From NCBI GenBank assembly GCA_016183805.1, contig JACPDX010000013.1, positions 124,001 through 188,000 of the forward strand: 64,000 bases of DNA, read 5' to 3'. This document shows positions 1 to 64,000 of this stretch, piece by piece. Made by a program: the position numbers and the translations under genes. Numbering within the stretch: the first letter of the stretch is position 1; the number at the start of each line of letters is the position of its first letter. The notes beneath the pieces are model-generated. The model was not told the DNA's origin. It saw only the letters and a list, made by a program, of their open reading frames with translations, and did not search any database. This stretch comes from Bacteroidota bacterium. Lineage in GTDB: Bacteria > Bacteroidota > Bacteroidia > Flavobacteriales_E > Vicingaceae.

Positions 1-17
1 GGTTTATTAAACACTAC

Positions 18-2186
18 ATGTCAAAACACAAAAAAAAACCAAACTCTGGTGGTTTCAAAGCCAACTTGATACAACAAATTATCACTATTTTTGATAAAAA
101 TCCTACTCAAACCTTTAACTACAAGCAACTTAGTCAAGCCTTTGGCTTTTCGGATATTGCTAACAAAAAACTAGTAACCATTGTTTTGGAAGAACTCACG
201 AATCAAGGAAAGTTACGTGAACTAAAAAGAGGTTCTTACAAACTGAATTCATCCAAAGCATTAATTGAAGGAACTGTTGACATGACTGCCAGAGGTGCTG
301 CTTATGTAATTGTTCCAGATAGTGACCAAGATATTTATATCGATCCAAAAAATACCGGAAACGCTTTGCATGGCGACAAGGTAAAAGTGAATGTTTTTTA
401 CAGTAAAACCAATAAAAAACCAGAAGGTGAAATTATTGAAGTAACCGAACGTGCCAAAACCGAGTTCGTTGGAATTGTAGAAAAATCGAAAAACTTTGCT
501 TTTATAGTTACCAGCGATCAACGAATGCCAGTCGATATTTTTGTCCCTTTAGATAAAATGAAAGGAGCTAAAAATGGCGAAAAAGTGGTGGCTAAAATCA
601 CCGAATGGCCCGCCGATAAAAAAAATCCGTTTGGTATCATTACCCAAGTGTTGGGTATGCCCGGTGAACACGATACTGAAATGCACGCCATTTTAGCGGA
701 ATATGGTTTACCTTACGAATTCCCTGAAAAAGTGGAGCAAGATGCTACAAAATTGAACATCGAAATTGATGTGAAAGAAATTAAAAAACGTAGAGATTTT
801 AGAGCGGTAACAACTTTTACGATTGACCCAGCAGATGCCAAAGATTTTGATGATGCTTTGTCCATCAAGAAATTGGCAAACGGCAATTGGGAAATCGGTA
901 TTCATATTGCTGATGTTTCACACTACGTTGTACCAGGAACACTGCTCGACAAGGAAGCTTTAAACAGAGCAACTTCTGTTTATTTGGTGGATAGAGTTGT
1001 ACCTATGTTGCCCGAAGTATTGTCAAACAATGCATGTTCATTACGACCCCAAGAAACCAAATTGTGTTTTTCGGCAGTATTTGAACTCACCGAAGAAGCA
1101 GAACTTAAAAACGAATGGTTTGGGCGAACAGTAATTTTTTCTGATCGAAGATTTTCGTACGAAGAAGCTCAAGAACGTATAGAAACCAAAGAAGGAGATT
1201 TTGCTGAAGAAATTTTGCAAATGGATAAATTGGCCAAGATTTTACGAAAAGAACGTTTTAAAAAGGGTTCGATTGCTTTTGATAGAATTGAAGTAAAATT
1301 CAATTTAGATGAACATGGAAATCCTGTAGGAATATTTTTTAAAGAAAGCAAAGACTCCAACAAACTGATTGAAGAGTTTATGTTGCTTGCCAACAAAAAA
1401 GTTGCCGAATTTATTGGAAAACCATCCAAAAACAAAGCAGCTAAAACGTTTGTTTACCGTATTCACGATGAACCAAATCAAGAAAAGTTGCTTACACTTT
1501 CGAACTTTGTAAAAACATTTGGATACAAACTGGAAATTGATCAGGCAAATGTTACCAAATCGTTAAATGCATTAATGGCAGACGTACATGGTAAAGCAGA
1601 AGAAAATTTGATTGAACAGTTGGCGATAAGAACCATGGCAAAAGCCACCTATTCGACTCATAATATTGGTCATTATGGGTTGTCTTTTCCATTTTATTCG
1701 CATTTTACATCACCCATTCGTCGTTATCCTGATGTTATTGCTCACCGTTTGTTACAGCATTATTTAGATGGCGGGGCATCTGTAAACGAAGAAGAAATTG
1801 AGGAGCAATGTAAACATTCATCAAAAATGGAAATTTTGGCTTCTGAGGCTGAAAGAGCATCTATCAAATACAAACAGGTTGAATATTTACAAGATAAAAT
1901 TGGCGAAGAATACGATGGTTTTATTTCCGGAGTAAGTGAGTGGGGAATTTATGTGGAGATTATGAGTGGTATGTGTGAAGGAATGGTAAAACTACGTGAT
2001 ATGGACGACGATTTTTACAGTTTCGATCCCGATAATTATTGTGCTGTTGGCAGAAAAAAAGGAAAAACTTACCGAATGGGCGATGAAGTTCGCATCATGG
2101 TAAAAAGAGCCGATTTAGCTCGTAAACAACTTGATTTTGTGTTGGTTGACGAAGAAAGTTTTTGGGGAGGAATAAATAGAAAATAA
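18..2186 (+). CDS. rnr: Ribonuclease R
   Basis: A 3'-to-5' exoribonuclease of the RNase II/RNB family that degrades structured RNA in the cytoplasm. The 722 residues show an N-terminal winged-helix/cold-shock part (about 1-240), the RNB catalytic domain with the acidic motif TIDPADAKDFDDALSI near residue 275, whose aspartates bind Mg2+, and a C-terminal S1 domain (about 635-715, starting EEYDGFISGVSEWGIYVE). The lysine-rich N-terminus MSKHKKKPN is usual for RNase R. Length fits the family. kdsB follows 15 bases downstream on the same strand, so the two may be cotranscribed. No disruption is visible. Confidence 0.96.
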   Translation: MSKHKKKPNSGGFKANLIQQIITIFDKNPTQTFNYKQLSQAFGFSDIANKKLVTIVLEELTNQGKLRELKRGSYKLNSSKALIEGTVDMTARGAAYVIVPDSDQDIYIDPKNTGNALHGDKVKVNVFYSKTNKKPEGEIIEVTERAKTEFVGIVEKSKNFAFIVTSDQRMPVDIFVPLDKMKGAKNGEKVVAKITEWPADKKNPFGIITQVLGMPGEHDTEMHAILAEYGLPYEFPEKVEQDATKLNIEIDVKEIKKRRDFRAVTTFTIDPADAKDFDDALSIKKLANGNWEIGIHIADVSHYVVPGTLLDKEALNRATSVYLVDRVVPMLPEVLSNNACSLRPQETKLCFSAVFELTEEAELKNEWFGRTVIFSDRRFSYEEAQERIETKEGDFAEEILQMDKLAKILRKERFKKGSIAFDRIEVKFNLDEHGNPVGIFFKESKDSNKLIEEFMLLANKKVAEFIGKPSKNKAAKTFVYRIHDEPNQEKLLTLSNFVKTFGYKLEIDQANVTKSLNALMADVHGKAEENLIEQLAIRTMAKATYSTHNIGHYGLSFPFYSHFTSPIRRYPDVIAHRLLQHYLDGGASVNEEEIEEQCKHSSKMEILASEAERASIKYKQVEYLQDKIGEEYDGFISGVSEWGIYVEIMSGMCEGMVKLRDMDDDFYSFDPDNYCAVGRKKGKTYRMGDEVRIMVKRADLARKQLDFVLVDEESFWGGINRK

Positions 2187-2201
2187 TTTTTATCATATAA
2201 A

Positions 2202-2930
2202 ATGAAAATTTTAGGCATCATTCCAGCTCGTTTTGGCTCTACTCGTTTTCCCGGAAAACCGTTGGTAGATATTGATGGGAAAACCATGATACAACGTGTT
2301 TACGAACAAGCCAAAAGTTGTACCTCTTTAACTGATGTGATTGTTGCCACCGACGACGAACGCATTTTTAATGAAGTAATTCGTTTTGGCGGAAAAGTAA
2401 TAATAACCTCAACATCACACCAAAGTGGTACCGACCGTTGTTCAGAAGTGGTAAATAAATTAAATGAACAATATGATGTCGTTATTAATATCCAAGGCGA
2501 CGAACCATATATCGACCCCAAACAAATAACCCAATTGTGTAATTGTTTTTTGGATGAAAAAACTCAAATTGCTACTTTGGTAAAGCGTATTACCGACCCA
2601 ACAGAATTGTTTAATGAAAACAAAGTTAAAGTAACTTTTAGTAAAAATCATTTTGCGATTTATTTTAGTAGAAATGCCATTCCATTTTTTAGGGGTGAAG
2701 CCCATGAAGATTGGCTAAAAAAACACCTATACTTTAAACATTTAGGTATTTATGGTTACAAAACTGAAATATTAAAAGAAATAACTGCTCTAAAACCATC
2801 AACGTTAGAATTAGCTGAAGGATTAGAACAATTGCGATGGCTCGAAAATGGCTACAACATAAAAATTGCAGAAACTGAATTGGAAGCTATTTCTATTGAT
2901 ACTCCTGAAGATGTGGCAAACCTGAAGTAG
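2202..2930 (+). CDS. kdsB: 3-deoxy-manno-octulosonate cytidylyltransferase (CMP-Kdo synthetase)
   Basis: Activates Kdo with CTP to give CMP-Kdo, the donor for the inner core of lipopolysaccharide; cytoplasmic. Diagnostic motifs are IPARFGSTRFPGKPL at the N-terminus (nucleotide binding), VIVATDDERI, INIQGDEPYID (metal and CTP site) and KHLGIYGYK in the C-terminal half. The 242 residues match the usual length of about 245. It closely follows rnr, and two LPS-type glycosyltransferases lie 2.3 kb downstream, consistent with envelope synthesis in this part of the chromosome. The start ATG is the first in the frame and aligns with the family N-terminus. Confidence 0.96.
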   Translation: MKILGIIPARFGSTRFPGKPLVDIDGKTMIQRVYEQAKSCTSLTDVIVATDDERIFNEVIRFGGKVIITSTSHQSGTDRCSEVVNKLNEQYDVVINIQGDEPYIDPKQITQLCNCFLDEKTQIATLVKRITDPTELFNENKVKVTFSKNHFAIYFSRNAIPFFRGEAHEDWLKKHLYFKHLGIYGYKTEILKEITALKPSTLELAEGLEQLRWLENGYNIKIAETELEAISIDTPEDVANLK

Positions 2931-2961
2931 TTATTTGTTCACTATTCATAATTTTCAATTC

Positions 2962-2989
2962 ACAAATAACCAGTAACAAATAACCAGTA
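2962..2989 (+). repeat. Tandem 14-bp repeat just before a start codon
   Basis: The 14-base unit ACAAATAACCAGTA occurs twice without a gap and is followed by ACC and the ATG of the histidine kinase gene at 2994. It belongs to a class of word-like intergenic repeats seen at several other junctions of this window (for example 47891-47924). Confidence 0.8.
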
Positions 2990-2993
2990 ACCA

Positions 2994-4043
2994 ATGAAAA
3001 ACCTTACACCAAAAGGAATTGCCTTGCGACTATCTCTAATTGTAGCGTTTGCTGTAACTATCCTTGTTTTTTTATCCGAGTATTTTTCTGAATCCATTCA
3101 CTTCCTCTCTTTGTTTCTAGTGTTTTCATCCTCTTTGATTATTTCTTATTTTGGATTTTTAATAGCCATAGAGGAATTTATTTACAAAAAAATTAAACTG
3201 ATTTATAGAACTATTCACAATTTAAAACTTAAAAAAGACGATGCTCTTGCTGAGTTTAGTTTAGGTAAGGATATTATTAGTCAGGTTAGTGATGAAGTGA
3301 TTGATTGGGATAAAAAAAATCAATTGGAAATTGAACGATTAAAAGACATGGAATCGTACCGAAGAGAGTTTGTTGGTAATGTTTCGCACGAGTTAAAAAC
3401 ACCTATTTTTAACATACAGGGTTATTTATTAACCTTATTAGAAGGCGGACTTTACGACGAAAAGATTAATGTAGATTATCTGGAAAGAGCCAACAAAAGT
3501 GTCGACAGAATGATTGCTTTGATAGAAGACCTGGATATCATCAGCAAACTAGAATCTGGAATTCTTGAAATGAACCTAAAAAAAATAAACATTATTGATT
3601 TAACAAAGGAAGTTGTTTCCTCCTTAGAACTAAAAGCACAAGAAAAAAAAATAAATATTACCATACAAAACACCCTTAACAAGCCTGTTTGGGTATTAGC
3701 AGATGCCGAAAAAATTAGTCAGGTTTTGGTAAATTTAATGGTCAATTCCATAAAATATGGGAAAGAAGGCGGCGAAACCAAAATTAAGTTTTACGACATG
3801 GACGAAAATATTTTAATCGAAGTTGCTGATAACGGACAAGGTATTGAAGAAAAACACCACAAACGATTGTTTGAGCGTTTTTATCGAACCGATAGAGGAA
3901 GGGCCAGAGATTCCGGTGGAACAGGTTTAGGATTGGCAATTGTTAAGCACATTATCGAAGCTCACCACCAAACTATAAACTTAAGAAGTACGGTTGATGT
4001 TGGCTCTACTTTTTCGTTTACACTTAAAAAGGCAAAACAATAA
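2994..4043 (+). CDS. PhoR-like sensor histidine kinase
   Basis: A membrane sensor kinase of the OmpR-partner class. Two adjoining hydrophobic segments (about 10-28 and 36-60) form an N-terminal membrane hairpin with almost no periplasmic domain, as in PhoR of this phylum. Then come a short linker, a HisKA domain with the phosphoacceptor His near residue 132 in NVSHELKTP, and a HATPase domain with N box LMVNSIKYG, G1 box VADNGQGIE, and G2 box SGGTGLGLAIVKHI. The 349-residue length is typical. No response regulator gene is adjacent. The phosphate genes 28 kb away make a PhoR role attractive, but that is inference; other OmpR-type kinases look similar. Confidence 0.85.
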   Translation: MKNLTPKGIALRLSLIVAFAVTILVFLSEYFSESIHFLSLFLVFSSSLIISYFGFLIAIEEFIYKKIKLIYRTIHNLKLKKDDALAEFSLGKDIISQVSDEVIDWDKKNQLEIERLKDMESYRREFVGNVSHELKTPIFNIQGYLLTLLEGGLYDEKINVDYLERANKSVDRMIALIEDLDIISKLESGILEMNLKKINIIDLTKEVVSSLELKAQEKKINITIQNTLNKPVWVLADAEKISQVLVNLMVNSIKYGKEGGETKIKFYDMDENILIEVADNGQGIEEKHHKRLFERFYRTDRGRARDSGGTGLGLAIVKHIIEAHHQTINLRSTVDVGSTFSFTLKKAKQ

Positions 4044-4140
4044 AATAATTCATTTTTTAACTACATTTGATTAAAAGTTAGAAGATTTCAACTTCTGTCC
4101 TCCCCTAATAACATCGGGGGTCGGTCTTCAAACTAAAACC
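4044..4140 (+). repeat. Intergenic spacer with short imperfect hairpins
   Basis: The spacer between the kinase and the PAS protein holds AGAAG-N7-CTTCT and a C4/G4-5 hairpin in CCCCTAATAACATCGGGGG. These could end the upstream transcript, although neither is followed by a clear T run. The wording resembles spacers elsewhere in the window. Confidence 0.4.
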
Positions 4141-5037
4141 ATGAATCTAAATATTTTTAATAGCGGCGATAAAAGCTCTTTTGCTAAAAAAAGCAGAAGT
4201 ATGGCTAAAGTATTGGCTTTAGGAGCTGGGTCTTTAGCAGTAGTGTTCAGTTTATTTATTTGTTTTTATTTTACTTCGAGCAACTTTATTATAGGTCTTT
4301 CTATTTTTTTACCCTTCATTTATTTTGCAGAATATCTGTTAAGTTTTTCGAAAATCACCAATCAACAGCTTTATAAAATCATCTTTTATGTTTTTATTTT
4401 TACTTCGTATGTTTTGTTATATATCGCATATCAATTTTCATTTAACAGCGAATTTATTATCATCATGTTGGTTATTTATAACATTATTTTAATTGCTCTA
4501 CCAACCCCAAAACAAGTACTCATTTATTTTGGAATAGTATTTATTCCGCTAGAAATTGTTTTGCTTTTTTCTACCATTTCTTTAGGATTTGCTTTATTAA
4601 TAACACTATCTTTTGGATATGTTTTTGCTTTGAGTTATGTTATTTCGCTGCAAAAGAAAAGTTTAAACAAACGCAGCCATCAAAATGCCGAAATTTTAAA
4701 AGCTTTAGTTAACAATTCCAAAGATGCCATTTTTTTAGTAGATTTTTTTTCAAAAGAAATATGGGACGCCAATGAAAAATCGAAAGAAATTTTTGGGATT
4801 TCTGACATCAATGAAATCTTAAATAAAAAATATTATACTTTATTTTTAGATGAAGAATTTATCAATTTAAACAGAAATGAAATTACACAACAATTAGCTC
4901 AAATTGGGTATTATCAAACCAATGTTTTATTTAAACGAAACGATAAAACCGAATTCTTAGGAAACTTTATGATTTCCCCTTTTAAAGCTGCAAAAAATAA
5001 TTATTATTTAATACAAATAAATCCAGTAACCAAATAA
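4141..5037 (+). CDS. Membrane protein with C-terminal PAS domain
   Basis: The specific function is not recognised. About six hydrophobic segments fill residues 20-175. A soluble C-terminal part (about 185-298) begins EILKALVNNSKDAIFLVDFFSKEIWDAN in pieces typical of a PAS fold, the sensor module that usually precedes a kinase. Here the protein stops right after the PAS fold with no HisKA, GGDEF or other output domain. The reading frame looks complete, with no downstream continuation in the following 180 bases. It could be a signalling adaptor, or a multi-sensor kinase that lost its catalytic half. It lies alone between the PhoR-like kinase and the glycosyltransferase pair, in the same direction. 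Confidence 0.7.
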   Translation: MNLNIFNSGDKSSFAKKSRSMAKVLALGAGSLAVVFSLFICFYFTSSNFIIGLSIFLPFIYFAEYLLSFSKITNQQLYKIIFYVFIFTSYVLLYIAYQFSFNSEFIIIMLVIYNIILIALPTPKQVLIYFGIVFIPLEIVLLFSTISLGFALLITLSFGYVFALSYVISLQKKSLNKRSHQNAEILKALVNNSKDAIFLVDFFSKEIWDANEKSKEIFGISDINEILNKKYYTLFLDEEFINLNRNEITQQLAQIGYYQTNVLFKRNDKTEFLGNFMISPFKAAKNNYYLIQINPVTK

Positions 5038-5212
5038 GTATAACACTCCTTTTTGTTTTTCTATGGTTCTACTTGTGATAAATTTCATTTCTCAGTCTTC
5101 AATTTTCAACTTTAAATTCACATAAAACCAGTGACCAGTGGCTTAATAACTAATGGCCAATCTCAAATCGTAAATCGTCAATCAAAAATTTCTAATCTCT
5201 AATTTCTAATCA

Positions 5213-5220
5213 TAAATTTG
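5213..5220 (+). promoter_or_regulatory. -7 promoter element TAAATTTG, 4 nt before the ATG
   Basis: TAAATTTG matches the Bacteroidota -7 consensus TAnnTTTG exactly and ends only four bases before the ATG of the glycosyltransferase at 5225. If used, the transcript would start at or next to the A of the start codon. No TTG is found at the right -33 distance, so confidence is limited. The preceding 5100-5210 is filled with word-like repeats (CAGTGACCAGTGGC; AATCGTAAATCGTCAATC). Confidence 0.4.
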
Positions 5221-5224
5221 TACC

Positions 5225-5983
5225 ATGCAAATTCAACTATCGGTTGTCATTATCACTTTTAATGAAGAAAAAAACATTGAACGATGTTTAACTTCGATTA
5301 AGGCTATTGCCGATGAAATTGTAGTGGTCGATTCGTTTTCAACCGACAAAACCAAAGAAATTTGTTCAAAACACAATGTTTTGTTTGTTCAAAGAAAATG
5401 GGAAGGATATTCAAAAACCAAAAATTTTGCCAACAGTCAAGCCAAAAACAATTGGATTTTATCACTTGATGCCGACGAAGCATTGTCGCCCAAACTTTCC
5501 GATGCTATATTACTCCTAAAACAAAACTTAGCGTTTTCTTTTTGCAGTTTTAATCGACTTACCAATTATTGTGGAACATGGATAAAACACGGTGGCTGGT
5601 ATCCCGATTCAAAAATCAGAATTTTTGATAAAACCATAGCCAGTTGGGTAGGCGAAATACATGAGGAATTAAGTTTTTCTACTCCTGTAAATATAAAACA
5701 TTTACAAGGCGATTGTTTACATTACAGCTATTATTCTGTTGAGCAACATTATACCCAAGTCGAAAAATATACAGATATAGCAGCTAACGACTTATTTATT
5801 AAAAACAAATCGGTTAGTTTTATAAAACTATACTTTAGTCCTGTAGTTAAATTCTTTCGAGATTATTTTTTGAAATTGGGTTTTTTGGATGGTTATAGCG
5901 GATTTAAAATTGCTAAAATTTCTGCTTATGCCACCTATCTAAAATACGCTAAACTAAAACAATTATCTTCCAAAAGTGAATAA
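5225..5983 (+). CDS. Family 2 glycosyltransferase, LPS-core type (WaaE/KdtX-like)
   Basis: A GT-A fold inverting transferase acting at the cytoplasmic face of the inner membrane, probably adding a sugar to the lipopolysaccharide core. It shows the GT2 start LSVVIITFNEEKNIERCL, the nucleotide-binding VVVDSFSTDKT, and the metal-binding LSLDADE near residue 85. The pattern SKTKNFA plus GGWYPDSKIRIF (about 120-140) is characteristic of the WaaE/KdtX subgroup. The 252-residue length fits. Its 3' end overlaps the next glycosyltransferase by 8 bases, so they are translationally coupled and likely work on the same glycan. Acceptor and sugar are not readable from sequence. Confidence 0.88.
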   Translation: MQIQLSVVIITFNEEKNIERCLTSIKAIADEIVVVDSFSTDKTKEICSKHNVLFVQRKWEGYSKTKNFANSQAKNNWILSLDADEALSPKLSDAILLLKQNLAFSFCSFNRLTNYCGTWIKHGGWYPDSKIRIFDKTIASWVGEIHEELSFSTPVNIKHLQGDCLHYSYYSVEQHYTQVEKYTDIAANDLFIKNKSVSFIKLYFSPVVKFFRDYFLKLGFLDGYSGFKIAKISAYATYLKYAKLKQLSSKSE

Positions 5984-6974
5984 TAAAACCATTATCATAA
6001 GCCGAACTGATAGCATTGGTGATGTCGTATTAACCTTACCAATGGCTGGAGTAATTAAAAAATATTACCCTAGTTCAAAAATTATTTTTTTAGGAAAAAC
6101 GTACACCAAGCCAGTGGTGGAAATGAGCAAGTTTGTTGATGAATTTATCAATTGGGATGAACTACAAAAAGCTCCAAATGCAATAGAGGTTTTAAGAAAT
6201 TTAAAAGCAGATGTTTTTATTCATGTTTTCCCAAACAAAGCTATTGCCAGATTGATAAAAGCAACCAAAATACCTTTACGAATAGGCACTTTTGGAAGGC
6301 TGCACCACATTCTTACTTGTAATAAAAAGGTGTTATTTTCTCGCAAAAAATCCGATTTACACGAAAGTCAACTCAATTTAAAGTTATTATCACCTCTTGG
6401 TATAACACAACATTTTGAATTAAATGAATTGGCAACACTTTATGGTTTTGAAAAAAAACCATCGCTGAAGCCAGAGTTACAACATTTAATTGATCCGAAT
6501 CGTTTTAACCTAATCCTTCATCCGAAATCAAAAGGAAGTGCCAAAGAATGGGGGTTGGATAACTATTTAGAATTAACTAATTTATTACCAAAAAATCAAT
6601 TCAAAATTTTTATTTCAGGAACAGCGGAGGAAGGGAATTTGATTGGAAACACATTTGATTTTGATGAAAACGTGGTTTCGCTTATCGGAAAATTAAGTTT
6701 AACCGATTTTATTGCTTTTATTGCCAAAACTGATGGTTTGGTAGCGGCAAGCACTGGTCCGTTACATATTGCCGCTGCTTTAAACAAAAAAGCCATTGGC
6801 TTGTATGCTCCAAAACGCCCAATTCATCCGGGCAGATGGAAACCGGTTGGGCAACATGCTCAAGCCGTTGTTTTTGATGATAATTGTGAACAATGTGCTA
6901 AAGGGTTCGATTGCGGTTGCATCAGTAAAATTGAACCACAAACTATTGTCAATCTACTTTTAAATCAAGATTAA
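5976..6974 (+). CDS. Family 9 glycosyltransferase (heptosyltransferase-like)
   Basis: A GT-B fold transferase of the LPS heptosyltransferase family. The N-terminus IIISRTDSIGDVVLTLPM is the family signature. The C-terminal domain carries the nucleotide-sugar site around LILHPKSKGSAKEWGLDNY and SLIGKLSLTDFIAFIAKTDG, followed by ASTGPLHIAAALNKKAIGLY. The start codon is GTG at 5976, overlapping the end of the upstream gene by 8 bases; no ATG lies between it and the conserved N-terminus. A cysteine cluster (CEQCAKGFDCGC) near the C-terminus is seen in many homologues. The acceptor sugar cannot be stated. Confidence 0.9.
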   Translation: MNNKTIIISRTDSIGDVVLTLPMAGVIKKYYPSSKIIFLGKTYTKPVVEMSKFVDEFINWDELQKAPNAIEVLRNLKADVFIHVFPNKAIARLIKATKIPLRIGTFGRLHHILTCNKKVLFSRKKSDLHESQLNLKLLSPLGITQHFELNELATLYGFEKKPSLKPELQHLIDPNRFNLILHPKSKGSAKEWGLDNYLELTNLLPKNQFKIFISGTAEEGNLIGNTFDFDENVVSLIGKLSLTDFIAFIAKTDGLVAASTGPLHIAAALNKKAIGLYAPKRPIHPGRWKPVGQHAQAVVFDDNCEQCAKGFDCGCISKIEPQTIVNLLLNQD

Positions 6975-7043
6975 CCAACCAATCATAAAAATTCGGAACT
7001 TTATAGGTTAAAACAAACCAAACGATTTTTCGTTTAATGTGTC

Positions 7044-10000
7044 ATGAATAACTATCAAGAGCTAATACATAAACTAGATGCTTTTATTAGAAAGTATTAC
7101 AAAAACCAACTGTTAAAAGGTGGTATTTATGCTATTTCTTTGGTGTTGGCTTCGTTTATTTTTATTACGTCGGTTGAATACTTTGCTCAATTTAATATTT
7201 TAGGTAGAACCATTTTATTTTATTGTTTTTTCCTAATTGTCGCTTATGTTTTAGCCTATTATATTATTTTGCCCATCAGCAAATTGTATAAATTCGGTAA
7301 AATTATTAATCACCAACAAGCCGCCGAAATTATTGGAAGCCATTTTGCCGAGGTAAAAGATAAACTCACCAACGTACTTCAGTTAAAAGATTTAGCATTT
7401 AACCATCCAAACCAATTGATTTTAGCAAGTATCGACCAAAAATCGGCAGAACTAAAACCAGTACCTTTTGTTAATGCGGTCGATTTTAACGAAAACAAAA
7501 AGTACTGGAAAATAGCTTTATTTCCATTGATATTTATGGTTTTAATCTCTGTTTTTTCGCCCGATATTTTTAAAGTGGGAACAAGCCGTTTAGTGAATCA
7601 CAACAGTATTATTAAACCCATAGCACCTTTTGCTTTTAACCTTAAAAATAAAGAGTTAAGCGTTTTAAAAAACAAAGATTTTGTTTTAGAAGTACTGATT
7701 ACTGGGAACCAACTTCCTGATAAAGTTTTTATGAATCAAGATGGGTTAAAAATTACTTTGTCAAAAACCGACAAACGAAACTTTACCTACACCTTTAAAA
7801 ATGTAAATAAACCTGTTAAGTTTAATTTAATTGCTTCTGGTTTCGAATCGGATGAGTATTTATTAAAAGTACTACCTAACCCATTACTAACTAATTTTAA
7901 AGTACAGTTAGATTACCCAAAATATGTGGGTAAACAAAACGAAACTTTAAATAACGTTGGCGATTTCACCATCCCGGAAGGCACAAAAATTAAATGGGAA
8001 TTTTTTACTGAAGATGCCGACAATTTGTTGTTTAGTATTTTAGATACTTCTTTTAAACTTCCTACAAACAATAAAATAGTTTCTTTTAATACCACAGCTA
8101 AACAAAGCACAATATATTCAGTATTACCGTTAAATAATTTTGTTTCGGCATCCGACACCTTAAAATACAATTTTCAAGTAATAAAAGACCAATTTCCAAC
8201 CATTGAAGTAGAAGAAACTACCGATTCGACCAACAACAAACGAATGTATTTTAAAGGGTTGATTAACGATGATTATGGCTTTTCGGGCTTATCATTTTAT
8301 GTTAAAATTATTACCGTTATTGATTCGTTGCCCAATAGAAATGAACCTAAACAGGTGTTTTTACCTTTTAATAAAGTGAATAATGCAGATGAATTTTTTC
8401 ATTTTTGGAACTTGGAAACACTTGATATTTTACCAGGCGATGAAATTGTTTATTATTTTGAAGTGTTCGATAATGATGGTGTAAATGGTAGAAAATCGGC
8501 AAAATCATCCATAAAAACATTAAAAACAAAAACCATTAAGGAATTAGAACAAAACACCGAAAAAAGTAATGAAAGCATTAAAAGTTTGTTGACCGAAAGC
8601 ATTAACGACGCTAAAAAACTTCAAAAAGACTTGAATGATTTAAAGAAAAAATTAACCGATAAAAAAGAATTGGGTTGGGAAGAAAAAAAGAAAATCAAGG
8701 ATTTGCTGGAAAAACAAAAAGAGTTGGAGCAAAAAATAAATGAGTTAACTCAAGAAAACCAGCAAAACAACAATCAACAAAACGAGTTCAAGCAATACAA
8801 CGAAGAAGTGTTAAAAAAACAAGAACAATTGCAAAAACTTTTTGATGAGTTGATGACCGACGAGATGAAAGAAATGATGAAAAAGTTGGAAGAAATGATG
8901 AACAAACTCGATAAAAACATGTTGGGCAACGAACTCGAAAAAATGGATTTATCGAACAAAGATTTAGAAAAAGAATTAGACCGTTCGTTAGAATTATTTA
9001 AACAATTAGAATTTGAACAAAAACTGGAAGATGCTAAAAACAAACTCGAAAAGTTAGCCGATAAACAAGACAAATTAGCTGAAGAAACCGAACAAAAAAA
9101 ATCAACCAATGAGGAGTTGAATACTAAACAAGAGGAGTTGAATAAGGAGTTTGACGATTTAAAAAAGGATTTGGACGAACTAAAAAAGAAAGATGAGGAA
9201 TTAGAGCGTCCGAAAGGAATGGAAGATACCAAAGAAAAACAGGATAACATTTCGGAAGAAATGAAGAAAGGGTCGGAACAAATTAAAGACAATAAAAATA
9301 AAAAAGCTGCCGAAAGTCAAAAAAGTGCTGCCGAAAAAATGGACGAATTAGCTGATGATTTAAAAGCGATGTTGTCCAATTCATCAGAATCGGCAGAGGA
9401 CATGGAATCGTTACGTCAGTTACTCGATAATTTGCTTTACATATCTTTCCAACAAGAAGACTTGATGGAGCAGTTTAAAAGCGTTAAAAATGAAAGTCCC
9501 GATTATGTAAAACTCGTTCAAAAACAAAAAAAGCTAAAAGACGACGCTAAAATGGTGGAAGATTCGTTGTTTGCATTAAGCAAAAGGGTAGTTCAGTTAG
9601 AATCGGCAATAAACAAAGAAATAAGTGCTGTTAATTTTAACATGGAAAAAGCCATTGATTTTATGGCGGAGCGTATAAAACCTATGGCTTCGGCTAAACA
9701 ACAATATGTAATGACTTCTATCAATAATTTAGCCCTTTTATTTGATGAAGCTTTACAACAAATGCAAGAACAAGCCAAGCAAAAGCCGGGAGAGGGAAGT
9801 TGTGATAAACCGGGCGGAAACGGTAAACCAAAACCAGGAGCAGGATCTATGAAAAAACTTCAGGAACAGTTAAATAAACAACTGGAAGATTTGAAAAAAG
9901 CATTGGAAGAAGGCAAAAAACCAGGGCCGAAACCCGGGGAAAAACCGGGAGGACAAAATCCAATGAATATGCCTGGTGGTCAAGGTGGATCAAGCGAATC

Positions 10001-10406
10001 GTTTGTGAAAATGGCTTCTGAACAAGCCAAAATTCGTGAGCAATTACAAAAAATGAGAGAGTCCATGGATCAAAATGGAAAAAACGGAATCAACCAATTA
10101 TCAAAATTAATGGAAGAAACTGAAACCGATTTAGTTAATAAACGTATTACTCAACAAACTATTAACAGGCAAAAAGAAATCTTAACAAGGTTACTAGAAT
10201 CAGAAAAGGCTGAAAGAGAGCGTGAATTAGACGATAAACGTGAGTCGAAAGAAGGTAGAGAAAAGCCACAAAGTAACCCTGAAGAGTTTTTTAAGTATAA
10301 CATGAAAAAAGAATCGGAAGTTGAATTACTAAAAACAACACCTCCAAATTTTAATAATTTTTATAAAAATAAAGTTTCGATGTATTTTCAAAATTTATCC
10401 AAATGA
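7044..10406 (+). CDS. Giant membrane coiled-coil protein (DUF4175-like)
   Basis: Function unknown; it resembles the large DUF4175 family of Bacteroidota. Three hydrophobic segments lie in the first 175 residues (about 20-40, 50-78, 155-172). Then come a beta-rich, probably periplasmic region (about 180-500), a very long charged coiled coil rich in E, K and L (about 510-900), two Gly/Pro-rich linkers (about 915-940 and 970-995) and a basic C-terminal tail. Total 1120 residues. Its stop overlaps the start of the RsbW-like ATPase (ATGA), with ybeY next, forming a three-gene operon. Nothing suggests truncation. The opposite-strand frame at 8774-9292 is only the mirror of the coiled coil. Confidence 0.8.
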   Translation: MNNYQELIHKLDAFIRKYYKNQLLKGGIYAISLVLASFIFITSVEYFAQFNILGRTILFYCFFLIVAYVLAYYIILPISKLYKFGKIINHQQAAEIIGSHFAEVKDKLTNVLQLKDLAFNHPNQLILASIDQKSAELKPVPFVNAVDFNENKKYWKIALFPLIFMVLISVFSPDIFKVGTSRLVNHNSIIKPIAPFAFNLKNKELSVLKNKDFVLEVLITGNQLPDKVFMNQDGLKITLSKTDKRNFTYTFKNVNKPVKFNLIASGFESDEYLLKVLPNPLLTNFKVQLDYPKYVGKQNETLNNVGDFTIPEGTKIKWEFFTEDADNLLFSILDTSFKLPTNNKIVSFNTTAKQSTIYSVLPLNNFVSASDTLKYNFQVIKDQFPTIEVEETTDSTNNKRMYFKGLINDDYGFSGLSFYVKIITVIDSLPNRNEPKQVFLPFNKVNNADEFFHFWNLETLDILPGDEIVYYFEVFDNDGVNGRKSAKSSIKTLKTKTIKELEQNTEKSNESIKSLLTESINDAKKLQKDLNDLKKKLTDKKELGWEEKKKIKDLLEKQKELEQKINELTQENQQNNNQQNEFKQYNEEVLKKQEQLQKLFDELMTDEMKEMMKKLEEMMNKLDKNMLGNELEKMDLSNKDLEKELDRSLELFKQLEFEQKLEDAKNKLEKLADKQDKLAEETEQKKSTNEELNTKQEELNKEFDDLKKDLDELKKKDEELERPKGMEDTKEKQDNISEEMKKGSEQIKDNKNKKAAESQKSAAEKMDELADDLKAMLSNSSESAEDMESLRQLLDNLLYISFQQEDLMEQFKSVKNESPDYVKLVQKQKKLKDDAKMVEDSLFALSKRVVQLESAINKEISAVNFNMEKAIDFMAERIKPMASAKQQYVMTSINNLALLFDEALQQMQEQAKQKPGEGSCDKPGGNGKPKPGAGSMKKLQEQLNKQLEDLKKALEEGKKPGPKPGEKPGGQNPMNMPGGQGGSSESFVKMASEQAKIREQLQKMRESMDQNGKNGINQLSKLMEETETDLVNKRITQQTINRQKEILTRLLESEKAERERELDDKRESKEGREKPQSNPEEFFKYNMKKESEVELLKTTPPNFNNFYKNKVSMYFQNLSK

Positions 10407-10825
10407 ATGTTTTAGATAGAATTAACGACAACATAGAGTTTGAATCCCAACTCAACAACATCAACCAAATTGAACGGCTGATAGACGAAGTTTGTGAAAA
10501 ACTATCTATTGATGAAGATTATTATGGTAACATGTTAATTGCACTTACCGAAGCCGTAAACAACGCTATTGTGCATGGCAATAAACAAGACCCCAACAAG
10601 CACGTAAAATTGCATTACGAAACAAAAAACAACGAAGTTTTGTTTATTGTTCAAGACCAAGGAATTGGATTTGATTTGGAGAAAGTTCCAGACCCGACTA
10701 AACCGGAAAATATCCACAACCTAAGTGGTAGAGTGGTATTTTTAATGAAAAAATTAGCTGACGAAGTTACCTATGAAAATAACGGCTCAAAAGTTAGGCT
10801 AAAATTCACTATATCAACCAATTAG
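10403..10825 (+). CDS. RsbW/SpoIIAB-like ATP-binding regulatory protein
   Basis: A small GHKL ATPase of the anti-sigma factor kinase type (140 residues), cytoplasmic. The N box is ALTEAVNNAIVHGN (about 48-61) and the G1 box is VQDQGIGFDLEKVPDP (about 83-98). The G2 position, usually S-G-R-G-(I/V)-F-L-M, reads SGRVVFLM, so the second glycine of the ATP lid is replaced by valine. Homologues in this phylum occur without an adjacent sigma factor or antagonist, and none is seen here. The ATG overlaps the stop of the coiled-coil gene and ybeY starts 3 bases downstream. The target is unknown. Confidence 0.82.
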   Translation: MNVLDRINDNIEFESQLNNINQIERLIDEVCEKLSIDEDYYGNMLIALTEAVNNAIVHGNKQDPNKHVKLHYETKNNEVLFIVQDQGIGFDLEKVPDPTKPENIHNLSGRVVFLMKKLADEVTYENNGSKVRLKFTISTN

Positions 10826-10828
10826 GCT

Positions 10829-11269
10829 TTGTTGAGTTCCATTAATTTTCATTCAGAAGACGTTGATTTTCATTTAGTTAATGAAAAAAAAACGATAAAA
10901 TGGATTAATGATTCCATTAAAAACGAAGCCAAAACTGTTGGCGAAATTTCCTATATTTTTTGTTCGGACAAATACCTTCATAAAATGAATTTGGAGTATT
11001 TAAATCACGATACTTATACCGACATAATAACCTTTGATTATACCGAAGAAAATATCGTTTCTGGCGATATTTTTATAAGTATTGATAGAGTGAAGGAAAA
11101 CGCTATTAAATTTAACACTTCGATAAACTCAATGCAAGCATTTGAAAAAGAACTCTCCAGAGTAATCATTCATGGCGTACTTCACCTGATGGGTTACAAA
11201 GACAAATCTGCTCAAGAAAAGAAACAAATGCGAAGCAAGGAAGATTTTTATTTAACTTTGTTGAGCTAA
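10829..11269 (+). CDS. ybeY: Endoribonuclease YbeY (rRNA maturation factor)
   Basis: A zinc-dependent RNase needed for 16S rRNA 3' end maturation and ribosome quality control. The metal motif is VIIHGVLHLMGYKDKS (about 108-123), with two of the usual histidines. The third position reads K-D instead of D-H, a pattern I recall for Bacteroidota YbeY. The N-terminal half has ISYIFCSDKYLHKMN and the substrate-site segment DTYTDIITFDY. The start is TTG at 10829, three bases after the upstream stop; the first in-frame ATG comes too late, after the conserved N-terminal strand. 146 residues, normal for the family. Confidence 0.92.
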   Translation: MLSSINFHSEDVDFHLVNEKKTIKWINDSIKNEAKTVGEISYIFCSDKYLHKMNLEYLNHDTYTDIITFDYTEENIVSGDIFISIDRVKENAIKFNTSINSMQAFEKELSRVIIHGVLHLMGYKDKSAQEKKQMRSKEDFYLTLLS

Positions 11270-11350
11270 AAGTTTATGGGGTTAGGAGTTTATGAGGTTA
11301 GAAAAACAAAGTTAACCTACTAACCATACAAACTTCTAAATTCCTAACAA
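11270..11350 (+). repeat. Quasi-palindromic word-repeat spacer
   Basis: The left half repeats GTTAGGAGTTTATGAGGTTAG-like words and the right half carries their approximate complement (CTAACC ... CTAAATTCCTAAC). The RNA could therefore fold into a long imperfect hairpin that ends the ybeY operon. The spacer at 26988-27060 has the same design. Confidence 0.45.
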
Positions 11351-11355
11351 AAAAA

Positions 11356-11371
11356 TGTTCCACGTGAAACA
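11356..11371. other. parS-like ParB site upstream of mnmG
   Basis: TGTTCCACGTGAAACA matches the conserved bacterial parS consensus TGTTNCACGTGAAACA at every defined position. It lies 12 bases before the mnmG start codon. A second, perfectly palindromic copy follows the gene at 13248-13263. Confidence 0.8.
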
Positions 11372-11383
11372 ATAATTTTAATT

Positions 11384-13246
11384 ATGGAAAAAAAATACGA
11401 TGTCATAGTTGTTGGAGCTGGTCATGCTGGTTGTGAAGCTGCTGCTGCTGCTGCAAATTTAGGCTCAAAAACATTGTTGATTACTATGAACATGAATGCA
11501 ATTGCACAAATGTCGTGTAATCCTGCAATGGGTGGCGTGGCAAAAGGTCAAATCGTAAGAGAAATTGATGCTTTAGGTGGTTATTCGGGTATTGTTAGCG
11601 ATAAAAGTGCTATACAATTTAAAATGCTCAACAAATCGAAAGGTCCTGCCATGTGGAGCCCAAGAACACAAAACGACAGGATGATGTTTTCTAACTTGTG
11701 GCGTTTAAAATTGGAACAAACCAAAAATTTGGATTTTTGGCAAGACATGGTTACTGAATTAATTATTAAAAATGGAGCCTGTTGCGGGGTAAAAACACAA
11801 ATTGGAATTGAGTTTAAATCTAATGCTGTTATATTAACCAATGGCACCTTTTTAAACGGTTTGATTCACATTGGCGAAAAACAATTTGGTGGTGGTAGGG
11901 CTGGCGACAAACCCTCTACAGGAATTACTGAACAATTAATTGCAAACGGATTTACTTCCGGACGAATGAAAACCGGAACACCACCGAGAGTAGATGGAAG
12001 AAGTTTAGATTACTCTAAAATGGAGGAACAACCAGGAGACGAAAAGCCATCGAAATTTTCATTTTCAGCTGAAACACAACCCTTATCGAAACAACGTAGT
12101 TGCTACATTACCTATACCAATGACGATGTTCATGATATTTTAAGAACAGGTTTCGAACAATCACCCATGTTTACAGGTCGTATTAAAGGGTTAGGACCAA
12201 GATATTGCCCATCCATAGAAGATAAAATTGTACGGTTTTCGGAGCGTAACAGACATCAATTATTTATTGAACCTGAAGGTTGGGACACGGTAGAAATATA
12301 TCTAAATGGATTTTCTACTTCTTTACCGGAAGATGTTCAAAATAAAGCCATGCGATTAATTCCAGGGTTTGAAAATGCCAAAATGTTTCGACCCGGATAC
12401 GCCATTGAATACGATTTTTTCCAGCCCACACAATTAAAAAGTACCCTGGAGACTAAAGGTATTAACAACCTATACTTTGCAGGACAAATTAATGGTACAA
12501 CCGGATATGAAGAAGCGGCAGGACAAGGTATTATTGCAGGAATTAATGCTCATCAAAAAATCAATGAAAACGAATCTTTTATTTTAAAAAGAGACGAAGC
12601 TTACATTGGTGTTTTAATTGATGATTTAGTTACCAAAGGAACTACAGAACCTTATCGAATGTTTACTTCAAGAGCAGAATATCGTATTTTATTACGTCAG
12701 GATAATGCCGATATTCGATTAACGCCTTTATCGAATGAAATAGGTTTAGCAACCGATGAGATGTTGCAAAAAGTCTTAACAAAAAATGAACAAGTAGCTT
12801 CTGTTATCAAACAATTTGAAGAAACCAGTTTAAATCCTGAGGATGTAAACGAATATTTGGAAACACAAAATTCATCATTAATAAAACAAAAAGTTAAAGC
12901 AAACACAGTGGTTACCCGACCAAACATAACCATTACTGATTTAATAAATTCCAGTAAAAAACTAGCTGAAAAACTATCAAATTACAACAATGAAGTGTTA
13001 GAAGGAGCTGAAATCTTGATGAAATACAACGGGTATATTGCTCGTGAAAAAGAAGTTGCAGGTAAAATGATGCGTTTAGAAAACATTAAAATTCGTGAAA
13101 ATATAGATTATAAAAAACTTTCTTCACTTTCTGCAGAAGCAGTAGAAAAATTGACCAAAATAAAACCAAGCACTATTGGGCAAGCAACTAGAATAAGCGG
13201 AATTTCTGCATCCGATATTTCGGTGTTAATGGTTCACATGAAGTAA
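11384..13246 (+). CDS. mnmG: tRNA uridine-5-carboxymethylaminomethyl modification enzyme MnmG
   Basis: The FAD-binding half of the MnmE-MnmG complex, which installs the cmnm5 group on U34 of several tRNAs. The N-terminal dinucleotide fold is [21 protein letters not shown] (first 20 residues of the fold start at about 6). The family signature [20 protein letters not shown] in pieces is at 45-65, the second FAD segment [19 protein letters not shown] at about 366-384, and a C-terminal helical tRNA/MnmE-binding domain covers 550-620. Length 620 is typical. The gene stands alone between two parS-like sites, the downstream palindrome beginning within its stop codon. Confidence 0.97.
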
Positions 13247-13247
13247 T

Positions 13248-13263
13248 TGTTTCACGTGAAACA
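13248..13263. other. Perfect parS palindrome downstream of mnmG
   Basis: TGTTTCACGTGAAACA is the textbook parS sequence. With flanking bases it is a 20-base perfect palindrome (13246-13265), starting at the last base of the mnmG stop codon. ParB/Spo0J family proteins bind such sites near chromosome origins. Confidence 0.88.
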
Positions 13264-13522
13264 ATCTTTTCACCAATTATATTAAAATCATTTCTGTCAA
13301 GTTGAGTTAATCGAAGAGTTGACCTTCAATTTTTTATAAAATCAATTAAACAATTGATTACCTGTGATTTAATTTGTTTTGTTGGAAATTTCTAAAAACT
13401 CTCGCCGTGTTTTTGGGCGATTTAAGCATATTTTGTGCTTCTGTAGTATGCTACCCTATTTTTTTGGAGAAAGTCGATTAGATTTAATAATAAATTAAGT
13501 GATTGATTATTAAATCTATGCA
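13264..13522. other. Intergenic region between mnmG and the accessory block
   Basis: About 260 bases with no supported gene. It contains an 8-base-pair hairpin AATCAATT-AAAC-AATTGATT (13340-13359), possibly the mnmG terminator, and several short inverted words around 13425-13455 (AAGCATATTTTGTGCTT; GTAGTATGCTAC). An RNA gene cannot be excluded, but no known family is recognised. Confidence 0.4.
13479..13518 (-). terminator. AT-rich hairpin after the flavin oxidoreductase gene
   Basis: Perfect 13-base arms TAGATTTAATAAT (13479-13491) and ATTATTAAATCTA (13506-13518) with a 14-base loop, five bases beyond the stop codon of the leftward gene that ends at 13523. The placement suggests a transcription terminator. 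Confidence 0.6.
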
Positions 13523-14974
<1,452 letters not shown>

Positions 14975-15047
14975 TTAAAAAAAGAATCTTTATGAAGCAT
15001 TAATTTCTCAGTTAAAAAATATTAAACTTGTAGAAAAATATTTCGTT

Positions 15048-15310
15048 GTGAAATTTCTTACATTATTAATTGGTGTTTCTTTAATTTTACTTTCTTGTCA
15101 ATCCGATAAAAATAGCGAATCATCTTCTATTACTTTAGAATCTGACAACCAATCTTTAAGAGAAATAAAAACAATGAAAGAATTTGTTAATACTATAAAA
15201 ATAGACTCCACATGGTTCACCTATTAGTTAAAAAGGCAAAAGCACAAAATATTTCTGTAAAAGAAATATTGAAAAGTGATGTTGAATATATGGTTTTCAC
15301 AAATGAATAA
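15048..15310 (+). pseudogene. Frameshifted small lipoprotein with one ~40-residue repeat module
   Basis: A GTG start at 15048 gives a signal peptide with a lipobox (LILLSCQ) and a short Ser/Asp-rich linker. The frame then reaches KIDSTW and ends at TAG 15225-15227. Shifting one frame right after that Trp (from CAC at 15218) restores the homologous sequence LLVKKAKAQNISVKEILKSD and ends at TAA 15308-15310, overlapping the next gene by ATGAATAA. The joined product matches the repeat module in the lipoprotein at 19768-20211 and in the C-terminus of the next protein. This is either a recent frameshift, a sequencing error, or much less likely a programmed shift. No slippery heptamer is evident at the junction TGGTTCACC. 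Confidence 0.7.
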
Positions 15311-17153
15311 TACCACCTCAAGTAAAACACCAAGATATTCAATCAAAAATCACATGAATAATCCCTCTGTCTTTTATAAGATGCTTTTTACTCTCTTATT
15401 AATTTTCGTATTTACTCTTTCATTTCAAATTTACGCCCCAATAAATTTTAAATTTTTAAATTCTGATCAAGGAATGCACGCTTTAATGGCGGCTAATTTT
15501 GATTTTAAGCATGGCTTTTATTACTGGGGGCAGAATAGACTTGGTAGTATATTACCATTACTAGCTTCTTTTTTAATTAAAATAAACATCTCTCCACTAT
15601 GGGCAGTTTCATTGGTTCAATATGCTTTTTTATTGGGCTTATATATACTTTTATTTAAACTTATTAATAATTACGTTTTAAAGTTATCCGCTGCAGTTTT
15701 TTTGTTTTTACCAATAGTTACACATATAGAATTATTAAATATTGGTCATCCATACGCCCCCCAATTATTTTTAAGTGTTTTACTATTTTACTTGTCTAAG
15801 TTAATTTCTAGCCATTTTTCACTTAAAAATATTCTTATAATATCTTTGTTTTGGATTATTAGTTTATTAGATATTTGGGTGTCAGAAATTTCCTTTATCG
15901 TTATTTTTATTATCGTTTGCTTTACACTTATTTTCTTATCTAATAATCAAAAATCAACAAAAGATAAAATTCTTCATCTAATACGAACCCCATTTTTTTT
16001 ATTACTACCAGTTAGTTTATTGGGTATATTCTATATTTACAGCAAAATAAAAATTCATTTTAAAGACCCTATTTTCGAAGCTTATGGTATAAATAGTATA
16101 GACAAAACTTACGAAGCTTTTACCACTCATTTTGAACGACTTTACCATACTATTTCGTTTTCAAATAATTTTTTAAACATAAACGCATTTACCGTCTTGT
16201 GTGTATTAGTTTTTATATATTTAGTAATAATCAACATTTATCAACATAAAAAACACATACTTAATAAAATAATAAGCAAAAATTATTTTATTTTTTTTAC
16301 GATAAGTATCGCAACATTTTCAGCGATTAATTTTACACAATGGGCAGGAATAGAAAATTATCCTCATAGATATTATGTGTTTAGTTACATTTCTTTTATT
16401 ACAGGCTTACTGCTTTGTGTTGATGATTTAACTCTAAATAAAAAAAATCATTTTATACTATTTATTACATTATTTACCTCCATTATTGGAGGATTAAGCT
16501 ACATTAAACTTGACAAAGAACAAACAAGATTTAAAATTGACAAAGAAGCCTATAAAACTTTAACATCACTCAACCAATCAACATTTATTGGAAATTATTG
16601 GTTCACTTATGTTATGGGGTCATATAATGCCGCTAAGATTACTTCAATTGTACCAGATCAATCCTATATAAGGAATCCACATCAATTAGATAAGGCATTT
16701 GAAAATGCTGAGGTCTTTTTAATTAAAAATAATTGGCTTAAAAGCTTTCCTGATACTATTTTACAATATGGAAACATGTTGATTAAAAATAAATTTAAAA
16801 CTGATATTATTATAGGGAATGCAACTGTTCACCAATATATTAATGAAGATTTATTAATAGAAAAAGATATCTTAAAAGAATTAAGGGATAAAATACTTGA
16901 AAACAAACAACAAGTTGATTTGATTCATAAAAAAGCAAAGCTTAATCATGTTACTTTTGATGATGTGCTGGAAAAAGATTTGTTAATATTATTGAAAAAA
17001 GAAAAAAAGATTAGAACATTAGAAAACAGCATACGAAGAAATAATAATTGGATGCTGTTAATTTTGGAAAAAGCCAAAAAAAGAAAAGTATCAATAGAAG
17101 AAATGATTAGGCTTGATGCTGAATATATGGTAAATCAAAATAATAATCAGTAA
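15303..17153 (+). CDS. GT-C-like polytopic membrane protein with C-terminal repeat module
   Basis: About eleven hydrophobic segments over residues 20-400. The first extramembrane loop contains NSDQGMHALMAANFDFKHGF, whose acidic residue near the end of TM1 is placed as in GT-C glycosyltransferases (ArnT/PMT-like, lipid-linked donor). A soluble part follows, and the last ~95 residues hold two copies of the unnamed repeat, the better one NNNWMLLILEKAKKRKVSIE followed by EMIRLDAEYM. The ATG at 15303 is preferred over a GTG at 15276 because it overlaps the upstream stop. Transferase activity is inferred from topology only. The tail is a fusion I do not know in GT-C enzymes; it probably faces the periplasm or cytoplasm as a protein-protein module. 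Confidence 0.7.
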   Translation: MNNTTSSKTPRYSIKNHMNNPSVFYKMLFTLLLIFVFTLSFQIYAPINFKFLNSDQGMHALMAANFDFKHGFYYWGQNRLGSILPLLASFLIKINISPLWAVSLVQYAFLLGLYILLFKLINNYVLKLSAAVFLFLPIVTHIELLNIGHPYAPQLFLSVLLFYLSKLISSHFSLKNILIISLFWIISLLDIWVSEISFIVIFIIVCFTLIFLSNNQKSTKDKILHLIRTPFFLLLPVSLLGIFYIYSKIKIHFKDPIFEAYGINSIDKTYEAFTTHFERLYHTISFSNNFLNINAFTVLCVLVFIYLVIINIYQHKKHILNKIISKNYFIFFTISIATFSAINFTQWAGIENYPHRYYVFSYISFITGLLLCVDDLTLNKKNHFILFITLFTSIIGGLSYIKLDKEQTRFKIDKEAYKTLTSLNQSTFIGNYWFTYVMGSYNAAKITSIVPDQSYIRNPHQLDKAFENAEVFLIKNNWLKSFPDTILQYGNMLIKNKFKTDIIIGNATVHQYINEDLLIEKDILKELRDKILENKQQVDLIHKKAKLNHVTFDDVLEKDLLILLKKEKKIRTLENSIRRNNNWMLLILEKAKKRKVSIEEMIRLDAEYMVNQNNNQ

Positions 17154-17166
17154 CAAGTGTGTTTGC

Positions 17167-17214
17167 TTTTACCCACTCTCAACACACCTTCATTAACTTC
17201 AGCAGTCATTTGTC
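17167..17214 (-). pseudogene. Remnant of a second, divergent pdxA 3' end
   Basis: The 48 bases align without gaps to the 3' end of pdxA at 23243-23290: 37 of 48 identical by hand count, 9 of the 11 differences transitions. Read leftwards, the codons give QMTAEVNEGVLRVGK against QMDAEINENVLKVSK in the intact gene, so the match is conserved at the protein level. Just before the aligned part the frame hits stop codons. This is a decayed end of another pdxA allele, lying directly after the GT-C-like gene. Confidence 0.7.
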
Positions 17215-17396
17215 ATTACTTGTAATGGCTATGCAAATCAATTCACAAGAGTTTTATATATCCATAGTGCTCTATGGAAATTAACTAGAATTAAAAAAAT
17301 GTAGTATATTGATAATTAAACCAATAGAATTAAAAATTAGGAAACAGATTGAAATTCGATAATTTTGTTACATATCTTCTTACAATTTACAATTAT
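17215..17396. other. Intergenic region before the metallophosphoesterase
   Basis: No gene is supported here. It contains a 7-base-pair hairpin TCCATAG-TGCT-CTATGGA (17261-17278), which may end transcription from the GT-C-like gene, and otherwise AT-rich sequence leading to the ATG at 17397. Confidence 0.4.
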
Positions 17397-18284
17397 ATGA
17401 AAAAGAATACTAGTCGTAATTTTATTAAATCCTCCATATTGATTTTTCTATTACTATTTTTATACGAGGTTAAAGCTCAAAGTAACGATACGTTGAAATA
17501 TGTTTTTTTTGGACACATTTATCAATGGGGTGACCAAACTAAGGTTGACTATAGAATTGAAAATATGGATTTATCGCAGTTTGATAGAATATGGTTGGGA
17601 GGAGATGTTTGTTCTGAGGCTTCTTTGGATTATTCTACACTATCCCATCTAAATGATTTATTTGATCTCGATAAACCAGGTAATCATTGGACGTTAGGAA
17701 ATCATGATGCGAGAAATGGAAATATAGAATGGATTACTTCGTTTACTAAAAGACCGACTTATTATAGTTATAGTGAAAATAATATAACCACAATGGTGAT
17801 GGATGGAAATCTCTCCCCATTAGATTGCGAAAACCTAAATAAACAATTTAAAATAATAAAAAATGTTTGTGATACCATAAATTCAGGAAGGCTTATTGTA
17901 CTGGTTCATCATGGTATTTATAACAATGTGCCCGGTGTTGCAAACCCTTCTTCGTATGGGCATTCTCTTTTAAAAAATTGGATATCGAATTGTTATGATG
18001 ATACAGCAACATACCTAAAATCTATCTATCCGATGTTAGTTTCTGTAAAAAATAGAGGAATAGATGTGATACAAATTATGGGGGATGTTGGGGCGAATCC
18101 TAATGCTAAATCTTATTACGGTATTTCAAATGATGGGGTAGAGTATTTTGGATCAGGAATAAACAATACCTATAATATGCTTCTTGGAATTCCTATTACA
18201 AGTCCGGACTTAATTTTAATTTTTAAACATGTTCTTTCAACAAATGAGTTATTTTGGGATTTTGTTGATTTAGATTCTTTCTGA
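17397..18284 (+). CDS. Secreted metallophosphoesterase-like protein with degenerate metal sites
   Basis: An N-terminal signal peptide (about 10-28, ending EVKAQ) suggests export. The body resembles calcineurin-like phosphoesterases: LGGDVC near residue 70, GNHDARNG near 105, LIVLVHHG near 175. The first motif, normally D-x-H, reads F-G-H, and the final G-H-x-H appears as MGDVGA, so at least three metal ligands are missing. Activity may be lost or the family may use another set of ligands. The start at the ATG of MKKNTSRN is chosen because the longer frame from a TTG at 17349 adds residues in front of a proper signal peptide. Convergent with the T9SS protein; partner genes unclear. Confidence 0.65.
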   Translation: MKKNTSRNFIKSSILIFLLLFLYEVKAQSNDTLKYVFFGHIYQWGDQTKVDYRIENMDLSQFDRIWLGGDVCSEASLDYSTLSHLNDLFDLDKPGNHWTLGNHDARNGNIEWITSFTKRPTYYSYSENNITTMVMDGNLSPLDCENLNKQFKIIKNVCDTINSGRLIVLVHHGIYNNVPGVANPSSYGHSLLKNWISNCYDDTATYLKSIYPMLVSVKNRGIDVIQIMGDVGANPNAKSYYGISNDGVEYFGSGINNTYNMLLGIPITSPDLILIFKHVLSTNELFWDFVDLDSF

Positions 18285-18296
18285 TAAAAATAGCTT

Positions 18297-19763
18297 TTAA
18301 TTAATGATAATCTTTCCTTTATGAGTGGACATACTAGTTTTGATGGTATATACATAAACCCCTATTGACAATAATGAGTCAAAATAAATAGTTCCGGATA
18401 ATTGATTAAAAACTTCCTTTTTAACAATTTTACCGGTTATATCAAATAGGGTAAATTCAAACGATTCTTCTTGTGACCCTTCATTTGGAAGAGTTATTTT
18501 TACAAATGTCCTTGCCGGATTTGGGTATATCATATATTGGATAGTTGTATCAATAGGTGGAGAAATAATTTCGTCTAACAATTTTATAACCTCCCCAGAA
18601 GCATCTAATTTTATAAAATAAAAATCGAAATCAAGTCCATTTCTGCTGTTAGAAGAACCTAAAACAGCAATAGTACCATCGTTTAAAAATTTACCACAAT
18701 TTCCGTATTCAGAAAAATTACCTCCAAAATTATTTTCCCAAACCACTGTACCACTAGAGTCAGTCTTTAAGCAATAAATATTCGGAATTTCATCTAATGT
18801 AAAACTACTTGATGTTCCAGTCAGTAATAAATTTCCATCCACATCCATGTCTATATCATTTCCATATTCGTAACCAACTCCACCATAATTTTTTCTCCAA
18901 ATTTCATTACCAGCAGAATCTATCTTATTTAAAGTAAGGTCAAAACTGCCATTAGTATTATTTAGGCTTGACCCAACAAAATAAAAATAATTATTACCAT
19001 CAGTTACTATTCTTTTGCCAAAATCATGGTTAATGCCACCAAAATATTTTCTCCAAATTTCATTACCCATCTTATCTGTTTTGAGTAGTATAATTTTAGA
19101 AGCATCATTACTTATATATTCGGATACATGTGCAATTTTATCTGCAAAAGAGCTGGTGTTTACTAGAAGTAAAATGGAGGAATCGGAGCATTCTATAACA
19201 TCCATACCAATATCATTGTTATTTGTATCATAAAATTTTTCCCATTCTTTTACACCATCTTTATTGATTTTAATTAAAAAAGTAGCTCCTGAAACCCCTG
19301 CAGCTCGATTTAAGCCAGTAATCAAAAATCCTTTATCAAATGTTTCAATAGTATTAAAAATATAGTCATCATCATTACCACCGAAATAGGATGTCCATAA
19401 AATAGCACCTGCAGTATCGTATTTTGTTACAAACCCTCCTGTTCTCGTTCCTGGAGCATCCCAAGAATGACCGATTACAAGAAGGTTTTGATCGGATATA
19501 GAAATAATTTTTGTAGAAATATCATGATGTATTCCCCCCCACTCAACATGATACAAATGCTGATAGTCGGAACTTACTTTTACTAAGGTCACATCTTCGC
19601 TTCCTGATCCAAAACTCCTGACTGTTCCAGTTAAATAGAAACTATTATTGTTTTCACAAAAATAAATTCCATTATCATTTTTTTCACCACCAAAATATTG
19701 GGCACTTATTGTGCTAGATAACCAAAGTAAGGATATTAAAAAGATTAGCTTACGATAAATCAT
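18297..19763 (-). CDS. Secreted propeller-like repeat protein with T9SS type A sorting tail
   Basis: A signal peptide (about 1-21, LLWLSSTISAQ) is followed by about six repeats of roughly 50 residues built on W-x3-F/Y-G-G-x3-D and ending G-x-L-L-x-G, for example WRKNYGGVGYEYGND. This pattern is typical of beta-propeller cell-surface proteins. The last ~80 residues are a type A sorting domain: YPNPARTFVKI, then FDITGKIVKKE, then GVYVYTIKT near the end. The protein is therefore secreted by the type IX system and anchored or released. The ligand is unknown. It lies 4 bases from the repeat lipoprotein gene on the same strand and likely shares its transcript. Confidence 0.85.
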   Translation of the reverse strand: MIYRKLIFLISLLWLSSTISAQYFGGEKNDNGIYFCENNNSFYLTGTVRSFGSGSEDVTLVKVSSDYQHLYHVEWGGIHHDISTKIISISDQNLLVIGHSWDAPGTRTGGFVTKYDTAGAILWTSYFGGNDDDYIFNTIETFDKGFLITGLNRAAGVSGATFLIKINKDGVKEWEKFYDTNNNDIGMDVIECSDSSILLLVNTSSFADKIAHVSEYISNDASKIILLKTDKMGNEIWRKYFGGINHDFGKRIVTDGNNYFYFVGSSLNNTNGSFDLTLNKIDSAGNEIWRKNYGGVGYEYGNDIDMDVDGNLLLTGTSSSFTLDEIPNIYCLKTDSSGTVVWENNFGGNFSEYGNCGKFLNDGTIAVLGSSNSRNGLDFDFYFIKLDASGEVIKLLDEIISPPIDTTIQYMIYPNPARTFVKITLPNEGSQEESFEFTLFDITGKIVKKEVFNQLSGTIYFDSLLSIGVYVYTIKTSMSTHKGKIIIN

Positions 19764-19767
19764 TTCA

Positions 19768-20211
19768 TTATTTTAATGACTCTTTAAGGCGTTTATTGTA
19801 AATAAATTCTGCATCATTTAATAAAACGACATCAACAGGTGTTTGTGTCTTTTCGGCTTTTTTCTCTATTTCAGACATCCATGCAGCGTCAGCTTTTATC
19901 GCATTTTTTATTTCTTCTATTTGATATTCGGGTGTTTTTTTTATTTTTTCATTATATGTCCATTCTGCATCCATTTTTATCATTTCATCAATGCTAATAC
20001 CTCTTTTCTCAGCTTTTTCTTTTATTATTTCCATCCATTTCAGGTCAGCTTTTATCACTGCAATATAATCTTCAACTGTTTCCGGTTCTTTTTTTACCGT
20101 TTGTGTTTGATTTGTATTAGCGTTTTGATCTACTGATTGGTTCTCAGAATCTGAAGAACTACATGCGAAGATAAAACCTAAAGATGCAATTAAAATCCAA
20201 TTTTTTTTCAT
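19768..20211 (-). CDS. Lipoprotein with two ~40-residue repeat modules
   Basis: 147 residues: a lipoprotein signal with FIFAC at Cys17, an Asn/Gln/Thr-rich linker (about 18-45), then two copies of a helical repeat. The first centres on KADLKWMEIIKEKAEKRGIS followed by IDEMIKMDAEW, the second on KADAAWMSEIEKKAEK followed by VLLNDAEFIYN. The same module occurs in the frameshifted lipoprotein at 15048 and at the C-terminus of the GT-C-like protein at 15303. I do not recognise it as a named domain. It sits between the T9SS propeller gene and the CotH/beta-helix lipoprotein gene, all leftward, and is probably anchored in the outer membrane. Confidence 0.75.
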   Translation of the reverse strand: MKKNWILIASLGFIFACSSSDSENQSVDQNANTNQTQTVKKEPETVEDYIAVIKADLKWMEIIKEKAEKRGISIDEMIKMDAEWTYNEKIKKTPEYQIEEIKNAIKADAAWMSEIEKKAEKTQTPVDVVLLNDAEFIYNKRLKESLK

Positions 20212-20240
20212 GTGTATAATTTATTAGTTATTAAATATAA

Positions 20241-23204
20241 TTAATTAAGTAGTTTATTTTCAAAGGTAATAGATGATCCTGATTCAACAAAAGAAGTGGT
20301 ATCAATTTTATTTAAATAATAGTTTTTCACATCAATAGTCGCAGAACCATATTCGGGCTTTTTTTGAAAAAGAGAAAAACCCAATTTACAATTTTCTATC
20401 TTTATGTTGTTAATCTTCACTGAAGATCGGTCTTTCGATGCAATCCCAATGTTTGCGGTATTAATATTGGTGTTGTTAATTAAAACTGTTGAACCTTCTC
20501 CACACGAAATTCCTTTATCTCCTGCATTTTTAACATTGCAGTTATTTATTTCGATAAAACTACCGGAAAAATCCATTCCATCATTACCAGTATTCATAAA
20601 CTTTGTGTCAACAACTTTTCCTTTACAAAAATCAGCATCAAATCCATCTCCAAAAGTATTGGTTATTGAGCAATTATAGACCTCAAAATTAGATTGAATA
20701 ATATTTAATGCATCCTCACATTTATTATTGTTAATAATACAGTTCTTTAAAAGAACATTCGCCTCATAAAAGGTTACAGATCCAGTTAGTGTCCATCCAA
20801 AATAATCAAATGTATTTAACCCTTCAAATATAACATAATTTAACCGTGAAGGAGAAGATGGGTGTAACACGGTAAATCCTTTTCCAGTTCCATCGGTTGA
20901 TGTAATTTTTATAGGTGCTTCTTTTGTTCCATTCATATGAATAGGCGAGTAACTTAAAAATCCTATGCTATTATTTAAAACAAGTTCAACACCTGATTCA
21001 AAAGTTACTGTATATCCTTTTGGTATAACAATATTGGTTTTAACGATATGTTTTCCCTTAACAAAGGTTATTTGTTTGTCTTTTATTTTATAAAAAGGAG
21101 AGTTGTTTGTTAGTGTGCCTTCAAACAATTTAGAAGAAGAAATGTTTGTAGTTGGTCTTGGCCAAGAAATAATTTTTGAAGAATAAATGGTCTCCGAAGA
21201 ATCCTTCAATACTTTAAAATATAATTTGCTAGTTTTTACGGGGATAGTAACTTCTTTATCCGGTTGATTTTTAGAAAATGCTGGCAGTATTATTTCTGAA
21301 TTTATCCTGATTATACTGTCTTTATTTATTTTGGAGGCGTATCCTATAACTTTTATGGGCGAACAATGGAAATTATTTAAACTTAATAAAACAGACCCAT
21401 TCTCGTTTTGTTTCTGTAAATGGACATTTAAAGAAATGTTTTTAAATACGTTGTTTACCTCACAGTTGCTGTTTATCGACTCTGAAAGGTTATAATGTAT
21501 AGTATTGGCTTTCTGTTTATACGACTGAAGTTCTTTACGTATGATTTTTGTGGTATTTATTAAACTATTTTTATTATAGAAATAACCTTCAAAATCGGTT
21601 TGTAACAATTGACTTAGCGAATCTATTTTCGGAGTCAATTCTTTTAATGTTGTATTAATATATTTTTCGCTCGAATAAAGTGTTAAATAGTCAATATAAT
21701 AGCTTAAAAAATCAGGATTATCAAATAGATTGAGGTATAAATACCATTCTAAAGACTCTATTTTATGATTACCAGAAGTTTCATTTCCTCTTATTTTTGC
21801 TTCGTGCAAATCGAAACTTCCTAATCCGGTATAACAATCATAAACAATAGGTTCTAACCTAGATATTACAGGATTGTAGTAAAATCGTTGATTATGCCAA
21901 TTATTAGCATGGATAACATTAAAAATATCCATTAATGCATAATTTTTTGCCATTCGCTTAATATCAAGATAATTTTGAGAATCTTCTTCTCCTGTTTTGT
22001 ATTTATACATTAAATTTTGGGCAATTAAAAATTGATGTTTTAATTTCTCCGTCTTTAATGTTTTCTTTTCTTTAAAAGGGGAAATGGTTGAAGCATAGAA
22101 ATAAGGTCTAGCAGGATAAATATTATTTTTTTGATGATAAAGATTACATTCCCAAAAACCTTCTTCTGAAAATTTTAAGATAGGACCTTCCCTCCTGTTC
22201 TTAGACTCAAGTAATTGTTTCTCAAAATGTTCTTCCAGATTATAGACACCTAAATATACTCCATTAATAGAAACAGGAACATATTCCATTCTAGTAGTTA
22301 ATAAGTCCTCTTTCTTACATATTTCGTGAGCTACCCATTCATGTAAAAAATCTCTAATCAGGGGGGATTGAATAGAAAAAGATTTAAGCCCCATAAAAGC
22401 AGCATTTTCTTCCTTAATTTTTATTCTGTACGACCATTTATTACTCGTTAAATGGTCTGTCCAATCGCCTTTTAATCTAATGCCAATTTTATAGCTTTTG
22501 TCTTTATATTTTAGTACCCCATCAAACTCCTTTTTTGAATTATTGTCAAGTACTTTATTTTTAACAGCAAAATCTCTATATCTGGCTAATTCCTGATAAT
22601 CTTGTGAAGACAATTCGATTTTTATACCATTGTTATTTTTGTCTTTCTGAAAAGAGCTATTCTCAACATACCTAATTACCTCAAAATTATCAAAATAAAC
22701 AGGGTCTAATTTTTCACCACCATAATACACATAGATTTTAATACCACCTAATTTAGTGATGTCTTGTGGCAGTTTAATAGTCAAATTAATTTTTTCCCAT
22801 CCTGATTCATTATTTTTTGTATAACTAACTTTGTTTGCGTAATACAATTCATTATTTTTTGAAGAAATTACAATGGAACCATTTTTTCCAGAACTCTTTC
22901 TATAAACAGAGGCTTTGATAACTTCTCCCGGCTGAACATCATCAAATACAAGCCCCATCCCATAGAGATTGGATTGATTTAATTCACAAGAATAAGTACC
23001 ATCAAATGAATGTTTATCAGTTTGAATACCACCATCAAATAGAACATGGTTGGTCGTAAATTTTTTTTCTGCATTATCATAATCTTCTGCATCACAGAAT
23101 AAAATGGTAGTCCCATCAATTCCTTCCACAACTATATTCTCTTGACAAGAAAGAACACTAGTGATTACTAGAATCGAAAAGAAAGATTTAATCTTATTTA
23201 GCAT
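20241..23204 (-). CDS. CotH-kinase-like lipoprotein with C-terminal parallel beta-helix
   Basis: A 987-residue lipoprotein (lipobox LSCQ, Cys20) in three parts. Residues 25-185 look like a carbohydrate-binding-type beta sandwich. Residues about 195-560 resemble the CotH family, atypical protein kinases of spore coats: RLKGDWTDHL, KSFSIQSP, LHEWVAHEICKKED and VYNLEEHFEKQ, with VYDCYTGLGSFD as the probable metal/catalytic segment. After a linker, residues about 760-960 form a right-handed parallel beta-helix with repeated N-N-C and G-D-G-x-D turns. Transcription likely starts from the promoter inside the pdxA 3' end. Substrate unknown: kinase toward a surface protein, or glycan-related, are both open. 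Confidence 0.78.
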   Translation of the reverse strand: MLNKIKSFFSILVITSVLSCQENIVVEGIDGTTILFCDAEDYDNAEKKFTTNHVLFDGGIQTDKHSFDGTYSCELNQSNLYGMGLVFDDVQPGEVIKASVYRKSSGKNGSIVISSKNNELYYANKVSYTKNNESGWEKINLTIKLPQDITKLGGIKIYVYYGGEKLDPVYFDNFEVIRYVENSSFQKDKNNNGIKIELSSQDYQELARYRDFAVKNKVLDNNSKKEFDGVLKYKDKSYKIGIRLKGDWTDHLTSNKWSYRIKIKEENAAFMGLKSFSIQSPLIRDFLHEWVAHEICKKEDLLTTRMEYVPVSINGVYLGVYNLEEHFEKQLLESKNRREGPILKFSEEGFWECNLYHQKNNIYPARPYFYASTISPFKEKKTLKTEKLKHQFLIAQNLMYKYKTGEEDSQNYLDIKRMAKNYALMDIFNVIHANNWHNQRFYYNPVISRLEPIVYDCYTGLGSFDLHEAKIRGNETSGNHKIESLEWYLYLNLFDNPDFLSYYIDYLTLYSSEKYINTTLKELTPKIDSLSQLLQTDFEGYFYNKNSLINTTKIIRKELQSYKQKANTIHYNLSESINSNCEVNNVFKNISLNVHLQKQNENGSVLLSLNNFHCSPIKVIGYASKINKDSIIRINSEIILPAFSKNQPDKEVTIPVKTSKLYFKVLKDSSETIYSSKIISWPRPTTNISSSKLFEGTLTNNSPFYKIKDKQITFVKGKHIVKTNIVIPKGYTVTFESGVELVLNNSIGFLSYSPIHMNGTKEAPIKITSTDGTGKGFTVLHPSSPSRLNYVIFEGLNTFDYFGWTLTGSVTFYEANVLLKNCIINNNKCEDALNIIQSNFEVYNCSITNTFGDGFDADFCKGKVVDTKFMNTGNDGMDFSGSFIEINNCNVKNAGDKGISCGEGSTVLINNTNINTANIGIASKDRSSVKINNIKIENCKLGFSLFQKKPEYGSATIDVKNYYLNKIDTTSFVESGSSITFENKLLN

Positions 23205-23228
23205 AATAGTTTAATTTTAAAAAAGGTA

Positions 23229-23258
23229 CAAATTTATTTATTTTTTACTCACCTTCAA
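23229..23258 (-). promoter_or_regulatory. Promoter of the CotH-like lipoprotein gene
   Basis: On the minus strand TTG (23256-23258), a 19-base spacer and TAAATTTG (23229-23236) match the Bacteroidota -33/-7 consensus exactly. The -33 element is a leucine codon in the last codons of pdxA. The predicted leader is roughly 20 bases to the ATG at 23204. Confidence 0.6.
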
Positions 23259-24287
23259 CACATTCTCATTAATCTCAGCATCCATTTGGCGGTTTCTATA
23301 AATATCGATGGCTTGATAGATAGCTGAACGGAATGATTGTTCGTTAGCTATGTTTTTACCAGCAATATCGTAAGCCACTCCATGGTCGGGAGAAGTTCTA
23401 ATGATATTTAAACCAGCGGTAAAATTAACCCCTTCACCAAATGATAAGGTTTTAAAAGGGATTAAACCTTGGTCGTGATACATAGCGAGTATAGCATCGA
23501 ATTTTTTGTAATTGGCGGAGCCAAAAAAACCATCGGCAGGATAAGGACCAAAAACTTGTAAACCTATACTTTTTGCATTGTTTATGGCAGGAGTAATAAT
23601 TTCTTGTTCTTCTTTACCAATTAAACCGTTATCACCAGCGTGAGGGTTTAATCCTAAAACGGCTATTCGTGGACTGTTGATGGCAAAATCTTGAACCAGA
23701 CTTTTGTTTAAAATCTTTAGTTTTGAAAATATTTTGTCAACCGTTAAACTTTTTGAAATAGCCGAAACCGGAATATGGTTAGTAGCTATTCCAACTTTCA
23801 AATTTTCATTGTTTAACAACATCAACGATTCTCCTTCAAATTTCTCGGTTAAATATTCGGTGTGTCCGGAAAAATTAAATTGGTCGGATTGAATGTTGTC
23901 TTTATTTATTGGGGCTGTTACAATGGCATCAATTTTCCCATCAAACAAATCTTTGCAGGCTGCTTCTAACGATAAAAAAGAGTATTTTCCGGCAGCTACA
24001 GTAGATTTTCCGAGAGTTAATTCAACCTCTTCGCTCCAGCAGCTCACCATATTGGCTTTTTTAGGACTTGCTTCTTCTACTTTGGTAATTTTATTGAAAC
24101 TAAATTCTCCAGCATCAAGTGTTTTTCTATAATTGTTAGCCAATTTTGTAGAACCATAAACTATTGGTGTGCACAAATCCAAAATTTGCTGATCCATAAA
24201 CGTTTTTATGATTACTTCTAAACCTATTCCGTTGTAATCGCCAATGCTGATTCCAATTCTTATCTTATCGTTAGTTCTTTTCGTCAT
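23238..24287 (-). CDS. pdxA: 4-hydroxythreonine-4-phosphate dehydrogenase PdxA
   Basis: NAD-dependent oxidation of 4-phosphohydroxy-L-threonine in the DXP-dependent pyridoxal phosphate pathway; cytoplasmic dimer. Visible are IRIGISIGDYNGIGLEV at the N-terminus, VTAPINKDN, FSGHTEYL with the metal histidine, MYHDQGLIPFKTL with the second metal site, and IIRTSPDHGVAYDIAGKN near the C-terminus. The start at 24287 (MTKRTNDKIRIGIS) is chosen because the longer frame from 24329 runs into a word-repeat spacer (ATGACCATTGACCAATGGC). The 349-residue product is of normal length. A divergent copy of its 3' end lies at 17167-17214. Confidence 0.95.
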   Translation of the reverse strand: MTKRTNDKIRIGISIGDYNGIGLEVIIKTFMDQQILDLCTPIVYGSTKLANNYRKTLDAGEFSFNKITKVEEASPKKANMVSCWSEEVELTLGKSTVAAGKYSFLSLEAACKDLFDGKIDAIVTAPINKDNIQSDQFNFSGHTEYLTEKFEGESLMLLNNENLKVGIATNHIPVSAISKSLTVDKIFSKLKILNKSLVQDFAINSPRIAVLGLNPHAGDNGLIGKEEQEIITPAINNAKSIGLQVFGPYPADGFFGSANYKKFDAILAMYHDQGLIPFKTLSFGEGVNFTAGLNIIRTSPDHGVAYDIAGKNIANEQSFRSAIYQAIDIYRNRQMDAEINENVLKVSKK

Positions 24288-24361
24288 ATTTTTCTCGTTT
24301 TTGGTCATTAGCCATTGGTCAATGGTCATTTGTTGCTTCCAACTTCCAACTTCGGTCTCCT

Positions 24362-25768
24362 TTAGTAATTCTTAATAAAATCATAAAATAATCTTACTCC
24401 AACACCTGTTCCGCCTTGTGAAATATAATCTACCGATTTTTTAATAAAAGCAGGACCGGCAATGTCTAAATGAATGTAAGGATAATCGGTAAACTTTTCT
24501 AAAAATTTACCCGCCGTAATTGCTCCGCCCATACCATTACCTAAATTAGTCATATCGGCAATGCCCGATTTCAGCTGTTCGTTGTATTCTTCCCAAAACG
24601 GAAATTCCACAATACGTTCGTAAACATTGTTGCCACTTTCCTTTAATTTGTTCATTATTTTTTCATCGGCATTTCCCATGGCTACCACTCCATAATGACC
24701 AATTGCAGAAGCAGCGGCCCCAGTAAGTGTTGCAATATCAACAACCAATTCTGGTTTGTATTTTTGAGCATAACTTAAGGCATCTGCTAATAACATTCTT
24801 CCTTCAGCATCGGTATTCAACACTTCTACTGTTTTTTTGTTGTGCATAGTAATTACATCCCCCGGAGCATAAGCATTCCCACCAGGTCGGTTATCTGTGG
24901 CTGGTATTAAACCAATAACGTGGTAAGGCAACTTATTTTTTGCAACGGCATAAAAAGCACCAATAACAGCTGCAGCTCCACCCATGTCACATTTCATAGT
25001 GTCCATAGAGTTGGGTGTTGGTTTTAAGCTTAATCCACCAGTATCGTAAACCACACCTTTTCCAACCAAAATAATAGGTGTTGCGTTTTTTGCTTTAGTT
25101 GGTTTCCATTCTAAAATAGAGAAAGTAGGCTCATCAATACTGCCTTTATTTACCGCCAACAAACCGCCCATTTTTAAAGTTTCGATTTTAGATTTGCCCA
25201 AAACCTCTATTTTAAATCCGGCTTTTTTGGCTAGTTTTTTTGCTTCTTCGCCCAATTGTGTTGCATTTAGAAAAGAAACAGGTTCGTTTACCAAATCTTT
25301 AGCAAAATTGGTGGCTTCTGATAAGGTGACTATTTCCTCTAATTCCTTAGCGGAAACTTTAGCTGAAACGCTTATTTTTTTTAAGGTGTTTTCTTTTTTC
25401 TCGGTAAGGTATTTTAAAAATTGGTAATCAGACAACAATAATCCCTCAATAAAATCAATAGTTGTGGCAACCTGTGAGCTTACGGTGATTTCCGTAATTT
25501 TTAATTCGTTGGCTTTTTCAACCAATTTACTAGCCAGCTTGCGAGAGGTTTGTCTGGCTTTATAATCGTTTACTTTTGCAGTAAAAACAATAAAAATTAC
25601 TTGTGGTAACCGTTGAATTACTACCAACTTATTTTCGGCTGTATATTGTTCTTTTATATAGCTTAATTCCTCTTCTGTAAAAAAAGAAGTATCCAATTCT
25701 TTTACAGTGTTTACAACAAATACAATGTTGGTTTTGGGTGCAATTTTGGTAATTTTTTTAATTTCCAT
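24362..25768 (-). CDS. pepA: Leucyl aminopeptidase (M17 family)
   Basis: A two-metal hexameric aminopeptidase of the M17 family. The catalytic C-terminal domain carries VGKGVVYDTGGLSLKP (metal Lys/Asp), MKCDMGGAAAVIGAF and the signature NTDAEGRMLLADALSYA with the zinc-bridging Asp and Glu and the catalytic Arg. The N-terminal ~165 residues form the variable macro-like domain. Length 468 is within the usual range. It is transcribed from its own consensus promoter at 25802-25831, divergent from mqnC, and followed by pdxA 75 bases downstream. A general role in peptide turnover is likely. Confidence 0.94.
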   Translation of the reverse strand: MEIKKITKIAPKTNIVFVVNTVKELDTSFFTEEELSYIKEQYTAENKLVVIQRLPQVIFIVFTAKVNDYKARQTSRKLASKLVEKANELKITEITVSSQVATTIDFIEGLLLSDYQFLKYLTEKKENTLKKISVSAKVSAKELEEIVTLSEATNFAKDLVNEPVSFLNATQLGEEAKKLAKKAGFKIEVLGKSKIETLKMGGLLAVNKGSIDEPTFSILEWKPTKAKNATPIILVGKGVVYDTGGLSLKPTPNSMDTMKCDMGGAAAVIGAFYAVAKNKLPYHVIGLIPATDNRPGGNAYAPGDVITMHNKKTVEVLNTDAEGRMLLADALSYAQKYKPELVVDIATLTGAAASAIGHYGVVAMGNADEKIMNKLKESGNNVYERIVEFPFWEEYNEQLKSGIADMTNLGNGMGGAITAGKFLEKFTDYPYIHLDIAGPAFIKKSVDYISQGGTGVGVRLFYDFIKNY

Positions 25769-25801
25769 TCACGACAAATTTTATAGTAACTTTGAATTGT
25801 T

Positions 25802-25831
25802 CAAAAGTAGTAATAATTAAAGGTTTTACAA
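25802..25831 (-). promoter_or_regulatory. Consensus promoter of pepA
   Basis: Minus strand TTG (25829-25831), 19-base spacer, TACTTTTG (25802-25809): a complete Bacteroidota vegetative promoter with a leader of about 30 bases to the pepA ATG. On the plus strand the same 90-base gap holds TAACTTTG (25787-25794), a likely -7 for mqnC without a clear -33. Confidence 0.65.
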
Positions 25832-25858
25832 TTTTTGAATATGATAAAAACATAGCTT

Positions 25859-26986
25859 ATGCAAGTACAATCTTTATTAGAAAGAGCATTAAAATTTGAA
25901 TTTCTAACTGCAACCGAAGGAGAGTTTTTATTTAAAAATGCTTCTACCGCCGAGTTAATGTTTGTAGGAAATGAGCTTCGAAAAATTAAAAAACACAACT
26001 CCAACAAAGTAACCTGGATTATTGACCGAAATTTAAACACCACCAACGTATGCATTGCCAATTGTAAGTTTTGCAATTTTTATCGTATTCCCGGTCATTC
26101 CGATGCTTATATTACTTCCATGGAGCAATACAAAGTAAAAATTGAAGAAACCATAAAATATGGCGGGAATCAATTGTTGTTACAAGGTGGGCATCATCCC
26201 GAATTAGGTTTGAAATTTTATGTGGATACGTTTTCGGGGATTAAAAAAATGTTTCCCAACATTAAATTACATGCTTTAGGACCACCTGAAATAGCACACA
26301 TCAGTAAATTGGAGGCATTATCACATATTGAGATTTTAAAAGCGTTAAAAGAAGCTGGATTGGATTCGTTACCGGGTGCCGGAGCAGAAATTTTAAATGA
26401 TCGAGTACGACGATTGATTTCTAAAGGAAAATGTACGGGTAGAGAATGGTTGGATGTGATGCGAGCGGCTCATCAATTAAACCTAACCACTAGTGCAACC
26501 ATGATGTTTGGGCACATCGAAACCATATCGGAACGTTTTGAACATTTGGTTTGGTTAAGAGAAGTACAAGCAGAAAAGCCTATCGATGCAAAAGGATTTA
26601 TAGCTTTTATTCCATGGCCATTTATGGATGATGGAACGTTATTAAAACGAGTAAAGGGTATTTCGAACCATGTTACCGATGATGAATACATTCGTATGAT
26701 TGCCTTAAGTAGAATAATGTTGCCAAACATTGAAAATATTCAAGCTTCATGGTTAACTGTTGGGGAAAAAACAGCACAAATTTGTTTACATGCTGGAGCA
26801 AATGATTTTGGTTCAATTATGATTGAAGAAAATGTGGTTTCTGCTGCTGGTGCACCACATCGTTTTACAGCAGACGGTATTCAACAAGCTATTCATGAAG
26901 CAGGGTTTGAATCTCAATTACGTACACAGGAATATGAATATCGAGAACTTCCGAAAGACATGGAGCAACAAGTAATTAATTATTGA
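25859..26986 (+). CDS. mqnC: Cyclic dehypoxanthinyl futalosine synthase (radical SAM)
   Basis: A radical SAM enzyme of the futalosine route to menaquinone, converting dehypoxanthine futalosine to its cyclic form. The 4Fe-4S motif CIANCKFCNF has Cys65, Cys69 and Cys72 in C-x3-C-x2-C spacing. GGNQLLLQGGHHPELG and the SAM-site GAGAEIL follow, then TTSATMMFGHIE and the C-terminal NDFGSIMIEENVVSAAG, all typical of MqnC rather than MqnE. 375 residues is the normal length. The remaining mqn genes are not in this window. It implies that the organism makes menaquinone without the MenFDHCEB route. Confidence 0.93.
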   Translation: MQVQSLLERALKFEFLTATEGEFLFKNASTAELMFVGNELRKIKKHNSNKVTWIIDRNLNTTNVCIANCKFCNFYRIPGHSDAYITSMEQYKVKIEETIKYGGNQLLLQGGHHPELGLKFYVDTFSGIKKMFPNIKLHALGPPEIAHISKLEALSHIEILKALKEAGLDSLPGAGAEILNDRVRRLISKGKCTGREWLDVMRAAHQLNLTTSATMMFGHIETISERFEHLVWLREVQAEKPIDAKGFIAFIPWPFMDDGTLLKRVKGISNHVTDDEYIRMIALSRIMLPNIENIQASWLTVGEKTAQICLHAGANDFGSIMIEENVVSAAGAPHRFTADGIQQAIHEAGFESQLRTQEYEYRELPKDMEQQVINY

Positions 26987-27091
26987 ACAGAGTTTATAAG
27001 ATTAGTAGGTTAAAAAACAACCTATTAAAATTCTAAACTTATAACCTTCAAACCTACTTAAACAAAAAAAGGATAATTTTAGTCTTTGTAA
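26987..27091 (+). repeat. Quasi-palindromic spacer before the T9SS protein gene
   Basis: GTTTATAAGATTAGTAGGTT and its near complement AACCTATTAAAATTCTAAAC can pair around AAAAAAC, giving a long imperfect hairpin that may end mqnC transcription. TAGTCTTTG just before the ATG at 27092 is one base off the -7 consensus spacing. Confidence 0.45.
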
Positions 27092-29662
27092 ATGAAAAAG
27101 CTACTCTACATAATATTATTATTATTTGTTTCGGCTCAAGCTTTTGCCACACACAATAGAGCTGGGGAGATAACTTATAAACATGTTTCCGGTTTTACTT
27201 ATGAAATTACAGTAACCACCTATGTCAAGGAATCAAGTCCAGCTGACAGACCCAATTTAGAAATTTTCTGGGGAGATGGTTCTTCTTTAGATTCTATCCC
27301 TAGAATTTCAAAAATTCTTTTGGGGGGTGATATTGCCAAAAATATTTATATAGAAAATCATACTTATCCTGGAGCCAGTCCAACACCATATATTATACAC
27401 ATTAATGACCCAAATAGAAATGCAGGAGTCATTAATATTCCAAACTCTGATCAGATACAATTTTACCTAGAATCAATATTAATTATTAATCCATTTGTAG
27501 GGATTAACAATTCTCCTGCTCTGCTTAATGCTCCTATTGATAATGCTTGTATTGGCAAAACATATGTGCATAATCCAGGTGCTTGGGATATTGATGGTGA
27601 TAGTTTATCTTACAAAATAGAAGCAAGCAGAGGAGAGAATGGTGGCCCCATTCCAGGTTATACTTTTCCTCAAACATCAAATTACATTACGGTAAACGCA
27701 AATACTGGTGACTTAATCTGGGATTCACCTATAGCTATTGGTGAATATAACGTTGGAATCCGAATTGATGAATATCGAAATGGTGTTAAGATTGGTAGTA
27801 TTTTGAGAGATATGCAGATAACCGTTGCGCCATGTAGCAACAATCCACCGGTTATTTCCGGGGTAGCAGATACCTGTATTGTTGTTGGAGATACCTTAAA
27901 TTTAACTTATCATGCTATTGACCCTGATGGCAATAATGTGGTTTTCACCGCCACAGGCGGACCATTATCCTCCGGAGCATCATTCCAGACGACCGCAATA
28001 TCAAGTAACGTAGATGGGTCATTCTTTTGGGCACCACAATGTGCTAATATTAGAAAAGGAAATCAGTTGGTTTCCTTTAAAGCAATTGATAATGGCGATG
28101 TTAATTTGGTTGATTTTTATTCATTAGCAATAAAGGTGATAGCTCCGGCACCAAAAAATTTGAGTGAAACGGTTTTGAGTAATGCCATTGCATTAAATTG
28201 GAGTAAAACCATGTGTAGTCAGGCGCTCAAATATAAAATCTATCGAAAACAAGATGCTTCCGGATGGACTCCCAGCTACTGTGAAACTGGTGTTCCCTCA
28301 TATACCGGTTTTACTTATATTGGAGAAACATCTACCATAACCGATACTAATTACGTTGACAACAATAATGGATTAGGATTAATCCCTGGAGTAACATATT
28401 GTTATCGAGTAATAGCAATTTACCCTGATGGAAGCGAAAGCAAAGCTTCTGAGGAGGTTTGTGGTCGACTATTGAAAGATGTTCCTATTATTACTAATGT
28501 GAGCGTAAACAACACTTCAACTACAAATGGGTCCATGTATGTTGCTTGGTCGAAACCCACAGAGTTTGACACCATTCTTTATCCCGGACCGTATCGTTAT
28601 TTAATTTATAGAGGAGAACAAACTTCCTCAACACTTACATTGATTGACTCAACCTCAACAATTAACGACACAACATATACCGACACACTGATTAACACTC
28701 AAAATTTTCAATTTTTCTATCGAATTGACATGTATAATTTAACTGCTGGAGCGAGAGATTTAATGGGAAAATCTACCGTTGCTTCTTCTAGTTATTTAAA
28801 TCTAATTCCATCCGACAATAGAATTACCTTAGCTTGGAATGAAGCTGTTCCATGGACAAATACCGAACACGTCATTTATAAACTAAATACCACAACTTTA
28901 AACTATGATTCTATAACCACCACAAGTAATTTAAATTATGTTGATACTGGTTTGGTAAATGGTGAAACGTATTGCTATCAAGTAAAAAGCATTGGCTCCT
29001 ATTCTTCGCCCGGATTAATATCTCCAATATTAAATTTCTCTCAACAAAATTGTGCTGAACCTGTTGACAACGTTAAACCATGTGCTCCAATTTTGAATGT
29101 TGAGGCGGTTTGTGATACTCAACAAAACAAACTTTCATGGACAAATCCAACCACCGATTGTGATGATGATATTTTGGGTTATAACATATACAAAACCGAT
29201 TCGATTAGTGAAGATTATTATTTGGTAACTTCGTTGACCGATGGAAACCTGTTGAATTTTATACATGAAAACCTTGTTTCAATTGCAGGGTGTTATGTTA
29301 TTACTGCTGTTGATTCTGTTGGAAACGAAAGTATTTACAGTGACTCGGTTTGTGTGGATAATTGCCCTAAATATTCGCTGCCCAATATTTTTACACCGGG
29401 CAATGATGGTATGAATGATTTTTTTAAACCATTTCCTTATCAATATGTAGAGTCGATTGAAATGAAGATTTACAACCGTTGGGGAAATTTAGTTTTTGAA
29501 AGCAAAGACCCGAATATTATGTGGGATGGTAAAAACCAAAAAGGAGGAAAATTAAGTTCTGATGGTGTTTATTTTTATACCTGCATCGTAAACGAACACT
29601 ATTTGGAAGGAATAAAACCCCGTGTTATTAAGGGATTTGTACATTTGTTGAGTAATAAGTAG
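27092..29662 (+). CDS. Large secreted protein with T9SS type B (gliding-associated) sorting domain
   Basis: 856 residues with a signal peptide (about 1-19, LFVSAQAFA). The first ~260 residues (THNRAGEITYKHVSG, then WDIDGDSLSYKIEA) match the common N-terminal region of giant Bacteroidota surface proteins. Fibronectin type III-like domains follow (about 350-760), often with paired cysteines. The last ~90 residues are the gliding-motility-associated C-terminal domain: LPNIFTPGNDGMNDFF, IYNRWGNLVFES, DGVYFYTCI. This is the type B signal for T9SS export. Probably an adhesin or surface scaffold; no enzymatic motif is seen. Confidence 0.88.
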   Translation: MKKLLYIILLLFVSAQAFATHNRAGEITYKHVSGFTYEITVTTYVKESSPADRPNLEIFWGDGSSLDSIPRISKILLGGDIAKNIYIENHTYPGASPTPYIIHINDPNRNAGVINIPNSDQIQFYLESILIINPFVGINNSPALLNAPIDNACIGKTYVHNPGAWDIDGDSLSYKIEASRGENGGPIPGYTFPQTSNYITVNANTGDLIWDSPIAIGEYNVGIRIDEYRNGVKIGSILRDMQITVAPCSNNPPVISGVADTCIVVGDTLNLTYHAIDPDGNNVVFTATGGPLSSGASFQTTAISSNVDGSFFWAPQCANIRKGNQLVSFKAIDNGDVNLVDFYSLAIKVIAPAPKNLSETVLSNAIALNWSKTMCSQALKYKIYRKQDASGWTPSYCETGVPSYTGFTYIGETSTITDTNYVDNNNGLGLIPGVTYCYRVIAIYPDGSESKASEEVCGRLLKDVPIITNVSVNNTSTTNGSMYVAWSKPTEFDTILYPGPYRYLIYRGEQTSSTLTLIDSTSTINDTTYTDTLINTQNFQFFYRIDMYNLTAGARDLMGKSTVASSSYLNLIPSDNRITLAWNEAVPWTNTEHVIYKLNTTTLNYDSITTTSNLNYVDTGLVNGETYCYQVKSIGSYSSPGLISPILNFSQQNCAEPVDNVKPCAPILNVEAVCDTQQNKLSWTNPTTDCDDDILGYNIYKTDSISEDYYLVTSLTDGNLLNFIHENLVSIAGCYVITAVDSVGNESIYSDSVCVDNCPKYSLPNIFTPGNDGMNDFFKPFPYQYVESIEMKIYNRWGNLVFESKDPNIMWDGKNQKGGKLSSDGVYFYTCIVNEHYLEGIKPRVIKGFVHLLSNK

Positions 29663-29724
29663 GAAAAAGCTGGAAGTCCGAAGTCGGAAGACCAAAGCAA
29701 ACAAGAAACTAGTAACAATAAAAC
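29663..29724 (+). repeat. Word-repeat spacer (GAAGTC/GGAAGAC type)
   Basis: Imperfect repeats of about 9-10 bases, GGAAGTCCGAAGTCGGAAG and variants, fill the gap between the T9SS gene and ribE. Related words recur at 30307-30365 and 35587-35645. Confidence 0.55.
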
Positions 29725-30306
29725 ATGTTTACAGGAATAATTGAAGGTTTAGGAAAATTAAAAAAAACAGTAGTTGAAGGAGATAACATTCATTTTACGT
29801 TTGAATGTAGTTTTACCAACGAACTTAAAGTTGACCAAAGTTTAGCTCATAATGGAGTTTGTTTAACCATTGTTGACATTAAAAACAATGAATACACCGT
29901 TACAGCAATTAAAGAAACGCTTGAAAAAACCAATTTAGGAAAACTGAACGTTAATGATAAAGTAAATTTAGAACGTGCCATGGCTGCAAATGGAAGGTTT
30001 GACGGACATGTGGTTCAAGGGCATGTTGACCAAACAGCCATTTGTAAAAGTATTATTGAAGAAAAAGGAAGTTGGATGTTTACTTTTGAATATGAGTCTA
30101 ACGAACACATTACTGTCGAGAAAGGTTCGATAACTGTTAATGGAGTAAGTTTAACGGTGGTCAATTCAAAATCAAACCAATTTTCGGTATGTATTATTCC
30201 TTATACTTTCGAACATACTGTTTTTCAAGCCATTAAAGTAGGTGATTTAATAAACCTCGAATTTGATATTATCGGAAAATATGTGGCAAGGTTGATGGGG
30301 AGATAA
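29725..30306 (+). CDS. ribE: Riboflavin synthase, alpha chain
   Basis: Dismutates two 6,7-dimethyl-8-ribityllumazine molecules to riboflavin; trimeric, cytoplasmic. The N-terminus MFTGIIEGLGKL is diagnostic, and the protein consists of two similar lumazine-binding barrels: the first with SLAHNGVCLTIVDI and ERAMAANGRFDGHVVQGHVD, the second with KGSITVNGVSLTVVN and LINLEFDIIGKYVARLM. 193 residues is the normal size. It follows the T9SS protein gene after a word-repeat spacer and is convergent with the Na/Pi cotransporter gene. No FMN riboswitch is recognisable in the short spacer. Confidence 0.95.
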   Translation: MFTGIIEGLGKLKKTVVEGDNIHFTFECSFTNELKVDQSLAHNGVCLTIVDIKNNEYTVTAIKETLEKTNLGKLNVNDKVNLERAMAANGRFDGHVVQGHVDQTAICKSIIEEKGSWMFTFEYESNEHITVEKGSITVNGVSLTVVNSKSNQFSVCIIPYTFEHTVFQAIKVGDLINLEFDIIGKYVARLMGR

Positions 30307-30365
30307 GCTAGAAGACCGAAGACAGAGGTTTGAAGACTGTAAACTGACGACTGAAGACTTCTCTT
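30307..30365. repeat. Word-repeat spacer between convergent genes
   Basis: GAAGACCGAAGACAGAGG and GACTGAAGACTTC-type words fill the gap between convergent ribE and the Na/Pi cotransporter gene. The sequence can fold weakly and may act as a bidirectional terminator. Confidence 0.45.
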
Positions 30366-32063
30366 TCACTGAACTCCCGTAATACCTTCAGAAACATTAA
30401 TAATATGGTCGCCCACTTTTTCCAGTGCGTTAAATAACTCGCTGTATGCAGTAGCACTTTTAAAATCGTATTCGCCTTTTTCCACATTTTTAAAGTGTTC
30501 TTTTCTTAAAATTGTTCTTAAGTTATTAATTGCTGTTTCAAGCTCTTTGGATTTTTCGATATTAACATCATCATAATTGCTGTTTAAATTCAAACACATG
30601 TTGTTAAAAGCATTGTCAACCACCTCAAACATATCTAAAATATTTTTACGTTGTTCTGGTGTAAACCACACTTTGTTTTCGTGTTTTCTTTCAATGGTTT
30701 TCGACATTTGGTAATAAATATCGCCAACTCGTTCTAGGTTTACAATAATCCTTAACATTCCTCTTATTCGTAAAGACAGTTGTTCACTCATTTCACCTTG
30801 AGAAACTTTGGTTAAATAATCAGCCACTTCCACCTCTATTTTATCGGTAATATCTTCGTATTTTTTTATTCTTGCTAAAGCAATGCTAATCACTTTAGAA
30901 TCTTGTTCTGTGATTAAATCTTTAACAAAACCATTCATTTTTCTGGTTAATTCACCAAACTTGGCAATTTCTTTCTGGGCTTCAAATATTGATAAATCGG
31001 GAGTTGTCATTATACCTGTATTAATATGCTCCAAATGATACTCCTCATCAAATTCACCTTTAGATTTTACAGTTTTGGTGGCTAATTTAACCAACCAATC
31101 CAATACCCAAATCATAATAGAAACATTTAACAGGTTAAATGTGGTGTGGAAAATAGCTAATCCCATTGGTGTTCCTTCAACATTTAAGCGAGGATCTACA
31201 CTACCTAAAATATCAACTGCAAACCAGCTTACTAAATTTAAAAATGGGGTAAAAGAAACCACCAACACCATCCAAGAAACCCCAATAATATTAAACAACG
31301 AATGGATACGAGCCGAACGTTTTGCATGCACATTAGCAGGTAGTGAAGCTAATTCAGCAGTTATAGTTGTTCCAATGTTTTCGCCTAACACCATCGCTAT
31401 TGCCGCTTCAAAAGGGATAATTCCGGTAAAACATAAGGTTTGAGTTAATGCCATGGTTGCCGATGAAGATTGTACTATAACTGTTAATAATGTTCCCACC
31501 AACACAAATAACACGTTACTAAAAAAGTTGGTATCAGCATATTCTCCTAAAAAATGAAGTATTTCCGGATTACTTTTAATGTCAGGAACAGCATTTTTTA
31601 ATTCTGATAACCCCCAAAATAAAATAGCAAAACCCAAAATAAATTCACCGAAATATTTTATCTTAGAGTTTCTTACAAACAACATGGGTACAGCAATAGC
31701 TAATAGTGGTAACGATAATGCCGACATTGAAACTTTAAAACCTAAAAGGGCAACCAGCCATGAGGTAATCGTCGTTCCAATGTTTGCTCCTAACATTACT
31801 CCTGCAGATTCTACCAATGAAAGCAGCCCTGCGTTAACAAAACTAACGGTCATTACAGTGGTGGCAGACGATGACTGAACAAGACAAGTAACAATAAATC
31901 CTGTAAACACACCCATAAATCTGTTTTGGGTCATCATGCTCAACATTTTTCTTAAGCCACTACCGGCAGCTTTTTGAATACCTTCACTCATTATTTTCAT
32001 TCCATAAATGAAAAATCCGAGTGCTCCTATCAAGGTTAAAATTTCTACAAATCCAAATTTCAT
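30366..32063 (-). CDS. Na/Pi cotransporter family protein with PhoU-like tail
   Basis: A secondary phosphate transporter of the NptA/PNaS family. Two inverted membrane repeats cover about residues 1-330, each with the signature Q-S-S-S-A-T (QSSSATTVMTVSFVN and QSSSATMALTQTLCF) that forms the Na and phosphate sites. Residues about 350-565 are a helical PhoU-like domain thought to tune such transporters. It lies directly downstream of the pst-phoU operon but has its own promoter region containing two groups of Pho-box-like half sites (32063-32090 and 32137-32154). Low-phosphate induction is therefore likely. Confidence 0.92.
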   Translation of the reverse strand: MKFGFVEILTLIGALGFFIYGMKIMSEGIQKAAGSGLRKMLSMMTQNRFMGVFTGFIVTCLVQSSSATTVMTVSFVNAGLLSLVESAGVMLGANIGTTITSWLVALLGFKVSMSALSLPLLAIAVPMLFVRNSKIKYFGEFILGFAILFWGLSELKNAVPDIKSNPEILHFLGEYADTNFFSNVLFVLVGTLLTVIVQSSSATMALTQTLCFTGIIPFEAAIAMVLGENIGTTITAELASLPANVHAKRSARIHSLFNIIGVSWMVLVVSFTPFLNLVSWFAVDILGSVDPRLNVEGTPMGLAIFHTTFNLLNVSIMIWVLDWLVKLATKTVKSKGEFDEEYHLEHINTGIMTTPDLSIFEAQKEIAKFGELTRKMNGFVKDLITEQDSKVISIALARIKKYEDITDKIEVEVADYLTKVSQGEMSEQLSLRIRGMLRIIVNLERVGDIYYQMSKTIERKHENKVWFTPEQRKNILDMFEVVDNAFNNMCLNLNSNYDDVNIEKSKELETAINNLRTILRKEHFKNVEKGEYDFKSATAYSELFNALEKVGDHIINVSEGITGVQ

Positions 32064-32090
32064 GTTAAATAAATGTTAAGTATATGTTAC
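32063..32090 (-). promoter_or_regulatory. Three 11-bp-phased Pho half sites at the cotransporter start
   Basis: Plus strand TGTTAA at 32063 and 32074 and TGTTAC at 32085 are spaced exactly 11 bases, one helical turn. The first overlaps the start codon. In gene direction they read TTAACA/GTAACA, the half site of the Bacillus Pho box. The position over the start suggests repression or a chance AT-rich match, so it is weaker than the paired box upstream. Confidence 0.4.
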
Positions 32091-32096
32091 CAACAA

Positions 32097-32154
32097 CAAA
32101 GCTATGGTAGTAAATTTAATTATACTAAAAAACCAATGTTAAGTTAGTGTTAAG
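32097..32154 (-). promoter_or_regulatory. Promoter and Pho box of the Na/Pi cotransporter gene
   Basis: Plus strand TGTTAAGTTAGTGTTAAG (32137-32154) is a direct repeat of TGTTAAG with 11-base phasing; in gene direction CTTAACA-N4-CTTAACA. The identical 18-mer lies before the porin gene (38113-38130). Downstream, TAGCTTTG on the minus strand (32097-32104) is a perfect -7 element. The box lies about 33 bases upstream of the -7, a sensible place for an activator. Confidence 0.65.
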
Positions 32155-32179
32155 TTATTAACGAATTGTTGAAAAAGGA

Positions 32180-32848
32180 TTATTCTGTTTCTTTTGGATG
32201 ATGTTTTAAAACTTTTGCTTCAACATAAAAAATAAGTTCTTCGGCAATGTTTTTAGCTAAATCACCGACACGTTCTAACTTTCTGATAATAGAAAGTAAA
32301 TACAAATAGTTGTGGATTTTTTCTGGCTTTGCATGTATTAATTCGATAGCAATATATGCGGCATTTGTGTTTATTTCATTTAATAAAACGTCTTTAATAA
32401 ATACCTGTCTTGCTAATTTTGTATCTTCTTTTTCAAAAGCTTCATAAACATTGTCGAGCATTAATAAAGCATTTTCATACATTTCAGTAAAACGAATTTT
32501 GTCGAGATTTTTTTGAGCTAATTGTGTGTCAACACTATTAATGTATTTTGCAATACCAACTGCATTATCGGCAATTCGCTCCAAGTCTGCACTAATTTTA
32601 AAAGCAGCCATTATAAACCGCAAATCAACTGCAACCGGGGTGTAAAGTGCTAACGCATTCTCAATGTCTCTATCGATATTTAACTCCATGGCATTTACCC
32701 TGTTTTCGTTGGCATTTATTTCATGAACCAAGTCTTTATCAAAAGTTAATACGGCATCTTTTCCTTTAGCTAATTGACTTCTTACCAAGCTCATCATTTC
32801 GAGAACCTGTTGTTTTATTTGCTTTAATTCTAAATCTAAATGTGTCAT
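32180..32848 (-). CDS. phoU: Phosphate uptake regulator PhoU
   Basis: A cytoplasmic two-repeat helical protein that links Pst transport to PhoR signalling. Both PhoU repeats are visible, with the metal-cluster motif E/D-x3-D: VNAMELNIDRDIENALALYT, and in the second half LERVGDLAKNIAEELI; the matching block of the first repeat is LERIADNAVGIAKYI. 222 residues, normal. It is the last gene of the leftward pstS-pstC-pstA-pstB-phoU order, separated from pstB by a ~100-base repeat-rich spacer, and precedes the separately promoted Na/Pi cotransporter gene. Confidence 0.94.
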   Translation of the reverse strand: MTHLDLELKQIKQQVLEMMSLVRSQLAKGKDAVLTFDKDLVHEINANENRVNAMELNIDRDIENALALYTPVAVDLRFIMAAFKISADLERIADNAVGIAKYINSVDTQLAQKNLDKIRFTEMYENALLMLDNVYEAFEKEDTKLARQVFIKDVLLNEINTNAAYIAIELIHAKPEKIHNYLYLLSIIRKLERVGDLAKNIAEELIFYVEAKVLKHHPKETE

Positions 32849-32950
32849 GTTGTTTGAGGTTTGAAGTTTAAGGTTTGAGGTTTGAATTTACTGGTTTCGC
32901 TCCTCTACGAAAGCCCCTCTTTCGGTGGGGTTGGGGAGGCTCTTCTAGCT
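32849..32950 (-). repeat. Repeat-rich spacer between pstB and phoU
   Basis: Two elements adjoin: imperfect GGTTTGAAGTTTAA/GGTTTGAGG words (32852-32887), and a GC-richer hairpin-prone stretch with AGCCCC ... GGGGAGGCT (about 32912-32942). Both types recur at other junctions. They may thin out transcription toward phoU or stabilise the pst mRNA. Confidence 0.5.
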
Positions 32951-33763
32951 TTACCCAAATCTTCCTGTAATATAGTTTTGAGTTTTTTCTTGTTTTGGAT
33001 TGGTAAATATTGTTTTGGTGTCATCGTATTCCACTAAGTCACCCATGTAGAAAAATGCGGTTTTATCACTTATTCTTGCTGCCTGTTGCATGTTGTGGGT
33101 AACAATTACGATAGTATATTTTTGTTTTAAATCAAATAGCAATTCTTCTATTTTTGCAGTAGAAATTGGGTCTAACGCCGAGGTTGGTTCATCCATTAAT
33201 ATAATTTTTGGTTCAACGGCTAAGGTTCTGGCTATACATAATCGTTGTTGTTGACCACCGGATAAAGCTAACGCGGATTTTTTCAAGTCATCTTTTACTT
33301 CATCCCACAACGCAACATCTTTGAGCGATTTTACAACTCTTTCTTCAATAAAATTTTTGTCTTTTACCCCATGTATTTTTAATCCATACGCCACGTTTTC
33401 GAAAATGGATTTTGGAAATGGATTGGGTTTTTGAAAAACCATACCTACTTCTTTTCGTAATTCTTCAACCGCCACACTTTTCCAATAAATTTTTTTTTGA
33501 TCAATTAAAATTTCACCTTTAATGTGAAATTGTTCTATATAATCATTCATCCTATTAAAACAACGAAGAAAGGTTGATTTGCCACAACCGGATGGGCCTA
33601 TAAATGCAGTTACAGTATTTTCTTTCATGATAATATTAATATCTTTTAGGGCTTGAAAGTGCCCATAAAAAACATTTACATTTCTTGCTTCTATAATGGT
33701 TTTTTTTTCTTTTATCAATTCTTCTGAACCTGTCATTATATTTTGTTTTTCTACTACTTGCAA
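32951..33763 (-). CDS. pstB: Phosphate ABC transporter ATP-binding protein PstB
   Basis: The ATPase of the high-affinity phosphate importer. Walker A is GPSGCGKST near residue 57, the Q loop is [10 protein letters not shown] (the PNPFP sequence is typical of PstB), the signature is LSGGQQQR, Walker B is [12 protein letters not shown], and the H loop is IVTHNMQQA. 270 residues; the N-terminus has about 20 extra residues, and Met10 (33736) is another possible start. It follows pstA with a 74-base gap in the leftward pst operon and acts with PstA/PstC at the inner membrane. Confidence 0.96.
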
Positions 33764-33837
33764 TTTTCTTTATTTTAATTCGATTTATCTCCCCATAATC
33801 CTATTAAGACCTAACAGGTTTTGAAAAAGGAATGGGT

Positions 33838-34704
33838 TTACCATTTAATTTTTTTCTGCCATTTATTTCTATAATAAACCGCCACACCATTCATCATAAA
33901 AGTAAATAGTAATAATATGATAATTGCTGCGGCAGCATTAACGGCAAATTCGTGTTGGGGTCGTGATACCCAGTTAAATATTTGTATGGGCATTACGGTA
34001 AATTCGTCCATTGGGCTTGATGGTGCAAAAGGAACATAAGCCAAAGCACCCACAACAATTAAAGGGGCTGTTTCGCCAATTGCTCTGGAAATTGCTAAAA
34101 TTACCCCGGTTAAAACACCACCTATTGATGCCGGTAAAGTTTGATTCCATATGGTTTGCCACTTAGAAGCCCCTAAAGCAACCGAAGCATCTTTTATAGA
34201 ACTCGGAACGGCTTTTAACGCTTCTCTGGTTGACACAATAATAATAGGTAATATCAATAAAGAAAGTGTTAAACTTCCGGCCAACAAACTTCCTCCCAAC
34301 CCAAATATTCTGACAAAAATTTCTAAACCTAACAGACCATAAATAATAGAAGGAACTCCTGCTAAATTGGCAATATTAATTTCTAAAAGAGATGCCCATT
34401 TTGTTTTTTTACCATATTCTTCTAAATAAATTCCGGCACCAACACCAATTGGAAAAGCAATGATAGCCGTTAAAAACAATATCCAAACTGTTCCCATTAA
34501 AGCGGTATAAATACCTGCTTTTTGTGCCCTTCTGGATGGCAAATCTTTTATAAAATCCCAATCAATTCGTGATAAACCTACCTCAACAATATTAAAAATT
34601 AAAATAGCCAAGATAATTAACCCAAAAAATGTACAGGCAATTCCAAACACTTTAAAAGCGTTGTCGATGAGCTTATTTTTTTGTGCGTTAGTCATATTTT
34701 TCAT
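33838..34704 (-). CDS. pstA: Phosphate ABC transporter permease PstA
   Basis: One of the two membrane subunits of the Pst importer, 288 residues with six hydrophobic segments. The binding-protein-dependent permease loop is visible around VALGASKWQTIWNQTLPASIGG, preceded by STREALKAVPSSIKDAS, and followed by AISRAIGETAPLIVVGA, which is conserved in PstA/PstC. The start overlaps the end of pstC by 17 bases; an internal Met at 34695 is also possible. Gene order and overlap show translational coupling with pstC. Confidence 0.95.
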   Translation of the reverse strand: MKNMTNAQKNKLIDNAFKVFGIACTFFGLIILAILIFNIVEVGLSRIDWDFIKDLPSRRAQKAGIYTALMGTVWILFLTAIIAFPIGVGAGIYLEEYGKKTKWASLLEINIANLAGVPSIIYGLLGLEIFVRIFGLGGSLLAGSLTLSLLILPIIIVSTREALKAVPSSIKDASVALGASKWQTIWNQTLPASIGGVLTGVILAISRAIGETAPLIVVGALAYVPFAPSSPMDEFTVMPIQIFNWVSRPQHEFAVNAAAAIIILLLFTFMMNGVAVYYRNKWQKKIKW

Positions 34705-35569
34705 GAAATTTTTTCTTTATCCAAAAACTAACGGTGTTCAACAAAAAGGTGAAGATGAACAGTGTGATTCCGGCAGCGAAAATTGTCCGATATTCTAACG
34801 AACCATGTGGTACATCGCCCATACTAACCTGAACAATGTAGGCTGTAATGGTTTCTATCGGAACGGTTGGGTCGAAAGTAAGTCTGGGTTGTTGACCGAC
34901 AGCAATAGCAACAATCATGGTTTCGCCAATGGCTCTCGAAATGGCTAAAATGATAGATACTATAATTCCTGAAGAAGCCGCAGGAACCATTACTTTAAAA
35001 GAGGTTTGAAAACGGGTTGCCCCCATACCGAAAGAGGCTTCTTTTAAGGTTTTAGGCACCGCATATAAGGCATCTTCACTTAAAGAGGATACAAATGGAA
35101 TAATCATTATTCCCATTACAATACCTGCGGAAAGTGAATTAAAACCGGATAATTCGGGATAAATGGTTTGTAAAAATGGGGTAACTACGGTCAATGCAAA
35201 AAAACCATAAACAACAGTTGGTACGGCTGCCAAAACCTCTAACATTGGTTTAAAAGATTTTCTAAATCCTTTTGGAGCGTACATGTTTAAGTAAATGGCA
35301 ATGGTTAACCCAATTGGTAGAGCGACAGCAATAGCAATTAAAGTAGTAAGTATTGTTCCAGAAACCAAAGGAAGAATACCGAAATGTTTTTGAGCAAATA
35401 ATGGCGTCCATTCTTTGTCGGTAATAAAATCAATAATTGAAACTTCTTTAAAAAATGAAATGGTTTCATAAAGCAACACCCCAATTATTCCTATGGTAGT
35501 TAATATCGTAATTGAAGTGGCAAACTTTAAAAGTGTTTCAATTATATTTTCCTGTGTTCTTGTTCTCAT
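34688..35569 (-). CDS. pstC: Phosphate ABC transporter permease PstC
   Basis: The partner permease of PstA, 293 residues, six hydrophobic segments, with the first at about 18-40. The cytoplasmic EAA-type loop is SFGMGATRFQTSFKVMVPAA, followed by AISRAIGETMIVAIAVG. It starts 92 bases after pstS across a strong hairpin (35587-35645) that probably lowers its expression relative to the abundant binding protein. Confidence 0.95.
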   Translation of the reverse strand: MRTRTQENIIETLLKFATSITILTTIGIIGVLLYETISFFKEVSIIDFITDKEWTPLFAQKHFGILPLVSGTILTTLIAIAVALPIGLTIAIYLNMYAPKGFRKSFKPMLEVLAAVPTVVYGFFALTVVTPFLQTIYPELSGFNSLSAGIVMGIMIIPFVSSLSEDALYAVPKTLKEASFGMGATRFQTSFKVMVPAASSGIIVSIILAISRAIGETMIVAIAVGQQPRLTFDPTVPIETITAYIVQVSMGDVPHGSLEYRTIFAAGITLFIFTFLLNTVSFWIKKKFHEKYD

Positions 35570-35586
35570 TAATACAGATAAGGTTG

Positions 35587-35645
35587 GAAGCCCGAAGACC
35601 GAAGCCAGAAGTTAAAAGTACTTCGGTCTTCGGTCTTCGGGCTTC
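35587..35645 (-). terminator. 18-bp intercistronic hairpin between pstS and pstC
   Basis: GAAGCCCGAAGACCGAAG (35587-35604) is perfectly complementary to CTTCGGTCTTCGGGCTTC (35628-35645), loop 23 bases. It lies just past the pstS stop in the leftward operon. It may be an attenuator or an mRNA-stabilising 3' structure that raises PstS over the membrane subunits. The arms are built from the CGAAGAC words seen in other spacers. Confidence 0.65.
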
Positions 35646-35660
35646 GGACTTTTTATTTAA

Positions 35661-36632
35661 CTATTTTTTTGCCACAAAATTTTTAAATTTTTCCACTTGT
35701 TTTGCAAGAATATCGTTTGGAATAGGCACATATCCTACTTCTTTTGATATGGAAGGTACTATTTCCAAGTAAAAATTAACAAAAGAAACTACTTCTTCTT
35801 TTTCGGCGGCTTTGTTATTTACATAGATAAATATTGGTCGGGATAAGGGTTTGTAACTTCCATTAGCGACAGTTTCTTGAGAAGGAAGAACCACTCCTGT
35901 TCCACTATCAACGCCAACTAACTTTAGTTTGTCTTTGTTTTCTTCGTAATAGGCTAAACCAAAAAATGCTAAACCTAATTTATCGGTTGAAACCCCTTGA
36001 ACCAATACATTGTCATCTTCACTAGCAGTATAATCACCTCTGCTGGCTCCTTCTTCACCATTAATTACATCGGTAAAATAGTCGTATGTTCCTGAAGCAA
36101 CACCAGGACCAAACAAGTGAATTTCTTCGTTAGGCCATTCTTTTCGAATCTGGTTCCATTTCATAATTACACCTTGTGCAGCAGGTTCCCATATCTTTTT
36201 TAATTCTTCAACTGTTAAGTGGTCAACCCAAGTATTTTCTTTATTAACCAATACCGCTAAGCCATCGTAAGCAACTTCTAATTCTACGAAACTAATTCCG
36301 TTTTCTTCACATGCTGCTTTTTCTTTGTCTTTAATTGGTCTTGATGCATCACTTATTGCTGTTTCGCCTCTCGAGAATTTTTTAAATCCGCCACCAGTTC
36401 CCGAAACTCCAACAGTAACATTTACGCCGGGTTGTTCTGCTCTAAATTCTTCTGCTACCGCTTCGGTTATTGGATAAACCGTACTTGAGCCGTCTATTTT
36501 AATATCGCCTGACAATGCTTTTTCATCAGCAGTAGTTTCGTTTTTTTCTGTATTTCCTCCACATGAAGCTAGTCCTAAAACTACCGCTGCTCCTAAAATT
36601 AGTGTTGAAATGGTATTTGTTTTTCTTTTCAT
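35661..36632 (-). CDS. pstS: Phosphate-binding lipoprotein PstS
   Basis: The substrate-binding protein of the Pst importer, anchored by lipid: signal peptide with lipobox LASC, Cys24. The phosphate-binding residues lie in IDGSSTVYPITEAVAEEF (Ser/Thr of the first loop), VGVSGTGGGFKKFSRG and GPGVASGTYDYF. The start at 36632 (MKRKTNTIS) is chosen since a longer frame from 36680 would put 16 non-signal residues in front of the lipoprotein signal. 323 residues. It heads the leftward pst operon, with a Pho box about 95 bases upstream. Confidence 0.95.
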   Translation of the reverse strand: MKRKTNTISTLILGAAVVLGLASCGGNTEKNETTADEKALSGDIKIDGSSTVYPITEAVAEEFRAEQPGVNVTVGVSGTGGGFKKFSRGETAISDASRPIKDKEKAACEENGISFVELEVAYDGLAVLVNKENTWVDHLTVEELKKIWEPAAQGVIMKWNQIRKEWPNEEIHLFGPGVASGTYDYFTDVINGEEGASRGDYTASEDDNVLVQGVSTDKLGLAFFGLAYYEENKDKLKLVGVDSGTGVVLPSQETVANGSYKPLSRPIFIYVNNKAAEKEEVVSFVNFYLEIVPSISKEVGYVPIPNDILAKQVEKFKNFVAKK

Positions 36633-36655
36633 TTTTGGTTGTATTATTTTCTGAA

Positions 36656-36743
36656 CAAAACTAGTTGTTGTCTTAAACAATCCTGTTAAAGGGTTATTAT
36701 TTATATATTAATTAATTGTTACTGATGTTAAGAAATTGTTAAG
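36656..36743 (-). promoter_or_regulatory. Promoter region and Pho box of pstS
   Basis: On the minus strand TAGTTTTG (36656-36663) is a perfect -7 element about 24 bases before the ATG. Further upstream, plus strand TGTTAAGAAATTGTTAAG (36726-36743) repeats TGTTAAG with 11-base phasing, the same architecture as at the cotransporter and porin genes. Single half sites TGTTAC (36717) and TGTTAA (36684) lie between, out of phase. Confidence 0.6.
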
Positions 36744-36794
36744 CCACTATGTAATTGATTTAATGATGCTTTTAAAATTGGGTACTTTCTATTT

Positions 36795-38000
36795 TTAGAA
36801 ATGAACATCTATTTGTAGTCGATACATTAATTCATGGTCTTTGTTGTTTTGAATGTCTAAATAACTAACATCCGATTGTATTTTTAATTTGTGCCCAACA
36901 ATATATTTAGATAAACCAAGTGTATATTGACGTTCAATATCTTTTCCTGTAATTTTTTTGTCTAATTCTATATAGGTAAACCGTGTTGCTACTTCCCAAT
37001 TGTTTTTAAACAAATAACCCATTTGAGCATTTATTCCTGTTCCAACATTCACTACGGCACCTGTCTCGGTTCCATCGCTGTTTTTTGCGATAGCCTGTTC
37101 GGCTTCTCTGTTTGCATATTCGGACATTAACGAAAACCCTTTATATTTAAACATCATATCTACAAAGTAGGTGTAAATGTCTGTTTCAAAAAAACCATTG
37201 TCGTTAACCATGTATTTACCCAAATTGCTTGCAGTTTTAACGGCGTGGTTATTTTTATCATACGTTGCAGCAATAGATAGTTTTGGCTTCTCTTCTCTTG
37301 CTAAATCGCCACCCAAATAATCACCCTCTTTAGCAAATGCCCCTAATGGTAAAAACTCTATTCTTCCTGTCCATTGGTAACCTCCTAAATTATCATCTGT
37401 TACATTTCTTCCTTCACCCTGAGAAACAGCTACCGCTTCTCTAACCTCAAACTTATCGCCTAACTTAAATTCGTGATGTAATTGTACCCCCATGTCTCTG
37501 TCAATATTAAATTGGTTGTTTAGCAACGATCGATCAACCAATTGAAGGTTTGCCGAAGAAATAACCCGTTCGCGATTACCAGGCAGTTTAGTTTGACCAG
37601 CCCACAAGGTAAAGTTTTTGTAAAAATTCCATTTTAAAACCGCGTCTAAAATATAGTTTGGCGAATTACCGGTATGAGAACTTGCCCCGGAAATGTCTTT
37701 GTTGCTCAACCCAAGTTCTATTTTGTATTCTAATTTTGGCGAATAAACAAATCCTTCAAATTTTAAACGGGCACGTCTTGTTAAAAACTTAGATGTTCCC
37801 TCTGTAATTCCGGCGGTATCGTTTAAATTCCACTGCCCTTCATACAATGTTTGAAAACGAGCAGAAAATTTCATGCTCCACGATGTGTCAGCAGCCACAA
37901 CATTTAATATTCCTTTTCCAAATTTTGAATTTGTTTTTTCTTGCGCAACCATCACAGTTGAGAAAAAAAGTGTTGCTAACAGTAATTTAATTTTAACCAT
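36795..38000 (-). CDS. Phosphate-selective porin (OprP/OprO-like)
   Basis: An outer-membrane beta-barrel of the phosphate porin family, 401 residues. It has a signal peptide (about 1-18, ending VMVAQ), alternating beta strands with aromatic girdles, and FARFQTLYEGQW-like and LTRRARLKFEGFVYSPKLEYKIE-type segments (quoted in part) characteristic of the N-terminal barrel of OprP homologues. The C-terminus ends in a terminal strand YRLQIDVHF with the usual final Phe. Its own promoter carries a Pho box (38113-38130), and the gene lies 5' of pstS on the same strand, so uptake across the outer membrane under phosphate limitation is the likely role. Confidence 0.88.
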   Translation of the reverse strand: MVKIKLLLATLFFSTVMVAQEKTNSKFGKGILNVVAADTSWSMKFSARFQTLYEGQWNLNDTAGITEGTSKFLTRRARLKFEGFVYSPKLEYKIELGLSNKDISGASSHTGNSPNYILDAVLKWNFYKNFTLWAGQTKLPGNRERVISSANLQLVDRSLLNNQFNIDRDMGVQLHHEFKLGDKFEVREAVAVSQGEGRNVTDDNLGGYQWTGRIEFLPLGAFAKEGDYLGGDLAREEKPKLSIAATYDKNNHAVKTASNLGKYMVNDNGFFETDIYTYFVDMMFKYKGFSLMSEYANREAEQAIAKNSDGTETGAVVNVGTGINAQMGYLFKNNWEVATRFTYIELDKKITGKDIERQYTLGLSKYIVGHKLKIQSDVSYLDIQNNKDHELMYRLQIDVHF

Positions 38001-38062
38001 GTTGTTAATTTATTTTTAATTTAAATGAGTTACCAAAAACACAAATAGTGTTTAAAACATAG

Positions 38063-38130
38063 CAAAAGTAACCTAACCACAAAACTAACTGATTAACTAA
38101 TAATTAAATCTATGTTAAGTTAGTGTTAAG
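38063..38130 (-). promoter_or_regulatory. Promoter and Pho box of the porin gene
   Basis: Plus strand TGTTAAGTTAGTGTTAAG (38113-38130) is identical over 18 bases to the box before the Na/Pi cotransporter gene. Two perfect -7 candidates on the minus strand follow: TAGTTTTG (38080-38087) and TACTTTTG (38063-38070). Which one is used is not decidable by eye. Confidence 0.65.
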
Positions 38131-38166
38131 CATTTTTAAAGAATATTTGTAATTTAGAGGAAAATA

Positions 38167-38577
38167 ATGGTGACAAAAATTGTACAAATAGAGCATTTAG
38201 TACATCGAAAAGAATGGCGTTTACTCATTCGTTTTGGTTTCGACGATACTTTAAAACATTTGGTAAAACAATTAGAAGGTGCATTGTGGAGTTTTTCCTT
38301 AAAATCGTGGCACGTAAACGATACCCCAGAAAATCTAGCAAAAGTTTATACACTTTTTAACGGTAAAGCTGAAATTGACGACACCTTACTTGTTGAAACA
38401 GTTAAACTTTCGGCGGAAGCGGAAGAAAAAATAAACGTATTTACACTTTGGCTAAAATCGAAACGATACAGCCCAAACACCATAAAAACTTATGTTGATG
38501 CCATAAAATCGTTTTTAAAATTTTATGCCAACAAACCCATCTCGGAAATTACCAACCAAGATGTAATTATTTTTTAA
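38167..38577 (+). pseudogene. Truncated tyrosine recombinase (integrase N-terminal half)
   Basis: 136 residues matching the N-terminal part of Bacteroidota site-specific integrases. There is an amphipathic arm domain (about 1-70, WRLLIRFGFDDTLKHLV) and the SAM-like core-binding domain (about 85-136, FTLWLKSKRYSPNTIKTYVD, then FLKFYANKPISEITNQDV). The frame ends right after this domain. The whole catalytic domain with its R-H-R-Y residues is absent, and no continuation is seen in any frame downstream. The arr cassette boundary lies 54 bases further on, so the cassette insertion or an associated deletion probably removed the rest. Confidence 0.82.
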
Positions 38578-38630
38578 AACGGTACAAAACTATGGGTGTT
38601 TTTATGTAGTTTTATTACACATATAAACAA

Positions 38631-39149
38631 GTTAGCGGTCATTATAGGATGACAACACGGACATTAATAATTGAGAATGGAACATAATCAAAACGAACAA
38701 AAACCAATCGGCTCGACACCTTTCGCTCAGACATATTTTCATGGGACAAAGGCTGACCTAAAACTTGGCGACTTAATTGAAGTCGGTAACAACTCCAACT
38801 TTGGGCAAAGAAAAAATGCGAAATACATTTTCCTGACTGCTACATTGGATGCTGCAATTTGGGGTGCGGAACTTGCATTTGGTGACGGACGAGAAAGAAT
38901 TTATTTAGTAGAACCAACTGGACAAATTGAAGACGACCCTGACTTGACCGACAAAAAGTTTCCTGGTAATCCAACAAAGTCTTATCGTTCGACACAACCA
39001 TTTAAAGTTGTGGGAGAAGTTTCGGTATGGCAAGGACACGCCGCCGAGCAAGTTAAGACAATGAAAGACGCATTAGAAAAACTTAAAGAACAAGGCATTA
39101 ATTCATTAAACGACTGACCTTAACCAAGACAAAACAACGAACCGCTAAC
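38631..39149 (+). mobile_element. Cassette-like unit carrying arr
   Basis: The arr gene is framed by GTTAGCGGT (38631-38639) and its exact inverse complement ACCGCTAAC (39141-39149). Upstream, 38590-38630 carries an imperfect GTGT/ACAC hairpin. The enclosed gene is visibly richer in G and C than its neighbours. The arrangement looks like a single-gene cassette, but the ends do not fit the integron attC core, so its mode of movement is open. Confidence 0.55.
38677..39117 (+). CDS. arr: NAD+-rifampin ADP-ribosyltransferase
   Basis: Transfers ADP-ribose from NAD+ to rifamycins, inactivating them. The small single-domain protein matches Arr throughout: FAQTYFHGTKADLKLGDLIE, then KYIFLTATLDAAIWGAELA, IYLVEPTGQIEDDPDLTDKK, FPGNPTKSYRS, and VVGEVSVWQGH. 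The H, Y and D residues of the Arr NAD site are present in these blocks. The ATG at 38677 is taken rather than a TTG at 38671. 146 residues is normal. Composition differs from flanking genes and inverted GTTAGCGGT/ACCGCTAAC ends surround it, so horizontal acquisition is likely. Confidence 0.94.
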   Translation: MEHNQNEQKPIGSTPFAQTYFHGTKADLKLGDLIEVGNNSNFGQRKNAKYIFLTATLDAAIWGAELAFGDGRERIYLVEPTGQIEDDPDLTDKKFPGNPTKSYRSTQPFKVVGEVSVWQGHAAEQVKTMKDALEKLKEQGINSLND

Positions 39150-39154
39150 AGCTC

Positions 39155-39256
39155 CTTTGCGTTATTGCGGGGGAAGAGCTAATATAAACAGTTGTGCATT
39201 TAATAAACATTGTGTGGACAGACAGTTTAGAGTTTCAAAACCGCCACAACGCAAAG
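39155..39256. repeat. Imperfect inverted repeat after the arr cassette
   Basis: CTTTGCGTTATTGCGG (39155-39170) pairs with CCGCCACAACGCAAAG (39241-39256): 9 and 4 base pairs around a 3-base mismatch, loop about 70 bases. It begins six bases after the cassette end and could be part of a folded recombination site. The rest of 39118-39334 has no gene; AAACCACA ... TGTGGTTT (about 39284-39312) may be a terminator. Confidence 0.55.
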
Positions 39257-39334
39257 CCGCAAAACGTCGTGCTTCATACAAAAAACCACACATCAATTTA
39301 GACCTGTGGTTTAAGTGTGGATATTTGGAAAAAA

Positions 39335-39751
39335 TTATTTTGCTGTAAGTTGTTGCATCAAACCAGCCATATTAGTCGTTTGCCATTCAGAAGTTACTTT
39401 GCCATTTTTTACTTCACGGATAAATTGACCACTTGCAATAATTTTTTTTTGTGTTGCGGGAATTCCAAAAAAATCACCTATATGCGTCATTTTATTGGTG
39501 TAATCAACAGAAACTAAATCATCTTCTGCAATAACACGTAGAAAATCCATATCCATATCTGTAAATGCATTGCTCAACACATTTTTCATAAAAGCAATAT
39601 ACTCTTGTTTTCCAATTGCAGGTCGACCATCTGCTTCATACTTAAAATCATCAGAAATAAGACTATCAACTTTTTCCCAATTACCGGACATAATGGCTTT
39701 TGATAAATTTAATGCAACTTCTTTGTTGACTTTTAATTGTTCATTATTCAT
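39335..39751 (-). CDS. SnoaL-like / ester cyclase family protein
   Basis: A small alpha+beta barrel protein of the NTF2/SnoaL superfamily, 138 residues. It contains ALNLSKAIMSGNWEKVDSLI, DDFKYEADGRPAIGKQEYIA and THIGDFFGIPATQKKI, the last being typical of the ester cyclase subgroup. Members vary from polyketide cyclases to proteins of unknown role, so no reaction is assigned. It is divergent from the HxlR-type regulator 190 bases away, which suggests that the regulator controls it. It lies within the accessory stretch after the arr cassette. Confidence 0.75.
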   Translation of the reverse strand: MNNEQLKVNKEVALNLSKAIMSGNWEKVDSLISDDFKYEADGRPAIGKQEYIAFMKNVLSNAFTDMDMDFLRVIAEDDLVSVDYTNKMTHIGDFFGIPATQKKIIASGQFIREVKNGKVTSEWQTTNMAGLMQQLTAK

Positions 39752-39877
39752 ATGTTATTGACTTTTTGCATTTCCTATTATTAATAAAAAGAAAATGCTG
39801 ATTAATAAAAATTTGTTCATTGAACTATCATTTCAAATTATGATACAAAATAATAGCATAGACTTTACATTTGCAAT

Positions 39878-39917
39878 ATACTACCCAATATGAAAGTGCT
39901 ATCTATTTGGGAAGTAT
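39878..39917 (+). promoter_or_regulatory. Probable HxlR operator
   Basis: ATACTACCCAATA (39878-39890) and TATTTGGGAAGTAT (39904-39917) form an interrupted inverted repeat (two mismatches and a one-base bulge) centred between the divergent SnoaL-like and HxlR genes. The right arm overlaps the -33 of the HxlR promoter, as expected for autoregulation by a dimeric winged-helix protein. Confidence 0.6.
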
Positions 39918-39938
39918 CGAAGAAATAGTTTATTTTTG
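39907..39938 (+). promoter_or_regulatory. Promoter of the HxlR regulator gene
   Basis: TTG (39907-39909), 21-base spacer, TATTTTTG (39931-39938): full match to the Bacteroidota consensus. The ATG at 39943 begins four bases after the -7, so the transcript would be leaderless or nearly so. Confidence 0.6.
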
Positions 39939-39942
39939 CACA

Positions 39943-40302
39943 ATGAAAACATATCAATTAAATGGAACAATCTATTATTGCCCAGTTGATTTGACACTGA
40001 GTGTAGTTGGTGGACGCTGGAAAGGTTTGATTATATGGACACTTAGACAGGAAGGTTCATTAAGATTTAATGTAATAAAAAGACGTCTTGTAACAATAAA
40101 CGATAAAATGCTATCACAGACTTTGAAACAACTCGTAGAGCAGAATATAATAATTAGGAAATCATATAATGAAATTCCACCGAAAGTAGAGTATTCATTA
40201 TCTGAAACTGGAAAACAACTATTGCCAGTTTTCGAATTAATGCAAGAATGGGGTGAAAAGAATAATTCTGAAAAAAGTACGAATGCACAACAGACAATAT
40301 AA
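39943..40302 (+). CDS. HxlR-family transcriptional regulator
   Basis: A winged-helix DNA-binding protein of about 119 residues. The family signature is CPVDLTLSVVGGRWKGLIIW, with the usual cysteine near residue 12. Then LRFNVIKRRLVTINDKMLSQTLKQL (quoted as its parts FNVIKRRL and KMLSQTLKQL) is the recognition region, and KVEYSLSETGKQL the wing. HxlR proteins often sense electrophiles or aldehydes through that cysteine. The start at 39943 is chosen because the family sequence begins there and a longer frame from 39871 would run through the operator. It probably represses itself and the divergent SnoaL-like gene. Confidence 0.88.
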   Translation: MKTYQLNGTIYYCPVDLTLSVVGGRWKGLIIWTLRQEGSLRFNVIKRRLVTINDKMLSQTLKQLVEQNIIIRKSYNEIPPKVEYSLSETGKQLLPVFELMQEWGEKNNSEKSTNAQQTI

Positions 40303-40370
40303 ATCAGCTGGCGGACAGAGCTAAATTGAAGTGATGAACTTTAAATCAACATACTTGCGATTTGAAAAAG

Positions 40371-40388
40371 TGGTGCTTTTAAGCACCA
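40371..40388. terminator. Short hairpin downstream of the HxlR gene
   Basis: TGGTGCTT and AAGCACCA form an 8-base-pair stem around two bases. It lies between the convergent HxlR and rpiB genes and is not followed by a long T run on either strand. Confidence 0.4.
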
Positions 40389-40408
40389 GCCGCTTCATAT
40401 TGCAATCG

Positions 40409-40852
40409 TTAACACCTTATTTTATTCACCCTATCAGTATGTCGTCCACCTTCAAATTCGGTAGAAAAAAATACATCTACGGATTTTAGAGTTTCTTCAT
40501 TAGAAATATACCGAGCTGGTAAAACCAAAATATTGGCGTTGTTGTGTAAACGGGCCAATTCTGCAATTTCGGGCATCCAACACAATGCACTTCTAATGCC
40601 TTGGTGTTTGTTGGCAGTCATGTTTATACCATTTCCACTACCACAAATTAATATTCCAAAAGTTTTATTACTTTTATCTTGTTCAACAAAATTTGCAACC
40701 GGGTGGGCATAATCCGGATAATCTGTTCGTTCGTCCGTATATGGTCCAAAATCTTTTACCTCAATATTTTTTGATAAAAGATACTTTTTTACAGTTTCTT
40801 TTAAGTCGAAACCTGCATGATCACTGCCTATTGCAATTGTTTTTGCTATCAT
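40409..40852 (-). CDS. rpiB: Ribose-5-phosphate isomerase B
   Basis: Interconverts ribose 5-phosphate and ribulose 5-phosphate in the pentose phosphate pathway. N-terminal IAIGSDHAGFDLKETVKKYL, then DFGPYTDERTDYPDYAHPVA, and the active-site cysteine region GILICGSGNGINMTANK with the anion-hole glycines, followed by RSALCW and NNANILVLPARYIS, are all RpiB hallmarks. 147 residues is normal. It stands alone between the accessory stretch and a long AT-rich gap. Related LacA/B enzymes are excluded mainly by context and the typical RpiB segments. Confidence 0.95.
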   Translation of the reverse strand: MIAKTIAIGSDHAGFDLKETVKKYLLSKNIEVKDFGPYTDERTDYPDYAHPVANFVEQDKSNKTFGILICGSGNGINMTANKHQGIRSALCWMPEIAELARLHNNANILVLPARYISNEETLKSVDVFFSTEFEGGRHTDRVNKIRC

Positions 40853-41328
40853 TTTTAATTTGATTGTTAGTAATAAAATTGATTGTTGATACTATGTAAT
40901 ATGTTTTTTAATGTATTGATTTTAAAGCTGCTAAAATTAACTATTCAACTGTTGATAATTAAATTTAATAGGGGTAATTATTTATTTTTTATACTTGGTT
41001 TATTAATTTTTTTTTACAATTGATTATATAAATTTAACATCAAAATTTTTAAGCATTTTTTTAACTTTAAGTTACCAACATCAAAATAAAGGTTGTTAAT
41101 GATAACTTTTGATTAACATTTATTAAATTTAAAAATAACTAACAGTTGTTAATTAAACATTTAATTAACACAAAATCAAATTACTAAAATTAAATCTATT
41201 GTTAGTTATTTCTTATAATTCAATATATTTTAAATGAACAAGAAAACTAATTCCTAATTTTAAACAGTTTTAACAGTATAAACATAGTAATAAATAAATA
41301 ATTTTATATTAAATCTTTTATAATATAT
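40853..41328. other. 476-base AT-rich region without a gene
   Basis: Extremely AT-rich, with many TTAACA, TGTTAA and TTAATTAA words (for example 41095-41165) but no regular phasing, no long open frame and no RNA fold I recognise. It must hold the promoters of divergent rpiB and the MORN-type gene. A regulatory or small-RNA role cannot be excluded. Confidence 0.5.
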
Positions 41329-42837
41329 ATGTTTCGAGTAATCATCATTGTTTTAATTCTTCTGCCTTTTTATTTAATTTCACAAACTAGAATTAATGAT
41401 GGTATAACTAAATTTTATTACGAAAATGGAGCGGTTTCGAGCGAAGGATTAATTAAAAATGGAAAGCCGGAAGGTTATTGGATTAATTACCACGAAAATG
41501 GATTAATAAAATCGGAAGGTAACAGGTTAAACCACCAACTCGACAGTACATGGATTTTCTACAACGAAAAAGGAAATTTTTTATCTAAAATAAACTATAA
41601 AAATGGATTAAAAAACGGATTAAAAAGCCAATACAGCGACAGTTGTAATGTAATTGTAGAAGAAAATTTTGAAAATGATATTAAGCAAGGTTTAACTATT
41701 TATTATTTTGATACCATTAGTAAATTAAAATGGAAAGAACAGCTTTTTGTAGATGGTTTAGAAGAAGGAATAGGTTATGAATATGCTGAAGATGGAAGAA
41801 TTATTACCATTTTTAATTACAAAAAAGGAACATTTATAAGCAAAGAATCGATAAATAGAAAAGATAAAAACAACTTAAAACAAGGTATTTGGAAAACATT
41901 TCATACTAATAACAAAACCAAGATTGAATCGACGTATAAAAATGATTTGTTAAATGGATATTACAAAGAGTACGACAATAAAGGAAAATTATTAAATGCC
42001 GTTTTATACATCAATGGAGTTGCTCAAACCTTTGCCGACGAATTACAGGTTTTAGACATTAAAAAAGAGTTTTTTAAAAACGGAAAAATTAAAAAAGAGG
42101 GCTCTTTTGACATCAATGGAAAAGAACATGGTATTTTTAAAAATTACGATGAAAATGGAAATTTAATAGGTTCAGAACAATATTTTCATGGAATATTATT
42201 AGCCAAAGGATTGATTGATGAAATGGAGAGAAGACAAGGCTGGTGGGAAGAATATTATGTGGACGGACAATTAAAATCGAAAGGAAAATACATTGATGGA
42301 AAAAAAATTGACGAATGGGAATACTTTTTTAACAATGGTAAATTAGAGCAAAAAGGTAATTATATAAATGATGAAAAATTTTCGGGTTTGTGGATTTGGT
42401 ATCACCCCAATGGTGAAATTTTACGAGAAGAAAATTTTAGAAAAGGATTGGAAGATGGATTGTTGCAGGAGTTTGACGAAACAGGTGTATTAATTGCCAA
42501 AGGAGAATTCATTGATGGTTTAAAAGATGGATTTTGGTTTTTTGAATACGGCGATCATAAAGAAGAGGGAGAATATAGAAATGGTGAAAGAAACGGAATT
42601 TGGAATTATTACTATCCCAACAAAAAACAAAATTTTGAAGGTAAATTTGTTGACGGTTCTCCCGATGGAAAACACAAGTACTACTACGAAAACGGAAAAC
42701 TAAAAAAAGAAGAATATTATGTGATGGGCACCAAAACCGATGTGTGGAAATCGTATAACGAATTAGGTGAATTAATCATATCGGTATATTATAAAAATGG
42801 TGAAGAATATAAATTAGATGGCACAAAATTAAAATAA
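41329..42837 (+). CDS. Secreted MORN-type (YwqK-like) repeat protein
   Basis: 502 residues: a signal peptide (about 1-18, LILLPFYLISQ) and then about eighteen repeats of roughly 23 residues of the MORN_2/YwqK type. The pattern is G-x-W-x2-Y-x2-N-G-x-L-x3-G-x-Y-x2-G-x3-G, for example GYWINYHENGLIKSEG. Such proteins are common in this phylum and often mislabelled as antitoxins; no toxin partner is present. It is followed after 6 bases by the giant PAS kinase and its regulator, so the three form an operon. The exported repeat protein could act on the outside of the same signalling system, which is inference. Confidence 0.85.
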   Translation: MFRVIIIVLILLPFYLISQTRINDGITKFYYENGAVSSEGLIKNGKPEGYWINYHENGLIKSEGNRLNHQLDSTWIFYNEKGNFLSKINYKNGLKNGLKSQYSDSCNVIVEENFENDIKQGLTIYYFDTISKLKWKEQLFVDGLEEGIGYEYAEDGRIITIFNYKKGTFISKESINRKDKNNLKQGIWKTFHTNNKTKIESTYKNDLLNGYYKEYDNKGKLLNAVLYINGVAQTFADELQVLDIKKEFFKNGKIKKEGSFDINGKEHGIFKNYDENGNLIGSEQYFHGILLAKGLIDEMERRQGWWEEYYVDGQLKSKGKYIDGKKIDEWEYFFNNGKLEQKGNYINDEKFSGLWIWYHPNGEILREENFRKGLEDGLLQEFDETGVLIAKGEFIDGLKDGFWFFEYGDHKEEGEYRNGERNGIWNYYYPNKKQNFEGKFVDGSPDGKHKYYYENGKLKKEEYYVMGTKTDVWKSYNELGELIISVYYKNGEEYKLDGTKLK

Positions 42838-42843
42838 CCAGAG

Positions 42844-45800
42844 GTGGATTATTCAACAAAAAGCAAAGAGGAATTAATTAAGGAAATAGAAAACCTCAAA
42901 CAAAAAGAACAAAATGTAACGTTTATTTTAAACAGAATAAACGAGATGTTTTATAAAGTTTCTGTTGACAAAAACAATGTTAAAACAATCGAATACTTGA
43001 GTCCTCAAGTCGAAAATGTTTTTGGGTTATCGTATGAAGAATATTTTTTAAATAAAGATAAACTTGTAGAATATTTTCATCCACAAGATCTAGAAAATTT
43101 AAGAAAAAAAGTAAGTGAACAGAAATCAGAAAAAAAACCACAAACCCTGATTTATCGTTTTTACAACAAAAAACAAAAAAAATATGTTTGGATTGAAGAA
43201 ATATTGGTCAATATTTTTTCGGGTACTGGAGAACGAACAGGTGTTTTTGGAACAGCAAAAGATATTACCGATAAAATAGAAACCGAGAAAAATTTAAAAT
43301 TTATACTTGAAAACATTAACGAATGTATTTACAACGTAAAATTTACTGAAACCGAAAAGATACTTACTTACATAAGCCCACAAATTGAACAACTTTTAGG
43401 TTTAACCATTGAAGAATTTAATGAAGAAGGAAAAAATGGCACTATCGCCAAAAGAATTCATCCAGACGATGTTAAATTTATAAATGAATCGGTTTCAACG
43501 GGACTTTATAAATTAAAATTACCACGCATACAAAATGCTTTTAGATTTAAACCAAAAGGCAAAAAAGAATATTTATGGATTGATGAAACCATACACGTGG
43601 TTTATGATAAAAAAGGAAATATAGTAGAAACTACTACGGTTATCAGAGATATTACCGAAAAAAAGAATGCCGAAGAAGCTCTTCTATTATCAGAACAAAG
43701 TTACAAAGACTTGTTTAACCTAAGTCCCAATCTTTTATACATTCAGGATAAAAATGGAGTTTTTATTGATGTTAACCAGACTGTTTTAGAAAAATACGGA
43801 GTAGCGAAAAAAGACGTTATAGGTAAAACGCCGGATATTTTTAATGCTCCGGGTAAAAACGAACACATTGATGTAGAAAAAATATATAAAAATGCTTGGA
43901 AAGGGAAAACTCAAAAATTTGAATGGTGGGCAATAGATAAAAACAATACGGAATTTTTAAAAGAAGTAGTTCTAAAAAAACACAAGTATAAAAATGAGGA
44001 AGTATTAATTGCCAATGGTCGTGATATTACCCATAAAAAAATAATTGAACTCCATTTAAAACAAAATGAAGAACGTTACCGTCAGTTGTTTACTAAAAAC
44101 ATGGCGGGGGTTTTTATTACCGAAAACAATATAATTATTGAATGTAACAACTCTTTTGCTAAAATTTTTGGCTTTAAAACCAGAATGGAACTAATAGGCA
44201 AAAAAGCAGCCGATTTATATTTTAAATTAAGTGATAGGGAGAAGTATCTTAAAGACCTTAGAAAAAAAAATCAGTTAACCAACTATAAAATTAGACATAA
44301 AGATAAAAACGGCAATGAGGTATGGATTTCTTCCAATGTAACCTTGCACGAACTGATAGTAAATGGAAAACCCGTTTTAAGATTAGAAGGAACACTGATA
44401 GATGTTACCGAACAAGTTAACAACGAAAAAAGACTAGTAGAAAGTGAAGAAAAGTACAAAAACCTGATTGAACACTCTCCTTATGGAATAATTATACACG
44501 TAAACGGAAAAATAATTTTTGCTAATCAAAAAGCTGCCGAAATAGTGGGAGAAACAGTTCATCAAAATCAAAAAATCCAAAAAGATTTACTGGATTATTT
44601 ATTGCCCGAACACCGAAAACAAGCCAGCAAAAAAATAAAACAACAACTTAAATTCAATGAAGATGTTTTTATTGATGTGAGAATAAAATCGCCAATTACT
44701 AACAAAATAATTGACATAAGAACCAAAGCTTTACCTATTGTATATCAAAATCAACAAGCCATTCAGGTAGTTTTTCATGATGTGTCGGCACAAAAGCAAT
44801 TATCGAAAGAACGATTAAAAAATCAAATAGCCGAAGAATCGAACAAACTGCTACAAAAAGAAATAGAAGAACGTAAAAAAATTGAACACGAATTATTACA
44901 AAACCAACAATATACCAACAACATCATATCCAGTTCGCTGGATGTTATTTGTTCTACCGACGAAGATGAAAAAATAAAAGAATTTAACAGAGCTGCCGAA
45001 ATTACGTTTGGATTTACCAAAAAAGAAATGAAAGCCATTCCTTCAAAAGCTTTGTATGCTGACGAAACAGGTTTTTACAGGGTTAAAAAAGAACTAGACG
45101 AAACTGGTTTTTTTACTGGAGAAGTTATCAATAAAAGAAAAAATGGCGAATTATTCACTTCTTTTCTGGCTGCATCTGTTTTGAGGGACACCGATGGAAA
45201 AATTATTGGAACTATGGGGGTTTCCAGAGACATTACCGAAATAAAACTTGCCGAACAAGAATTAATTGAAAGTGAAGAACGTTACCGTGACCTGTTTGAA
45301 AACGCTTCCGATTTAATACAAAGTGTAAGTGTTAATGGGCAAATTGTTTATGTTAATAATGCCTGGAAAAATACGTTAGGTTATTCTGACCAAGAAATTC
45401 AGGATAAAACAATTTTCGACTTTTTACACCCCGAAGGAAAAGAGCATTGTATTAATTTTTTCAAAAACATTATTAAAAATAAAAATACCGAAACAGTTAA
45501 AACCAGTGTTGAATTAATTGATAAAAAAGGTAACAAAGTTGTTGTTGAAGGCTCGGTAAGTTGTAAACTAAATGCACAAGGCAAGGTGGTTTCGACCCGT
45601 GGAATTTTCAGAAACATTACCGAAGAAAAATGGATAAAAACCCGTCAAGATGTTTACAACAACATTTCAAAAATTATTTCTGAAAAAACTCAAGCCGAAG
45701 AAATATATGAAGCCATTAGAGTTGAACTTGGAAATGTAATGAATACAGAAGTTTTTGCAATTTCGTATTCTATTAATGAACACACCATTGCCTTTCCCTA

Positions 45801-47130
45801 TTATTATGACATAGAAAGAGGGGGAAAAATAACCACAACCCCCAGAAGTCACAGAAAGGGAATAAACGAATACTTTTTAAAACAACAAAAAGGAGCTATT
45901 TTAAAACGGAAAGAACTTTCTATACTAATTGATGAGCTAATAGGTAGACCATGTAAGGTTTTTGTTGGGGTTCCTTTAAAAGTTAAAAATGAGGTGGTGG
46001 GTGTTTTATCTGTTCAGTCGTATTTTAACGAAAACGAATACGATAACAAATCCTTAGAAATATTAGAATTTATTTCGGGTGCAATTGCATTAACCGTTCA
46101 AAAGAAATACGACGAACATTTGTTGTTTGAGCAAACCTCAAAATTGACCAGTATTATAGAAAACAGTTCGCATCTTTTTTGGACTTACGATAAAAATATT
46201 GGGCTAACATCATATAACCAAAACTACGCCGATGCAATATTTGATTTGTATGGCTTTTACCCAAAAATACTATCGAACACTAAAAATCGGGTGAATGAAA
46301 CAAAATTACAACCCTTTTGGGATAAAAAATATGAAGAAGTTTTTAATGGAAAAAAAGTAGAATTTATTACCGAAAGAATTAATACCGGAGGAAACAGAAT
46401 AATAAGAGAGGTTTTTCTTAACCCCATTTTTAATGAAAACAACGAGGTGGTGTTGGTTTCGGGAATTGCACACGATATTACCGACAAACAAATTGCCGAA
46501 GAGAGCCTAAAAGATTCATTAAAGGAAAAAGAAGTGCTTTTAAAAGAGGTTCATCATCGGGTAAAAAATAATTTACAAGTAATTTCAAGTATTTTAAACC
46601 TACAATCATCGTATATTGAAGACGAAAAAATCATTACTATACTACGTGAAAGTCAAGACAGGATTAAAACCATGTCGATAATACATGAGAGTTTATATCA
46701 GGCAAACGATTTTTCTAAAATAAATTTTTCACAATATATTGTTAGTTTGTCGAAAAATTTAGTACTTTCATACGGTAATTTACACAGTTTTGTCGAAACC
46801 GCTTTTGAAATTGAAGAAGTTTCTTTGAGTTTAGACTTATCAATTCCTTGCGGATTAATAATAAATGAACTAGTTTCGAACTCATTAAAATATGCTTTTA
46901 AAGGAAAAGAAAAAGGTAAAATAACCATAAGTTTGTTCCTGAAAAAAGGACTGATTACAATTAAGGTTTCAGACAATGGTGTAGGAATACCGAAAAACAT
47001 GAATATTAAAGAAACAAATACACTTGGGCTTCAATTAGTTATGGCTTTGGTTGAACAAATAGACGGAGAACTAAAAATTGAAAATAACAGAGGTACAACA
47101 TTTACAGTTACATTTAAACAAATACAATAA
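42844..47130 (+). CDS. Multi-PAS sensor histidine kinase (HisKA_2 type)
   Basis: A soluble 1428-residue kinase. About seven PAS/PAC units lie in series (residues 15-950), each ending in a D-I-T-E/D-K-like PAC end such as GTAKDITDK, VIRDITEKK and GVSRDITEI. A GAF-like domain (about 940-1100) and one further PAS (about 1105-1220) follow. The DHp is of the HisKA_2 class, KEVHHRVKNNLQVISSILNL, with the phosphoacceptor His near 1236. The HATPase has LIINELVSNSLKYAF and VSDNGVGIP. The start is GTG at 42844. Its stop overlaps the ATG of the LytTR regulator (TAATG), its obvious partner. No membrane segment is seen, so the input is cytoplasmic. Confidence 0.92.
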   Translation: MDYSTKSKEELIKEIENLKQKEQNVTFILNRINEMFYKVSVDKNNVKTIEYLSPQVENVFGLSYEEYFLNKDKLVEYFHPQDLENLRKKVSEQKSEKKPQTLIYRFYNKKQKKYVWIEEILVNIFSGTGERTGVFGTAKDITDKIETEKNLKFILENINECIYNVKFTETEKILTYISPQIEQLLGLTIEEFNEEGKNGTIAKRIHPDDVKFINESVSTGLYKLKLPRIQNAFRFKPKGKKEYLWIDETIHVVYDKKGNIVETTTVIRDITEKKNAEEALLLSEQSYKDLFNLSPNLLYIQDKNGVFIDVNQTVLEKYGVAKKDVIGKTPDIFNAPGKNEHIDVEKIYKNAWKGKTQKFEWWAIDKNNTEFLKEVVLKKHKYKNEEVLIANGRDITHKKIIELHLKQNEERYRQLFTKNMAGVFITENNIIIECNNSFAKIFGFKTRMELIGKKAADLYFKLSDREKYLKDLRKKNQLTNYKIRHKDKNGNEVWISSNVTLHELIVNGKPVLRLEGTLIDVTEQVNNEKRLVESEEKYKNLIEHSPYGIIIHVNGKIIFANQKAAEIVGETVHQNQKIQKDLLDYLLPEHRKQASKKIKQQLKFNEDVFIDVRIKSPITNKIIDIRTKALPIVYQNQQAIQVVFHDVSAQKQLSKERLKNQIAEESNKLLQKEIEERKKIEHELLQNQQYTNNIISSSLDVICSTDEDEKIKEFNRAAEITFGFTKKEMKAIPSKALYADETGFYRVKKELDETGFFTGEVINKRKNGELFTSFLAASVLRDTDGKIIGTMGVSRDITEIKLAEQELIESEERYRDLFENASDLIQSVSVNGQIVYVNNAWKNTLGYSDQEIQDKTIFDFLHPEGKEHCINFFKNIIKNKNTETVKTSVELIDKKGNKVVVEGSVSCKLNAQGKVVSTRGIFRNITEEKWIKTRQDVYNNISKIISEKTQAEEIYEAIRVELGNVMNTEVFAISYSINEHTIAFPYYYDIERGGKITTTPRSHRKGINEYFLKQQKGAILKRKELSILIDELIGRPCKVFVGVPLKVKNEVVGVLSVQSYFNENEYDNKSLEILEFISGAIALTVQKKYDEHLLFEQTSKLTSIIENSSHLFWTYDKNIGLTSYNQNYADAIFDLYGFYPKILSNTKNRVNETKLQPFWDKKYEEVFNGKKVEFITERINTGGNRIIREVFLNPIFNENNEVVLVSGIAHDITDKQIAEESLKDSLKEKEVLLKEVHHRVKNNLQVISSILNLQSSYIEDEKIITILRESQDRIKTMSIIHESLYQANDFSKINFSQYIVSLSKNLVLSYGNLHSFVETAFEIEEVSLSLDLSIPCGLIINELVSNSLKYAFKGKEKGKITISLFLKKGLITIKVSDNGVGIPKNMNIKETNTLGLQLVMALVEQIDGELKIENNRGTTFTVTFKQIQ

Positions 47131-47885
47131 TGTCGAAAAATAATATTTTAGTTGTGGAGGACGAAAGCATCGTTTCAAAAGATATTCAGCAAAGCCTTAA
47201 AAAGCTGGGCTACAATATTGCAGGAGCAGCTTCAACTGGAGAAAAAGCCATACTGTTAGCTAACGAAACCAAGCCCGATTTGGTTTTGATGGATATTATG
47301 CTAAAAGGCGATATGAGTGGTATTGAAACTGCCGAAAAGATTAAAGAAACACTTAATATTCCCGTAATTTATTTAACTGCTTATGCCGATGAAAATACGT
47401 TGAGCAAAGCAAAAGTTACCGAGCCTTATGGTTATATTATTAAACCCTTTAAAGAAATTGATTTACACACATCAATAGAAATGGCTCTTTATAAACACAG
47501 TAAAGAACAGGAGATTGTAAAAGAACGTGATTTTTTATATTCTCTGGTTGAAAACAAAGAGGGTGATGACGGAGTAATTTTTGTAAAATCAAACTCCAGA
47601 TTGGTTAAAGTTAAAACCACAGATATTTTGTTTGTTGAAGCACTAAAAGATTATGTGGTAATTAATTTAAGTGATGTAAGGTTTACCATCCATTCTACCA
47701 TGAAAGACATTGAAAAAAAATTACCGGGAAACGATTTTGTTCGAGTTCATCGGTCGTACATCGTGAGATTAAACAAAATTACTGCTATCGAACAAACTAA
47801 CATTGTAATGGATGGCGGAAAAAAACTCATTCCAATTGGAGGCTCTTACAAAGATGATTTGTATAACAAAATAAAAACCATTTAG
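47130..47885 (+). CDS. LytTR-family response regulator
   Basis: 251 residues: an N-terminal receiver (about 5-120) with acidic pocket VVEDE and phosphoacceptor Asp55 in LVLMDIML, the conserved Thr/Lys in YLTAYAD and YIIKPFK, then a LytTR DNA-binding domain (about 145-250) with FVEALKDYVVINL, STMKDIEKKLP and FVRVHRSYIVRLNKI. The start codon overlaps the kinase stop by one base, so the two form a two-component system. LytTR regulators usually bind direct repeats upstream of targets; none could be assigned here. Confidence 0.94.
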   Translation: MSKNNILVVEDESIVSKDIQQSLKKLGYNIAGAASTGEKAILLANETKPDLVLMDIMLKGDMSGIETAEKIKETLNIPVIYLTAYADENTLSKAKVTEPYGYIIKPFKEIDLHTSIEMALYKHSKEQEIVKERDFLYSLVENKEGDDGVIFVKSNSRLVKVKTTDILFVEALKDYVVINLSDVRFTIHSTMKDIEKKLPGNDFVRVHRSYIVRLNKITAIEQTNIVMDGGKKLIPIGGSYKDDLYNKIKTI

Positions 47886-47890
47886 AATTA

Positions 47891-47924
47891 ACTAGTGGCT
47901 AGCAACTAGTCGCTAGTAACTAGT
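47891..47924 (+). repeat. Tandem 14-bp repeat before the agmatinase gene
   Basis: ACTAGTGGCTAGCA, ACTAGTCGCTAGTA and ACTAGT follow each other with a 14-base period, ending six bases before the ATG at 47930. Same period and placement as the repeat at 2962-2989, different sequence. Confidence 0.75.
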
Positions 47925-47929
47925 AAAAA

Positions 47930-48943
47930 ATGTTCAACCCAAACGAAGTAGGTATTAACAATGGAAACATTTTTGGATTTCCATACACCATAGAAGAAAG
48001 CCAAATTGTAATTATTCCGGTTTTATCAGACATTACCTGCTCTTATGCCAAAGGAACGGCAGAAGGGCCACAAGCTATTCTAGAAGCTTCTACTCAACTC
48101 GATTTTTTTAGCCCGTATTTAAAAAATGCATGGAAAACCAAGGTTGCCATGTTACCCATTTACGACACCGAACTGGTTGAAAACAGAAAAACAGGAGAAT
48201 TAGCCACTAAAATAATTCAAAAACTTGAAAACGAACAGGCTCTAACCAAACAGGACGAAGAAACTTATCAAAAAATAAACAACCATTGCAAAGCGTTAAA
48301 TTTAAAGGTTGAACTTACGGCTACTGAATATTTAAACCAAAACAAATTTGCCGTTGTGTTGGGGGGCGACCACAATTCTCCTTTGGGATTAATACATGCT
48401 TTAGCGAAAAAATACCCCGGTTTCGGAATACTTCAAATTGATGCACACGCCGATTTAAGAGAAGCTTACGAAGGTTTTGAATTCTCTCATGCTTCAATCA
48501 TGTTTAATACCTTAAAAGTACCTCAGGTTAGTAAATTGGTTCAAGTGGGCATCAGGGATATCTGCCCTGCAGAAATAGAACTCATCAACAACTCAAAAGG
48601 AAGAATAAAAACCTTTTTTGACTGGGACATTAAAGCACAACAATACATTGGCAAAACGTGGGAAGACATTTGTAAAGAGATTATCGACCAACTGCCCGAT
48701 TTGGTTTACATCAGCTATGATATTGATGGCTTAGATCCAAAACTTTGTCCACATACAGGTACGCCTGTTGTTGGAGGTTTTGAGGTGGAACAAATCAATT
48801 TTTTATTCAACAAATTAGTAGAATCGGGTAAAAAAATTATTGGTTTCGACTTAAACGAGGTGGGTAATGTAGAGTGGGATGCCAATGTTGGAGCAAGAGT
48901 ATTGTATCGTTTGTGTAACTTCTTGGCAAAAAGTAATTTTTAA
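47930..48943 (+). CDS. Agmatinase / arginase-family ureohydrolase
   Basis: A binuclear manganese ureohydrolase of 337 residues. The metal ligands are in FAVVLGGDHNS (His), LQIDAHADLRE (Asp-His-Asp) and YISYDIDGLDPKLCP (Asp-Asp). GFEVEQINFLF and IIGFDLNEVGN follow, as in agmatinases of this phylum. It could hydrolyse agmatine to putrescine and urea, but formimidoylglutamase and arginase share the fold and motifs, so the substrate is not certain. An insertion of about 40 charged residues lies between the N-terminal strand and GGDH. Its stop overlaps the stop of the convergent lipoprotein gene by three bases. Confidence 0.85.
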   Translation: MFNPNEVGINNGNIFGFPYTIEESQIVIIPVLSDITCSYAKGTAEGPQAILEASTQLDFFSPYLKNAWKTKVAMLPIYDTELVENRKTGELATKIIQKLENEQALTKQDEETYQKINNHCKALNLKVELTATEYLNQNKFAVVLGGDHNSPLGLIHALAKKYPGFGILQIDAHADLREAYEGFEFSHASIMFNTLKVPQVSKLVQVGIRDICPAEIELINNSKGRIKTFFDWDIKAQQYIGKTWEDICKEIIDQLPDLVYISYDIDGLDPKLCPHTGTPVVGGFEVEQINFLFNKLVESGKKIIGFDLNEVGNVEWDANVGARVLYRLCNFLAKSNF

Positions 48944-49572
48944 GCCTCACAAGGAACCCTTAAATCGATAAAACCAATTTTCCAAGTATCGCCGTTTTTA
49001 GTAAAATAAAATTTACCGGTTGAGGTATTTATAACTGTAAAATCAATTTTTTCGGCAAAAACCGATATGGCTTGTTTTTCTTTTTCGTTTAAATCGGTAA
49101 CATACCAAAATTCATCGTTTACAAAAGGGTTTATTTTTTTGGCAAAACAACCTTGTTTGTCGTAAGGCGTGGCATCACAAATTATCTTAGGCAACTCTTC
49201 AAAAACAGGTGTTTGTTGTAGGTCTTTAAAATTCAGGGAAAAGAACAGCTCTTCACGAACCGACTTGAATTTGGCAACATCATATTGTCTAGTAAAACTT
49301 GGCATAGCACCATTCGATTCAATAAAATAAACACCAAAAACTTCATCAACAAAAGCATTTACTTTTGCTGCTTCTTTAGTTTCAATAGCCTTTGTAAACG
49401 ATTGGTAAAAAGCTAAAAATGCAGTTTCTTCATTCGATAATTTTTTTGATTCTTCCGAGGCAATTCGTTGCGTTGTTTCTGTAGGGTTATTTTCTTCAAC
49501 AGGTTGATTTTCGTCGGTGTCGTTACAAGTAAACATCAACAGCACGAAGCTGGAAATTAATAATTTTATCAT
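48940..49572 (-). CDS. Putative lipoprotein of unknown function
   Basis: Not recognised. With the start at 49572 (MIKLLISSFVLLMFTC) the protein has 210 residues and a lipoprotein-like signal, though the lipobox FTC is atypical. A Glu/Asn/Thr-rich linker (about 20-50) leads to a globular domain with two cysteines near CDATPYDKQGCF and a final Cys in LRVPCEA. The shorter start is preferred because its ATG overlaps the stop of pafA (ATGA); a longer frame begins at 49605. It is the last gene of the PAP2-crcB-pafA operon. A link to phosphate or fluoride handling would be a guess. Confidence 0.65.
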   Translation of the reverse strand: MIKLLISSFVLLMFTCNDTDENQPVEENNPTETTQRIASEESKKLSNEETAFLAFYQSFTKAIETKEAAKVNAFVDEVFGVYFIESNGAMPSFTRQYDVAKFKSVREELFFSLNFKDLQQTPVFEELPKIICDATPYDKQGCFAKKINPFVNDEFWYVTDLNEKEKQAISVFAEKIDFTVINTSTGKFYFTKNGDTWKIGFIDLRVPCEA

Positions 49573-51194
49573 TTTATAAGTTCTTTTATAGGTTTTCCGG
49601 TACAAGCACTCGGTGCGTTAATGTTTAGTAAAATAGCTATTGTTGCAGCAATATCGGGTATAATTATTTTGTCGGCGGTTGCTCCTGTTGGAATTTGATA
49701 TCCATACCAAAGCAAAGGCACATGTGTATCGTAACGATAAGGCGAACCATGTGTAGTTCCTGTTTTGTAACCGGCGTTTATCCAACCCGAAGCCAATACA
49801 TAAATTACATCACCCGAGCGTGATTGGTTAAAACCTCGCTGAATGTTTGCGGCAATATTTTCGGTAATAATGGTGGTTTTTAAGGTGGTGGCCGTAAAAG
49901 TTTGGCTAACTCCTTCAAAGGTTAACAGGTAGTTGGCAATTTCTTGCTCTATTTGAGAGGTATTGAAACCGTTTTTTGTAATGATTTCATGGTTTAAAAA
50001 CACATTTCCGTTGCTAATGTTTTCAACCAAATCAACTTTCCATTTGGTTAAGCAAAATGCTTTTAAATCAGTAGTCATTTTTAGTTTGTTAAAATAACCT
50101 GCCGGAATATGATTATCTATTAAATATTGAGGAACATCAACAGCCCCATGGTCGGCAGTAATAAAAAGAAGGAGTTCATCTTTTTTAAATTTTGTTTCCA
50201 AAAAAGCAAATAAGGTTGCCAAATCTTTATCTAACCTTAAATAAGTGTCTTCAACTTCAACCGACATTGGTCCAAATTGGTGTCCGATATAATCAGGCGA
50301 GGAATAACTAATTGCTAAAAAATCAGTGATTTCATCCTCACCTAAATTCTCTGCAACAAGGGCAGCTAAAGCCATTTCGGTGGTAATGTTGTTTCCAAAA
50401 GGAGTGCTTTTTATTAAGCTATAATTATCGTTGCTGTCACGCAATGCTGGTAAGTGGTGAGGAAATGTTGGTGTTTTTTCTGTACTAAAAGTACCTTCAT
50501 AAGTGTTGTTGTCGGCAATGCTTTCGGTATATTCAGCAATAGGCAACAACGTATTCCAAGGCGAGTTTAAAAAAGTGTTTGCCGAATTTTTTTTGTTTAC
50601 TTCGTTCACCCATTTAGGTAATTCATTAAAATAATACGAACTCGAAATCCATTTTCCGGTATCTCCACCTTCAAACCAATAAGCAGCGTCGGCTTTGTGT
50701 CCGGCAGGAAGAATTGCACCCCTGTCTTTTAACGAAATACCGATTACTTTTCCTTTAAAATTGGTGTTGAGTTTTAGTTGGTCAGTAATGGTGGTGGTTA
50801 TCATGTTTTTTGGCGACATTAATCCGGCTGCTGATTCACTTCCAATGGTTTTTACAGTAACATCTTCGGCACAATAAACCATTTTCTTATTTTTTTTATC
50901 GTACCAATCGTTGGCAATGATACCGTTGTTTTCGGGAGTTGTTCCGGTATAAATAGAGGCATGTCCGGGACCTGTATAAGTCGGCATGTAGTTGTAATGT
51001 GTGTTTTTACAGTTAAAACCATTGTTAATGATTTTTTTAAAACCATCGTTACCAAACTTGTTCCAATACCTGTCGAGATAATCGTAACGCATTTGATCGA
51101 CAACAATACCGATTACCAGTTTTGGTTTTTGCTGTTGCGCAAAAACAAATAACCCGGAACAAAACAATAAACTAACAGTAACTAAACGCTTCAT
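49569..51194 (-). CDS. pafA: Alkaline phosphatase of the PafA family
   Basis: A periplasmic phosphomonoesterase of the alkaline phosphatase superfamily, 541 residues with signal peptide (about 1-19, LFVFAQ). The threonine nucleophile is Thr74 in MPTYTGPGHASIYTG. The first zinc Asp is in IGIVVDQMRYDY, and the PafA-specific Asn (near 95, IIANDWYD) and Lys/Arg pair in GISLKDRGA replace the Arg and Mg site of PhoA. Further metal ligands appear in SSPDYIGHQFGP and FITADHGA, and the last His in TTHGSPY. PafA enzymes are known as phosphate-irrepressible, and no Pho box is seen before this operon. It overlaps crcB upstream and the lipoprotein gene downstream by ATGA junctions. Confidence 0.93.
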   Translation of the reverse strand: MKRLVTVSLLFCSGLFVFAQQQKPKLVIGIVVDQMRYDYLDRYWNKFGNDGFKKIINNGFNCKNTHYNYMPTYTGPGHASIYTGTTPENNGIIANDWYDKKNKKMVYCAEDVTVKTIGSESAAGLMSPKNMITTTITDQLKLNTNFKGKVIGISLKDRGAILPAGHKADAAYWFEGGDTGKWISSSYYFNELPKWVNEVNKKNSANTFLNSPWNTLLPIAEYTESIADNNTYEGTFSTEKTPTFPHHLPALRDSNDNYSLIKSTPFGNNITTEMALAALVAENLGEDEITDFLAISYSSPDYIGHQFGPMSVEVEDTYLRLDKDLATLFAFLETKFKKDELLLFITADHGAVDVPQYLIDNHIPAGYFNKLKMTTDLKAFCLTKWKVDLVENISNGNVFLNHEIITKNGFNTSQIEQEIANYLLTFEGVSQTFTATTLKTTIITENIAANIQRGFNQSRSGDVIYVLASGWINAGYKTGTTHGSPYRYDTHVPLLWYGYQIPTGATADKIIIPDIAATIAILLNINAPSACTGKPIKELIK

Positions 51195-51559
51195 TGACCT
51201 TGATTTTTAAGTAAAAAATAAATTAATCCAATACCCACAAACAAGCTTAACACAATGTTTACAAGGGCAATGGTGTAATGCCCGGTTTTTATCAACGAAA
51301 AAGTTTCGAAACTAAAAGTAGAAAAGGTACTAAAACCTCCGCAAATTCCGGTAATTAAAAAGACTCTCATCAATTCTGAGTCAACTATTTTTTTTTTTTT
51401 TTTCACGGTAAAAATTAAAATAATACAGCTCAATATGTTTGAGATAAACGTTGCCAGAGGGAAATTTCCGGAATAAAAAGAGATGGTTAATTTAGAAATT
51501 CCATAACGTAACAAACTTCCTAAGCCTCCACCAAAAAACACAGCAAAGATGTTTATCAT
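51191..51559 (-). CDS. crcB: Fluoride efflux channel CrcB/Fluc
   Basis: A small dual-topology fluoride channel, 122 residues with four hydrophobic segments. N-terminal GGGLGSLLRYGISKL and the central GICGGFSTFSTFSFE (fluoride-lining Phe box with the central Na site) are diagnostic. It overlaps PAP2 upstream (ATGA) and pafA downstream by 4 bases, so it is translationally coupled to both. There is no space for a fluoride riboswitch directly in front. Why a fluoride channel sits between two phosphatase genes is unclear; fluoride inhibits many phosphatases, which is a tempting but untested reason. Confidence 0.94.
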   Translation of the reverse strand: MINIFAVFFGGGLGSLLRYGISKLTISFYSGNFPLATFISNILSCIILIFTVKKKKKIVDSELMRVFLITGICGGFSTFSTFSFETFSLIKTGHYTIALVNIVLSLFVGIGLIYFLLKNQGQ

Positions 51560-52149
51560 AATGTTAATTTTAATTTAAAATAGTTGTTAAAATAAACTAA
51601 TGTTTTCCACAATAAAAAACCAATTATACTCCCCAATAAAGCTCCACCCAACACATCGCCGGGGTAATGAACTCCTAAATAAATTCTACTGTAAGAAACT
51701 AGCGTTGCCCAAATTAACATAAAAAGAAACATCCATTTCAAGTGATTTTTTAGCACCAATCCAATAAAAGTGGCTAATGCAAATGTGTTGGCAGCGTGCG
51801 ACGATACAAACCCATATTTTCCACCACAAGAGTCGTTAACTGTATGAACCAAATCGGCAATTTCGGGGTTGTGGCAAGGGCGTAATCGCATAAAAACATC
51901 TTTAAACAGAAGCACCGAAATTTGGTCCGAAAATAGAATCACCAAAGTAATAAATGGGGCTAAAATAAGCAGTCGCCACCCAAACTTAAAACCCATTAAA
52001 ATTGCTAAAAAACCATAAAAAGGAATCCAGCTGAAACGGTTGCTAATCCATTCAAAAACCACATCAAAAAAAGGAGAATGAATTCCGTTTAAGAAAAGAA
52101 AAAATTGGGTGTCGATATGATTTAAATAGGCTAAGATGATTGCTTTAAT
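51556..52149 (-). CDS. PAP2-family membrane phosphatase, start codon unusual
   Basis: A PAP2/lipid phosphatase with five or six hydrophobic segments. The active site is K-x6-R-P in KDVFMRLRP, S-G/S-H in GFVSSHAANTF and R-x5-H in SRIYLGVHYPGD. Likely substrates are undecaprenyl pyrophosphate or phospholipid phosphates. The first standard start, GTG at 52062, would cut off the family's N-terminal helix. The conserved LDTQ-like segment, here HIDTQFFLFLNGIHSPFFD, is encoded upstream in the same open frame, which contains no ATG, GTG or TTG before a stop at 52152. ATT at 52149, a few bases after the predicted transcript start, is my proposed start, hence the extended coordinates. It leads the crcB-pafA-lipoprotein operon. 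Confidence 0.75.
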   Translation of the reverse strand: MKAIILAYLNHIDTQFFLFLNGIHSPFFDVVFEWISNRFSWIPFYGFLAILMGFKFGWRLLILAPFITLVILFSDQISVLLFKDVFMRLRPCHNPEIADLVHTVNDSCGGKYGFVSSHAANTFALATFIGLVLKNHLKWMFLFMLIWATLVSYSRIYLGVHYPGDVLGGALLGSIIGFLLWKTLVYFNNYFKLKLTL

Positions 52150-52160
52150 TTACCTTTAAA

Positions 52161-52168
52161 CAAAAGTA
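52161..52168 (-). promoter_or_regulatory. -7 promoter element of the PAP2-crcB-pafA operon
   Basis: TACTTTTG on the minus strand, a perfect -7 element, with no clear TTG at the -33 distance. The predicted transcript start is around 52155, just ahead of the ATT codon at 52149. Confidence 0.5.
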
Positions 52169-52198
52169 AGTATTTTATATCTTCGAGTCCTTTTTATA

Positions 52199-52241
52199 TT
52201 TAAACCTTTTGGAAAGTTTGAAACTTTCCAAAAGGTTTAAA
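52199..52241 (-). terminator. Perfect 21-bp hairpin terminator
   Basis: Two 21-base arms meet around a single central base (52220), the core being AAACCTTTTGGAAAGTTT and its complement. The right arm includes the stop codon of the leftward gene ending at 52237. It probably ends that transcript and protects the promoter just beyond. Confidence 0.75.
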
Positions 52242-52635
52242 ATGCTTTCAACCACAACAGAGCTTCTTCTTCCGTTTTAAACAATTTTATTGGTACCGAA
52301 GGGCGGTAGAGGTAATTAAAGGTGTGAACCAAAAAACGAAGCATGATGTTATCTTCTTTAATGGCACAAGCACTAATACACGAGGGGAGTTTGGCAGTAA
52401 TCATGTTTTTTTCTTCGCTGTTTAATTGAAAATGGTTGATTTTACTTACCAATAGTGGTGCAGGATTGTTTTCGGTTAATGTGATCATAGCAACATAAAG
52501 ATCTTCAATTCGTTGTACACTTAATCCATCTAAATCTTCATTACCATAAAAAGTAACAACACCGTCTTCTCTAAGTTGCATCACAGCAAAATCAAGTTCA
52601 ATAGTCCTAAGTATTTTTACACCAAGGTGAGACAT
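52237..52635 (-). CDS. Conserved small protein, STAS/SpoIIAA-like fold possible
   Basis: 132 residues, no signal or membrane segment. The alternation of strands and helices (FAVMQLREDGVVTFYG, LYVAMITLTENNPAPLLVS, then a C-terminal FKTEEEALLWLKAF) resembles the STAS/SpoIIAA-like proteins of unknown function common in this phylum. A C-terminal helix with E-E-A-x-x-W-L is typical of them. No catalytic residue can be named. The gene is monocistronic, divergent from proC, and ended by a perfect hairpin overlapping its stop codon. Confidence 0.7.
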   Translation of the reverse strand: MSHLGVKILRTIELDFAVMQLREDGVVTFYGNEDLDGLSVQRIEDLYVAMITLTENNPAPLLVSKINHFQLNSEEKNMITAKLPSCISACAIKEDNIMLRFLVHTFNYLYRPSVPIKLFKTEEEALLWLKAF

Positions 52636-52735
52636 CGAATAAAGAAAACGTTAATATTTATGTTAATGCTGTATTTTACATTAAAACTAGGAATAAGTTA
52701 CAACAACTAAAAATTAAATGCAACCAAGAACTTCT

Positions 52736-52743
52736 TACCTTTG
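52736..52743 (+). promoter_or_regulatory. -7 promoter element of proC
   Basis: TACCTTTG matches TAnnTTTG and lies 27 bases before the proC ATG. No TTG at a proper -33 distance was found. Confidence 0.45.
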
Positions 52744-52770
52744 GATTTTTAAATGAAAAAATAAAAAGCG

Positions 52771-53580
52771 ATGAGTAAAACAAAAATCACTGTTATTGGA
52801 GCCGGAAATTTAGGTTCTTCATTGGTAAAAGGATTGGTTGAAAGTGGAAAATTTCAGCCGGCACAATTTACATTAGCTCGTCGAAACACCATTAAACTTG
52901 ATTTGTGGCGTGAAGATGGAGCTCACGTAACGGCTAACAATGTAGAAGCTGTAAAAACTGCGGACATCATTTTTTTGGCGGTCTTACCTCAAAAAGTAAA
53001 CGAAGTATTAAAAGAACTTAAAGGAAAGCTAAAACCGAATCAATTGCTGATTTCGCTGGTAACAGGAATTAAAGTAATTGAAATAGAACAAATATTAGGA
53101 AACAAAACACCCATAGTAAGAGCGATGCCTAACACAGCAATTTCTATTCGAGAATCGATGACCTGTATAGCTACAACCCCACAATGGCAAGGCTACATTC
53201 CTCAAACGCAAAATTTGTTTGAGTTGGTTGGAGAAACTGCTGTAATTAACGAAGAACAAATGACCTCTGCAACAGCCTTGTGTGCTTGTGGCATTGCTTT
53301 TTTCTTACGTGCTATTCGGGCAGCATCGCAAGGTGGAAACGAAATAGATTTTCATGCCGGCGAGGCATTAAAAATGGCAGCTCAAACTGCCAGAGGAGCT
53401 GCAAGTTTGCTTTTGGCAAATCACTCGCATCCGGAAGATGAAATAGATAAGGTAACTTCGCCAAAAGGCTGTACCATTGCAGGATTAAACGAAATGGAGC
53501 ACAATGGTTTTAGCTCCTCATTTATTAAAGGAATTACTGTTTCAGCAAAACAAGCCAAAGTTTTGTACAACGAAAAATAG
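52771..53580 (+). CDS. proC: Pyrroline-5-carboxylate reductase
   Basis: Last step of proline synthesis, NAD(P)H-dependent reduction of pyrroline-5-carboxylate. The N-terminal Rossmann motif is ITVIGAGNLGSSLVKGL; IIFLAVLPQKVNEVL follows, then LVTGIKVIEIEQ, VRAMPNTAISIRESMT, and in the C-terminal dimer domain ALCACGIAFFLRAIRAAS and a late VTSPKGCTIAGLNEME, which is the ProC signature around the substrate site. 269 residues is normal. It is followed after 19 bases by the ClC channel gene and could be cotranscribed. Confidence 0.95.
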   Translation: MSKTKITVIGAGNLGSSLVKGLVESGKFQPAQFTLARRNTIKLDLWREDGAHVTANNVEAVKTADIIFLAVLPQKVNEVLKELKGKLKPNQLLISLVTGIKVIEIEQILGNKTPIVRAMPNTAISIRESMTCIATTPQWQGYIPQTQNLFELVGETAVINEEQMTSATALCACGIAFFLRAIRAASQGGNEIDFHAGEALKMAAQTARGAASLLLANHSHPEDEIDKVTSPKGCTIAGLNEMEHNGFSSSFIKGITVSAKQAKVLYNEK

Positions 53581-53599
53581 ATAAAATTAAGTTACCGAA

Positions 53600-55375
53600 A
53601 TGTCAACGCTAAATTTTTTACAAAAAATATTTTCGATTAATTTTAGAAGAATTCCCGAAAGGCATCGGGTGTTAATTTTAGCGTTATTGGTAGGTTTGTT
53701 TTCCGGTTGGGCGGCAGTAATCATAAAAAATACCGTTCATTTTACCAAAAGTATTCTTACCTGGGGTTTTGTAAAAGAATTCGAAAATTACTTGTACTTT
53801 TTTTATCCTTTTATTGGGTTGTTATTAACAACGTTGTTTGTTAAATATGTAATTAAAAAACCTATCGGACATGGCGTCCCAAATGTGCTTTATGCCATTT
53901 CAAAAAATAAAAGCATTATAAAAGCAAAAAGCATGTTTGCTTCTGTTGTGGCAAGTGCGTTAACTGTTGGTTTTGGAGGTTCGGTAGGTTTGGAAGGTCC
54001 AACTGTTTCTACGGCAAGTTCAATAGGAAGTAATGTAGGACAGTTTTTTAAACAAAACTACAAAACCACCACATTACTTTTGGGGTGTGGAGCTGCAGGT
54101 GCAATGTCAGGGATTTTTAATGCGCCTATTGCTGCGTTGGTTTTTGTGTTGGAGGTTTTTATGTTCGATTTAACCTTGACCTCCATGATTCCTTTTTTAG
54201 CAGCTTCGGTTGCCGCGGCATTAAGTTCCAGAATGATGTTGGGAAACAACGTGTTATTTGACATTAGAATTCACGATGTATTTCAGCCGGCAAATGTTCC
54301 TTTTTATATTTTATTGGGGCTTTTTACGGGACTTATTTCAGCTTACTTTAACAAGTTGTTTACTGTTATCGAAGAGTTTTTTGAACGTATAAAATCCAAA
54401 AAGGCAAAACTTATTTTTGGAGGTATTGTTTTAGGAATACTTATTTTTTTTGTTCCCCCTTTGTATGGCGAAGGTTTTGAAACCATTATTGCACTGTTAA
54501 ACAACAAACCAGAAGAAATTTTTAACAACAGTATGTTTTACGACCAGCGTGAAAACATTGTGTTGGTATTGGCTTTATTAGCCGGAATTATTTTTTTAAA
54601 AGTTGTTGCCACTTCATTTACTTTTGGAGCCGGAGGTATTGGTGGTGTTTTTGCTCCTTCATTATTTATGGGGGCAACAAGTGGATTTGTTTTTGCAAAA
54701 TCTATCAATCATTTTGCCGGATTTTCTTTATCGTTAACCAATTTTTCGTTGGTAGGCATGGCAGGTTTAATTGCAGGTGTTTTGCACGCCCCACTTACTG
54801 CTCTCTTTTTAATAGCCGAAATTACTAAGGGTTACGAGTTGATTATTCCGTTAATGATAACTGCGGCCATTTCGTATTTAACCTCTAAATATTTTGTAAA
54901 ACATTCGGTTTACACCCATCAATTGGCAAAACGCGGTGAAATGTTGTCGCGAAACAAAGACAAAACCGTTTTAACGTTGATGAATTTACAAGATGAAATA
55001 GAAAAAGATTTTGTTACAGTTCATCCAAACCAAACCTTGGGCGATTTGGTAAAAGTAGTTTCTGCTTCATCACGAAATTTATTTCCTGTGGTGGATGAAA
55101 AAGGCATTTTACAAGGTGTAATTACTCTCGATGATATTCGCGAAATCATGTTTAAACCTGAGCTGTACGAAATAATTACTGTCGAATCGCTCATGATTTT
55201 ACCTCCGGGTTATATTTTCTTATCAGACAATATGGATGCGGTAATGGAAAAATTTTCGCAATCTAACGCCTGGAATTTACCCGTTATTGAAGGCAACAAA
55301 TACATTGGTTTTGTATCAAAATCAAAATTATTTAATGCCTACCGAAAAGAACTTTTGCATTTTTCTGAAGAATGA
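53600..55375 (+). CDS. ClC-family chloride channel/antiporter with CBS domains
   Basis: 591 residues: a ClC membrane domain (about 20-440) and two C-terminal CBS domains (about 465-585). The selectivity motifs are present: VGFGGSVGLEGPTVSTASSIG, quoted in part as GLEGP, with the gating glutamate, and GAGGIGGVFAPSLFMGA. The first CBS reads HPNQTLGDLVKVVSAS and NLFPVVDEKGILQGVITLDD. The gating Glu suggests a proton-coupled antiporter, or fluoride/chloride transport. It lies directly after proC and before the broken ion channel gene. Confidence 0.92.
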   Translation: MSTLNFLQKIFSINFRRIPERHRVLILALLVGLFSGWAAVIIKNTVHFTKSILTWGFVKEFENYLYFFYPFIGLLLTTLFVKYVIKKPIGHGVPNVLYAISKNKSIIKAKSMFASVVASALTVGFGGSVGLEGPTVSTASSIGSNVGQFFKQNYKTTTLLLGCGAAGAMSGIFNAPIAALVFVLEVFMFDLTLTSMIPFLAASVAAALSSRMMLGNNVLFDIRIHDVFQPANVPFYILLGLFTGLISAYFNKLFTVIEEFFERIKSKKAKLIFGGIVLGILIFFVPPLYGEGFETIIALLNNKPEEIFNNSMFYDQRENIVLVLALLAGIIFLKVVATSFTFGAGGIGGVFAPSLFMGATSGFVFAKSINHFAGFSLSLTNFSLVGMAGLIAGVLHAPLTALFLIAEITKGYELIIPLMITAAISYLTSKYFVKHSVYTHQLAKRGEMLSRNKDKTVLTLMNLQDEIEKDFVTVHPNQTLGDLVKVVSASSRNLFPVVDEKGILQGVITLDDIREIMFKPELYEIITVESLMILPPGYIFLSDNMDAVMEKFSQSNAWNLPVIEGNKYIGFVSKSKLFNAYRKELLHFSEE

Positions 55376-55389
55376 TATACTTTTAATGC

Positions 55390-57041
55390 ATGAGAACGTA
55401 TCAAACACAAATAGAAAACCAACCGTTTGTTTACGAAAATTTAACAACTACAAAAACGGCTGTGGTAAAAACATTTGCCAATCAAAAACTAATTTCGGTT
55501 AATAAGTATGGAGTTATTGATGTTAACGAAGTTTATCAAAAAATAATAGCCAATCAACCTATTGATATATCTTATGGTTATGTACATAATTTTTCGGTAA
55601 AGGAACTAAAAAAACAATATGACCTATCGGAAAACGATGCTGTTTCATTAGTAAAATTTAAAGCCAAAAATGCGTTTTTTGAAACCGAAAAAACGATAGA
55701 TTTTTCTCGTGTTAAGTTTGTGGGGGGGCCGATTTTAGTGATAGTATTTTTTCAAATGGCGACTTATCATTTTACAGCTCAAAATTTGAAGAAGGGAATG
55801 TAAAATTTAAACAAACGTATTTTGGTACGGATAATGTTAACTTTCAATATGCAAAATTCGGCTTAGGCGACGTTACTTTTATGGACGCCTGTTTTAACAG
55901 CGAGTAGGTTTCGTTTGTAAATACTTCTTTTGATAATGGTAACGTGTCGTTTAAAAATGTCGATTTTAAGCAAAGTAAAATAACGTTTCATTTTGCAAAA
56001 TTTGGCGAAGGCGATAAAAGTTTTGAAAATGCTTCCTTTGGCAACAATGGTTGTGATTTTAGAAAAGTGGAATTTGGATCGGGAAAAATAGATTTTAGAA
56101 AAGCCGGTTTTGGAAATGGCGATGTTTTTTTTGACGAATCAGAATTTATTTCGGGCAAACTAATCTTTAGGCTGGCAACGTTTGGAAGTGGTTTAAAATC
56201 GTTTGAAAATATTGATTTTGGAACAGCAGATGCCTTATTCGAAAATGTAAATTTTGGAACAGGAACAGTGAGTTTTGCTCAAAGTAAAGCCCGAAACATC
56301 ACATTTAAAGGTTCGCATTTAAACGTGTATTTAGATTTAAAAATAAACGAATGCGACAGTATTGATTTAACCGATACCGTAATTCGAGATATTGTTGACC
56401 TGAAACCATCTACTTATCCCATAAAAATAACTAAACTTTATTTGGTTGGAACAAGAAACCTGGGTAGAATTATTGTTGATTGGGAGATGAATAACGTCAA
56501 AAACCTGATTAAAAACCAATCGGATTCAACACTAAAACAAAAGGCAGAACAGTTTAATATTTTCAAAGAAAATTTTCATTTGAATGGACAATACGAAGAC
56601 GAAGACAAAGCGTATGTTCAGTTTAAACGATTTGAACACCGTGCCGAAGTAATAAATGTTAAAACAAAAGGTGGAAAAGAGTATTTAAAAGCTCCATTTT
56701 TATTTTTCAGGTGGCTGGTTTTTGATAAAATGGGGCTTTTTGCAACCAGCCCATTAAGAGTTCTATTTAGTATGTTGTTGGTTTATGTGTGTTTTAGTTT
56801 ACTCTATTTGTTGGTTGGGTTTTTTAATGCAGGAAGTATTATAAATGCCGTTGGAGCAACCGATAATTTATCTTTTTTACAAACTTGTTTTTACCATAGT
56901 GCTATTACATTTTTAACCATTGGTTATGGCGATTATTATCCCATGGGTTTTGAACGTGGAATTTCAATTATTGAAGGCTGGTCGGGTGTTTTTCTTATGA
57001 GTTATTTTACTGTGGCTTTTGTTAGAAAAATTTTACGTTAA
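55390..57041 (+). pseudogene. Broken potassium-channel gene with N-terminal beta-helix repeats
   Basis: The frame from ATG 55390 runs for 112 correct codons to a run of seven G (55722-55728) and then drifts into nonsense, ending at 55803. Adding one G (or removing two) restores ADFSDSIFSNGDLSFYSSKF and further pentapeptide-like repeats until an in-frame TAG at 55905-55907. After this the same frame continues unbroken to 57041. Repeats of the type F-x3-x-F-G-x-G-x-x-x-F fill about 300 residues, followed by a two-helix channel domain with filter TIGYGD and a terminal FMSYFTVAFVRKILR-like helix. So two lesions exist. Poly-G slippage alone would not restore the protein unless the TAG is read through. 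Confidence 0.85.
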
Positions 57042-57047
57042 ATAGTA

Positions 57048-58388
57048 CTATTTAATTACCAACGGAATGCCGTAATAAAATTCCAATACCTTAAGTTTAA
57101 ACGAATAATCGTATTTGGCTCTAATTTGTTGCGATTGAGCAGTAAATAAACGGTTTTTGGCTTGATTAAAATCGAACGAATTAAAACTACCTACCTCGAA
57201 CCGTTCTTGGGCATACCTAAACGCTTCTTGATTGGCTTCCTCTGCTTTTAATGCAGCATCGTAAGTTTTGGAGGCGGTTTTTGCATCGGTATATGCTATT
57301 TGTATGGATTCACGGAGTTTAATTTTTTCGCTTTCCAAGCTGTATTGTGCCTGCTCCATACTTATTCTCGATTTTGCAACGGCTGTTGAATATTGAAAAC
57401 GGTTAAATAGTGGAATGTTTAAAGTTAACCCAATAAAATGACCCAAATTGTTATCTAGTTGGTCGCTGTAAGGATAAAAATCGACAAACCCTTGCCTGTG
57501 CTGGTAAACGGTGCTTAATCCATAATTTAAAGTTAATGAAGGATAATAATTGGCTCGCGAAATGCGTATGCTTTTGTCGGCACTTTTAATGCTGAGTTCG
57601 GCGGCTTTAATTTCGGGAAACGTAGTAGAAGCTTTGCTGTAAATATCGGTTGAAGAATTATTAATGACAGAGGCGTTAGGGTTTTCTAAGGCAACGTTTT
57701 CAACTAAAATGGTGGCTTCTTGTAATTGTAGCAATTGAGCCAATCGAAGTGAAGAAATATCGAGTGTATTTTGTGCCTGAATTAAATTTTGTTCGTCGGT
57801 AGCCAGAGTAGATTTTATGTTGAGTAAATCGCCTTTTGGAGTTATTCCTGCATCAACCATTTTGCTAACTCGATCCACTTCGTTTTGGCTGATATCAACT
57901 TGTAGTTGGGCAATGTTTATTTGTTCTTTGGCAAAAAGTATTTGCAAATATGCATTAACTACGTTTAGCGAAATGTCGTTTTTCATTTTTTCGACATTGG
58001 CATTTTGTACTTCTAAATTAATTTTAGATTGGTTCAAGGTATTGATGTTGGCAAAACCATCAAACAAAACCACCGATGCATTTAAGCTGTAATTATTCGA
58101 TCTGAAATCAGCTGCAACTCTTGACCCTGTAGCATCTATGGATGAACCAAAGTTGAACGATTGTGATGCCGAAGCATTAACGTTAGGTAAAAAATTTCCC
58201 TTGGCATTAACAATATCTTGAGTTCTACTTTGCTTTTCCAACTCCGATTGTTTGACGGAAATGTTGTTTTTTAATGCATAATCCACACATTCTTGGAGTG
58301 TCCAAATTTTTGTTTCGCTGTTAGCTTGAGAAAACACAGCTACTTGGCAAAACAAGGTTAAAGCAAAAAATAGCGTTTTTTTAAACAT
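57048..58388 (-). CDS. TolC-family outer membrane efflux protein
   Basis: An outer-membrane channel of tripartite efflux systems, 446 residues with signal peptide (about 1-20, CQVAVFSQ). The two OEP repeats are clear: TLQECVDYALKNNISVKQSE in the first and ELSIKSADKSIRISRANYYPSL starting the second (quoted in pieces). Both are flanked by long coiled-coil helices. It is the last gene of the leftward operon ATPase - permease - permease - adaptor - channel, 33 bases after the adaptor gene, so it serves as the exit duct for that exporter. Confidence 0.92.
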   Translation of the reverse strand: MFKKTLFFALTLFCQVAVFSQANSETKIWTLQECVDYALKNNISVKQSELEKQSRTQDIVNAKGNFLPNVNASASQSFNFGSSIDATGSRVAADFRSNNYSLNASVVLFDGFANINTLNQSKINLEVQNANVEKMKNDISLNVVNAYLQILFAKEQINIAQLQVDISQNEVDRVSKMVDAGITPKGDLLNIKSTLATDEQNLIQAQNTLDISSLRLAQLLQLQEATILVENVALENPNASVINNSSTDIYSKASTTFPEIKAAELSIKSADKSIRISRANYYPSLTLNYGLSTVYQHRQGFVDFYPYSDQLDNNLGHFIGLTLNIPLFNRFQYSTAVAKSRISMEQAQYSLESEKIKLRESIQIAYTDAKTASKTYDAALKAEEANQEAFRYAQERFEVGSFNSFDFNQAKNRLFTAQSQQIRAKYDYSFKLKVLEFYYGIPLVIK

Positions 58389-58421
58389 TTTTAGTTGATT
58401 TTAATTTCGTTCAAAGAGTTA

Positions 58422-59549
58422 TTATTCGAAGTCATTTCCTTTTTTCGACTCTATTTTTTCGGGTTGGGTAATGTTCCACACTTTAACTTTATCGGTAGGT
58501 TTAATACCTGTTAAAATCTCTACGTTTATACCGTCAGAAATACCAAGAGTAACATCTTTACGTTCAAATTTTTGTTCGCCGGTTTCTATTTCAACGTAAG
58601 GGCTATTGGTTTCCTTATCGAATTGCAGTAATGCTTCTTTAATGGCTAACACATTTTCTTTTTTATCGAGCACCAACGAGGCATTGGCACTGTATCCTGC
58701 ACGTATAAAAAATGCAGTGTCTAAGTGTACGTTGGCTTCAATTTTAAATTGAACAGCACCTTGATCTTCAATACCTTTTGGAGCCACGAATCGGAGTTTT
58801 GCATCAAATTCCTTATCGTTAATGGCTCCTAAACTAATTTTTAAAGGCATGTCGAGTTTAAGTTTCCCTACTTCAGCTTCGTCAATTTTTCCTTCAAATA
58901 CCATGTTGCTGAGGTTGGCAATAAATGCAATGGTGGTTCCGGGGTTAAAGTTATTGCTTTCAATTACCTGATCGCCAATTTTTACAGGAATTTCTAAAAT
59001 AGTTCCCGAAATGGTGGCTTTAATATTGGTATTGGCTAAACCGCCTTCGCGTGTACCCAACTGTATAATTTGTAAATCGTTTTGAGCGTTAGAAAGCTCT
59101 TGTTTGGCTTGATTAAAACGTAATTCTACCGAATTAAAATCCTGAGTAGAAATAACTTGTTTATCGTACAAAATTTTATTTCTGTCTAAATCAAGTTTTG
59201 AATTTTCGAAAACATAGTTGGCATTTTTAACCCTGCCTAATGCACTACTTAAAGCGGCTTCGTTCGGAACTACTTTAATTTTTGCAATTAAATCGCCGGC
59301 TTTTATCAATTGTCCTTCTTTTACCAGAATAGACTCAATGATGCCCGAAATTTGCGGTTTAATTTCTACTTCGTCTTCCGGAACAACCTTACCTGTAGCA
59401 ATGGTTTTCTTTTCGATGGTGGTTTTAAAAGCAGTTTCTGTTTTATAAACTATTGCCGAGGTGTTGTTTGACGTTATAAAAAAGTAGGTGGCATAAATTA
59501 CGCCCACTATTATCAGCACAATTAGCAGGTATTTCATTATTTTTTTCAT
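58422..59549 (-). CDS. Periplasmic adaptor (membrane fusion) protein, MacA-like
   Basis: The periplasmic link between the MacB-like permeases and the TolC-like channel, 375 residues. It has an N-terminal membrane anchor (about 6-25), the first barrel-sandwich half with VVPEDEVEIKPQISGIIESI and EGQLIKAGDLIAKI, a coiled-coil hairpin (about 95-160), the second half with ISGTILEIPVKIGDQVIESN, and beta-barrel and C-terminal domains. Motif pattern fits the MacA/HlyD_D23 group. It follows the second permease by 92 bases, which contain a repeat-type spacer. Confidence 0.92.
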   Translation of the reverse strand: MKKIMKYLLIVLIIVGVIYATYFFITSNNTSAIVYKTETAFKTTIEKKTIATGKVVPEDEVEIKPQISGIIESILVKEGQLIKAGDLIAKIKVVPNEAALSSALGRVKNANYVFENSKLDLDRNKILYDKQVISTQDFNSVELRFNQAKQELSNAQNDLQIIQLGTREGGLANTNIKATISGTILEIPVKIGDQVIESNNFNPGTTIAFIANLSNMVFEGKIDEAEVGKLKLDMPLKISLGAINDKEFDAKLRFVAPKGIEDQGAVQFKIEANVHLDTAFFIRAGYSANASLVLDKKENVLAIKEALLQFDKETNSPYVEIETGEQKFERKDVTLGISDGINVEILTGIKPTDKVKVWNITQPEKIESKKGNDFE

Positions 59550-59574
59550 CTTGTTATTATTTAGTTTATATTTT

Positions 59575-59641
59575 TTTTAACACACCCCTAACCTCTCTCA
59601 AGAGGGGAGACCCTTCCGTCAGCTGACAGATTGGGTCGGAT
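59575..59641 (-). repeat. Spacer with CCCCTAACC...AGAGGGG words
   Basis: A GC-richer insert, with CCTCTCTCAAGAGGGGAG as an imperfect hairpin and CAGCTG further on, lies between the permease and adaptor genes. It resembles the element at 63830-63862 and the second part of 32849-32950. Confidence 0.55.
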
Positions 59642-60898
59642 TTACTCTTCCCTCAACGCATCAATAGGTTTTATACTTACTGCCCGTTGGGCAGGAATTA
59701 ATCCTATTAATGTTCCTAACACAATCATTATTAATAATGCTCCAATAATGTAAGGAATAGGCACTGTTGGATTGGCATAAGGAAAATCGACATCCTTAGT
59801 AGCGGCATTAACACCCGAAAGTACTAATGCCCCCAAAACAATTCCTAAAATTCCTGAAACTAACGTTAAAAAAACGGATTCCAGAATAATTTGCCCTTTT
59901 ATTTCGTTGGGTGTAGCTCCCAAAGCTCTTCTTACTCCCAATTCTCGGGTTCGTTCTTTTACAGAAATCAACAATATATTGCCAATACCAATAACTCCTG
60001 CAAAAATAGTTGCAACACCAACCACTAACGATAAAAAGGTGAGCCCTTTAGAAAAGCTTTTTACTTTATTAAAAATTTCGCCTAGATTAAATGAGCCAAA
60101 TGCACGTTCATCGTCGGGTGCTACCTGATGAATTTCTTTTAAAACACGTTTTACGTCTTTTTCTACCTGAATTACATCGACATTGTTATAAGCCGCAATG
60201 GCTAACCAACCCACATTATCGGCAGTATGATACAGTTTTTGAAAAGTAGTAAAAGGAATAAACACATCACCATCACCCTCAAAACCTCCTCCTTTCGAAA
60301 ATTTAAGCACACCAATAACTTGAAAAAAACTGTTGTCAATTTTAACAAATTGCCCCACAGGATTTTCTTTTGGTCCAAAAAGTTCTTTTCTGGTACGTTC
60401 TCCAATCACACAAACTTTTCTTTCTTGCTTAACATCATCGTAATTTAAAAATCTGCCACCATGATAAATGTCTTTGGTTGCAATTTTTACTAATACAGGA
60501 AAATCGCCATAAATATTGTACTGACCACTTTTTTGGCCTCTGGAAATGGTTGGGGCATCACCGTCAAAAACACCCTTTGCGTTTCGGGGTGCAATAAATT
60601 GAATTTCAGGTATTTTGTTAGTTAATTCAGCCACATTTCCTAGTTTTAATTGTAAAGGTCGTCCGGTTTTAAAACCTTTGTAAGGGACACTTGTTTGTTG
60701 AGCCCAGGCAAACATGCTGTTCATGGCAACTCGTTCAAACTGTCGTTCAAAACCATGGTCTAAACCTTTGGCAGCACCCGACAACGCAATGTAAATAAAA
60801 ATACCCCACAACACTCCAATAACGGTAATGGTGGTTCGGACTTTGTTTTTTGAAACAGAGTCTAAAATTTCTATCCAAGTGTCTTTTCTAAATATCAA
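59642..60898 (-). CDS. MacB-like ABC transporter permease (second)
   Basis: 418 residues in the MacB/FtsX layout: TM1 (about 20-42), a large periplasmic MacB_PCD domain (about 45-270), then three TMs in the FtsX domain (about 290-410). The FtsX part contains GIGNILLISVKERTRELGVRRALGA and ends SIKPIDALREE (parts quoted under 20 residues in each motif: ERTRELGVRRALGA). It pairs with the neighbouring permease, of similar layout but divergent sequence, likely as a heterodimer with the shared ATPase. Substrate is unknown; lipoproteins, peptides or drugs are all possible for this class. Confidence 0.9.
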   Translation of the reverse strand: MIFRKDTWIEILDSVSKNKVRTTITVIGVLWGIFIYIALSGAAKGLDHGFERQFERVAMNSMFAWAQQTSVPYKGFKTGRPLQLKLGNVAELTNKIPEIQFIAPRNAKGVFDGDAPTISRGQKSGQYNIYGDFPVLVKIATKDIYHGGRFLNYDDVKQERKVCVIGERTRKELFGPKENPVGQFVKIDNSFFQVIGVLKFSKGGGFEGDGDVFIPFTTFQKLYHTADNVGWLAIAAYNNVDVIQVEKDVKRVLKEIHQVAPDDERAFGSFNLGEIFNKVKSFSKGLTFLSLVVGVATIFAGVIGIGNILLISVKERTRELGVRRALGATPNEIKGQIILESVFLTLVSGILGIVLGALVLSGVNAATKDVDFPYANPTVPIPYIIGALLIMIVLGTLIGLIPAQRAVSIKPIDALREE

Positions 60899-60962
60899 AT
60901 AGGTTTAGGTTTTTCAATTTACACATTGTTACATTTTCAAATGGATTCATTTTCAAATTAAA

Positions 60963-62192
60963 TTACTCATCTCGCAAAGCAACTATAGGTTTTATGTTGG
61001 CTGCTTTTTTTGCAGGAACATATCCGGCAAAAGCTCCGCACAGAATTAATAAAATGGTTGAAAAAATGGCTGTTCCCATATCAATATAAGGGTCTTTGAT
61101 AAAATAATTTTCTAACGAAACTCCTATAAAATTTAATACTAAAATACCACCAAACAACCCAACATATCCGGCAATAATGGTAATAAAAACAGATTCTTGT
61201 AAAATCATAGCAATAATACTGAATGGCGTAGCTCCCAAAGCTTTCCGAACACCCAATTCCTTGGTTCGTTCTTTTACTACAAATACCATAATGTTGCTTA
61301 TTCCAATAACCCCTGCAATAAGAGTTCCGATGCCAACAAACGAAACTATTATTTTAAGTACCGTGGCAAATTGTTGGTTGTCGTTTAAATTATCGGCAAT
61401 GTTTCTGATAAAAATGCCATTTTCATCGTCTTTGGCAATATGGTGTTTTTCCTTTAAAAAAGTGGTGAGTTTTTCTTCAAAAACCATGGCTCCGGCATAA
61501 CCTAATTCAGGTTTAAAAGCCAGTATAATCTGGTCTATTTTATCGTTATTTTTTTCTGCCAACTGAATGGTGGTGTAAGGTACAAAAATGTTTCGTTCTT
61601 CGTTGTCACCTCCTTCATCTTGAAAAACACCTGTTACTTTATATGCGGTGTTGTTAATGTTAATGTATTTGCCCAAGGCACTTTCGTTGCCAAACAAATC
61701 TTTTTCAACCAATCTGCCAATAACGGCATATTTGGTTTTATTTTTTATATCTTCTTCATTGATATACCTTCCCTTCATGATAATTGTTTTTTCGGCAAAC
61801 TGATGCGATGGAGCAATGCCTCTGAAAGAGTATGAATTTGACTTGTTTTTGTAAATTACATTGGCGTTTCTAAATAATCGTGGAGAGATGTACTCTAAAT
61901 AAAAACGGAAATTTTGCTGAATGTCGGTTAAATCGTCATTTTTAAATTGAATAAAACGGTTGGCTTTAAAACCTTTGTGCGGAATGCTTGTTTTGCCCGG
62001 AAAAATAAAAAAAGTGTTGGTGGCATCATCAACAAAAAACTCGTTAAACGAATTCGTTAACCCATTGCCAAAACCCAATAAAATGATAAAAATAAAAATA
62101 CCCAAAGAAACCGTAAACCCCGATAAAAAAGTACGGAGCTTATTTTTTTTGATGGTTTGAAATATTTCCTGCCAACTATCGCGACTAAACAT
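60963..62192 (-). CDS. MacB-like ABC transporter permease (first)
   Basis: 409 residues with the same topology as the following permease: TM1 (about 18-40), MacB_PCD periplasmic domain, three C-terminal TMs. The FtsX block includes VVKERTKELGVRKALGATPF and the protein ends NIKPIVALRDE. Its start overlaps the end of the ATPase gene by 8 bases, so the ATPase and this subunit are coupled. The pair of non-identical permeases suggests an asymmetric exporter. Confidence 0.9.
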   Translation of the reverse strand: MFSRDSWQEIFQTIKKNKLRTFLSGFTVSLGIFIFIILLGFGNGLTNSFNEFFVDDATNTFFIFPGKTSIPHKGFKANRFIQFKNDDLTDIQQNFRFYLEYISPRLFRNANVIYKNKSNSYSFRGIAPSHQFAEKTIIMKGRYINEEDIKNKTKYAVIGRLVEKDLFGNESALGKYININNTAYKVTGVFQDEGGDNEERNIFVPYTTIQLAEKNNDKIDQIILAFKPELGYAGAMVFEEKLTTFLKEKHHIAKDDENGIFIRNIADNLNDNQQFATVLKIIVSFVGIGTLIAGVIGISNIMVFVVKERTKELGVRKALGATPFSIIAMILQESVFITIIAGYVGLFGGILVLNFIGVSLENYFIKDPYIDMGTAIFSTILLILCGAFAGYVPAKKAANIKPIVALRDE

Positions 62193-62886
62193 AAGCAGAG
62201 GCTCTAACCTGATTAATTTCTTTATCTTCTATCATTATTCCATCTTTGAGTTGCACAATACGTTTGCACATGTTGGCAATATCGGTTTCGTGCGTAACAA
62301 TTAAAATGGTTTTTCCTTCATCGTTTATTTCTTGGATAAGTTGCATAATTTCAACCGAAGTTTTCGAGTCTAAAGCTCCGGTAGGTTCATCAGCTAACAA
62401 TACTTTTGGTTGAGCAGCCAATGCTCGTGCAATAGCTACACGTTGTTTTTGTCCGCCCGAGAGTTCACTTGGTAAGTGATTTGCCCAATCGGCTAATCCC
62501 ACTTTGGTAAGATATTGCATGGCAGTTTCATTACGCTCTGTTCGTGGTATTTTTTGGTAATAGAGTGGAAGAGCTACATTTTCTAAAGCATTTTTATAGT
62601 TGATTAAGTTAAAAGATTGAAATACAAAACCTAAAAATTTGTTTCGGTATTTGGCTGCTTTGGTTTCGTTGAGATCAATAATCGGAACACCATCTAGTGT
62701 ATAACTGCCTTCGTCTAATACATCCAACATACCAATAATATTTAACAATGTAGATTTTCCAGAACCCGACGAGCCCATAATGGCCACCAGCTCACCTTCT
62801 TTTACATTAAAGTTAATACCTTTGAGTACATGCAGGGAATTACTTCCCATTTTATAAGACTTGTGAAGGTTTTTAATTTCAATCAT
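62185..62886 (-). CDS. ABC transporter ATP-binding protein (MacB/LolD-like)
   Basis: 233 residues. Walker A GSSGSGKSTLLN (about 35-46), Q loop FVFQSFNLI, signature LSGGQKQRVAIARAL, Walker B VLLADEPTGALDSKT and H loop ILIVTHETDIA. The sequence class is that of MacB/LolD exporters, consistent with the adjoining MacB-like permeases, adaptor and channel. It is the first gene of the leftward five-gene operon and has a clear promoter 30-57 bases upstream. Confidence 0.95.
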   Translation of the reverse strand: MIEIKNLHKSYKMGSNSLHVLKGINFNVKEGELVAIMGSSGSGKSTLLNIIGMLDVLDEGSYTLDGVPIIDLNETKAAKYRNKFLGFVFQSFNLINYKNALENVALPLYYQKIPRTERNETAMQYLTKVGLADWANHLPSELSGGQKQRVAIARALAAQPKVLLADEPTGALDSKTSVEIMQLIQEINDEGKTILIVTHETDIANMCKRIVQLKDGIMIEDKEINQVRASAYV

Positions 62887-62914
62887 AAATAGTTGAAATA
62901 GTACTGTTGTACAA

Positions 62915-62943
62915 CAAAGTTATAGTTTTAACGAGCAAAACAA
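62915..62943 (-). promoter_or_regulatory. Promoter of the efflux operon
   Basis: Minus strand TTG (62941-62943), 18-base spacer, TAACTTTG (62915-62922), with a leader of about 22 bases to the ATPase ATG. Next to it GTTGTACAAC (62906-62915) is a 10-base palindrome over the expected transcript start, a possible operator. Confidence 0.55.
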
Positions 62944-63011
62944 TTCTTTATTACACCAGTGGGAAAGTATAATGATGGATGGCTAACTTATTGAATGAGA
63001 ATAGGAAAAAA

Positions 63012-63770
63012 TTATTTTCTATCAATATAATAACTATTGGCTTGAGCCAAAGAAGTTAATACCAAATCATTTATACACAAATGTTCGGGCAGGGTGGTTA
63101 CATAATAAATAACCGAAGCCACATCGCTCGAACTCATGGGTTGAAAACCTTTATAAACCTCTTTTGCTTTTGTTTTATCGCCATGAAAACGTACTTCAGA
63201 AAACTCTGTTTCGGCTGCACCGGGGCAAATTTGGGTAACTTTAATGCCGTGTTCTAATAAATCTATCCGCATACTTTTTGAAATAGCATCTACTGCATGT
63301 TTGGTGGCACAATATACATTTCCATTTAAGTAAACTTCTTTACCAGCAGTAGAACCAATGTTAATGATGTGTCCTTTTTTTCGGGCAATCATTAAGGGCA
63401 TTATGTTTCTAGAAACATTTAACAAACCTTTAATGTTGGTGTCAATCATCTTGTTCCAGTCATCAAAGTCGCCATCTTGTATTTTAGATAAACCACTGGC
63501 TAAACCAGCATTGTTAACCAACACGTCAATTTTTTTCCAATTTTCGGGTAAAGAAGCAATGGCTTCGGTGGTTGCTTGTTGATCTCTCACATCAAAACAC
63601 AAAAGGAAAACCCTAATGTCATATAAATCAATCAATTTGTTTTCCAGTGCAACCAACCGGTCGTTTCTTCTACCTGTTATGATAATGTTGTAGCCATTTT
63701 TGGCAAACAATTTTGCTGCCGATTTTCCAAAACCGGATGTTGCTCCAGTAATTAAAACAATTTTTTCCAT
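63012..63770 (-). CDS. Short-chain dehydrogenase/reductase (SDR)
   Basis: 252 residues, classical SDR. The NAD(P) motif is T-G-A-x3-G-x-G in LITGATSGFGKSAAKLF; NNAG is in VLVNNAGLASG; the catalytic Ser is in INIGSTAGKEVYL and Y-x3-K is in VYCATKHAVD. RRNDR after the second strand suggests a preference for NADP. The sequence is close to the YdfG-like 3-hydroxy acid dehydrogenase group (with serine/threonine or malonic semialdehyde substrates), but the substrate cannot be fixed. No operon partner: 125 bases separate it from the efflux operon. Confidence 0.9.
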   Translation of the reverse strand: MEKIVLITGATSGFGKSAAKLFAKNGYNIIITGRRNDRLVALENKLIDLYDIRVFLLCFDVRDQQATTEAIASLPENWKKIDVLVNNAGLASGLSKIQDGDFDDWNKMIDTNIKGLLNVSRNIMPLMIARKKGHIINIGSTAGKEVYLNGNVYCATKHAVDAISKSMRIDLLEHGIKVTQICPGAAETEFSEVRFHGDKTKAKEVYKGFQPMSSSDVASVIYYVTTLPEHLCINDLVLTSLAQANSYYIDRK

Positions 63771-63805
63771 GTAAAGGTTTTATTAAAGGAGTGTTCTAAA
63801 AATAG

Positions 63806-63823
63806 TCCCGATAGCTATCAGGA
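63806..63823. repeat. Palindromic element TCCCGATA-GC-TATCAGGA
   Basis: A near-perfect 18-base palindrome (one mismatch pair) in the spacer between the SDR gene and the partial gene. Its wording resembles repeats frequent between genes in this phylum. Confidence 0.5.
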
Positions 63824-63838
63824 TTAATTTACACACCC

Positions 63839-63862
63839 CTACCCCTCTAAAAAGAGGGGTAG
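63839..63862 (-). terminator. Hairpin after the partial gene at the window end
   Basis: CTACCCCTCT and AGAGGGGTAG pair perfectly over 10 base pairs around AAAA, 26 bases past the stop codon of the leftward gene at 63888. Confidence 0.6.
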
Positions 63863-63887
63863 AAATGAGTTAATTTTTAGAATCCTC

Positions 63888-64000
63888 CTAAATTCTTTCG
63901 AAGGTAAAAGTAACACTATTCTGAATAATATTTACAGTTTTACAATGGCTTAAATGGGTAAATTGATAAGCATTGTTGATGTTAAAAGGCTCAGCATGGA
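63888..64000 (-). CDS. C-terminal end of a gene entering from the right (partial)
   Basis: Open frame on the minus strand from the window edge to TAG at 63888-63890, giving 37 residues including AEPFNINNAYQFTHLSHC and ending VTFTFERI. The alternating strand pattern and codon use look coding. It is too short to assign to a family. A hairpin follows at 63839-63862. Confidence 0.55.
   Translation of the reverse strand, partial: HAEPFNINNAYQFTHLSHCKTVNIIQNSVTFTFERI

Follow-up and report, generated by a model that had tools for sequence, protein, structure and literature searches.

An unnamed module on unrelated envelope proteins of Bacteroidia, with a possible role in assembling polysaccharide-modifying machinery

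Unrelated envelope proteins of Bacteroidia, chiefly enzymes acting on sugar polymers by decoration or trimming, carry a real, widespread and unnamed module, predicted to fold autonomously into three helices. We infer its function from the proteins that bear it and from the arrangement of their genes, and propose, with a probability of roughly 45%, that it may be an assembly (docking or tethering) device for the extracytoplasmic polysaccharide-modifying machinery of these bacteria. The initial annotation described the repeat in one window (the whole 64-kb stretch of DNA analyzed, from a member of the Vicingaceae); the system is far wider than could be seen there, and the module occurs most often on AlgX-type acetyltransferases and GH16-like lipoproteins. 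Outside the alginate, cellulose, and PNAG systems, little is known of how polysaccharide machines of the envelope are held together, and annotation of the corresponding Bacteroidota loci mostly proceeds one gene at a time. The module offers a handle for assigning uncharacterized GT-C-like, CotH, GH16-like, and acetyltransferase genes to one machine, and single modules and module-only lipoproteins are small soluble pieces suited to direct binding tests.

Five Copies in the Window

The initial annotation had reported five copies of one repeat within 5 kb (window 15048–20211), and all five were recovered where it had placed them. Because a profile made from the window copies would be circular, the detection profile was rebuilt from 26 copies that all come from other genomes, with zero window rows. 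A generic helical chance match was rejected, since the top score among 24,440 shuffled window ORFs was 10.4 bits. The intact lipoprotein (19768..20211, minus strand, 147 residues) comprises the lipobox IFAC, a linker of about 25 residues, and then solely two modules: copy 1 (19936..20085, minus strand, 53.1 bits), with predicted helices at residues 46–55, 57–70, and 74–91, and copy 2 (19780..19929, minus strand, 38.6 bits), with predicted helices at residues 94–107, 109–122, and 126–146.

Two further modules form the C-terminal tail of a putative GT-C-like membrane protein with multiple transmembrane (TM) segments (15303..17153, plus strand, 616 residues). Its copy 2 (17004..17150, plus strand, 51.5 bits) is canonical and extends to the C terminus. 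Copy 1 (approximately 16863..17009, plus strand) is degenerate, with W changed to Q, at a position that is 94% conserved, and DA changed to DL; its score of 9.6 bits lies within the shuffled range, and it is credible only because it stands in tandem register with copy 2. The core IxxxxxW(L/M/Y)xx(I/V)xxKA...S...DA is in register in both lipoprotein copies and in copy 2 of the membrane protein, and is lost in part at 16863–17009, where W and DA are both missing.

The fifth copy belongs to a broken lipoprotein gene. Its 5′ part (15048..15227, plus strand), encoding a signal peptide, the lipobox ...LLSC, a linker, and the first third of one module, terminates at an in-frame TAG within the module. 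The N-terminal piece of this module (15171..15233, plus strand) scores E = 2.1e-4 with profile A1 and 8.0 bits with the independent profile, and the C-terminal piece, in a shifted frame (15215..15307, plus strand), scores E = 3.3e-12 and 30.0 bits, respectively. An intact 138-residue two-module lipoprotein in a genome of the same genus (L039:5897–6313) is the positional counterpart of the broken gene, and an FAD oxidoreductase gene adjoins both.

No tandem repeat at the DNA level was found in the window, which implies that the copies are old and diverged; recent duplication or an assembly artefact was rejected on the same ground. The rest of the window's own 3.47-Mb genome (G000) contained no further site at E < 0.005, and the whole-genome search gave one weak extra candidate (E 0.006–0.013) at the C terminus of a 717-residue multi-TM protein on contig C51.

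Sequence and Predicted Fold

The 323 collected copies, 219 of them at less than 60% mutual identity, follow the consensus I(K/R)xx(D/N)xxW(L/M/Y)xx(I/V)xxKAxxxxISx(E/D)xx(L/I)xxDAx(W/Y), in which conservation peaks at I (82%), W (94%), K (76%), A (92%), S (55%), D (68%), A (93%), and W/Y/F (93%). Structure prediction, proposed as a check when the repeat was first noticed, returned a confident three-helix unit: the AlphaFold model of the window lipoprotein, made together with 31 other two-module sequences, has pLDDT values of 96–99 over the modules, each with three helices, in tandem. The predicted structure of a GH16-like carrier (L041) again has three helices in the module (162–174/176–189/193–209), which is placed between β strands of the N-terminal β-rich domain. 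These models suggest an autonomous unit of approximately 46–50 residues.

The residues that vary least (I, W, I/V, A, L/I, A, W/Y) are spaced 3–4 residues apart, and D/N and S are N-caps. Folding can explain all of them, so that the pattern gives no evidence of a conserved binding surface, which counts against docking. Retention of W, A, and A at 92%–94% over 219 copies and many families implies strong selection.

Relation to Named Domains

The view that no named domain has this signature was borne out: neither single copies nor profiles of 30 and 110 rows, used as queries, gave a trustworthy match to the module in Pfam (2025), NCBIfam (2026), or PDB sequences, and Foldseek gave nothing better than E = 1.2 (PDB) or E = 0.78 (the BFVD viral library). 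PDB matches at E 1e-8 were rejected, as they are to designed toroids and knots whose totals add up many pieces of 4–8 bits, none of them significant singly. The sequence searches indicate an unnamed and apparently undescribed family that merits a domain-database entry.

The nearest likeness is to the ribbon-helix-helix (RHH) proteins (CopG/Arc/FitA), as helices 2–3 of the module (KAxxxGISxEE) locally resemble RHH helices A–B. Four of 32 members match PF22513 (one of them best, at E = 6.4e-5), a few copies match PF01402/PF12441 at E of about 0.01, Arc (1baz) superimposes at 1.6 Å over 31 residues but with a Foldseek E of 9, and ORF56 appears in the PDB search at E = 0.32. Membership was rejected: the window lipoprotein scores 14.9 bits against the 20.5 required for PF01402, and its first module scores 16.1 against 20.5 (PF01402) and 14 against 28 (PF12441). 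Where RHH proteins have an N-terminal DNA-binding β strand before helix A, the module has a helix (DSSP of the model); moreover, the module-bearing proteins are predicted to be extracytoplasmic, and the resemblance is weak and confined to few copies. Given the weak scores and the replacement of the β strand by a helix, the likeness is only a lead, and it may reflect convergence on a helix-capping motif.

Dockerins offer a parallel of another kind, being likewise short helical modules, often in tandem, on many unrelated carbohydrate-active enzymes. However, the module has no Pfam dockerin match, its consensus lacks the duplicated calcium-binding loop-helix motif, and no cohesin-like receptor was seen among the carriers examined.

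Carrier Families

Grouping of the first 106 carrier ORFs, with the module masked, gave at least 10 host families that are mutually unrelated. AlgX-like SGNH proteins (39 + 3 of the 106) and GH16-like lipoproteins (23) are accompanied by CotH proteins (4), GDSL-type proteins with three TMs (3), module-only lipoproteins (4, all from the window's family), and several separate multi-TM families. Pfam assignments confirmed among carriers and neighbors are PF16822, PF08757, PF13472, and PF03062; tagged AlgX-like proteins match PF16822 (E = 5e-14, 5e-13), and the MBOAT gene beside a tagged AlgX matches PF03062 (E = 8.5e-34). The GH16 identity of the second carrier is based on its predicted fold and catalytic motif: the best Foldseek match is lichenase 1gbg (E = 2.2e-9), and the E-I-D-x-E motif, as EIDIE/EIDFE, is present in 105 of 107 GH16-like proteins. 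PF00722 matches one of the three scanned (L043, E = 5e-5), the other two being unmatched.

The module is C-terminal in most carriers. AlgX-like proteins have one to three copies, occasionally more (up to three or four repeats), and in 77 of 79 GH16-like relatives the module is inserted mid-protein, in a loop of the N-terminal β-domain. Every carrier is probably extracytoplasmic (periplasmic).

Patchy Distribution and Optional Presence

The profile search outside the locus, also suggested at the outset as a check, located the module in 23 of the 46 genomes that represent the window's family (30-row profile), in 5 of 7 genomes of the order of G039, and in 7 of 24 genomes from the G058 family. 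Neither a named domain nor confinement to this locus, the two outcomes that would have told against the initial annotation, was seen. An even sample of the class gave 98 carriers among 395 genomes, spread over 53 of 196 genera, whereas none of 395 other genomes in a differently drawn sample of the phylum had it. The strict family restriction suggested by the latter was rejected on the class figures, and the two samples together imply a patchy, not family-specific, occurrence. Carriers were placed in Vicingaceae, other Flavobacteriales, Bacteroidales, Lentimicrobiaceae, Salinivirgaceae, and Sphingobacteriaceae, with further ones in a Sediminibacterium MAG and a MAG labelled Chlorobiota.

Close relatives differ in whether they have the module. 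Within the window's family, seven full-length AlgX relatives end no more than 21 residues past the catalytic domain, without it, and in two GH16 relatives that lack the insert the flanks GNPR... and ...RWKRNPR are joined cleanly. Two AlgX proteins inside the module cluster of G002 are tagged and one elsewhere in that genome is not, one of two adjacent AlgX genes in G459 has no tag, and the GH16 protein of L257 is untagged although it adjoins a tagged AlgX.

Decay seems to recur at module loci, as with the lipoprotein at window 15048. AlgX-like genes are broken by stops or frame changes at L265 / G030:C34 and L280 / G453:C39, and in G030 the module is found downstream, in an ORF of its own (L053:6470–6913).

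Clustering of Carriers

Many genomes have a single carrier only. Where the window's family has two or more in a genome, they mostly lie within about 10 kb of one another, an arrangement that we estimate at below 1% for two randomly placed genes in a 3-Mb genome. Five carrier genes occupy about 9 kb in G002, three are clustered in each of G031 and G452, and two in each of G003, G014, and G029. Inspection of flanks of about 10 kb around 79 GH16 loci, collected via patterns outside the module, revealed another module carrier in 45 and an AlgX in 39; all 63 AlgX proteins near GH16 are tagged. In a different set, of loci with a tagged AlgX, 34 of 35 contain an MBOAT gene. The sample is phylogenetically correlated, and these locus counts are therefore not independent events. 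In several Bacteroidales MAGs, mostly ruminant (L239, L243, L244, L256, L258), three to five tagged AlgX-like genes lie within 10 kb of a GH16 gene.

Modules of the same locus on different hosts are 28.7% alike, a value reached in 7 of 1000 shuffles, compared with 27.4% by chance pairing. As the excess is 1.2 percentage points and shared ancestry could explain it, within-locus co-evolution was not taken as support.

Proposed Role and Alternatives

The suggestion that the repeat connects components of one envelope system gains indirect support from the clustering, in shared loci, of unrelated carriers that are predicted to be extracytoplasmic. In the assembly reading, one to three modules have been added C-terminally to AlgX-type O-acetyltransferases, multi-TM proteins (partly GT-C), and CotH proteins, or inserted in a GH16-like lipoprotein, and the tagged enzymes would be those that make a cell-envelope polysaccharide, acetylate it, or trim it. 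Modules of the proteins of one locus would associate mutually or with one common partner, which would keep the membrane-bound polymerizing and acetylating steps beside the trimming step. The module-only lipoproteins, consisting of a lipid anchor, a linker, and two modules, would act as adaptors that tie the tagged enzymes to the membrane; with no other part present in them, the module itself must be the working part. Both the physical association of the carriers and the adaptor role are conjectured. The optional presence of the tag speaks for this reading; points against it are the many genomes with a lone carrier, the lack of an AlgX relative in the window genome, the untagged AlgX of G459 and GH16 of L257 beside tagged genes, and the marginal likeness of modules within a locus.

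Connections of this type have a precedent in the alginate machine of Pseudomonas, in which dedicated periplasmic proteins join an AlgX-type SGNH acetyltransferase to other components: AlgF binds AlgJ and AlgX and mediates their contact in alginate acetylation (PMC10641220), and AlgK binds AlgX (PMC9734138). The need for such connections is thus established in a related machine, and an MBOAT gene is adjacent both there and in the AlgX module loci. The module-only lipoproteins would be comparable in role to AlgF and AlgK. AlgF and AlgK are separate proteins, however, whereas the enzymes of the module loci carry a small module within their own chains, and PDB searches revealed no relation in sequence or fold between the module and AlgF or AlgK. 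With respect to MBOAT-SGNH systems more generally (AlgI/AlgX, PatA/PatB), the tagged AlgX-like proteins are likewise PF16822 members with a PF03062 MBOAT neighbor, but differ in having one to three extra C-terminal helical modules and in often standing beside a GH16-like lipoprotein with the same module. A search of open-license papers turned up none that treats GH16, MBOAT, and O-acetyltransferase together in Flavobacteriales.

The main rival, which we consider somewhat unlikely, is that the module binds a non-protein envelope ligand (exopolysaccharide, peptidoglycan, or a lipid surface) and concentrates each enzyme on its substrate independently, the carriers clustering since all act on one polymer. 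It would account for much of the evidence given above for assembly. It accords with polysaccharide being the substrate of most carriers whose type is known (AlgX, GH16, PMT-type GT), with the one to three tandem copies usual for avidity-driven binding modules, and with the presence of one module on unrelated enzymes, as for carbohydrate-binding modules; yet CotH proteins and module-only lipoproteins are tagged too, an all-helical fold is unusual among carbohydrate-binding modules, and the conserved aromatics resemble core residues by their spacing.

A more specific form of the assembly reading, which we regard as unlikely, is that of an undescribed docking system in which AlgX, GH16, GT-C-like, and CotH proteins would pair through their modules, perhaps in the manner of RHH dimers minus the DNA-binding ribbon, assembling locus-specific complexes with the module-only lipoproteins as membrane adaptors.

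It is quite improbable that the module serves, much like the T9SS sorting domain, as a tag for location or stability that an envelope-wide factor recognizes (a sorting or retention factor, a chaperone, or a protease), rather than as a machine connector. Its mostly C-terminal position, optional presence, and very diverse hosts would suit a tag of this kind, but not its mid-protein position in the GH16 relatives or its repetition up to three or four times. A general tag should also scatter over the genome, and the concentration of the module in particular loci, with almost every other envelope protein of a given genome lacking it, counts against this explanation. Equally improbable is a mobile, nearly neutral helical appendage spreading among neighboring envelope genes by recombination: differences among close relatives, the broken copy in the window, and the slight excess similarity within loci would fit, but the core W, A, and A are kept across families, and the window has no residual DNA-level repeat.

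Setting of the Window Locus

No AlgX relative was found in the window genome, and neither of the carriers commonest overall, GH16-like and AlgX-type, is module-tagged there; any docking in this genome would thus be of the lipoprotein with the membrane protein. The description of the latter as GT-C-like fared unevenly: GT-C homology of the window protein has no Pfam or PDB match, and the idea holds for a carrier in another genome, which belongs to PMT_2 (E = 1e-21). The window protein is of multi-TM topology; an acidic residue (NSDQGMH) comes after its first hydrophobic stretch and may or may not correspond to the acidic catalytic motif of GT-C enzymes in the first periplasmic loop. BLAST similarity to the L040 membrane protein is significant only in the modules. 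The intact lipoprotein has the acidic stretch SSSDSE directly after the lipobox cysteine, which resembles surface-export signals of Bacteroidota and may point to the surface location that the initial annotation gave it. If surface-exposed, the lipoprotein could not meet the periplasmic tail of an inner-membrane protein, a difficulty for the pairing first suggested.

The module-bearing genes lie between genes that we take to be mnmG (11384–13246) and a pdxA-like gene (23238–24329). This interval (window 13247–24329) is a variable envelope-gene island with conserved flanks, in the genus and the family: beside mnmG and/or pdxA, other genomes of the same genus or family (L038, L039, L120, L121) have differing envelope genes, repeatedly including module carriers, with contents that span CotH, GTs, MBOAT/AlgX, and lipoproteins. 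In the window the island starts with the FAD oxidoreductase gene (13523–14953). A secreted metallophosphoesterase-like protein (17349–18284, plus strand; PF00149 just under cut-off) is encoded next to the module-tailed membrane protein, and a T9SS type A sorting-domain protein with weak β-propeller repeats (18297–19763, minus strand), itself without the module, stands between two module-bearing genes. The 987-residue CotH-kinase and β-helix lipoprotein (20241..23204, minus strand) likewise has no module, and in related genomes the gene next to its counterpart encodes a CotH protein with a C-terminal module. Such adjacent CotH pairs occur at L120:1329–6296, L121:1468–6444, and L038:13078–18000, each made up of a CotH/β-helix/lamin-tail lipoprotein of about 1000 residues and a CotH protein of about 655 residues with the module at its C terminus.

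Follow-up and report, generated by a model that had tools for sequence, protein, structure and literature searches.

Where a hotspot of gene exchange lacks mobile elements, the usual explanation is a clean double exchange at the core genes that flank it. Islands that are integrated by tyrosine recombinases at the 3′ ends of genes displace the old 3′ end, which keeps its orientation and comes to lie at the distal end of the inserted DNA. After a Campbell-type single crossover with a partial gene, a complete copy and a 5′-truncated one are present in direct orientation. Core-gene hotspots without mobile elements have been described as common and as associated with recombination in the genes on either side (Oliveira et al. 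2017, PMC5635113). Homology-facilitated illegitimate recombination, in which an insertion is coupled with a deletion of similar size (mean 1 kb), has been described in three naturally competent species and in E. coli conjugation, and the same source mentions reported single crossovers with ligated linear DNA (PMC3240628). Our analysis of a 64,000-nucleotide stretch from a Bacteroidota bacterium of the family Vicingaceae (hereafter the window) revealed an interval between two core genes that is filled with variable cargo and appears to contain the displaced end of one of these core genes.

The mnmG-pdxA interval

The interval is enclosed by the following core genes:

11384..13246 (+): mnmG, the left core-gene border of the hotspot; matched in 46 of 46 family genomes and convergent with pdxA in relatives
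23238..24329 (-): pdxA (4-hydroxythreonine-4-phosphate dehydrogenase), the intact resident; PF04166 at E 2.9e-113 and TIGR00557; the sole pdxA found in the genome

Among named sequences the best matches of this pdxA were to MAGs labelled Flavobacteriales bacterium H5_BAC5 (90%) and SJ571 (83%). The two genes are convergent neighbours, with a gap of 193-312 bp in five out of five complete intervals of genus g4 and of 9.7-16.3 kb in all eight complete intervals of genera g1 and g13, the window included. Since the same flanking core genes hold differing cargo in relatives, the mnmG-to-pdxA interval is a cargo hotspot. The cargo comprises GT-C-like and other glycosyltransferase-like proteins, CotH kinases and carbamoyltransferase-like proteins; with the exception of CotH and AlgX these names are readings of the sequence and not database matches. 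In the closest congener, G001, the linkage is broken, as mnmG and pdxA lie on different contigs (L031, L153) and unrelated genes are found 3′ of pdxA. A Pfam scan of seven proteins, those of the blocks and pdxA, named no integrase or transposase, and no tRNA genes were found at 10-26 kb in the window.

The cargo of the window falls into two blocks. The left block, on the mnmG side, encodes for:

13523..14953 (-): FAD-dependent oxidoreductase (PRK07208 group, amine oxidase fold); 82% amino acid identity to a protein at the same position in G003, 87% to one elsewhere in G034
15048..15312 (+): small lipoprotein gene with a broken frame; a TAG stop at about 15227, the remainder in another frame
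15276..17153 (+): GT-C-like membrane protein; 28% identity over 493 aa to an mnmG-linked protein of G001

The right block, on the pdxA side, encodes for:

17349..18284 (+): weakly metallophosphatase-like protein; PF00149 at E 0.0012, below the cut-off; 72% identity in G068
18297..19763 (-): protein with a type 9 secretion sorting tail (PF18962, TIGR04183), convergent with the metallophosphatase-like gene, as is also the case in G068
19768..20211 (-): intact lipoprotein with two copies of a W...KA helical motif
20241..23204 (-): CotH kinase and beta-helix protein (PF08757, PF13229), located 33 bp downstream of pdxA

The GT-C-like protein had no Pfam or NCBIfam match. The lipoprotein of the left block is broken near 15227, and that of the same type in the right block is intact. 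Metallophosphatase and sorting-tail genes (17397-19763) form a unit that is common with G068, which belongs to another genus and carries it at a different site (L176 2525-4901, 67.7% nucleotide identity over 2,249 bp). Relatives of the CotH protein occur at 46-48% identity in hotspots of genus g13. The GC content of the block genes is 25.7-31.2%, compared to 30.4-36.1% for the core genes listed. As a means of dating the blocks GC composition was rejected, because the ranges of the left (25.7-30.8%) and right (29.5-31.2%) block overlap.

A C-terminal module shared by cargo proteins

A helical module of about 47 amino acids (I..n..Wm..i..KA..r.vs.eeM...A..m) is common to otherwise unrelated cargo proteins, namely GT-C-like, AlgX-like and CotH kinase proteins and others. 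With an iterated profile, 25 copies were detected at E<0.001; they lie in the window and in eight of 29 related loci, at the following sites:

17004-17147 (+) and 19768-20211 (-) in the window; L032, L033, L040, L154, L155, L156, L162 and L183: helical module

The module is mostly C-terminal; it is internal in two proteins, and the small lipoproteins are made up of two copies. No Pfam or NCBIfam family exceeded the cut-off for it in the proteins scanned, and a search of the window's own genome with the lipoprotein gave no match beyond this locus. In G001, the mnmG-linked cargo proteins (L153, 8772-10724 (+) and 15242-15715 (-), raw coordinates) end in a fascin-like beta-trefoil module (DUF7910/Fascin) instead, the DUF7910 match of the large protein being below the cut-off. 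The G001 set includes a protein homologous to the GT-C core of the window (28% identity), and its small lipoprotein is itself a fascin-like module. With the core kept, the tail swapped and the lipoprotein matching, the C-terminal module looks like a locus-wide tag.

A remnant of pdxA inside the cargo

Between the two blocks, directly behind the stop of the GT-C-like gene, we identified the following features:

17147..17214 (-): pdxA 3′ end remnant, with a 48 bp core at 17167-17214 and an in-frame extension (SKHTCY) to the TGA at 17147-17149; 37/48 identical, profile E 4.1e-4
17215..17245 (-): possible further decayed pdxA sequence, unproven; the alignment contains a 7-bp gap and is not significant by shuffles

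The core at 17167-17214 (-) aligns without gaps to the 3′ end of pdxA at 23243-23290 (-), and nine of the 11 differences are transitions. Both copies have the same orientation and are spaced 6,076 bp apart. The first-pass annotation had described this stretch as the remnant of a second pdxA 3′ end. Its coordinates, strand and counts proved correct on realignment, its reading of the remnant peptide as QMTAEVNEGVLRVGK was confirmed, and the shuffles, the tail profile of the genus and the frame reported below all support the description. The remnant frame reads QMTAEVNEGVLRVGKSKHTCY-stop and is open for six residues more (SKHTCY) up to the TGA. It has no functional translation, as only 21 codons are open and the frame is closed by stops immediately upstream.

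Equal scores among random shuffles, which the first-pass annotation had named as evidence that would speak against it, turned out to be rare. When the 195-bp intergenic stretch was compared to pdxA, its local score was equalled by one of 2,000 dinucleotide shuffles. When the whole 10-kb interval was compared to the whole pdxA, 37 identities in the best ungapped 48-mer were reached in one of 7,788 strand scans (3,894 dinucleotide shuffles of the interval, both strands), and the best such 48-mer in the real interval minus the remnant had 33. A profile of the pdxA tails of the window, G001, G002 and G003 was searched against 25,449 six-frame fragments from the window and 27 related loci. In this search the remnant obtained an E value of 4.1e-4 and outscored several true pdxA tails of other genera, and the next hit outside genuine pdxA genes followed at 0.73. 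A repeat finder listed the remnant with seed 7; with seed 10 it was absent among the 20 of 32 families shown. A DNA search with 17154-17400 in 46 family genomes returned the stretch itself and short weak matches in six other genomes. Similarity to pdxA is thus beyond chance and lies in the coding frame, as in a pseudogene remnant, and judged by its sequence the 48-base stretch is a dead leftover of a pdxA 3′ end. The extension past 17214 (about 25 bp, with the 7-bp gap) is suggestive; its score was met by 2115, 402 and 209 of 3,000 shuffles when aligned to the pdxA of the window, G001 and G003, respectively.

The position of the remnant has a counterpart in G003. In the window, the TGA of the remnant overlaps the end of the GT-C-like gene, whose stop is located at 17151-17153. 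In G003, a plus-strand GT-C-like gene (stop at 17879-17881) and the intact pdxA (stop at 17878-17880) likewise meet tail to tail and share two bases. The two GT-C-like genes themselves show no detectable relationship. Since the remnant frame meets the GT-C-like stop in the same way as pdxA does in G003, the spot of the remnant was very likely once occupied by a complete pdxA behind the GT-C-like gene.

Origin of the remnant

We consider it somewhat better than even (a probability of roughly 0.58) that the remnant (48-68 bp) is the tail of the resident pdxA, which was pushed out of place as the right block came in at this gene. The starting order would have been mnmG, FAD oxidoreductase, lipoprotein, GT-C-like gene and, on the opposite strand, pdxA, the last two with overlapping ends. 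The incoming DNA would have consisted of some or all of the 17.25-23.2 kb block joined to a pdxA end, with recombination taking place at pdxA. On the pdxA side a homologous exchange would have restored a complete pdxA, so that the present gene would carry the donor's tail. On the far side the joint would have formed just inside the old pdxA end and left the resident tail at the position of the remnant. This far joint might have been illegitimate, as in homology-facilitated illegitimate recombination, or the result of a single crossover with a circle; the latter would have left a 5′-truncated pdxA copy that shrank later. In either case the orphaned tail, being without function, would have been free to drift.

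The right side is favoured as the newcomer because the ends of the left block match those of G003, where an FAD oxidoreductase, a related lipoprotein (35% identity over 57 aa in the amino part, at the same position) and a plus-strand GT-C-like gene abutting pdxA are also found, while the metallophosphatase and CotH genes of the right block are absent from all three congeners. The metallophosphatase and sorting-tail unit of G068, the CotH relatives in g13 hotspots and the break in the left but not in the right lipoprotein gene point the same way. On the same grounds the claim of the first-pass annotation that the genes to the left arrived linked to a foreign pdxA is probably inverted. Its recombination boundary in the 13.5-23.2 kb block is supported; what did not stand is the proof of a foreign allele, and the polarity that it had assigned to the left genes is the less likely one.

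That proof had rested on conservative protein changes as a sign of a diverged allele. Of the ten differences between the remnant and the window's pdxA in 45 nt, seven fall on codon positions 1 and 2 and three on position 3, as decay would give. Among the three congener tails 12 of 14 differences, summed over three pairs, are at position 3; in functional tails elsewhere in the family the fraction at position 3 ranges from 0.17 to 1.0. As a test of decay versus a foreign allele the codon positions are suggestive and not decisive, given that functional family tails vary so widely. Loss of function followed by decay would nevertheless explain the amino acid changes of the remnant at least as well as a foreign allele, since A/G transitions in the first two codon positions yield just such changes (I-V, K-R, S-G and N-G).

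The best surviving alternative is that the left block entered anchored at mnmG and dragged along the pdxA end of its donor, in which case the right block and the present pdxA would be the older residents. The remnant is about equally distant from the tails of the window (10/45 differences), G001 (9) and G003 (11), as a diverged donor allele could be; this also counts against a displaced resident, since late decay of the window's own tail predicts closeness to the window's pdxA. Exchange in the left block has its own indication in the FAD oxidoreductase, which is closer to a protein of genus g13 (87%) than to that of its congener G003 (82%), so the left cargo was also exchanged. The g13 gene (L183 3260-4687 in G034) is located in a surface-gene cluster that does not adjoin mnmG or pdxA on its contig. 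Its identity exceeds the 66-78% seen for pdxA and mnmG between these genomes, and a transfer of the FAD oxidoreductase between genera is likely on the basis of these sequence comparisons. Against a late arrival of the left block speak its ends, which are common to window and G003, the absence of the right-block genes from the congeners and the excess of remnant differences at codon positions 1 and 2. Neither was a donor found: a search with an exact degenerate pattern in 46 genomes (the window's own, same genus and same family) for a pdxA with the remnant's tail, by which the first-pass annotation had hoped to trace the source, matched the remnant itself only. Comparison of pdxA to that of the three congeners G001, G002 and G003 in 30-codon blocks showed no mosaic, and a ten-gene ancestry comparison placed pdxA and mnmG of the window in one and the same sister relationship, with G001. 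In neither analysis was a foreign stretch seen in the pdxA or mnmG flanks. This result speaks against a resident tail displaced by the right block, as do the GT-C-like genes beside pdxA in the window and G003, which show no relationship, and the other intervals examined, none of which has a comparable remnant. Taken together, we regard entry of the left block as the last event as unlikely.

Alternatively, a short piece of the pdxA end may have been duplicated once without any import of cargo, such as by a repair error in which about 70 bp were copied beside the GT-C-like gene. In favour of this, the recognisable stretch is short, and its extension past 17214 lacks significance. Duplication leaves unexplained, however, why the copy should lie exactly at the cargo boundary, in gene orientation and directly against a convergent neighbour, as is the case for pdxA in G003, and it appears improbable to us.

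A broader version of the displacement might also be considered, in which cargo would repeatedly enter at the pdxA 3′ end, each time restoring pdxA and moving the old end out of the way. New surface genes would thereby be stacked onto old cargo without an integrase, and older scars in other species would have decayed past recognition. Tail profiles detected no second pdxA-tail remnant in 27 related loci, including the seven other complete cargo intervals, and a search for mnmG-end remnants in 27 loci and the window returned noise alone besides the real mnmG. One scar without recurrence does not make a system, and we give this idea little credence. Site-specific integration at the pdxA 3′ end, by an element that brought a substitute for the 3′ end and shifted the old one away, in the manner of integrases at some gene ends, would fit the geometry of same-orientation gene-end copies flanking 6 kb, but is very unlikely, as the Pfam scan of the block proteins contained no integrase and no second example was seen in other intervals. 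Chance similarity of an intergenic stretch is hardly credible: a family-wide profile of 20 tails, which is too broad, ranked the remnant first among non-pdxA fragments yet at a noise-level E of 3.4, and a scan of 14 intervals, each with the pdxA tail of its own genome, scored 52 at the remnant against 46 for an unrelated wrong-strand match in L033 (other values listed were at most 36), but the shuffled strand scans, the genus profile and the agreement of strand, frame, gene end and neighbour architecture all oppose it.

Comparison with known systems

As in islands integrated by tyrosine recombinases, an old 3′ end in the same orientation lies at the far end of the putative insert. In contrast to such islands, no recombinase is among the Pfam matches of the block, and the two ends are only 77% identical. 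A Campbell-type single crossover shares with the window a complete pdxA and a 5′-truncated copy in direct orientation; its truncated copy would initially have been longer than the 48-68 bp that are recognisable today.

Homology-facilitated illegitimate recombination, with one homologous end and one illegitimate end at which 3-10 bp of microhomology would be expected, would leave an old gene tail at the far junction, much as is seen here, but the insertions described for it, each with a deletion of similar size, average 1 kb (PMC3240628), while the copies in the window are about 6 kb apart. Like the core-gene hotspots described by Oliveira et al. (PMC5635113), the locus holds variable cargo between two fixed core genes and no integrase among the Pfam matches of its block. 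Unlike in the hotspots of that description, part of a flanking gene survives within the cargo as a remnant, and a clean double exchange would leave no such trace. The remnant is a single case that adds detail to a known kind of genome change and represents no new mechanism or system. Trapped in the cargo, such a remnant of a flanking gene is physical evidence of at least one additive import, in which new genes were placed beside old ones, and it marks the joint between them.
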